From Candidatus Muproteobacteria bacterium RBG_16_65_34 (GTDB lineage Bacteria; Pseudomonadota; Gammaproteobacteria; Acidiferrobacterales; Sulfurifustaceae): DNA of 32,282 nt. Below the pieces are notes generated by a model. The model was not told the DNA's origin. It saw nothing but the letters and a program-made list of their open reading frames with translations, and made no database searches. This document shows positions 1 through 32,282 of the stretch, in pieces. The stretch is taken from NCBI GenBank assembly GCA_001785115.1, contig MFSU01000028.1:1-32282 (forward strand), in the 5' to 3' direction. A program made the translations under genes and the position numbers. Position 1 is the stretch's first letter, and every line of letters starts with the position of its first letter.

Positions 1-160
1 CAAACCAGGCGAGCGCCACGACCACGATCGGCGCCGCCACCATGGCCGCGACCGCAAAGCTCGCCACGCGCCACAGCCGCACATCGACGTCGAGCCAAGC
101 GGAGATGCCCGCTTCGCGAGCAGGACCGCTTTCGTCGGACGAAACAGCCGTGGTGTTCAT
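1..160 (-). CDS. Iron(III) ABC transporter permease, N-terminal fragment (cut by window edge)
   Basis: Minus-strand reading from ATG at 158-160: MNTTAVSSDESGPAREAGISAWLDVDVRLWRVASFAVAAMVAAPIVVVALAWF..., a hydrophobic first TM helix, directly downstream of the iron-binding protein gene. Confidence 0.6.
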   Translation of the reverse strand, partial: MNTTAVSSDESGPAREAGISAWLDVDVRLWRVASFAVAAMVAAPIVVVALAWF

Positions 161-221
161 TGGGTTCAGGGTTCAGGGTTCAGGGTTTTAACTTGAAACT
201 TTGAACTTTGAACTTGGAACT
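161..221. repeat. Heptamer tandem array filling the whole fbpA-permease spacer
   Basis: Minus strand reads AGTTCCA AGTTCAA AGTTCAA AGTTTCA AGTTAAA ACCCTGA ACCCTGA ACCCTGA ACCCA: 61 nt in strict 7-nt register from stop codon to ATG. Confidence 0.95.
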
Positions 222-1238
222 CTATTTATACCCCGCCCGATCCATGAGCTTCACCGCCTGCACCTGCAACCGGCCGGCCTCGGAGACGTTGATCGTGTCC
301 TGCTTGAAGCTGCCCCAGGCGGCCACGTTCGGATGCGGCTTGACCTTGCGGTTGGCCGGGTACTCGAGGTTCTCGTCGGCGAAGAGGTTCTGCGCCTTTT
401 CAGACGACAGCCACTCGAGGAACTTGATCGCCGCGGCCTTGTGCTTGGCGTGGGCGGTGATGCCGGCACCCGAGACGTTGACGTGCACTCCGCGGTCCTG
501 CTGGTTCGGCCAGAAGAGCGCGAGCTTGAGATCCGGGCGCTTCTTCATGAGTCGCCCGTAGTAATAGGTGTTCACGATACCGACGTCGCACTGGCCGGCG
601 GCGATCGCCTCCATGACCTTGGTGTCGTCCGGCAGCGGCTCCGTGGCAAGGTTGGCGACCCAGCCCTTCACGATCTCCTCGGTCTTGGCCTCGCCCTGGC
701 GCGCGATCATCATCGCCACCAGCGACTGGTTATAGACCTTTTTCGAGGTGCGCAGGCAGAGCCGGCCCTTCCATTTGGGGCTCGCCAGATCCTCGTAGGT
801 GGACAGTTCCGCGGGCTTCGCCCTGCCGGTGTGATAGACGATCGTGCGTGCGCGCACCGACAGGCCGAACCAGTAGCCGTCCGGGTCGCGCAGGTGCGCC
901 GGGATATTCGCCTCGAGTGTCTTCGACTGCACGTTCGCGAGCACGCCCTCCTTCGCCGCGAGCCAGAGGTTGCCGGCGTCCACGGTGATCAGCAGATCGG
1001 CCGGGGTCGCAGCGCCTTCGGTCTTCAGCTTCTCGAGCAACGGGCCTTCGCTGTCGGTCAGAAACTTGATCTGCGTACCGGTCTCCTGCGTGTAGGCGTC
1101 GAACAACGGCTTGATGAGCTGCTCGTTGCGCGCCGAATACACCACGATCTCTTCCGCGGCGAGACCGAGACCGGGCAGGCCGAACAGCATCGCGGCCACC
1201 CACCGCCGCGCGGATTTCGAAAACTGCGACATAGGCAC
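222..1238 (-). CDS. fbpA: Fe(3+) ABC transporter substrate-binding protein (FbpA/FutA/IdiA family)
   Basis: 338 aa with signal peptide, [47 protein letters not shown], and C-terminal [33 protein letters not shown], typical of the family. Confidence 0.92.
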
Positions 1239-1254
1239 TCCTTGGTTGTTTCGA

Positions 1255-1269
1255 TGAGAACGATTGTTT
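1255..1269. promoter_or_regulatory. Possible weak second Fur site
   Basis: TGAGAACGATTGTTT, 10/14 matches to TGATAATnATTATCA, just upstream of the fbpA start. Confidence 0.3.
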
Positions 1270-1482
1270 GGACGGCGATCAGTACCGGCCTTGCCCCGTG
1301 CCGATCATAACCCGGCCGGGATACCGCGCGCCCCCGATGCACGCGGGCCGGAGGCCGCGCGCGATACCTCTCATTGCTAATGAATCGTGCGTTTTTGCTT
1401 TTGCGGGGGGATCGGGCGCGGACGCACTCCGCGGCGCGCACCCGGTCAGCCATTTCAACGATGACCCGCGTCAAACCACCAA

Positions 1483-1497
1483 TGAGAATCATTATCA
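1483..1497. promoter_or_regulatory. Fur box
   Basis: TGAGAATCATTATCA, one mismatch to the 7-1-7 consensus TGATAATnATTATCA, upstream of the iron transporter operon. Confidence 0.8.
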
Positions 1498-1612
1498 TTC
1501 GCACATAGACCCAGGTCAAGCAGGGCATAAGGCCGGCGCCGCGGCGCGTGCCCGCAGGCCCAGGCGGGAGCGGAAATATTCGGGGGTTCCGGGAAGGCAC
1601 GGCGGATGCGCG

Positions 1613-1865
1613 TTATGCCCGCATCCGGTCGAATTCGGCGATCACCGGCACATGGTCGGACGGCCGAGCTGCCGGCGCGGGGCGGCATCGATGCGGCGCG
1701 TAGCGCCTGGAGCCAGACGAGCTTGTGGGAGAATTTCTCCGCGCCGGCCGCTTCGCGGTTCGGGACATCTACGTTCACCATCCGCACGCCGCCAATACCC
1801 GCAGCCGGCAGCCGTTTCTGGGATTCGTCCGTCCCCGGCAATGAGAGCTCGACCGCCTCCGCCGG
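1613..1865 (-). pseudogene. Degraded exonuclease III (xthA-like) remnant
   Basis: Minus strand reads ...SLPGTDESQKRLPAAGIGGVRMVNVDVPNREAAGAEKFSHKLVWLQAL and, in another frame after a large internal deletion, ARPSDHVPVIAEFDRMRA-stop. Both match the intact xthA at 2776-3543 ([49 protein letters not shown] ... [15 protein letters not shown]). Confidence 0.85.
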
Positions 1866-1948
1866 GCCAGGTTGGCACAAGACAATAATCTGTAATTGGC
1901 ATGCCGATTGCGCCAAATTTAGCCACTCCTACCTTTTAAAGGTGTGTC

Positions 1949-2779
1949 ATGCCTCACAAAGACCTGCTCAAAGGGGCCGCCGCTGTCCTGGCGTTGATGG
2001 TTGCAACCAGCGCATCGGCCGACCTGGTCCTCAGCACTCAACCGCGCGGCCCGCATTCGGAGGTCGACAAGCCCTTCGAGGAACTCGCGGCCTACCTGAG
2101 CCAAGCCACCGGCACCACGGTCACCTACAAGTACATCGACACCTGGCTCGCCTACGCGATCGAGATGCAGAAGGGGCGGTTCGATATCGTGTTCGACGGT
2201 CCGGCGTTCGTCTCCTGGCGCATGCTGCACCGCGACCACGAGGTGCTGGTCAAGGTGGCCGGTGCGCCCGGACGCCACGTGGTGGCCGTGAGAAAGGAGA
2301 ACGCCAAGTTCAAGACGATCCACGACCTCGCCGGTCACAGGATCTGCGGCCGCCCCACGCCGAATCTTTCGAGCCTCGTCATGCTCAATGAATTTCCCAA
2401 CCCGAGCCGCCAGCCGCTGATCGTTCCGGCCGAGTCCTACGACGATGCCTTCGAGAAGATGATGGAAAACCGGTGCGCGGGCGCGGTGGTGAGCGAGTCC
2501 AAGTTTAAGAAGCTGAATGAAAAGGACGTGGCCAGGGCCGTGATCGTTACCGAGCCGCTGCCCAAGCAGGCGATCTCGGCCGGACCGAACGTGACGCCGG
2601 AGCAAAAGCGCAAGATCCACGAGGCGCTCGCCGCACCCGACGCCGAAAAGTACCTCGGCACATTCCTCAAGAAGTACGCCGACGGCAAACCGTTCGAGGC
2701 CGCGGACCCCGCCGCCTACCGCGACCACCATATCCTGCTCAAGAACGAGTGGGGCTTCGGCGAAAAAGCGAGCCGCTAA
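1949..2779 (+). CDS. PhnD-like phosphate/phosphonate-type periplasmic substrate-binding protein
   Basis: 276 aa with signal peptide; [65 protein letters not shown] is typical of the PhnD/TctC-like fold. Confidence 0.8.
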
Positions 2780-3543
2780 GGCGCGAATTCCGCCACCACC
2801 GGCGCATGGTCGGACGGCCGCTCGGCACGGCGCGGCTCGACGTCGATCGTGCAGGCCGTGCACCGCTCGGCGAGCGCGGCGCCGCATAGAATATGGTCGA
2901 TGCGCAGGCCGTGGTTTTGGCGAAACGCCTGCATGCGGTAATCCCACCAGGTAAAGCTTTGCTCCGGCTGCCCGAACAGACGAAACACATCGATCAGCCC
3001 AAGCTCCAGCAGCACGCGAAACGCCTCGCGCTCCCTGTCGCTGACAAGCACCTGCCCCGCCCAGAGTTTTGAATCGTGCACGTCGCGCTCCTCGGGAGCG
3101 ATGTTGAAGTCGCCGACGAGCACAACCCTCGGGTGGCTCCCGAGCTCGTCTCGGAGGTGGCGCGTGAGCGCCTTCAGCCAGCCGAGCTTGTAGGCGTACT
3201 TGTCGCAGCCCACGGCCTCGCCGTTCGGGACATACACGTTGACCACGCGCACGCCGCCGATGTCCGCCGCGATCAGGCGCCTCTGCTCGCCGTCCGCGCC
3301 CGTAAGGACGGTGACGACCGCCTGCGCCGGCGCGCGTGAGAGCGTCGCCACGCCGTTATAGGTTTTCTGTCCCGCAAAGACCGCGTGGTAACCGGCCTCG
3401 CGGAATTCCCCGGCGGGAAACCCATCGTCCGGAACCTTGGTCTCTTGCAGGCAGAGGATGTCAGGCTTGTGTCGCTCGAGCCACGCGAGCGCCTGCGGCA
3501 AGCGCACGCGAATGGAATTGACATTCCAGGTGGCGATTTTCAT
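2776..3543 (-). CDS. xthA: Exodeoxyribonuclease III
   Basis: [43 protein letters not shown]...[14 protein letters not shown]...[13 protein letters not shown]. Start taken at 3541-3543; the longer track ORF is an upstream in-frame extension. Confidence 0.96.
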
Positions 3544-3596
3544 GGGGGGGCGCGGCCTCGTCTCGTCCGCCGCCGGCCGCGCGCTGGCGCGGAAAC

Positions 3597-4100
3597 TTAG
3601 GGCTTGGCTTCCTTGTCCTTTTCCGCGGCCTCGGGATTGGGGTAGCCCGCCTGATCGAGCTCGCCGTCGAGCAGCGACTCCATGAAGCCGCGCATCACCT
3701 TCGTCCCGATCAGGATCGTCGGCACGGAGTACCCGCCCGATTTTTGCTTGAGCTCGTCCTGGCTCGTTACGTCCGACTCGACACTCTTTTCGGTGAACGG
3801 GAGCTTGCGCTTCTGAAAGTACATGCGCGCGAGGTCGCAGCCCGAGCACTTGGGAATGGTGTAGAGCACGATGGGGTTCTTCGCGGCGATCTCCTCGAGA
3901 TTGCCCTTGGGCGCGGGCTTCTCGCTCCCGCGGATCGCCTTCTCCTCCACGCGGTATCCCGGCTCGGAGGGCAGGGGCGGCTGGTCGTGATACGACACGT
4001 TGCCGTCCTTGTCCACCCACTTGTAGAGCTTCCCCCCGTGCGCAGCCGGCACGGCGAGCGCCCACAGCGCCGCAACCAGAAATACCGTTTTGCCGCTCAT
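3597..4100 (-). CDS. DUF4124 domain plus glutaredoxin-like domain protein
   Basis: N-terminal [20 protein letters not shown] (DUF4124) and C-terminal [31 protein letters not shown]...YSVPTILIG (glutaredoxin-like CxxC). Confidence 0.85.
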
Positions 4101-4103
4101 GTC

Positions 4104-4694
4104 TCAGACCCTCAGGTACATCCCGCCGAGCTTCCTGCGGGTGCGCTCGCGTAACCACACGATCCCCGCCCAGAACCCTGCTCCCAGCATAGCAAAGGAA
4201 AACACGAGCCAGCCCCAACTGAAACCCGATGCGCCCTCCTCCTGCACTTCCGGCGCCGGGCCGGCGGGCGGGTTCGCCTCCGTCGCCGCGGGCTTTTCGT
4301 TCGGCTTTTTGGCGAGCTCGCCGGCGCGCGCGGTCGCCTGCGCCGCCGCGGCCTCCGCCTTCTTGAGTTGCGCCTGCGTCTCGGCGAGCTGGGCTTTGGC
4401 CTTGTTCAATTCATCCTGAAGCCGCGCAACTTGGATGCGCGCCGGCACTTCCGCGGAGATGAATCGCGTCTCGACCCAACCTTCGACGCCGGCCTTGTCG
4501 CGCACGCGCGCCCACGCCCCGACGCGCTCGAGCACCTCGAGCGGCGCGGCCGGATCGAGCGGCTTCACGACGGTGCCGCCCTCACCTTGGGCGCTTTTGA
4601 GCGCCACATTCGGCTGCTCGGCGACATAGCCGGTTTCCGCGTAGGCCGCCGGCACGAACCCAACGAGCGACAGCAACAGCACGATTTTCTTCAT
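4104..4694 (-). CDS. Bacterial SH3-domain membrane protein with coiled coil and C-terminal TM (TIGR04211-like)
   Basis: [78 protein letters not shown], a coiled coil, then [37 protein letters not shown]. Confidence 0.8.
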
Positions 4695-4707
4695 TGTCGT
4701 GTTTCCC

Positions 4708-6759
4708 TCAGGCGCTGAGCCCGGAATGACGCAGCAAGGCGTCGATCGTCGGCCTGCGGCCGCGGAACGCGACGAACAGCTCCATCGGCTCGCGCACGCC
4801 CCCCTGCTCCAGAATATGTCCCAGAAATTCGAGCCCGGTCGCGCGATCGAAGATGCCGTTCTCCTCGAACTTCGAGAACGCGTCCGCCGACAGCACCTCG
4901 GCCCACTTGTAGCTATAGTAACCGGCGGCATAGCCGCCGGCGAAGACATGCGTGAAGCTGTGCTGGAAGCGATTATACGCAGGCGGAAACACCACCGCGA
5001 CCTCGCGCCGCACTTGATCGAGCACCTCCTGCACGGACTTTTCCGAGTCCGGGTCGTAGTCCGCGTGCAGGCGCATGTCGAAGAGCGAGAATTCGAGCTG
5101 GCGGACGAACTGCATGCCCGATTGGAAGTTCTTGGCGGCGTACATCTTCCGGTACAGGTCATCCGGGATCGGCGCGCCGTTCTGGTAATGTCCGGAGACC
5201 AGGTTCAGCGCCGCGCGCTCCCAGCACCAGTTCTCCATGAACTGCGAGGGTAACTCGACGGCGTCCCAGGCCACGCCACTGATGCCGGCGACGCCGGTGA
5301 AATCCACGCGCGTGAGCAGGTGGTGCAGTCCGTGGCCGAACTCGTGAAACAGCGTGATCGCCTCATCGTGCGTAAAGAGCGCGGGCCTGCCGTTAACCGG
5401 CGGCGAGAAGTTGCAGGTGAGGTAGGCGACCGGCACCTGCACGCCTTGTTGCGTGCGCTTGCGCGCGATGCAGTCGTCCATCCACGCTCCGTCGCGCTTG
5501 TTGGCGCGCGCGTAGAGGTCCAGGTAGAAGCGCCCGCGCACCTCGCCGGCGTTGTCGCGGATCTCGTAGAACCGCACGTCGGGATGCCAGGTCTCGACGC
5601 CCTTCACCTCGGCGATTGTCAGGCCGTAAAGCCGCTCCACCACCGCGAACATGCCGGGCACGACCCTGGTCTCGGGAAGATACGGCCGCACGTCCTCTTG
5701 CGAAAAGCGGTACTTTGCCTGCTGGAGTTTTTCCGAGTAGTACGCAAGATCCCAGGCCTCCAGTCGCTCGACGCCGTGGGTCTCGCGCGCGAAACGTTCG
5801 AGCTCCTCGTAGTCCTTCCGGCCCGCGGGCCGGGCGCGCGCGGCGAGGTCGTTCAGGAAGTCCGTCACCTCCGACACGGTCTTGGCCATGCGCGTCTGCA
5901 ACGCGTACTCGGCATAGTTTGCGAACCCGAGCAGACCCGCGGCCTCCCGGCGCAGCCTGAGAATCCGCGCCATCAACTCGCTGTTGTCCCATTTGCCCGC
6001 ATTCGGTCCTTGGTCACTCGCGCGCGTGACATAGGCCTGGTACATGCTCTGGCGCAGGTCGCGGCGGTCGGCATAGGTCATGAAGGCGATAAACGACGGG
6101 CCTTCCAGCGTGAAGCGCCAGCCGCCGAGGTTTTTTTCCTGCGCCGCCTGGCGCGCCATGGCGCGCGCGGTCTCGGGCAGGCCCGCGAGGTCGTTCTCAT
6201 CCGAGAGACGCAGGTCCCAGGCCTGGGTCGCGTCGAGCACGTTCTCCGAGAACTTGCTCGTGAGCGTCACAAGCTCCTTCTGGAGCTCCTTGAAGCGTGC
6301 CTTTTTATCCGGCGGCAGCTCGGCGCCGGCGAGGCGGAAATCGCGCAGGGTGTTCGCGATGATCTTCTTCTGCGCCGGTGTGAGGCCGGCAAACCCGGGG
6401 CTTTCGGCGATGCGCTTGTATCCTGCAACCAGGCGCTCGTCCTGGGCGAGCTCCGTGTGGTACTCAGAGAGCCTGGGGAGGTTCTCGTTGTACGCCTGGC
6501 GCAGGGCGTCGTTATTCATGACGGCGTTCAGGTGCGACACCGGCGACCACAGGCGCGATAAGCGCTCGTTCATGTCCTCGAGCGGCTGGGCGAAGCTATC
6601 CCAGGCGTATGCGGCCTGCGTGAGCAGCGATTCTTTGAGCGCGCGGTTCTCCGCCAGGACCTGATCGAGCGCCGGGGTGACATGCTCCGGGCGGATGGCG
6701 CCAAAGCGCGGCAGGCCGGCAAAATCGAGCAGGGGATTCTGTGTTTGAGTTTCGGTCAT
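4708..6759 (-). CDS. prlC: Oligopeptidase A (M3 family metallopeptidase)
   Basis: 683 aa; zinc motif HEFGHGLHH and family signature FTGVAGISGVAWDAVELPSQFMENWCWE. Confidence 0.95.
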   Translation of the reverse strand: MTETQTQNPLLDFAGLPRFGAIRPEHVTPALDQVLAENRALKESLLTQAAYAWDSFAQPLEDMNERLSRLWSPVSHLNAVMNNDALRQAYNENLPRLSEYHTELAQDERLVAGYKRIAESPGFAGLTPAQKKIIANTLRDFRLAGAELPPDKKARFKELQKELVTLTSKFSENVLDATQAWDLRLSDENDLAGLPETARAMARQAAQEKNLGGWRFTLEGPSFIAFMTYADRRDLRQSMYQAYVTRASDQGPNAGKWDNSELMARILRLRREAAGLLGFANYAEYALQTRMAKTVSEVTDFLNDLAARARPAGRKDYEELERFARETHGVERLEAWDLAYYSEKLQQAKYRFSQEDVRPYLPETRVVPGMFAVVERLYGLTIAEVKGVETWHPDVRFYEIRDNAGEVRGRFYLDLYARANKRDGAWMDDCIARKRTQQGVQVPVAYLTCNFSPPVNGRPALFTHDEAITLFHEFGHGLHHLLTRVDFTGVAGISGVAWDAVELPSQFMENWCWERAALNLVSGHYQNGAPIPDDLYRKMYAAKNFQSGMQFVRQLEFSLFDMRLHADYDPDSEKSVQEVLDQVRREVAVVFPPAYNRFQHSFTHVFAGGYAAGYYSYKWAEVLSADAFSKFEENGIFDRATGLEFLGHILEQGGVREPMELFVAFRGRRPTIDALLRHSGLSA

Positions 6760-6828
6760 GCAAAACCTGTGATGTCGTGTTACAAAGTCGGGGCCGAACC
6801 GGATTATATAGGAGCTCTACCGCAGCCC

Positions 6829-7824
6829 ATGCACCGCGCCCACCCCTATGACGCCCTCACGCCCGAGGCGATCCTCGATGCGGTCGAAACCTGCGGCGTG
6901 CGCTGCACCGGCCGGTTCATGGCGCTCAACAGCTACGAAAACCGCGTGTATCGCGTAGAGACCGAGGAACACGGCCTGCTGGTCGCCAAGTTCTACCGCC
7001 CGGGCCGCTGGAGCGAACCCGAGATCCTCGAAGAGCACGCCTTCACGCAGTTGCTGGCGGAGCAGGAGATCCCCGCCGTGGTTCCGCGCATCTGCGTTGA
7101 CAGTACCCTCAGGCATCACGCGGGATTCTTCTTCGCCGTGTTCCCGTGGCAGCCCGGCCGCGCACCGGAATTGAACACCGCGGAAGACCGCAAGCTCCTC
7201 GGCCGCTTCCTCGGCCGGCTGCACCGTGCCGGCGCCGCCGAACCCTTCCGCCACCGCCCGCGGCTGAACGTCGCGGACTTCGGCCATCGGTCGGTGCAGT
7301 TCCTGCTCGCGAGTCACTTCATCCCGGATGAGCTGCGCGCGTCCTTCCGCGCGATCGCAGAGATAGTTCTCGGGTCGGTCGAGACCGCATTCAAGGCCGC
7401 GGAGGACATCGCCTGGATCCGGCTTCACGGCGACTGCCATCTCGGAAATATTCTCTGGAGCGCGCAGGGCCCTTACTTTGTCGACTTCGACGACTGCCTC
7501 ACGGGCCCGGCGGCGCAGGATCTGTGGATGCTGCTCTCGGGCGACCGCGAGGACATGGAGCGCCAGCTCGCCGACACCCTCGCCGGCTACACCGAATTCA
7601 TGGACTTCGATCCGGCGGAGCTCGCCCTCATCGAGCCGCTGCGGGCGCTGCGGCTGCTGCGTTACAACGCCTGGATCGGACAGCGCTGGGACGACCCGGC
7701 GTTCCCGCGCGCCTTTCCCTGGTTCGACGGCCGCCGCTTCTGGGAGGAGCAGATCCTCACGCTGCGACAACAAGCCGCCGTGCTCGACGAACCGCCGCTT
7801 GCCTGGCGGCCTCAGTATGAATAA
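6829..7824 (+). CDS. srkA: SrkA/RdoA-family stress response Ser/Thr kinase
   Basis: RFMALNSYENRVYRVETEEHGLLVAKFYRPGRWSEPEILEEHAF...RLHGDCHLGNILW...FVDFDDCLTGPAAQDLWML. Confidence 0.92.
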   Translation: MHRAHPYDALTPEAILDAVETCGVRCTGRFMALNSYENRVYRVETEEHGLLVAKFYRPGRWSEPEILEEHAFTQLLAEQEIPAVVPRICVDSTLRHHAGFFFAVFPWQPGRAPELNTAEDRKLLGRFLGRLHRAGAAEPFRHRPRLNVADFGHRSVQFLLASHFIPDELRASFRAIAEIVLGSVETAFKAAEDIAWIRLHGDCHLGNILWSAQGPYFVDFDDCLTGPAAQDLWMLLSGDREDMERQLADTLAGYTEFMDFDPAELALIEPLRALRLLRYNAWIGQRWDDPAFPRAFPWFDGRRFWEEQILTLRQQAAVLDEPPLAWRPQYE

Positions 7825-7833
7825 CAACAAAAA

Positions 7834-7948
7834 GAATGGACAGGATTTACAGGATTAAGCAGGATTAACAAGATTAAAAAATCGAAAACAGTTTTTGGAG
7901 TAATCCTGTAAATCCTGAGAAATCCTGTTAATCCTGTCTATTCTTGAG
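7834..7948. repeat. Palindromic 9-bp-period element (ACAGGATTA type), copy 1
   Basis: agaatggacaggatttacaggattaagcaggattaacaagatta ... taatcctgtaaatcctgagaaatcctgttaatcctgtctattctt; inverted arms, shares arms with 27764-27893. Confidence 0.92.
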
Positions 7949-7957
7949 AATGTCATC

Positions 7958-8485
7958 ATGGCCATTCGATCTTACAAAGACATACTGCCGAAGATCGCCG
8001 CGAGCGCCTACGTCGACGTGCAGGCCGCCGTGATCGGCGATGTCGAGATCGGCGCGGACTCCTCGGTCTGGCCCATGTGCTCGGTGCGCGGGGACGTGAA
8101 CATCGTCCGCATCGGCAGCCGCACCAACGTCCAGGACGGCACCGTGATCCACGTCACCCACCCGCACGAAAGCACCACCGGCGGCCATCCGGTCCTCATC
8201 GGCGACGACGTCACCATCGGCCATCAATGCATCATCCACGGCTGCACCATCAAGTCGCGCTGCCTGATCGGCATGGGCTCGGCTCTTTTGGACGGCGCGG
8301 TTTTGCGTGAAGGTGTTTTCCTCGGCGCCGGCAGCCTCGTCACCGAGGGCAAGGATCTCGAAGGCGGCTACCTCTGGCTCGGCCGCCCGGCGAAAAAGGT
8401 GCGCCCGCTCACCGAACAGGAAAAGGCCTGGTTCGAATACTCGGCCCGGCATTACGTAAAGTTGAAGGACGATTACCTGAAATAG
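7958..8485 (+). CDS. Gamma-class carbonic anhydrase-like hexapeptide-repeat protein (YrdA-like)
   Basis: Left-handed beta-helix repeats: VIGDVEIGADSSVWPMCSVRGDVNIVRIGSRTNVQDGTVIHVTHPHE...IGDDVTIGHQCIIHGCTI. Confidence 0.93.
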   Translation: MAIRSYKDILPKIAASAYVDVQAAVIGDVEIGADSSVWPMCSVRGDVNIVRIGSRTNVQDGTVIHVTHPHESTTGGHPVLIGDDVTIGHQCIIHGCTIKSRCLIGMGSALLDGAVLREGVFLGAGSLVTEGKDLEGGYLWLGRPAKKVRPLTEQEKAWFEYSARHYVKLKDDYLK

Positions 8486-8665
8486 CCCGAAATCGCGGAA
8501 CTCAAAAGAGAGTCGGCTTGACCCGGGGACCCAGGTGACCCAGCGCGTCATTTGCGCGTTCGGCTTGATGTCGAAATCGGCTTAACTTGTAGATTTTTCC
8601 GTTTGCAGGAGTAAACTTGAAATATTCGGGGATGTCCCCGTGTCACCGCAGCGAGTTTGTCGGCC

Positions 8666-8857
8666 ATGGATAAAAAACTCCTTATCAACGAAATCGAAAA
8701 GATTCCGGAACCGTTCATTGAGGAAATTTACGATTTTGTAAGTTACCTGAAGGCCCGGATCATCAGGGAAAAGTCGGAAACGGCGATCGCCAGCGAGTCG
8801 TCCCTGGGGAAGGATTGGCTCGATGCCAGGGAAGACAGTGCATGGCAAAATTTGTAA
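8666..8857 (+). CDS. DUF2281-like antitoxin
   Basis: MDKKLLINEIEKIPEPFIEEIYDFVSYLKARIIREKSE...; overlaps the downstream toxin by 16 nt. Confidence 0.7.
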   Translation: MDKKLLINEIEKIPEPFIEEIYDFVSYLKARIIREKSETAIASESSLGKDWLDAREDSAWQNL

Positions 8858-9177
8858 GGGGCGATGTTGTCGTTGTTCCTTTTCCGTTTTCCGACCTGAG
8901 TCAGTCCAAGCGACGCCCGGCGCTGGTGGTGGTCGAGTTGGCCGGCGATGACCTTATCCTGTGCCAGATCACCAGCCAACCCATCAAGGATTCCTACGCC
9001 CTCGCCCTCGACGACGCCGACTTTTCCGAGGGCGGCCTCAAGCAACCGAGCAACATTCGCCCCAACCGCCTGTTCACCGCTGACAGCCATATCGTTCTGT
9101 ACCGTACCGGGAAGCTCGGGGCGGATAAGTTCAATCAGGTGGTCGAAAAAATCATCGGGATTGTCCGCGGGAAATAG
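8842..9177 (+). CDS. PemK/MazF-family toxin
   Basis: MAKFVRGDVVVVPFPFSDLSQSKRRPALVV...DLILCQITSQ...PSNIRPNRLFTADSHIVLYRTGKL. Confidence 0.9.
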   Translation: MAKFVRGDVVVVPFPFSDLSQSKRRPALVVVELAGDDLILCQITSQPIKDSYALALDDADFSEGGLKQPSNIRPNRLFTADSHIVLYRTGKLGADKFNQVVEKIIGIVRGK

Positions 9178-9500
9178 CGTCTATCGGGCGCTGCAAGACC
9201 CTCGCCGAAGCCCGGGCGCAAGGCCGAGGCCATCTGGGCATCGAGGTCTGACTCGCAAGCCTGACCCTCGTTTTCAGCGATGAGTTTCTAGGTCGCTGCG
9301 GCAACCGCCACGGCAGCACCACGCTCATCGCGGCGTGTGAACCTCGATAAGTGTTTGGTGCAGACACGTTGGTCTGACACCCCAAGATGAGAAACGAAGT
9401 CAGGTCACGAACCGCTTCGGCTGGCGCGCGTGCGACGCGGATGACGGAGTGCCTTCGTCAGGGGTTTTTGTTGCCCTTGACGAGCGGGGGCCTCATAAGT

Positions 9501-9507
9501 GTTATGC
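9501..9507. other. Integron-type core site (GCATAAC on minus strand) adjoining a stop codon
   Basis: Minus-strand ...GGACTAG GCATAAC...; same word as one end of the attC-like site at 10165-10231. Confidence 0.45.
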
Positions 9508-10152
9508 CTAGTCCACCCCAATTGGTAGTTTGTAGTTTGCGTTAATTCCAGCAATTCGACGCTTCATCTCTTTAATGCTAAGTGTAGCTGATTCATATTC
9601 CAGTCGATCCGCCCACATTTTCCACAGTCTGAGTAGATTGCTGTGATTAATAGTTGTTGATGACTGCATTTCGATATGCCATGGCAAAATCAATTCTGCG
9701 CATTGGCAATAAGCGCTTCCGGAACCGGAATAACCTACGGATTCGTCCGCGACTCCAGAAACAAAATATAAAGAATACTTTTCAAGCGCATTGATAAATG
9801 GAATTAGTACATCGTAGTGTTCCGCGAGTCGCTCACATTCATTTACACGTTGCTCTTCAGGTAAGTTGACGTGAATTTTGATTGAGTCGTGGGACCTCTC
9901 GTATTCAATAGAATCGAATATGGCCAACCCCTCATCTTCAGCAATCTTCAGCAGTTGGCTGTGTAACGGTATAATTTCCTGAGCAAAGAATTCACTCTGT
10001 TCGACCGCAAGTCGCAATGCATCTCGCTGGGAAGTTATTTTGATATTCTTTTTGGCAACACGGATTTGGATAAGAACAAACATCCCTACTAAGACAAGCA
10101 AAGGTCCTGAAGCAAAATATATAAGCTCAAGAATTTGGCGTATATCATTCAT
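9508..10152 (-). CDS. Hypothetical protein with one N-terminal TM helix, cassette-borne
   Basis: 214 aa; IYFASGPLLVLVGMFVLIQI near N-terminus, then a cytoplasmic helical region. AT-rich relative to flanks. Start codon about 13 nt from the attC-like site. Confidence 0.75.
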   Translation of the reverse strand: MNDIRQILELIYFASGPLLVLVGMFVLIQIRVAKKNIKITSQRDALRLAVEQSEFFAQEIIPLHSQLLKIAEDEGLAIFDSIEYERSHDSIKIHVNLPEEQRVNECERLAEHYDVLIPFINALEKYSLYFVSGVADESVGYSGSGSAYCQCAELILPWHIEMQSSTTINHSNLLRLWKMWADRLEYESATLSIKEMKRRIAGINANYKLPIGVD

Positions 10153-10164
10153 TATTTACTCCGG

Positions 10165-10231
10165 GCATAACGTTCCGGTTCAGGCGCGGCGGCGCGTCAG
10201 CGACGACGTCGCCTGGAACCGGGGGTTAGGC
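10165..10231 (-). other. attC-like integron recombination site
   Basis: Minus strand: GCCTAAC CCCCGGTTCCAGGCG...GCGCCTGAACCGGAAC GTTATGC. Terminal R boxes and inner arms CCGGTTCCAGGC / GCCT-GAACCGG pair with one extrahelical base. Confidence 0.78.
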
Positions 10232-10726
10232 ATCTTCTGTACCGGGGTATGGGATGCCAAGATCGTTAGCAATGATTTCAAACCCACGCTCATTCTTGTA
10301 TTTCTCCATATCTTTCCCTTTCGTCAAAACCCTCTCCCAGCCCGACACAGCCTTCTGATGGTTTTCTTGGATGAATTTGACGGGAAGCGTGTAGAACTCC
10401 GGTTCAGCAAAACCTTCACGAATTGGTTTTTTCTTGTAGTAATAACCGTTATTCAAGAAAACAACAATGACGTAATCGAAAGCCGAGAACGATTTTTCTT
10501 TAACGGGAAAAGCACGGTCACTATCAGTTTGGTACCGGCTTTTAACTTGCACTCGAATTTGCTCTGCACTCTTTCTGGGGTCTGGATGTATACAGATAAG
10601 ATCATAGCCTTCATTGTTCGGTGGAGCCTTGTACGCAAGGATATTGCGACGCATAAGATGACCAATGACAAGGTGCTCGGCACCAAGCGAGACAACAGGG
10701 TATCGGCGTGCGTCTTTGTTTCCCAT
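10226..10726 (-). CDS. Putative PD-(D/E)XK-type nuclease-fold protein, cassette-borne
   Basis: SLGAEHLVIGHLMRRNILAYKAPPNNEGYDLICIHPDPRKSAEQIRVQVKSRYQT resembles E...YDL...QVKS motifs of Hjc/DUF4365-like folds; stop codon lies inside the attC R box. Confidence 0.65.
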   Translation of the reverse strand: MGNKDARRYPVVSLGAEHLVIGHLMRRNILAYKAPPNNEGYDLICIHPDPRKSAEQIRVQVKSRYQTDSDRAFPVKEKSFSAFDYVIVVFLNNGYYYKKKPIREGFAEPEFYTLPVKFIQENHQKAVSGWERVLTKGKDMEKYKNERGFEIIANDLGIPYPGTEDA

Positions 10727-10742
10727 GCGATATCTTTAAGAT

Positions 10743-10749
10743 GCCTAAC
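10743..10749. other. Integron-type core site (GTTAGGC on minus strand) upstream of the cassette gene
   Basis: Minus strand TAATAAGTTAGGCATC, 17 nt before the ATG of the 10226-10726 gene; matches GTTRRRY. Confidence 0.5.
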
Positions 10750-10844
10750 TTATTAGACCGCGTAGAAACTCATGGAAACCGTTGCCAGATATAGCACCAG
10801 GTTTCTATATCTGGAAACCAGATTCCACATATGTAACCCTCGTC

Positions 10845-11204
10845 GCTTCACGATGCGGTAGCCAAGCCCGAGGGCGCGCACCCTTTCGTGAGGCAGCCGC
10901 CAGAGCTTTTCCGCGGGCGACCACTGCCCGCCGCAGCCGTGCGAACTTTCTCGCGCAGCTCGCGCTCGCGATAGAAGACGCGGACGCCGACCGTGCGCGG
11001 AGTTTTTTGGCGCCGGTACTTCCTCGACGGCGGGCTCGGGCGGCGGACTTGAGCTCGTTTCCTCGACGATCAGCTCGACGGTCTTGTAGCGCTTCTTCGC
11101 CTCGGTATCGCAGCGGTAACGGACGCACCGAGTCGCGAGCCGTAGGGTTGCAGCAGTCGCTGCGTGCCCTTCTGACCCGGACGGCGGACGGCCAAGTCGT
11201 GCAT
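10845..11204 (-). pseudogene. Frameshifted conserved hypothetical protein
   Basis: Three frames give MHDLAVRRPGQKGTQRLLQPYGSRL / CVRYRCDTEAKKRYKTVELIVEET / VGVRVFYRERELREKVRTAA and GQWSPAEKLWRLPHERVRALGLGYRIVKRRG, which together resemble one small conserved proteobacterial protein. Confidence 0.7.
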
Positions 11205-11529
11205 GACGCTCCCTCGCTTGTTGTTGTTCGCTCGGCGCGTGTCAGCTTACGCCTGGGGGCCGGATTTCGGCAAGCTTGAGGGTCGTGCCGCCGGCGCCTC
11301 GTAGGCGAGCAGGACACCGAGGGCGGCCGAAGCGGGAGTGAGGTTTTGTTTTTCCGGTCCCCGTAGCGCACGCCGAGTATCGCAGCCCCACCGGGAGCAT
11401 TTAAGCGAGTATTGATCGAGCCCGAGGCGCGTTGTTGAGCGCCCGGCGAGTTACGCAGCGCCCGATGGGGCGAGAAACGCAGGACACCGCGCTGAAAGCG
11501 CGGCGCGCGCTCCGGGGCGGATTTCTTTT

Positions 11530-11566
11530 GGTGACTTTTCTTTCGGCCGAACAAAGAAAAGTCGCC
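11530..11566. repeat. Long-stem hairpin repeat, copy 1
   Basis: ggtgacttttcttt cggccgaac aaagaaaagtcgcc, followed by tgccgcgggtcagccacccgcaa; matches 32240-32275 in opposite orientation. Confidence 0.88.
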
Positions 11567-11622
11567 TGCCGCGGGTCAGCCACCCGCAATTACAAAGCGC
11601 GGCCGCGGGCCGCCCGAAAAAC

Positions 11623-12462
11623 TTATCCTCCTTTCCGCAACGCCGCGATCACCGACTTCGTCTCCGGCCGCACGCCGTGCCAGACGAGATACGACTCGGC
11701 GGCCTGCTCGACGAGCATCCCGAGGCCGTCGGCGATGCGCTCCGCGCCGTGGAGCGCGGCCCAGTCCATGAACGGCGTGGCCTTGTCGCCGTACATCATG
11801 TCATAGGCGAGCGCGTGGTTGGCGAAGAGGTTTTCGGGCAGCGGCGGGACCTCGCCCTTCAGGCTCGCCGCGGTGCCGTTGATGACGATATCGAAGCGCT
11901 TGCCTTTGAGCTCGTTGAAGCCGCAGGCCTCGATCCTGCCGAAGTGCGCGAACTCCTCGGCCAGTTCCTTGCCCTTAGACACCGTGCGGTTGGCGATTAC
12001 GAGCAGCGCCGGGTGGTGTTTGAGAAGCGGCGCGAGCACGCCGCGCACCGCCCCGCCGGCGCCGAGCACGAGCACCTTCTTGTCCTTGATCGCGACTTCC
12101 AGATTCTTGGTGAGGTCGTGCACCAGCCCGGCGCCGTCGGTGTTGTCGCCGAAGACCGTGCCGTCGGGCTCGAAGCGGATGGTGTTGACTGCGCCGGCGA
12201 GCTTGGCGCGGTCGCTCAGGTGATCGGCGAGCCGGAAAGCGTCGAGCTTGAACGGCACGGTGACGTTCAAACCGCGCCCGCCCGCGGCGCGGAACTGCGC
12301 GAGGGCCTGGGCAAATCCGCCCGGATCGACCTCGATCGCGGTGTATTCGATGCGGTGCTTGAACTGATGGGCGAAGAGCGTGTGGATGCGCGGCGACTTG
12401 CTGTGGGCCACCGGGCTGCCCATCACGGCGAACTGAAGCGACGCAGATTCGATATCGGCCAT
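11623..12462 (-). CDS. aroE: Shikimate dehydrogenase
   Basis: FAVMGSPVAHSKSPRIHTLFAHQF...GLNVTVPFKLDAF...VLVLGAGGAVRGVLAPLL...NGTAASL. Confidence 0.96.
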   Translation of the reverse strand: MADIESASLQFAVMGSPVAHSKSPRIHTLFAHQFKHRIEYTAIEVDPGGFAQALAQFRAAGGRGLNVTVPFKLDAFRLADHLSDRAKLAGAVNTIRFEPDGTVFGDNTDGAGLVHDLTKNLEVAIKDKKVLVLGAGGAVRGVLAPLLKHHPALLVIANRTVSKGKELAEEFAHFGRIEACGFNELKGKRFDIVINGTAASLKGEVPPLPENLFANHALAYDMMYGDKATPFMDWAALHGAERIADGLGMLVEQAAESYLVWHGVRPETKSVIAALRKGG

Positions 12463-12508
12463 GACGTAATCTTACGCGGAGTCCCGGGCCGGTGAGAACA
12501 GCGCCATT

Positions 12509-13192
12509 TCAGGCGTGCGGCCGATGGGGCGCGAGGTGCGCGAGAACGATATCGTACAGCTCGTTCAGCCGCCGATGGAAGAAGTGTCCCGCGCCGGGAA
12601 GGCTCACAAGCTGCGGCGCGGGTTGGAGCCCCTGCGCCCACTCCCGCACCGCAGGCGCGGGCACCACCTCGTCGGCCGCGCCCTGGACGATGAGCGCCGG
12701 CGCACGCGGCGCAAGCGCGGCAAAATCGTAAAGCGGCACGGGCGGCGCGACCAGCACGAGCCGCGCGACCGGGAAGCGCGCCGCCGCGCGCAGCGCCACG
12801 TACGCCCCGAAGGAAAACCCGGCGAGCCAGAGTTCGTCCCGCGGACGTCGTGCGCGCACCCATTCGAGCACGGCGAGGAGATCTTCGGTCTCGCCGACCC
12901 CGAGATCGTACGCGCCTTCGCTTTTTCCGACGCCGCGGAAATTGAAGCGCAGCGTGCGCGCCCCAAGCGCGCCGAACGCGCGCGCGAGCGTGTGCACCAC
13001 CTTGTTGTGCAGGGTGCCGCCGTGCAGCGAGTGCGGGTGGCAGATCACCGCGGTCGCCGCGCCCGCCCGGTCTTCCTCCCTGCCTGTGCGATGCACGCAG
13101 ACAGGCGGGCACGCCGTGAGCGCCTCGAGCCTACCGGCCGGGCCGGCCAGGCTCACGGCGGCATCGCAGGGAAAATCCTCGTGGCCGGTCAT
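12509..13192 (-). CDS. Alpha/beta hydrolase
   Basis: VICHPHSLHGGTLHNKVVHTLARAFGALGARTLRFNFRGVGKSEGAYDLGVGETEDLLAVLEW...LAGFSFGAYVAL...GAGHFFH. Confidence 0.92.
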   Translation of the reverse strand: MTGHEDFPCDAAVSLAGPAGRLEALTACPPVCVHRTGREEDRAGAATAVICHPHSLHGGTLHNKVVHTLARAFGALGARTLRFNFRGVGKSEGAYDLGVGETEDLLAVLEWVRARRPRDELWLAGFSFGAYVALRAAARFPVARLVLVAPPVPLYDFAALAPRAPALIVQGAADEVVPAPAVREWAQGLQPAPQLVSLPGAGHFFHRRLNELYDIVLAHLAPHRPHA

Positions 13193-13354
13193 GATCCTAA
13201 AAATGGCGATTGCATCCGCAGATTACGCAGATTTCCGCAGATTTTAAGAATGGGATTGACGCTCCTTACTCTCGCCCGGGTGCGCCAGGCAGTCATTCGA
13301 ACCAAATGATTCATCTGCGAAATCTGCGGACAACTGCTTTTTCCAGGATGATCC
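13193..13354. repeat. Dispersed ~160-bp palindromic element, copy A
   Basis: gatcctaaaaatggcgattgcatccgcagattacgcagatttccgcagattttaagaatg...aggcagtcattcgaacca...caactgctttttccaggatg; near-identical ends to 17522-17683. Confidence 0.92.
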
Positions 13355-13383
13355 ACCCATTGCCGGGGACGCGGCCGCCGCGG

Positions 13384-14397
13384 CTAAGCGAGCACGATGG
13401 CGAGATAGGCCAGATAGCAGAGCCCGTTCACGACCATGTGATAGGGCTTGAGCGCGCCGCGGCGCAACTGAACGAGCAGATAGGCGCTCGCGGCGAGCGT
13501 GAGCACCAGGCCCGCGATGACCTCCGGCCGCGGCTCCCAGGGGGTGAGCAGGATGCCGAGCGCCGGCAGGAGCGAGCCCTGGAACACCATCGCGCCCGTG
13601 ACATTGCCGAAGGCGAGCGTATCGCGCCCGCGGCGTATCCACAGGATGCTGTTCACCTTCTCGGGCAGCTCCGTCGCCACCGGGACAATGAGGAGCGCGA
13701 GCGTAAGCGCCGAGATGCCGAGCAGAAGCGAGAGCTCCTCCACGCCTTGCACGAAGCCGTGCGCGCCGGCGATGATCAGGGCCAGACCGGTCCCGAGCTG
13801 CGCCAGCACCACGAACATATTCTCGCGCAACCCGAAGCGCCCGAGGAGGTGCGTGAGATACAGCGGATTGTCCGCCGCCGTGGCGTGGCCGTCGGCCACG
13901 AGCCGCGCGGAGGCACGGATGGTGAGCATCAGATACACGAAATACAGCACGACCAGCGTGAGCGCGATCACGCCGCGCGCGAGCGCGAGCTCGTGCGGTA
14001 TGAATATCGCGACCGTGCCGAGCGCGAACGCCGCCAGGAACCAGGAAAGATCGCGCTTGAGCCCGCTGCGCTCCGGGTGAAAATGCCCGCTCCACCCGCG
14101 CTTGTGCGCGGCGAACGCGGCCATGAGAAACAGGGTGAGGGTCGAGAGCATGAGCGGCGCGCCGAGGATCGCGCCCACGCCGACCTCCTCGCGCACCTGC
14201 TGGGTCGCCGCGCTGGAGAGGACCGCAACGATCGGCACCATGGTTTCGGGCAGCGCCGTGCCCACGGCGGCGAAGATGGAGCCGGTAACGCCTTCGGAAA
14301 TTTTGAGACGCTGGCCCATGTGCTCCAGGGCGTTGGTGAAGGTTTCGGCCCCGACGAGAATAATGAGCAGGGCGATCAGGAGAAGGATGAGGGTCAT
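13384..14397 (-). CDS. Sodium:calcium antiporter-like membrane protein (CaCA superfamily)
   Basis: 337 aa, multi-TM; GVTGSIFAAVGTALPETMVPIVAVL and GISALTLALLIVPVATELPEKVNSILWI alpha-repeat motifs. Confidence 0.9.
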   Translation of the reverse strand: MTLILLLIALLIILVGAETFTNALEHMGQRLKISEGVTGSIFAAVGTALPETMVPIVAVLSSAATQQVREEVGVGAILGAPLMLSTLTLFLMAAFAAHKRGWSGHFHPERSGLKRDLSWFLAAFALGTVAIFIPHELALARGVIALTLVVLYFVYLMLTIRASARLVADGHATAADNPLYLTHLLGRFGLRENMFVVLAQLGTGLALIIAGAHGFVQGVEELSLLLGISALTLALLIVPVATELPEKVNSILWIRRGRDTLAFGNVTGAMVFQGSLLPALGILLTPWEPRPEVIAGLVLTLAASAYLLVQLRRGALKPYHMVVNGLCYLAYLAIVLA

Positions 14398-14405
14398 ATT
14401 TAGGC

Positions 14406-14472
14406 AGTTTCGAGTGTCAAGTTTCGAGTTGCGAGTTTAACTGCTCGGAAAAATCTTTCTTGCTACTTGCTA
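14406..14472. repeat. Heptamer arrays between GST and antiporter genes
   Basis: AGTTTCG AGTGTCA AGTTTCG AGTTGCG AGTTTAA (14406-14440), then CTTGCTA CTTGCTA (14459-14472), which includes the GST stop codon. Confidence 0.9.
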
Positions 14473-15168
14473 CTTTTGCGGCGGGCGGGTTTCGATGAGC
14501 GAGGGACGCGCGCTGATGCCGGCGAGCCAGCGCGCCAGGCGCGGATGGCGCGCGCGCCAGTCGTGGGGGTAGCGGAAATCGATGTACTCGAGCGCCACGC
14601 CGAGCGCGAGATCCGCCACGCTGAGGCGCTCCGGTACGAGCCAGGGTCCGTCCTTGAGCCGCCGCTCGGCATAGTCCAGGGCACGCGCGATCTTTTCTTC
14701 CTGGCGCGCGATCTCCGGCGCCGACTGCTGCGCCGCGGGCCGGCGTGTCTCCATGACGCGCGCGACGGTGGCATCGAGAATGCCGTCCGCCAGCGCCTCC
14801 CAACGCAACATCTCCCAGCGCGCCGCGCCGGATGCAGCGAGCAGCGGCGGGGACGCGAGCGTATCGAGATACTCGACGATCACCGGCGAATCGAACAACG
14901 TGTCGCCGATGGGATCGAGGAGAGGGCCGCGCGCCGAGACGGAAGCCCTACGCGCTTCGCTCGTTCGTCCTGTCATTTGATGAGGCGCGTCTGCGGTTTC
15001 GCCGTCGAGTGCGAGCACCGGCACCTTGCCGAGCGGATTGAGCGCCGGCACCGGGCTCCCCGGATCGCCGGGTCCGGCGACGACGAACTCGACCGGGAGG
15101 TTCTTCTCCCTGATGAGCACGCGCACCTTGCGCACGTAGGGCGATGTCAACGAGCCGTAAAGTTTCAT
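14470..15168 (-). CDS. Glutathione S-transferase family protein
   Basis: MKLYGSLTSPYVRKVRVLIREKNLPVEFV...NPLGKVPVLALDG...SPVIVEYLDTL...SVADLALGVALEYIDFR. Confidence 0.93.
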   Translation of the reverse strand: MKLYGSLTSPYVRKVRVLIREKNLPVEFVVAGPGDPGSPVPALNPLGKVPVLALDGETADAPHQMTGRTSEARRASVSARGPLLDPIGDTLFDSPVIVEYLDTLASPPLLAASGAARWEMLRWEALADGILDATVARVMETRRPAAQQSAPEIARQEEKIARALDYAERRLKDGPWLVPERLSVADLALGVALEYIDFRYPHDWRARHPRLARWLAGISARPSLIETRPPQK

Positions 15169-15189
15169 GACGATACCCGAAATATTTTT

Positions 15190-15287
15190 GGAACCGCAGA
15201 TAAACGCAGATGAACGCGAATAAAAACGCGTGCGAACCGGTGCATCTCTTTTGATCTGCGTTTATCTGCGTTCATCTGCGGTTTCAG
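15190..15287. repeat. Palindromic 10-bp-period element (CGCAGATAAA type)
   Basis: ggaaccgcagataaacgcagatgaacgcg ... gatctgcgtttatctgcgttcatctgcggtttc; inverted arms. Confidence 0.92.
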
Positions 15288-15290
15288 AAA

Positions 15291-16148
15291 TCATAAATAG
15301 TCCGCCAACAACCCCGTGAACACCGCCGCGCCGAAGCGGTTGTTGTTCAAGAACGCCTGGAAGCAGCCCTCGCGCGAGCGCTCGCGGATGAGGCGCTGCT
15401 GATACGCGGCGAGTCCCGCCGCAACCGCGAGCCCGAAATAGTACGCCATCCCGCGACCGGCGACAGCTCCGATCAGCACGAGCAGCCCGAGCGCCGCCGT
15501 GTGGCTCAATCCTACCATCAGGCGATCGTAGGTCCCGAACAAAATGGCGGTGGATTTGATGCCGATGCGGAGGTCGTCGTCGCGGTCGACCATGGCATAG
15601 GCCGTATCGTAGGCGATGACCCAGAGAACATTCGCGGCGAACAGCACCCAGGCGAGCGGCGGCACCGCCCCGGTCTGCGCCGCGAACGCCATCGGGATCG
15701 ACCAGCCGAAGGCCACGCCCAGATAGAGCTGCGGCAGGTGCGTGTAGCGCTTGGTGAACGGATAGCTCGCCCCAAGCAGCACCGCGACCGCGGACAGCGC
15801 GATCGTGAGTGGGTTCATGAACAGCACCAGACCGAAAGCAGCCACGCAGAGAATGACGAACAGCACGAGCGCCTCCCTGGGCGAAACGCGCCCGGCGGCG
15901 ATGGGGCGCTCGCGCGTGCGCTCAACGTGCGGATCGAAGTCGCGGTCGGCGTAGTCGTTGATGACACAGCCCGCCGAGCGCATGAGCACCACGCCGAGCA
16001 CGAACACGATAAGCACCTTGAGGTCGGGCCGCCCCTGCCCCGCGATCCACAGCGCCCACAGCGTCGGCCACAACAGAAGCAAAATGCCGATCGGCCGGTG
16101 CAGACGCATGAGCAGGGCGTACTCTCTGAGGCGCAGCGCAAACGTCAT
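15291..16148 (-). CDS. ubiA: 4-hydroxybenzoate polyprenyltransferase
   Basis: [22 protein letters not shown]...[30 protein letters not shown]...[26 protein letters not shown]. Confidence 0.96.
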
Positions 16149-16804
16149 GACGGGAAGGCCCCCAACTCCGGCAGAAAGAATTCGCTTACCAACAGCGGCC
16201 GATCGCCGAGATAAAACAGCGAGCGCCGGCCCCAGATCGCCCGCGGCGGGCGCGGGAGCCGCGCCGCAACGAGGCCGAACAGACGGTCGCGCGGCGTGAG
16301 GCACGTCACCTCGAGCTCGCCGCGGCGCACCGAGTGCTCGGCGAAGAGCAGCGCACCGAGCGAACGCGCGCGCAGGTGCTTGAGCCGGCGCCAGCGACCG
16401 GTGAGCGTGGCGTCGGGAACCACGGTGCGGGCGTACACCCACGGCGCGGCGCCGCAATAGAGATGCACCTGCCGCACCAGCACCATGGTCTCGGGACGCA
16501 GACCCAACGCCCGGGACTCATTGCGCAGCGGGCGCTCGCGCCGCTGGCACAGCACTTCGACCCGAAAGGCGCCGCGACAGGACGACTGGATGCGCCGCGT
16601 GAGCGAGTCGGCGTCGAGCAGCCAGGGCAGCCGATCGCCGGGCACGCCGGAGCGCAGCAGCCGCCGCGCCGGAATCCACAGCGGTTCCGCGTGCGGGTCC
16701 GAGGCAACGGAAGCGGCGGCAGGCGTCATCGAGTCTGCGGATGAAAAAAGAGGCATCCTAGCAGAATGCGCCGCAGCGGTCAGCGCAACGCGCGCCGTTT
16801 CCAC
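16145..16804 (-). CDS. ubiC: Chorismate pyruvate-lyase (true start may be downstream of 16804)
   Basis: [70 protein letters not shown]; 4-nt overlap with ubiA. Confidence 0.92.
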
Positions 16805-16892
16805 GATCCAAAAAAAACGCCGGCACGCATTCCCGAAATCGCGCCATTCTCGTTATCATCGCTCTGTAACGATGCACGGGGTGACAAGAACC

Positions 16893-17381
16893 ATGAGGGC
16901 TTATTTGGGTTTCACCGTTTTGGCGTTTCTGATATCGCTGGAAACCGCCGCCGCGGACCAGCTCGCGGCGGAAGCGGGATATGGCTTCGGCAACTCCTAC
17001 CGCGCGGAGGGTCTTTTTCTGCGGTACCAGAAGGACGCGCCGCCGTTATGGGATCGGAAGAGTTTTTACGATGTCGCGCTGGCCCGGTGGAACGGCAAGA
17101 ACTGGAACAACGCGATCAGCGTCGCGCGCGGCCTGCAATGGGATCTGCACGAGAACAGTTATGTCAGCGCGAGTTTCGGTCTGGCCTATGCCGACCGCGT
17201 CACCGGCAATTTCGGCACGCGCGCGCAGTTTATATTACGCCTCGCCGCGGGTCGCTCGTTCGGGGACTATGACCTGTCCGTCGGCGTCATCCATTACTCG
17301 AACGGACATATACTGGTCGGCTGGGACGGTCCCAACAGCGGCGAGAACTACCTGACCGTCCTGCTCGCGCGCCACCTCTAA
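16893..17381 (+). CDS. PagL-like lipid A deacylase / acyloxyacyl hydrolase family
   Basis: Signal peptide plus beta-barrel-like repeats; C-terminal IHYSNGHILVGWDGPNSGENYLTVLLARHL resembles the PagL His-x-Ser motif and PNxG. Confidence 0.8.
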   Translation: MRAYLGFTVLAFLISLETAAADQLAAEAGYGFGNSYRAEGLFLRYQKDAPPLWDRKSFYDVALARWNGKNWNNAISVARGLQWDLHENSYVSASFGLAYADRVTGNFGTRAQFILRLAAGRSFGDYDLSVGVIHYSNGHILVGWDGPNSGENYLTVLLARHL

Positions 17382-17397
17382 AAATACCTGAAAAGAT

Positions 17398-17434
17398 ATT
17401 TTTCACCGCAGAGAGCGCAGAGCACGCAGAGAAA
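17398..17434. repeat. 9-bp-period repeat (CGCAGAGAG type), degenerate
   Basis: tttttcaccgcagagagcgcagagcacgcagagaaaat. Confidence 0.75.
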
Positions 17435-17521
17435 ATCCATTTCTGTTTCAGTAGCTTCGTGCCTCTACAGCGCTGCGGTGGGCCGGATGTACCGTGAATA
17501 ACGGGAATTTGTGGTTCCCTT

Positions 17522-17683
17522 GATCCTAAAAACGGCGATTGCATCCGCAGATTACGCAGATTTCCGCAGATTTTAAGAATGTTATCGACTCTTCTTCTCT
17601 CACCCTATGGGTGCGTCAGGCAGTCATTCAAACCAGTTGATTCATCTGCGTTCATCTGCGGTTAACTGCTTTTTCTAGGATGG
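17522..17683. repeat. Dispersed ~160-bp palindromic element, copy B
   Basis: gatcctaaaaacggcgattgcatccgcagattacgcagatttccgcagattttaagaatg...gcgtcaggcagtcattcaaacca...taactgctttttctaggatg. Confidence 0.92.
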
Positions 17684-17691
17684 GCGGCTTG

Positions 17692-19824
17692 CTAGACCTC
17701 GCCGTAGCTTTCCTTCGTCCCGAGCCAGCGGCGGACAATCGGCGCGACGTGCCGGGGGTATCGCTCGAGCAGCACGGCGGCGGCGCGCTCGATGTGCGGC
17801 AGCAGCGCCTGATCGCGCAGGAGATCGGCGATGTGAAACTGCCGCTCGCCGGTCTGGCGCGTGCCGAGCACCTCGCCCGGGCCCCGCATCTCGAGATCGC
17901 GGCGCGCGATCTCGAAGCCATCGTTCGTCGTGCGCATGGCCGTGAGCCGCGCGCGCGCCGCCTCCGAGAGCGGCGCGGCGTACATGAGCACGCAGGCGCT
18001 TTGCTGTGCGCCGCGCCCGACCCGCCCACGCAACTGGTGCAACTGCGACAACCCCAGGCGCTCGGCATTCTCGACGATCATGAGAGTGGCGTTCGGCACG
18101 TCGACGCCGACCTCGATCACCGTGGTGGCGACCAGCAGGTGCACGCCGCCCTCCTTGAACGCCGCCATGATTTGCGCTTTCTGCTGCGGTTTCAGGCGCC
18201 CGTGCACGAGCGCCACCTTGAGCTCCGGCAGCGCCTGGGAAAGCGCGGCGGCGGTATCGGTGGCGGTCTGCAATTCGAGCGCCTCCGACTCCTCGATGAG
18301 CGGGCAGACCCAGTAGGCCTGACGGCCGGCGAGACAGGCCGCGCGCACGCGCGCCACGACTTCGGCGCGGCGCGCCTCCGGCAGCACGACGGTGTCCACC
18401 GGCTTTCGGCCCGGCGGCAGCTCGTCGATCACCGAGACATCGAGATCGGCGTAGACCGACTGCGCCAGCGTGCGCGGGATCGGTGTCGCGGTCATGATGA
18501 GCTGATGCGGGAGCATCCCGTCGCGGCCGCCCTTCTCGCGCAGCAGCAGCCGCTGATGCACGCCGAAACGGTGCTGCTCGTCCACGACGATCAGGCCGAG
18601 CTTCTCGAATTCGACCTCGTCCTGAAACAGCGCGTGCGTGCCGACCGCGAGCCGCGCCCGACCCTCACGCACGCCCGCGAGCGCGGCGCGGCGCGAGCGC
18701 GCGTTGAGCTTGCCGGAGAGCAGCGCCGCCTCGATCCCGAGCGGCGCAAGCCATCGGGTGAAGTTGTGCCGGTGCTGCTCGGCCAGCAGCTCGGTGGGCG
18801 CCATCACCGCCGCCTGGAAGCCCGACTCGATCGCCGTGAGACAGGCCGCGGCCGCCACCAGCGTCTTGCCCGAGCCCACGTCGCCCTGCACCAGGCGCTG
18901 CATCGGATACGGCTGCCCGAGATCGCGCGCGATCTCGCCGATCACGCGCCGCTGCGCGCCCGTGGGCGCGAACGGCAGACTGTGCAACAGCGCCTGCGTG
19001 AGTTTGCCCGCGCCGTCGAGTTTCGGGGCGGCGTGGCGCTGCATGCGCGCGCGCAGGCGCTTCAGGCTCAGGTGAAACGCCAGCATCTCCTCGAAGGCGA
19101 GCCGCTGTTGCGCGGGATGCGTTCCCGCTTCGAGCGTCTGAACCGGCGCGCCCGGCGGCGGGCGGTGCACGTAGGCGAGCGCCTCCTGAAGCGTCGGGAG
19201 CTTAAGCGGCGCGAGTATTTCCTGCGGCAGCCATTCCGGGATGTGCTCGAGGTAGCCGTCGAGCGCCTTTTGCGTGAGCTTGCGCAGGCTCAGCTGATGC
19301 AACCCCGTGGTCGCGGGATAGACCGGCGTCAGATGCTCGTCGGCTTTGGGCGACGCGCCTTCCCCGATGAGCTCGTACTCGGGATGCACGATCTCAAGCC
19401 CCATCGGGCCTTCGCGCGCCTCGCCGAAGAGCTTGAGCGTCCGGCCGCGCGTGAGATTCTCTTTCTGCGCGGCGCTGAAATGAAAGAACCGCAGGATCAG
19501 ATGGCCGGTGCCGTCGGCCACGCGCACGACGAGGCTGCGCCGGCCGCGGTAGACGATATCGGCGAGCTCCACCTGCGCGACGACGACGGCTTCCTGACCC
19601 GGCACGAGACCGCCGATGGGCCTCAGGCGCGTGCGATCCTGGTAGCGGAACGGCAGGTGGAACAGCACGTCCTGGACGGTGTCGAGCCCGAGACGCGCGA
19701 GCTTGTCCTTGAGCTTGGGACCTACTCCTTTAAGCGCGGTGATCGAGAGCGCGGCGATGTCCGTCTCAAATGCGGAGTGCGGAATTCGGAATGCGGAATC
19801 AAGTCCGCGGATTCTCTTTTCCAT
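17692..19824 (-). CDS. recG: ATP-dependent DNA helicase RecG
   Basis: LPFRYQDRTRLRPIG...LVQGDVGSGKTLVAAAA...MAPTELLAEQH...VVDEQHRFGVHQR...MTATPIPRTLA...LRGRVGRG. Confidence 0.96.
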   Translation of the reverse strand: MEKRIRGLDSAFRIPHSAFETDIAALSITALKGVGPKLKDKLARLGLDTVQDVLFHLPFRYQDRTRLRPIGGLVPGQEAVVVAQVELADIVYRGRRSLVVRVADGTGHLILRFFHFSAAQKENLTRGRTLKLFGEAREGPMGLEIVHPEYELIGEGASPKADEHLTPVYPATTGLHQLSLRKLTQKALDGYLEHIPEWLPQEILAPLKLPTLQEALAYVHRPPPGAPVQTLEAGTHPAQQRLAFEEMLAFHLSLKRLRARMQRHAAPKLDGAGKLTQALLHSLPFAPTGAQRRVIGEIARDLGQPYPMQRLVQGDVGSGKTLVAAAACLTAIESGFQAAVMAPTELLAEQHRHNFTRWLAPLGIEAALLSGKLNARSRRAALAGVREGRARLAVGTHALFQDEVEFEKLGLIVVDEQHRFGVHQRLLLREKGGRDGMLPHQLIMTATPIPRTLAQSVYADLDVSVIDELPPGRKPVDTVVLPEARRAEVVARVRAACLAGRQAYWVCPLIEESEALELQTATDTAAALSQALPELKVALVHGRLKPQQKAQIMAAFKEGGVHLLVATTVIEVGVDVPNATLMIVENAERLGLSQLHQLRGRVGRGAQQSACVLMYAAPLSEAARARLTAMRTTNDGFEIARRDLEMRGPGEVLGTRQTGERQFHIADLLRDQALLPHIERAAAVLLERYPRHVAPIVRRWLGTKESYGEV

Positions 19825-19864
19825 CTTTCATTCCGCATTCCGCACTCGCCATTCCGCATTAGCG
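19769..19864. repeat. Heptamer inverted arrays (ATTCCGC/GCGGAAT) around the recG start codon
   Basis: AATGCGG AGTGCGG AATTCGG AATGCGG (19769-19796) and ATTCCGC ATTCCGC ACTCGCC ATTCCGC ATTAGCG (19830-19864); recG ATG at 19822-19824 between the arms. Confidence 0.95.
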
Positions 19865-20302
19865 ACGGCGCCTCGAAGCCTTCTTCTTTCCCCTCTTGGC
19901 GACCTTGACGGAGCCCTTCTTGCCGAGTACCAGAATGGCGTCCATCTCGACCCGCGCCCCCTTGGGCAGGGCGGCGACGCCCACCGCGGCGCGCGCCGGG
20001 TACGGCTCCTTGAAGTACCGGGCCATCGCCTCGTTCACGAACTGAAAGTCGGCGAGGTCGGTGAGGTAAACATTGAGCTTCACCGTATCCGCGAGCGAGC
20101 CGCCGGCGGCGGCGGCGACGGCCTTCAGGTTCTCGAACACGCGCGCGATCTGCGCGCGCGGGCCGCCGGCGGCGGGCCGCATGGACACCGGGTCGAGCGG
20201 GATCTGGCCGGAGAGATAAACGGTGTCGCCGACCTTCACGGCCTGCGAATAGGTTCCGATCGCCTCGGGGGCGCTGTTTGTGCTGATTATCTGGCGTTTC
20301 AT
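19859..20302 (-). CDS. ridA: RidA family protein (reactive intermediate deaminase)
   Basis: [38 protein letters not shown]...[15 protein letters not shown]...[24 protein letters not shown], with a basic [12 protein letters not shown] tail. Confidence 0.94.
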
Positions 20303-20316
20303 TGCTTCCTCGATCG

Positions 20317-20415
20317 GGTAATGGGTGATGGGTAATGGGTGATGGGTAATGGGTAATGGGTGATGGGTGATGGGTCAGCGTCGTTGCCCATCACCCATTA
20401 CACATCGCTCATCAC
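20317..20415. repeat. Heptamer array (GGTAATG/GGTGATG) with inverted partner in spoT-ridA spacer
   Basis: Eight consecutive 7-mers at 20317-20372, then CCATCAC CCATTAC ACATCGC TCATCAC at 20388-20415, abutting the spoT stop. Confidence 0.96.
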
Positions 20416-22685
20416 TATCCCTTTTTTCGATTGATCCGCACCACCGATTCGAGCGCCCGCAGGCGGCGCAGGATACGCGCCAGGTGCACGCGGTCGCGCA
20501 CCTCGACGGTGAAATCCATGGCGGTGTACTGGCCGTCGCGGTCGTCGAAGTTCACGGTGTCGATATTGGCCTCCTGCTCCGCGATGATGGCGGCCACGGA
20601 GGCGAGCACGCCCCGCTGGTTCTTGACCTCCACGCGGATATTCACCGGGAAGACGCCCGCGATCTCCGATTCCCACTGCACGTCGATCCACTGCTGCGGA
20701 TGCTTGCGGTACTTCGCGAGGTTGGGGCAGTCCTCGGTGTGCACCACGATCCCGCGGCCGGAGGAGAGCACGCCGAGGATCGGATCGCCCGGGATCGGGC
20801 GACAGCAGCGCGCATAGGTCACCACCACCCCTTCGGTGCCGCGAATCGCGAGGCTCGGCGTCTTGGTTTTCTCCTTCGTCCCCTCCGCGGGCGCGCCCGG
20901 CGCTGCGGGCGCGAGTTGGCGCGTCACGACCGCCGCCAGGCGGTTGCCCAGGCCGATCTCGGCGAGCAGCGCATTCCAGCTCCCAAGCTTCAGGTTGGCG
21001 GCGAGCGCCTCGCCCATCGCGTCGGTAATCTGTCCCGGCTCCACGCCCAGGTCCTTGAACGCGCGCTCGAGCAGCCTGCGCCCGAGCTTCGCCGCCTCGC
21101 CGAATTTCTGGTTTTTGAGAAAACCGCGGATGTGGGCGCGCGCCTTGCCGGTCACGACGTAATCGAGCCAGCCCGGGTTGGGCCGGGCCCACTCGGCGGT
21201 GATGACCTCGACGTGGTCGCCGTTGCGCAGCACGGTGCGCAGCGGCGCCAGCTCGTGGTTCACCTTGGCGCCGACGCAGCGGTTGCCGAGATCGGTGTGC
21301 ACGTCGTAGGCGAAGTCGATCACGGTCGCCCCGCGCGGCAGCTTCTTGATCTCGCCGTTGGGGGTGAACACGTAGACCTCGTCCGGGAAGAGATCGACCT
21401 TCAGGTGCTCCAGGAACTCGCGCGGGTTGCCCGCCTGCTGCTGGGTTTCGAGCAGGTCCTTGAGCCACTGGAGCGCGCGCTGCTGCATGTGGTTGGGGCT
21501 CGCGTCGCCGCTCTTGTAGAGCCAGTGGGAGGCGACCCCGGCCTCGGCCACGCGGTGCATCTCGCGCGTGCGGATCTGCACCTCGATCGAGACGCCGAAC
21601 GGCCCGAACACCACCGTGTGCAGCGACTGGTAGCCGTTGGCCTTGGGGATGGCGATGTAGTCCTTGAAGCGCCCGGGGATCGGTTTGTAGAGGTTGTGGA
21701 TCACGCCGAGCGCGCGGTAGCAGGTGTCCACCTTGTCCACGATGACGCGGAAGCCGTAGACGTCGTACACCTGCTCGAACGTGAGGCGTTTGGCGTGCAT
21801 CTTCCTGTAGATGCTGTAGAGGTTCTTCTCGCGCCCCTGCACCTCGGCCTCGAGGCCTTCCTGCCCGATCTGACCCACGACGGCGTTGCGGATTTTTTCC
21901 AGGATCGCCTTGCGGTTGCCGTGGCGCTTGCGCACGGCCTCCGCGACGATGCGGTAGCGCATCGGATAAAGCGCCTGGAACGCCAGGTCCTCGAGGTCGA
22001 GCGCCCACTGGCGCACGCCGAGGCGGTTGGCGATCGGGGCGTAGATGTCGATCGTCTCGCGGGCGATGGCACGGCGGCGCGCGAGCGGCAGCGCCTCGAG
22101 GGTGCGCATGTTGTGGAGCCGATCGGCAAGCTTGATGAGAATCACACGGATGTCGCTCGCCATCGCGAGCAACATCTTGCGGAAGTTCTCCGCCTGCGCC
22201 TCCTCCTGGGACTGGAACTCGATGCGCGTGATCTTGGAGACGCCGTCCACGAGCTCGGCGACGTCACGCCCGAACTCGTGCGCGAGTTTTTCCTTGGCGG
22301 TCGCCGTGTCCTCGATTACATCGTGCAGGATGGCGGCCGCGATGCTCTTGGCGTCGAGGCGCATCCCGGCCAGGATGCGCGCCACCTCGAGCGGATGGAA
22401 GATGTAGGGCTCGCCGCTGATGCGGCGCTGGCCCTCGTGGGCCGCGGCGCTGAACAGGTAGGCGCGATAGACGTCGGCGACGTCCTGGGGCTCGAGATAG
22501 GCCTCAAGAACGGCGCAGAGATCCGCGATCTGAAACCGCTGCGCGCCGACAGGGGAATCGGCGGCAGATTTCGGCTGCGGGCCCTGCGCCGCGTGCGCCG
22601 TCGGGTCAGACCCCGAGTCCGCTCCCCGCGTCTTCGACTGCGGGACCGGGTCCGGCCAGCGTGGTTTGGTTGGCTGCGTCTTCAT
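20415..22685 (-). CDS. spoT: Bifunctional (p)ppGpp synthetase/hydrolase (alternative start at 22718)
   Basis: [23 protein letters not shown]...ILHDVIEDT...[18 protein letters not shown]...TGS domain, C-terminal ACT domain. Confidence 0.95.
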
Positions 22686-22908
22686 CTGCCTCGGTTCCGG
22701 CCGGCGGCGCCTCTTCATCCAGGATCGCGTTGGTGACGAATCCGCCGGCGATCTCGCGTAGCGAGATCACCGTGGGCTTGTCGTTTTCCCGCGCCACGCA
22801 GGGCTCCGCGCCCAGCATCAGCTGCCGCGCGCGCCGGCTTGCCACCAGCACGAGCTGGAAGCGGTTTTCCACATTTGCAAGACAATCCTCTACCGTGATG
22901 CGGGCCAT
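22606..22908 (-). CDS. rpoZ: RNA polymerase omega subunit
   Basis: [58 protein letters not shown]. Confidence 0.96.
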
Positions 22909-23055
22909 GCCAGTACCTCTAATGATCGTTTGAATGGGACAGAAACAGCGCGCCAGCCGTGGCCGGGTGCGTCGCCCGTGGGGCACCCTCTGGGGGAGTG
23001 GATGTGCGCCGGTTTTCATCTTAGCCGATAACCGCCGCCCGTTTCCAGCATCCTG

Positions 23056-23661
23056 TCAGTCGCGCAGCAGCTCGGCGGGGTCCAGGGTCGGGGGTCGGGG
23101 CGCGCCCCGCCCGAGGATAATGGCCCGGAGATCGCTTAAAGCGGCGTCGAAGTCGTCGTTCACCACGACGTAGTCGAACTCGGGGTAGTGACGCATCTCG
23201 GACACCGCCTCGGCCATGCGCCGGGCGATCGTCGCCGGGCTGTCCTGGCCGCGCTTGATGAGCCGCTCCTCGAGCGCGGCGCGCGAGGGCGGCAAGATGA
23301 AGATACTCACCGCCTCGGGCAGCAGGCGCTTGACCGTGCGCGCGCCCTGCCAGTCGATGTCGAGAACCACGCTCTCGCCCCGCCCGAGCCTCTGCTCGAC
23401 CTCGGCGCGCGCGGTGCCGTAGGAGTTGCCGAAGACGGTGGCGTGCTCGAGGAACTCGCCGCGCGCGACCATGGCGTCGAACTCCGCGCGGCGGACGAAG
23501 TAGTAATGCGCACCGTGGCGCTCGCCCGGGCGCGGGGCGCGCGTGGTGTGCGACACGGAAAACTCCAGATCCGGCAGGCCCTCGACGAGCGCATTCGCCA
23601 GGCTCGTCTTGCCGGTGCCGGAGGCGGCGGAAAGAATGAAAAGCTTCCCTTTACTATTCAT
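23056..23661 (-). CDS. gmk: Guanylate kinase
   Basis: GKLFILSAASGTGKTSLANALVEGLPDLEFSVSHTTRAPRPGERHGAHYYFV...VVLDIDWQGARTVK. Confidence 0.97.
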   Translation of the reverse strand: MNSKGKLFILSAASGTGKTSLANALVEGLPDLEFSVSHTTRAPRPGERHGAHYYFVRRAEFDAMVARGEFLEHATVFGNSYGTARAEVEQRLGRGESVVLDIDWQGARTVKRLLPEAVSIFILPPSRAALEERLIKRGQDSPATIARRMAEAVSEMRHYPEFDYVVVNDDFDAALSDLRAIILGRGAPRPPTLDPAELLRD

Positions 23662-23670
23662 AAAATCGGA

Positions 23671-23961
23671 ACCGCAGATGAACGCGGATTATTGCGGCGG
23701 CACGAATCTATTTAAACATTTCCGGCCGACTGTTGTTTCCCCGGCCCGGGATCGAAGCCCTCGCGCCGCCGCAATAATCGAAAATTCTTAAGGACTTTCG
23801 TCATTGACCCGGCATGTCCGTGCCATTAGGAATGCCCGGAGATGCCCATCGCGGCCTGTCTTCGTTCAAGTGCAATCGTGCCGGGTCAATGACGCAGATA
23901 GAAAATCCAAAATGGGTTTTTGTTTCCAAAATCCGCGTTCATCTGCGTTTATCTGCGGTTA
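23671..23961. repeat. Nested inverted-repeat block between yicC and gmk
   Basis: Outer CGCAGAT-type arms (23671-23688 / 23935-23961) enclose two perfect inverted repeats: 15 bp (23687-23701 / 23765-23779) and 16 bp (23799-23814 / 23879-23894). Confidence 0.92.
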
Positions 23962-23968
23962 CAAGATC

Positions 23969-24835
23969 TTATTCGATGTTTTGGACCTGCTCGCGCATCT
24001 GCTCGATCAGCACCTTCAATTCCACCGCGGCGTTGGTCATGCGGATGTCCACGGACTTCGACCCGAGCGTGTTGGCCTCGCGATTGAACTCCTGCATCAG
24101 GAAATCCAGCCGCCGGCCGATCTGGCCGCCGGCCGCGAGGCTGCGCCGGGTCTCGGCGAGGTGCGCGGTGAGTCGATCGAGCTCTTCGGCCACGTCGCTT
24201 TTCTGGACGAAGAGCACGATCTCCTGCTCGAGGCGGTTCGGATCGAGGCTTTGTTTCACCTCGCTCAAGCGCGCGCGCAAGCGCTCGCGGAAGGCGGCGA
24301 CGGTCTCGGGCATCAGCCGGCGCACCTCGGCGACGATTTTCTCCATGGCGTCGAGGCGCTGGGCGAGAACCTCCGCGAGCCGCCCGCCTTCGCGCGCGCG
24401 GCCCGCCACCAGCTCATCGAGCGTCTGGGCGAGCAACTCCAGGGCGCGGGCGTTCAGGTCATCGACGTTCAGAGCCGCGACCTGGAGCACCCCGGGCCAG
24501 CGCAGCAGTTCGAGGGCCGAGGGCGCGAGGGCCTCGCCCGCGCGCCCGCGGATCGCCTGAAGTGTATCGAGCAGGCGCGCGAGCTGCGGCTCGTCCACCT
24601 CGAACGCCTGGGCCGAGGCCTCCCTGGGCTGGAAGCGCAGCGTGCCGTCCACTTTGCCGCGCGTGAGGCGCCGGCCGATCTCCTCGCGCACGCGCGGCTC
24701 GAGCCCGCGCAGCTCCTCCGGCAGCCGCAGCGCGGTCTCGAGGTAGCGGTGATTGACGGAGCGCAGCTCCCAGGTGAGGCTGCCCGCGGCGGTGCCGGCC
24801 TCGCGCCGGGCGAAGGCGGTCATGCTGAGTATCAT
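23969..24835 (-). CDS. yicC: YicC family protein (endoribonuclease family)
   Basis: MILSMTAFARREAGTAAGSLTWELRSVNHRYLETALRLPEELRGLEPRVREEI...QIGRRLDFLMQEFNREANTLGSKS. Confidence 0.95.
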   Translation of the reverse strand: MILSMTAFARREAGTAAGSLTWELRSVNHRYLETALRLPEELRGLEPRVREEIGRRLTRGKVDGTLRFQPREASAQAFEVDEPQLARLLDTLQAIRGRAGEALAPSALELLRWPGVLQVAALNVDDLNARALELLAQTLDELVAGRAREGGRLAEVLAQRLDAMEKIVAEVRRLMPETVAAFRERLRARLSEVKQSLDPNRLEQEIVLFVQKSDVAEELDRLTAHLAETRRSLAAGGQIGRRLDFLMQEFNREANTLGSKSVDIRMTNAAVELKVLIEQMREQVQNIE

Positions 24836-24990
24836 GCGCGGGGATTGCCGGATTGCATGGCTGCGGATGGTAAACTGAAAGCCCCGTGGGCGAAACCCGC
24901 TTCGGGCCGCCGTCCCGCCGGTGGTGCGCTATGGTATATATAAGTGGAGGCCGGCGCTCCCGCGCCCCGCCGCATCGTCGAAGGTATCGC

Positions 24991-25947
24991 GTGGCCGTAA
25001 CGATTAAAAACGCCCTCCCTCCGGGCTACCTGCTGCACCATTACCGCATCGCCAAGACCCTGGGCGGCGGCGGCTTCAGCATTGTCTACCTCGCCTACGA
25101 TATCGAAGCCCGCAAACCGGTGGTGATCAAGGAGTACTTGCCGAGCGAGAAGGCGACGCGCCGCGAGAACGAGTCCGTCGAGAGCCTCTCGGCCGGCAGC
25201 TCGCCGAGCTTCCGCCAGGGGATGAAGCGCTTCTTCGACGAGGCCGCGGTGCTCGCCAAAATCAACCACCCCAACATCGTGCGCGTGACCGACTTCTTCC
25301 GCGAAAACAACACCGTGTACATGGTCATGGAGCACGAGCGGGGCAAGGACCTGCGCTGGTACGTCAAGCGCCGCGCGCCCGAGGTGAGCGAGAAATTCAT
25401 GCGCACCGTGTTCCCGCAACTGCTCGATGGCCTGCGCGAGCTGCACCGCAACAACCTGCTGCACCTCGACATCAAGCCCGCGAACATCTTCCTGCGTCCC
25501 GGGGGCCGGCCGCTGCTGCTCGATTTCGGCGCGGCCGCCGCGGCGTTCGTCGACAACCGGCGCGCCGGGCCGCACACCCTCACCCCGGGCTTCGCCCCCC
25601 TCGAGCAACACCTGCGCGGCCACATCGGCCCGTGGACCGACCTCTACGCCATCGGCGCCACGATGTGGGCCTGCCTGAGCGGCAAAGCGCCGCCGCCCGC
25701 CACCGAGCGCGCGGAGCACGACGCCTACAAACCCGCGGTGCGCGAGTTCGCGCGGCGCTACTCGCGCGAGCTGCTGGAGGCCGTGGACTGGTGTCTGCAG
25801 ATGAATCAGGTCGAGCGGCCGCAAAGCGTGGACGAGCTGCTCGCGGCGTTCGATCGGCCCCACACGCCGCCGGGGGAGGCCGGGTCCGAGTCGCTGCTCG
25901 GACGGCTGGGTCTCAGGCTGCCGTGGCGCAAGGACGAGTCCACGTGA
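24991..25947 (+). CDS. Serine/threonine protein kinase (GTG start inferred)
   Basis: YRIAKTLGGGGFSIVYLAYD, VVIKEYLP, HLDIKPANIFLRPGGRPLLLDFGAA; followed by PP2C gene. Confidence 0.92.
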   Translation: MAVTIKNALPPGYLLHHYRIAKTLGGGGFSIVYLAYDIEARKPVVIKEYLPSEKATRRENESVESLSAGSSPSFRQGMKRFFDEAAVLAKINHPNIVRVTDFFRENNTVYMVMEHERGKDLRWYVKRRAPEVSEKFMRTVFPQLLDGLRELHRNNLLHLDIKPANIFLRPGGRPLLLDFGAAAAAFVDNRRAGPHTLTPGFAPLEQHLRGHIGPWTDLYAIGATMWACLSGKAPPPATERAEHDAYKPAVREFARRYSRELLEAVDWCLQMNQVERPQSVDELLAAFDRPHTPPGEAGSESLLGRLGLRLPWRKDEST

Positions 25948-26807
25948 ACTATCAGCTCGCGCACTACAGCCTGCGCGGCTCGCGGCCCACGAACGAGGAC
26001 CGCGCGGCGGTGGCCGAGCGCGACAACGCCGTGCTCATGGTGCTCGCCGACGGCCTGGGGGGCCACCGCGGCGGCGAGATCGCGGCCGAGATCCTCACGC
26101 AGGCGCTCGTGCGCGCCTTCCGCAGCGTGCGCGCGGCCGTTATCACCCGGCCCTCGGCGTTCTTGGCGCTGGCGATCCTGCAGGCGCACACCGCCATCGG
26201 CCGGCACGCCGCCGCGAGCCGCCCGCGGCTCGAGCCGCGCACGACCTGCGTCGCCTGCCTGGTGCAGGACGGCTACGCCTACTGGGCGCACGTGGGCGAC
26301 TCGCGCCTGTATCACTTCCGGGGCAAGCGCCTGATGCGGCGCACCCAGGACCACTCCACCATCGAGCAGATGCGCCAGGACGGACTGCTCACCGAGGAGG
26401 AGATGCAGAGCCATCCCCAGAAGGGGCGGCTCACGAAATGCGTCGGGGGGCCGAACAAGCCCACCATCAGCCTCGGGGAGGAGACCGCGCTCCAGCGCGA
26501 CGATGTGCTGCTGCTGTGTACCGACGGGGTGTGGGAGGCGCACGCGCCGGAGGCGCTGCGCCACTACCTCGAGCAGCCGTCGATCGAGGAGGCGGTGGAG
26601 GACATGCTGCACGGTGCGGAGCGGAAAATGAAGGGCTCCAGCGACAATCTGAGCGCCGTCTGCCTGCGCTGGCAGGAGGACAAACCCGCCGGAGTGCCGC
26701 TTCAGGGCAACGCCGAGACGGTCGTGGACGAGAAGACCCTGTGGGACACCGCCGCGCACGTCAGCGCCACGCTGAAGCACGGAAACAGAAAAAACCGTGA
26801 CTCGTGA
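25944..26807 (+). CDS. PP2C-family protein phosphatase (GTG start overlapping kinase stop)
   Basis: SRPTNEDRAAVAERDNAVLMVLADGLGGHRGGEIAAE...WAHVGDSRLYHFRGKRLMRRTQDHS...LLCTDGVWEA...SSDNLSAVCLRW. Confidence 0.93.
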   Translation: MNYQLAHYSLRGSRPTNEDRAAVAERDNAVLMVLADGLGGHRGGEIAAEILTQALVRAFRSVRAAVITRPSAFLALAILQAHTAIGRHAAASRPRLEPRTTCVACLVQDGYAYWAHVGDSRLYHFRGKRLMRRTQDHSTIEQMRQDGLLTEEEMQSHPQKGRLTKCVGGPNKPTISLGEETALQRDDVLLLCTDGVWEAHAPEALRHYLEQPSIEEAVEDMLHGAERKMKGSSDNLSAVCLRWQEDKPAGVPLQGNAETVVDEKTLWDTAAHVSATLKHGNRKNRDS

Positions 26808-27034
26808 TTCGTGACCGTGATCGGTGAACGGTGATCCGTGAGCCGTGATGGGTGATGGGTGAACTGAGGTCGTGGCATTTGATGTTCCATTCCGCATTCC
26901 CCATTCCGCATTCCGCACTTTCAATGACCCCTGATCCCAGATTGGAGGTACGAGGGGGCGCCGGCAGTCCGGCTTTCCTTCTGATCCTCTATCTTGTATC
27001 TTGCCGCTCGTACCTTTTCCCTCGCACCTCGTAC
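26797..27034. repeat. Mosaic of four heptamer arrays in the PP2C-rph spacer
   Basis: GTGATCC-type units (26797-26865, includes PP2C stop), ATTCCGC x4 (26889-26916), TATCTTG x2 (26990-27003), CTCGTAC-type x4 (27007-27034). Confidence 0.93.
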
Positions 27035-27042
27035 CTGATGCT

Positions 27043-27762
27043 ATGAGACCCAGCGGACGCACGCCGGACCAACTGCGCGACATCAAAATCACCCGCGATT
27101 ACACCAAGCACGCCGAGGGCTCGGTGTTGATCGAGTTCGGCGACACCCGCGTCATCTGCACCGCCAGCGTCGACGAGCGGGTGCCGCCGTTTCTCAAGGG
27201 CAAGGGTCAGGGCTGGGTGACAGCGGAATACGGGATGCTCCCGCGCTCGACCGGCAGCCGCATGCCGCGCGAGGCCGCCGCCGGTAAACAGGGCGGTCGC
27301 ACCCAGGAGATCCAGCGCCTGATCGGGCGCAGCCTGCGCGCCGCGGTGGACCTGAAGCGCCTCGGCGAGCGCACCGTCACCGTGGACTGCGACGTGATCC
27401 AGGCCGACGGCGGCACGCGCACGGCCTCCATCACCGGCGGCTGCGTCGCGCTCGCCGACGCCATCCGGCACCTGCGCGCGCAGAAACTCATCGCGAACGA
27501 TCCGCTCCGGCATCTGGTGGCGTCGGTATCGGCCGGCATCTACCGGGGCGCGGCGATCCTCGATCTCGACTATGCCGAGGATTCGAGCGCCGAGACCGAC
27601 ATGAACTTCGTGATGGATGATGGAGAGGGTTTCATCGAGATCCAGGGCACGGCCGAGGGCCAGCCGTTCACGAAAGCGCAGATGCTCGCCATGACCGGGC
27701 TCGCCGAGGCCGGCATCCGGCAGCTCATCGCGCGCCAAAAACAGGCGCTCGAAATGAAATGA
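27043..27762 (+). CDS. rph: Ribonuclease PH
   Basis: [43 protein letters not shown]...[44 protein letters not shown]. Confidence 0.97.
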
Positions 27763-27763
27763 A

Positions 27764-27893
27764 GAATGGACAGGATTAACAGGATTTCTCAGGATTAACA
27801 GGATTACTTCAAAAAAATCTTTAATCTTGTTAATCCTGTTTTAATGCTTTAATCCTGTTAATCCTGAGAAATCCTGTTAATCCTGTCTATTTT
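27764..27893. repeat. Palindromic 9-bp-period element (ACAGGATTA type), copy 2
   Basis: agaatggacaggattaacaggatttctcaggattaacaggattac ... taatcctgttaatcctgagaaatcctgttaatcctgtctattttt; near-perfect inverted arms. Confidence 0.95.
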
Positions 27894-27905
27894 TGTTTGC
27901 AACTG

Positions 27906-28508
27906 ATGAGTAGACAGATCGTTCTGGCGAGCGGCAACCCCGGCAAGGTGCGCGAGATCAACCAGATGCTCGCGGGGCTCGATTTGACCGTCGTGCCGCA
28001 GTCGGACTTCGGCGTGCCGGAGATCGAGGAGACGGGCCTCACCTTCGTCGAGAACGCGATCCTCAAGGCGCGCGCCGCCTCCCGCCACACGGACCTGCCC
28101 GCGATCGCCGACGACTCGGGCCTCGAGGTGGATGCGCTGAACGGCGCACCGGGAATTTACTCCGCGCGCTACGCCGGGCACGGGGCGAGCGACGAACAGA
28201 ACTTGAGGAAACTGCTTGCCGATCTCATCGGCGTCCCGGAGGCCGAGCGCACGGCGCGCTTCCAGTGCCTCTTGGTCTACCTGCGCCACGAGTTCGACCC
28301 CACCCCCCTCATCTGCCAGGGCACCTGGGAAGGGCGCATTCTCTTCGAGCCGCGCGGCACAAACGGCTTCGGCTACGACCCTGTTTTCTTTGTGTCTACC
28401 CATGACTGCTCCTCCGCCGAATTGCCGCCGGAGACGAAGAACCAACTCTCCCACCGCGGCCAGGCGCTGCAAAAACTCGTGGCCGCCCTGAAGCGCCGCG
28501 CGCACTGA
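27906..28508 (+). CDS. rdgB: XTP/dITP pyrophosphatase
   Basis: [18 protein letters not shown]...[57 protein letters not shown]. Confidence 0.97.
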
Positions 28509-28547
28509 GCCTTGGTGGTCCGCATCGCCTGTTTCCCAGGCTTTTCC

Positions 28548-28574
28548 TAAACTTTCATGGCCTTAGGCCGATAA
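28548..28574 (+). promoter_or_regulatory. Sigma-28 (FliA)-type promoter
   Basis: TAAACTTT-N11-GCCGATAA; consensus TAAAGTTT-N11-GCCGATAA, one mismatch and exact spacing. Confidence 0.82.
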
Positions 28575-28757
28575 CCGTCCTGAGAATCGGCGCGGAGAGG
28601 CGAATTTCAGCTTCCGGCGGCGGTCGCTTTTGTTTTGTCTGCAAAATATAGTGGTCTGGCTTTTGCAGCGTGAACCTGGGAAAGACCGACAGCGCCGCAC
28701 CGGATAAAAAGGAGCCTGCGCGCCAATTTCCCCACGACCCGGCCCGGCAAGGAGCGT

Positions 28758-31700
28758 ATGCGTACTGAACGTCGAACCGACTCGCCCGGCGGCGCCGCGA
28801 TCCGGCAGCGCCTGCTCCAGACGCTCGGCCTGCACAGCCTGCTCGGGCGCTATCTCCATGTCGTGGGGATCACCGTGCTGCTGCTCGCCGCCGCCGCCTG
28901 GATCACCGATCGCCACGTCGGCGATGCCGTGCGCGAAAACACCGCCAACCAGTCCGAGCACAGGCAACTGAGCGACCAAATCCGCGACCTGGGAAACGAT
29001 CTGGAGGATTGCCAGCTCACCTTCCAGAGCTATCTCCTCGCCCCCGACGGGCGGCAGCGGCGTGCGATCCAGGACCTGCTGGGGCGCCTGGTCGCGGACG
29101 CCCGCACCCTCGCCGGCAACGAACGGCTTCGGCGATCCGCCTACTCGCGCGAGGTCGCCGCGCAACTGCACCAGGACTTGACCAAACTTTCCGCCGAAGT
29201 GCGCCGCGCCTTGGACATCCGCGGCGACCCGCAGCGGCTGTTCCCGACAATGGCGATCCTGACCACGCGGATGGCGCCTGCGGCCGCGGAGTTCTACGAC
29301 GCCGCCACCCGCGCCCTGGACGAGGCGCGGGGCGCGCGCGCCGACGGGGAGCGGCTCGGAGTCACCGAGCGCTTCTCCGAGGCACGCCACGTCCTGACCC
29401 TCATGACCAATGCCAACCGCCTGTGGGTCGCCAAGGGTTTCGTCGCGCTCGATGACGCGAAGCACGCCGCCCGCGCCCGGGCCGACGAGGTCAAACCCCA
29501 CGCCGAGCTGCTGGGCAACCACCTCGAGGCCCTGGCGTCCCTCGAGCGGCAAGGGCGGTTGAGCCCGCGGCAGGGCGAATCGCTCAGGATCATGCAGCGG
29601 GCATATCGCGACTGGCTCCAGCGCTACCGGGAGCTGCGCGCGATCGACGCCTCGGGCGGCGGGCGCGCGGACCAGGCCTTGCTGCGGGGCACCATTCAGC
29701 CGCTGTTCATGCGCGCCTCGCAGGCGCTGCGCGTATTCGAGCGCGACACCGAGACCGACTCGGCGCGGAACATCGAGACGCTCGAGCGCGTGGCCGAGCG
29801 CGTGTCAGACAACCTCTGGGTGTTCGTGCTGCTCGTGCTCCTGGGGTCGGCCGGCGGGGCGGCGGTGTTTGCGTTCCATATTCGCCGTCCGCTCGCGCGC
29901 GTGGCGCAGGCGCTCAAGTCCGAGGCCGAAAGCGCGCAGGACCTCCCGGTGTTGGCCACGCCCACGGTGGAGATACGAGATCTGGTCGAGGCCTTCCGGC
30001 ACATGCGCGAGCAGGTGCGCACGCGCCAGGAACGGCTCGCGGCGGTGCTCACCTACGCGGCCGACGCCATCGTCACAATCGACGAGGACGGGCTGATCGA
30101 GGGCTTCAACCCCGCCGCGGAAAAACTCTTCGGCTATCCGGCCTCCGAAGTCCTGGGGCAAAACGTCAAGCTCCTGATGCCCGAGCCGCACCGCAGTCAG
30201 CACGACGGCTATATCGGCCGCTACCTCGAAACCGGAAAAAAATGCCTCCTCGGCCAGGAGCGCGAGGTGGTCGGCCTGCGCAAGGACGGGATCCCGCTCC
30301 CCATCGGGCTGCGCGTGACGGAGATGCACGTGAACGGGCGGCGCCTGTTCCTCGGCATGATCGCCGACATCAGCGAGCGCAAGGCGCTGCTCCAAAACGT
30401 CCAGATGCGCGAGCAGCGGATGCGGACCATTCTCGACACCACCGCCGAGGGCATCGTCACCTTCAACGAACGCGGTCAAATCGAGACCTGGAACAAGGCC
30501 GCCGAGCGGCTCTTCGGCTGGACCGAGGCCGAGATCATCGGCACCTCGATCGCGCGGATCGTTTCGCCCGAATCGCGCGAGAACCGCGGCGACTATGTGG
30601 AGCACTTCATGCGCTCGGAGATCCAGCGCCTGGTCGGCCACGAGGGCGAGGTCATCGGCTTGCACCAGAACGGCTCGACCTTCGCGCTCGCGCTCAAGAT
30701 CGGCCGCATGGAGTTCGAGGGCAAGACCAAGTACACCGCGCTGCTCGCCAACATCACCGAGCGCAAGTCGATGATGGAGAACCTGCGCCGGATGGCGGAA
30801 CACGACGGCCTCACAGGACTCTATAACCGCACCTACTTCCTGGCGGAACTCGAGCGGCTCGTGGAGCGGGTGAAACGCAACGAAAAGAACACCTGCGCAC
30901 TGCTCTACCTCGACCTCGACAACTTCAAATACGTCAACGACACCCTGGGCCACGCGGCCGGGGATCAGCTGCTCATCGAGGTCGCCGGCGTGCTCAGCCG
31001 CCGGGGGCGCAAGAGCGATCTCGTGGCGCGCCTGGGGGGCGATGAGTTCATCATACTCGTCTACGATATCGCCCCGGACCTCGTGGACAAGGTCGCGGAG
31101 TCGTTCCGCCACCACCTCGCCGACTACGCCTTTCAGCACGAGGGCAAGGCGGTGGCCATCGGCTGCTCTATCGGGGTGGCCGTGATGGACGCCCGCACGC
31201 AGTCGCCCACCGAGGCGATGTCGCAGGCGGATCTCGCCTGCCACCTCGCCAAGCGCGCCGGGCGCAACAGCGTGCACGTCTTCTCCGCGGCGGACGCCAA
31301 GGACGTGCAGATCATGTCGCTCGACATGGGCTGGTCGCGCCGCATCCGCGAGGCGATCGAGAAGGACCGCTTCGTGCTCGCCACCCAGCCGGTGGTGCAC
31401 ACGCGCACGCGCGCCGTCGCCTGCCACGAGATCCTCGTGCGCCTGCGCGAGGACGACGGCGCGCTCATCATGCCCGGGGGGTTTCTCCCCACCGCGGAGC
31501 GCTTCGGACTTTCGGTGGAGATCGACCGCTGGGTCATCCGCCACGCGATCGCGCTCCTGACGGAGCGACGCCGGCGCGACCCCACGATGCGCTTCGCGAT
31601 CAACCTCTCCGCGCAGTCGCTCGGCGCGCCCGCGGTCGCCGACCTTGTCACGCAGTGCATCGCCGAAAACGGCGTCGATGCCGCGGCGCTGACCTTCGAG

Positions 31701-32096
31701 GTCACCGAGACCGCGGCGATCGCCGACATGAACACGGCCACGGCCTTCCTCATGCGGCTGCGCACGCTCGGCTGCCTGGTAGCGCTCGATGATTTCGGAA
31801 GCGGCATGGCCTCGTTCGCCTATCTCCGGGAGCTGCCGGTCGATTACGTCAAGATCGACGGCCGCTTCGTGCGCAACCTGATCGCGAGCCCCGTAGATCA
31901 GGCGATGGTACGGGCCATGAACGACATCGCCCACGCGCTCGGCAAGGAAACCATCGCCGAGTTCGTCGAAAGCGAAGAGGACTTCCGGTTGCTCGGCGAG
32001 ATCGGCGTCGATTACGGCCAGGGCTATCACCTCGGGAAGCCGGCGCTCACCGAGCCCGAGGCCGCCCGCGCGGCGCCGATGCGCGAGGTATCCTGA
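28758..32096 (+). CDS. Membrane sensor with HAMP-like region, two PAS domains, GGDEF and EAL
   Basis: Two TM helices, FixL-like PAS (LLMPEPHRSQHDGYIGRYLETGKK), second PAS, RLGGDEF, EAL-domain residues (CHEILVRL, NLSAQSLG, EVTET, LDDFGSG, VKIDG, YGQGYHLGKP). Confidence 0.95.
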   Translation: MRTERRTDSPGGAAIRQRLLQTLGLHSLLGRYLHVVGITVLLLAAAAWITDRHVGDAVRENTANQSEHRQLSDQIRDLGNDLEDCQLTFQSYLLAPDGRQRRAIQDLLGRLVADARTLAGNERLRRSAYSREVAAQLHQDLTKLSAEVRRALDIRGDPQRLFPTMAILTTRMAPAAAEFYDAATRALDEARGARADGERLGVTERFSEARHVLTLMTNANRLWVAKGFVALDDAKHAARARADEVKPHAELLGNHLEALASLERQGRLSPRQGESLRIMQRAYRDWLQRYRELRAIDASGGGRADQALLRGTIQPLFMRASQALRVFERDTETDSARNIETLERVAERVSDNLWVFVLLVLLGSAGGAAVFAFHIRRPLARVAQALKSEAESAQDLPVLATPTVEIRDLVEAFRHMREQVRTRQERLAAVLTYAADAIVTIDEDGLIEGFNPAAEKLFGYPASEVLGQNVKLLMPEPHRSQHDGYIGRYLETGKKCLLGQEREVVGLRKDGIPLPIGLRVTEMHVNGRRLFLGMIADISERKALLQNVQMREQRMRTILDTTAEGIVTFNERGQIETWNKAAERLFGWTEAEIIGTSIARIVSPESRENRGDYVEHFMRSEIQRLVGHEGEVIGLHQNGSTFALALKIGRMEFEGKTKYTALLANITERKSMMENLRRMAEHDGLTGLYNRTYFLAELERLVERVKRNEKNTCALLYLDLDNFKYVNDTLGHAAGDQLLIEVAGVLSRRGRKSDLVARLGGDEFIILVYDIAPDLVDKVAESFRHHLADYAFQHEGKAVAIGCSIGVAVMDARTQSPTEAMSQADLACHLAKRAGRNSVHVFSAADAKDVQIMSLDMGWSRRIREAIEKDRFVLATQPVVHTRTRAVACHEILVRLREDDGALIMPGGFLPTAERFGLSVEIDRWVIRHAIALLTERRRRDPTMRFAINLSAQSLGAPAVADLVTQCIAENGVDAAALTFEVTETAAIADMNTATAFLMRLRTLGCLVALDDFGSGMASFAYLRELPVDYVKIDGRFVRNLIASPVDQAMVRAMNDIAHALGKETIAEFVESEEDFRLLGEIGVDYGQGYHLGKPALTEPEAARAAPMREVS

Positions 32097-32239
32097 AACG
32101 GGCTCTTTGCGCCAGCGCATGAGTGATTTGATGTGGCCCGGCTGCGTTTCACCGGTTGCGCTTTGTCGGGTTTATGTCGATGTTGAATCGCCTTCGGCGA
32201 TGATCTGAAAAGCTACTTGTGGGTGGCTGACCCACGGCA

Positions 32240-32275
32240 GGTAGCTTTTCTTTGCTCGTGCAAAGAAAAGCTACC
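32240..32275. repeat. Long-stem hairpin repeat, copy 2 (element runs to window edge)
   Basis: ggtagcttttctttgc tcgt gcaaagaaaagctacc, perfect 16-bp stem; flank gggtggctgacccacggca is the reverse complement of the copy-1 flank. Confidence 0.92.
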
Positions 32276-32282
32276 AAAAGAA

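Follow-up and report, generated by a model that had tools for sequence, protein, structure and literature searches.

Two small foreign genes in a bacterial chromosome are true integron cassettes that lack a neighbouring integrase gene

Gene cassettes without an integrase have been described in several settings. Under the default of IntegronFinder 2 a CALIN needs at least two attC sites (PMC9024848), and a SALIN is a single attC lacking an integron-integrase (PMC12690207). In E. coli, chromosomal attG sites are recognised by IntI (Loot et al. 2024, Nat Microbiol, as cited in PMC12444791), and Xanthomonas carries CALINs at seven chromosomal loci (PMC12444791). The locus studied here resembles each of these in part. 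With CALINs it shares attC-bearing chromosomal cassettes without a nearby intI, but it has only one complete attC, and a recurrent attI-like leader in front; with SALINs (PMC12690207) it shares one detectable attC and no intI, but two cassettes are present here and the attC of the second is truncated. As in attG dispersal, so far as the citing paper presents it, cassettes lie outside an integron at scattered chromosomal loci; the left border here is, however, a conserved leader common to four loci and not a one-off genomic sequence. The Xanthomonas CALINs likewise comprise several intI-less cassette loci per genus, but their positions are relatively conserved across species (PMC12444791), whereas here the same leader stands at different loci in each genome.

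The window, i.e. the whole stretch of DNA analysed (32,282 nt), is an entire contig (C28) of the draft genome of Candidatus Muproteobacteria bacterium RBG_16_65_34 (2.03 Mb in 109 contigs, 75% complete). The initial annotation described two minus-strand ORFs, more AT-rich than their flanks and bounded by integron-type core words, in housekeeping surroundings with no integrase nearby. The named core words are all present at the coordinates given; GC content is 0.41-0.50 in the insert vs 0.60-0.69 in the flanks, and both the housekeeping setting and the missing integrase are borne out. The features of the locus are as follows.

7958 to 8485, plus strand: gamma-carbonic anhydrase gene, left flank
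9501 to 10170, minus strand: gene cassette 2, right end truncated, with start GTTATGCC at 10171 and end GGCATAAC
9501 to 9507, minus strand: R'' box GCATAAC, sole remnant of the second attC
9508 to 10152, minus strand: ORF2, a 214-aa orphan with a hydrophobic N-terminal stretch, starting 12 nt after R'
10165 to 10231, minus strand: complete attC, from two covariance models and its fold; the recombinogenic (bottom) strand is the plus strand
10171 to 10748, minus strand: gene cassette 1 (TTAGGC ... attC G), with matched ends
10226 to 10726, minus strand: ORF1, 166 aa, predicted PD-(D/E)XK-fold nuclease
10743 to 10758, minus strand: simple site, with left core GTCTAA (10753-10758), a 3-nt spacer (TAA) and right core GTTAGGC (10743-10749)
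10749 to 10825, minus strand: attI-like leader of class E; a stem-loop holds its half-sites GTTTC/GGAAAC, and its end, GTCTAATAAG, immediately precedes the crossover G|TT
11623 to 12462, minus strand: aroE, right flank

The complete attC is 67 nt long, with paired R''/R' cores (RYYYAAC...GTTRRRY) and inner L''/L' arms. We built a covariance model (R1) from 10 attC sites of intI-bearing loci in other genomes of the same order, and used it to gather 44 attC sites for a second model (R2); the window was left out of the training of both. The attC model comparison proposed with the initial annotation picks out exactly this site: R1 matches 10165-10231 on the minus strand with 29.4 bits (E 4.2e-5), the next match in the window being 18 bits lower at 11.2 bits, and R2 does so with 44.5 bits (E 1.4e-8). 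R2 finds attC in 19 of the 20 host-family genomes vs 2 of the 18 sister-family genomes. Folding scans for attC proved either too strict or too loose and were replaced by these models, and an Rfam scan of the window gave no family above its threshold. The imperfect palindrome with paired inner arms noted earlier folds far better than shuffled sequences (z -5.9 on the plus strand, -3.3 on the minus strand), best on the plus, or bottom, strand. The initial annotation reported an extrahelical base; the plus-strand fold leaves two bases, T and G, extrahelical on one arm, which are the canonical two. On the minus (coding, top) strand the 5' arm GGTTC(C)AGGCG(A)CG pairs with CG-CGCCT-GAACC, and the two unpaired bases of this arm correspond to the usual extrahelical G and T of the bottom strand. 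The site is a real attC, and a candidate substrate for recombination by an integron integrase.

The cassette ends point the same way. A circular cassette joins the R' box of its start to the R'' box of its end; these should match each other, and not the boxes of neighbouring cassettes. The ends of cassette 1 form a perfect 12-nt inverted repeat (10225-10236/10738-10749), its start GTTAGGCATCTT and end AAGATGCCTAAC matching at 12/12 positions, which none of 5000 random pairs equalled; the start and end of cassette 2 match at 8/8 positions, with a chance of about 1 in 1000. A mismatch such as the A-G within the middle attC is then to be expected where two different cassettes are joined. Cassette 1 has everything that defines a gene cassette (an ORF with an attC, a G|TT start and complementary ends), and cassette 2 is without most of its own attC. 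The word GCATAAC at 9501-9507, taken earlier as a bounding site, is there, but it is only the R'' box of cassette 2's attC: the sequence after it has no attC arm and no attC-like folding, and is unique in the genome. Because no attC arm follows, the second attC is lost beyond its R'' box.

This loss decides the formal class. With one complete attC (found by R1 and R2) and no intI, the locus agrees with the definition of a SALIN and falls short of the two attC of a default CALIN; a complete integron, in which intI adjoins attI and the array, is likewise not what we find, since IntI is absent both from the window and from the genome as recovered (75% complete). By anatomy the array is a decayed two-cassette CALIN, and formally a SALIN because nothing of the second attC remains past its R'' box, which leaves one complete site. 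The earlier label of CALIN-like thus holds for attC-bearing cassettes without intI but not for the formal class, and that of an orphan cassette array holds for real cassettes with no nearby integrase, but the array is not bare: an attI-like leader precedes it.

An ORF stop within an R box, with the next ORF just beyond, had also been noted, and indeed the ORF1 stop TAA lies in the R'' box GCCTAAC, ORF2 following R' as listed above. ORF1 is predicted to be a PD-(D/E)XK-fold nuclease: its AlphaFold structure has a pLDDT of 83.5, Foldseek matches it to I-Ssp6803I, archaeal Hjc, NhoI/Eco15I and SPARDA, and there is a weak profile match to PDDEXK_5. Alignment suggests that GYD and QVKSR are likely its active-site motifs. 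Its 26 relatives (55-87% identity over the matching stretches) are sporadic over many phyla, including Nitrospira, Planctomycetota, Chloroflexi, Deltaproteobacteria and Verrucomicrobiales. An attC is present within about 3 kb at only 4 of these 26 loci; the family is therefore not cassette-specific, and its relatives were rejected as proof of cassette origin, the gene being mobile in general and captured here as a cassette. Nucleotide homology to the Nitrospira copy, a non-cassette gene, runs from the ORF1 ATG (10726) to 10235, ending at the attC. For ORF2, the families of Pfam, NCBIfam and PADLOC gave nothing above cut-off, no plasmid or viral sequence matched, and relatives were absent from every search made; its fold prediction (pLDDT 49) was too poor for use.

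In 16 relatives the carbonic anhydrase gene and aroE lie next to each other on a single contig, in convergent orientation; the gap is 12-28 bp in three of them, and in others various genes fill as much as 6.6 kb. None of the 16 has an attC in this interval, and ORF1 was not found in other host-family genomes; the insert is therefore specific to the host lineage among the genomes compared, which include no second genome of the genus. In the comparison of relatives proposed with the initial annotation it is thus the insert that is missing, rather than the ORFs being present without core sites. The interval differs in almost every relative (L086-L101), so that the comparison yielded no exact empty site; it contains helix-turn-helix genes, a gene resembling a DNA methyltransferase, one resembling a transporter, or no gene at all, and may be an insertion hotspot. 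In the window the same interval also holds, at 8666-9177 on the plus strand, an antitoxin-like ORF of 63 aa that overlaps a toxin of the PemK/MazF type; the corresponding interval of G044 (L090) likewise has a relative of PemK, at 35% identity. A dispersed repeat of ~250 bp lies at 11342-11592 and 32214-32282, with about 60 matches in the draft genome (72-89% identical), often in inverted pairs about 70-150 bp apart, often contig-terminal, and without an Rfam match in the window. With regard to an intI remnant in the flanks, tblastn with 14 IntIs gave matches of 25-92 aa (E 0.002-0.02) that we judged to be chance, and a profile search of 8500-9510 and 10700-11650 returned nothing.

The leader lies outside the interval of the initial annotation, upstream of the first crossover. 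It is 76-81% identical over 65-71 nt (E 1e-8 to 6e-12) to leaders in three relatives, G040 (at 1.336 Mb), G045 (C164) and G046 (C61), all of which head intI-less arrays. The leader abuts the cassette start G|TT in the window, G040 and G045, and in G046 it ends at G|TT with attC sites after it; an attC lies downstream in all three relatives, with no IntI within about 3 kb. The surrounding genes differ from locus to locus. The simple site of the relatives reads GTCTAN, 5 nt, GTT, compared to GTCTAA, 3 nt, GTTAGGC in the window. Scored against intI-linked attI, the window leader reaches 9.5 vs 6.0 for the next GTTRRRY site, a modest match, and one mainly to a single attI. Since no intI was found beside any of the four class-E leaders, as an attI in the strict sense would have, their function as attI is inferred by analogy. 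The leader was not found in plasmids; its core had 66 matches in viral contigs, about the estimated chance number for a 30-bit pattern, and none shared the rest of the leader. The class-E leaders of G040 and G045 (L112, L132) are preceded by GCG|TTAAA, itself core-like, and the leader may have entered in one piece with G|TT at its borders.

Similar attC elsewhere in the genome, a search for which had also been suggested, do exist: about nine more lie on six contigs (C59, C76 with two, C22 with two, C90 with two, C3 and C49), several of them near contig ends. On C3 and C90, as in the window, they occur singly or in pairs within the contig, with housekeeping genes on either side. No IntI above XerC/D level was detected in the 75% of the genome recovered. 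The pattern extends to the family, with attC dispersed over G040 and G049, each a single-contig genome, and 24 attC on many contigs of G044 (99% complete) with no IntI detected. The left borders of single-attC loci recur among these genomes. Leaders L113, L123 and L124 match the attI beside the G040 intI (L026) over 53-147 nt; a separate class comprises L111, L114 and L117, with 91% identity along 148 nt between two loci that belong to the same genome, and the L117 core motif GTCTAMTNNTMGTTRGR is also found beside the intI of L032. The border of the host-genome C49 array matches L119 of G044 (76% over 80 nt). Judged by these matches, the cassettes of the host family are headed by recurrent attI-like leaders at many loci, in most cases with no intI, and captured genes seem to have been deposited at numerous scattered positions. 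The cassette loci on C3 (L053) and C90 (L054), the other two inside contigs of this genome, also adjoin, from the look of the sequence, toxin-antitoxin-like pairs (MqsRA-like and PIN-type, respectively). The C76 cassette genes (L050; 534-1925 and 2026-2868, minus strand) encode a Shedu-type SduA/DUF4263 protein and a membrane protein weakly like Csx27 (PADLOC), which suggests defence cargo.

On balance we consider it probable that the locus is a two-cassette integron array without integrase, between the carbonic anhydrase gene and aroE and behind an attI-type leader, an estimate that covers the identity of the array, its leader and the proposed insertion and decay history jointly. Counted in favour are the attC model matches, the matched cassette ends, the Nitrospira homology ending at the attC boundary, the other attC in a genome without IntI (75% complete, so that an intI could be missed), the spread of attC over the family but hardly over its sister family, the class-E homologues, the other leaders that match intI-adjacent attI, and the lack of attC between the flanking genes of the 16 relatives. 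Counted against are the lack of intI beside class-E leaders and the modest match to intI-linked attI. An integron integrase encoded elsewhere in the host or ancestral genome would have acted in trans, inserting circular cassette 2 first and cassette 1 next at the leader crossover G|TT, each attC recombining as its folded bottom strand. Decay would have followed, with most of the second attC lost and the spacer between the leader cores 2 nt short of its length in the three relatives. Both the short spacer and the truncation of the second attC suggest that the array is no longer mobile. A chance palindrome flanked by ordinary genes has a negligible probability: hairpins form easily in GC-rich DNA, but this reading is already contradicted by an E value of 1e-8 from an independent model (R2), by the matched ends, and by a sister family almost without matches. 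It is also very improbable that a cassette contig was joined to a housekeeping contig during assembly; several other attC of this genome do lie near contig ends, but this array is inside its contig, with both flanks in the gene order of the family (16 relatives), and the contig is not chimeric at the array.

There are further readings of how the cassettes reached this place. Integration by IntI at a chance chromosomal target of the attG type, a genomic sequence with no kinship to attI or attC, would fit the scattered single-attC loci of the family and a crossover at plain G|TT; it accounts for the scatter but not for the conserved leaders, and a leader shared over 65-71 nt with three other array heads is unlike a chance target, which makes this origin improbable. 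A complete local integron that lost its intI, leaving the array as a remnant with its own attI, is somewhat less far-fetched though still unlikely. Host-family genomes do carry intI, counterparts next to intI exist for the leaders of classes A and C, and CALINs have been proposed as degraded integrons (PMC9024848); against this, 8500-9510 and 10700-11650 hold no trace of intI, and the four class-E leaders lie beside different genes, none with intI. More tentatively, and as a possibility that we hold short of probable, the family may possess a distributed integron, in which stand-alone recurrent attI-like leaders without intI are loaded at many loci in trans by an integrase elsewhere. For class E, the lack of any intI-linked copy leads us to favour a spread of leaders served in trans over local loss of intI, both being possible.

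We found no description of recurrent intI-less attI leaders in the literature searched, of which our coverage was incomplete (including PMC12444791, PMC12901181, PMC11023631 and PMC12690207), and their novelty is thus provisional. The cassettes themselves are ordinary; we suggest that the point of interest lies in the scattered, recurrent attI-like leaders without intI. Integrase-less cassettes are usually taken as broken integrons or random integrations. If recurrent attI-like leaders do head unlinked arrays as proposed, the landing site itself would spread through the chromosome, and this would change the way in which integron capacity and cassette expression are counted.
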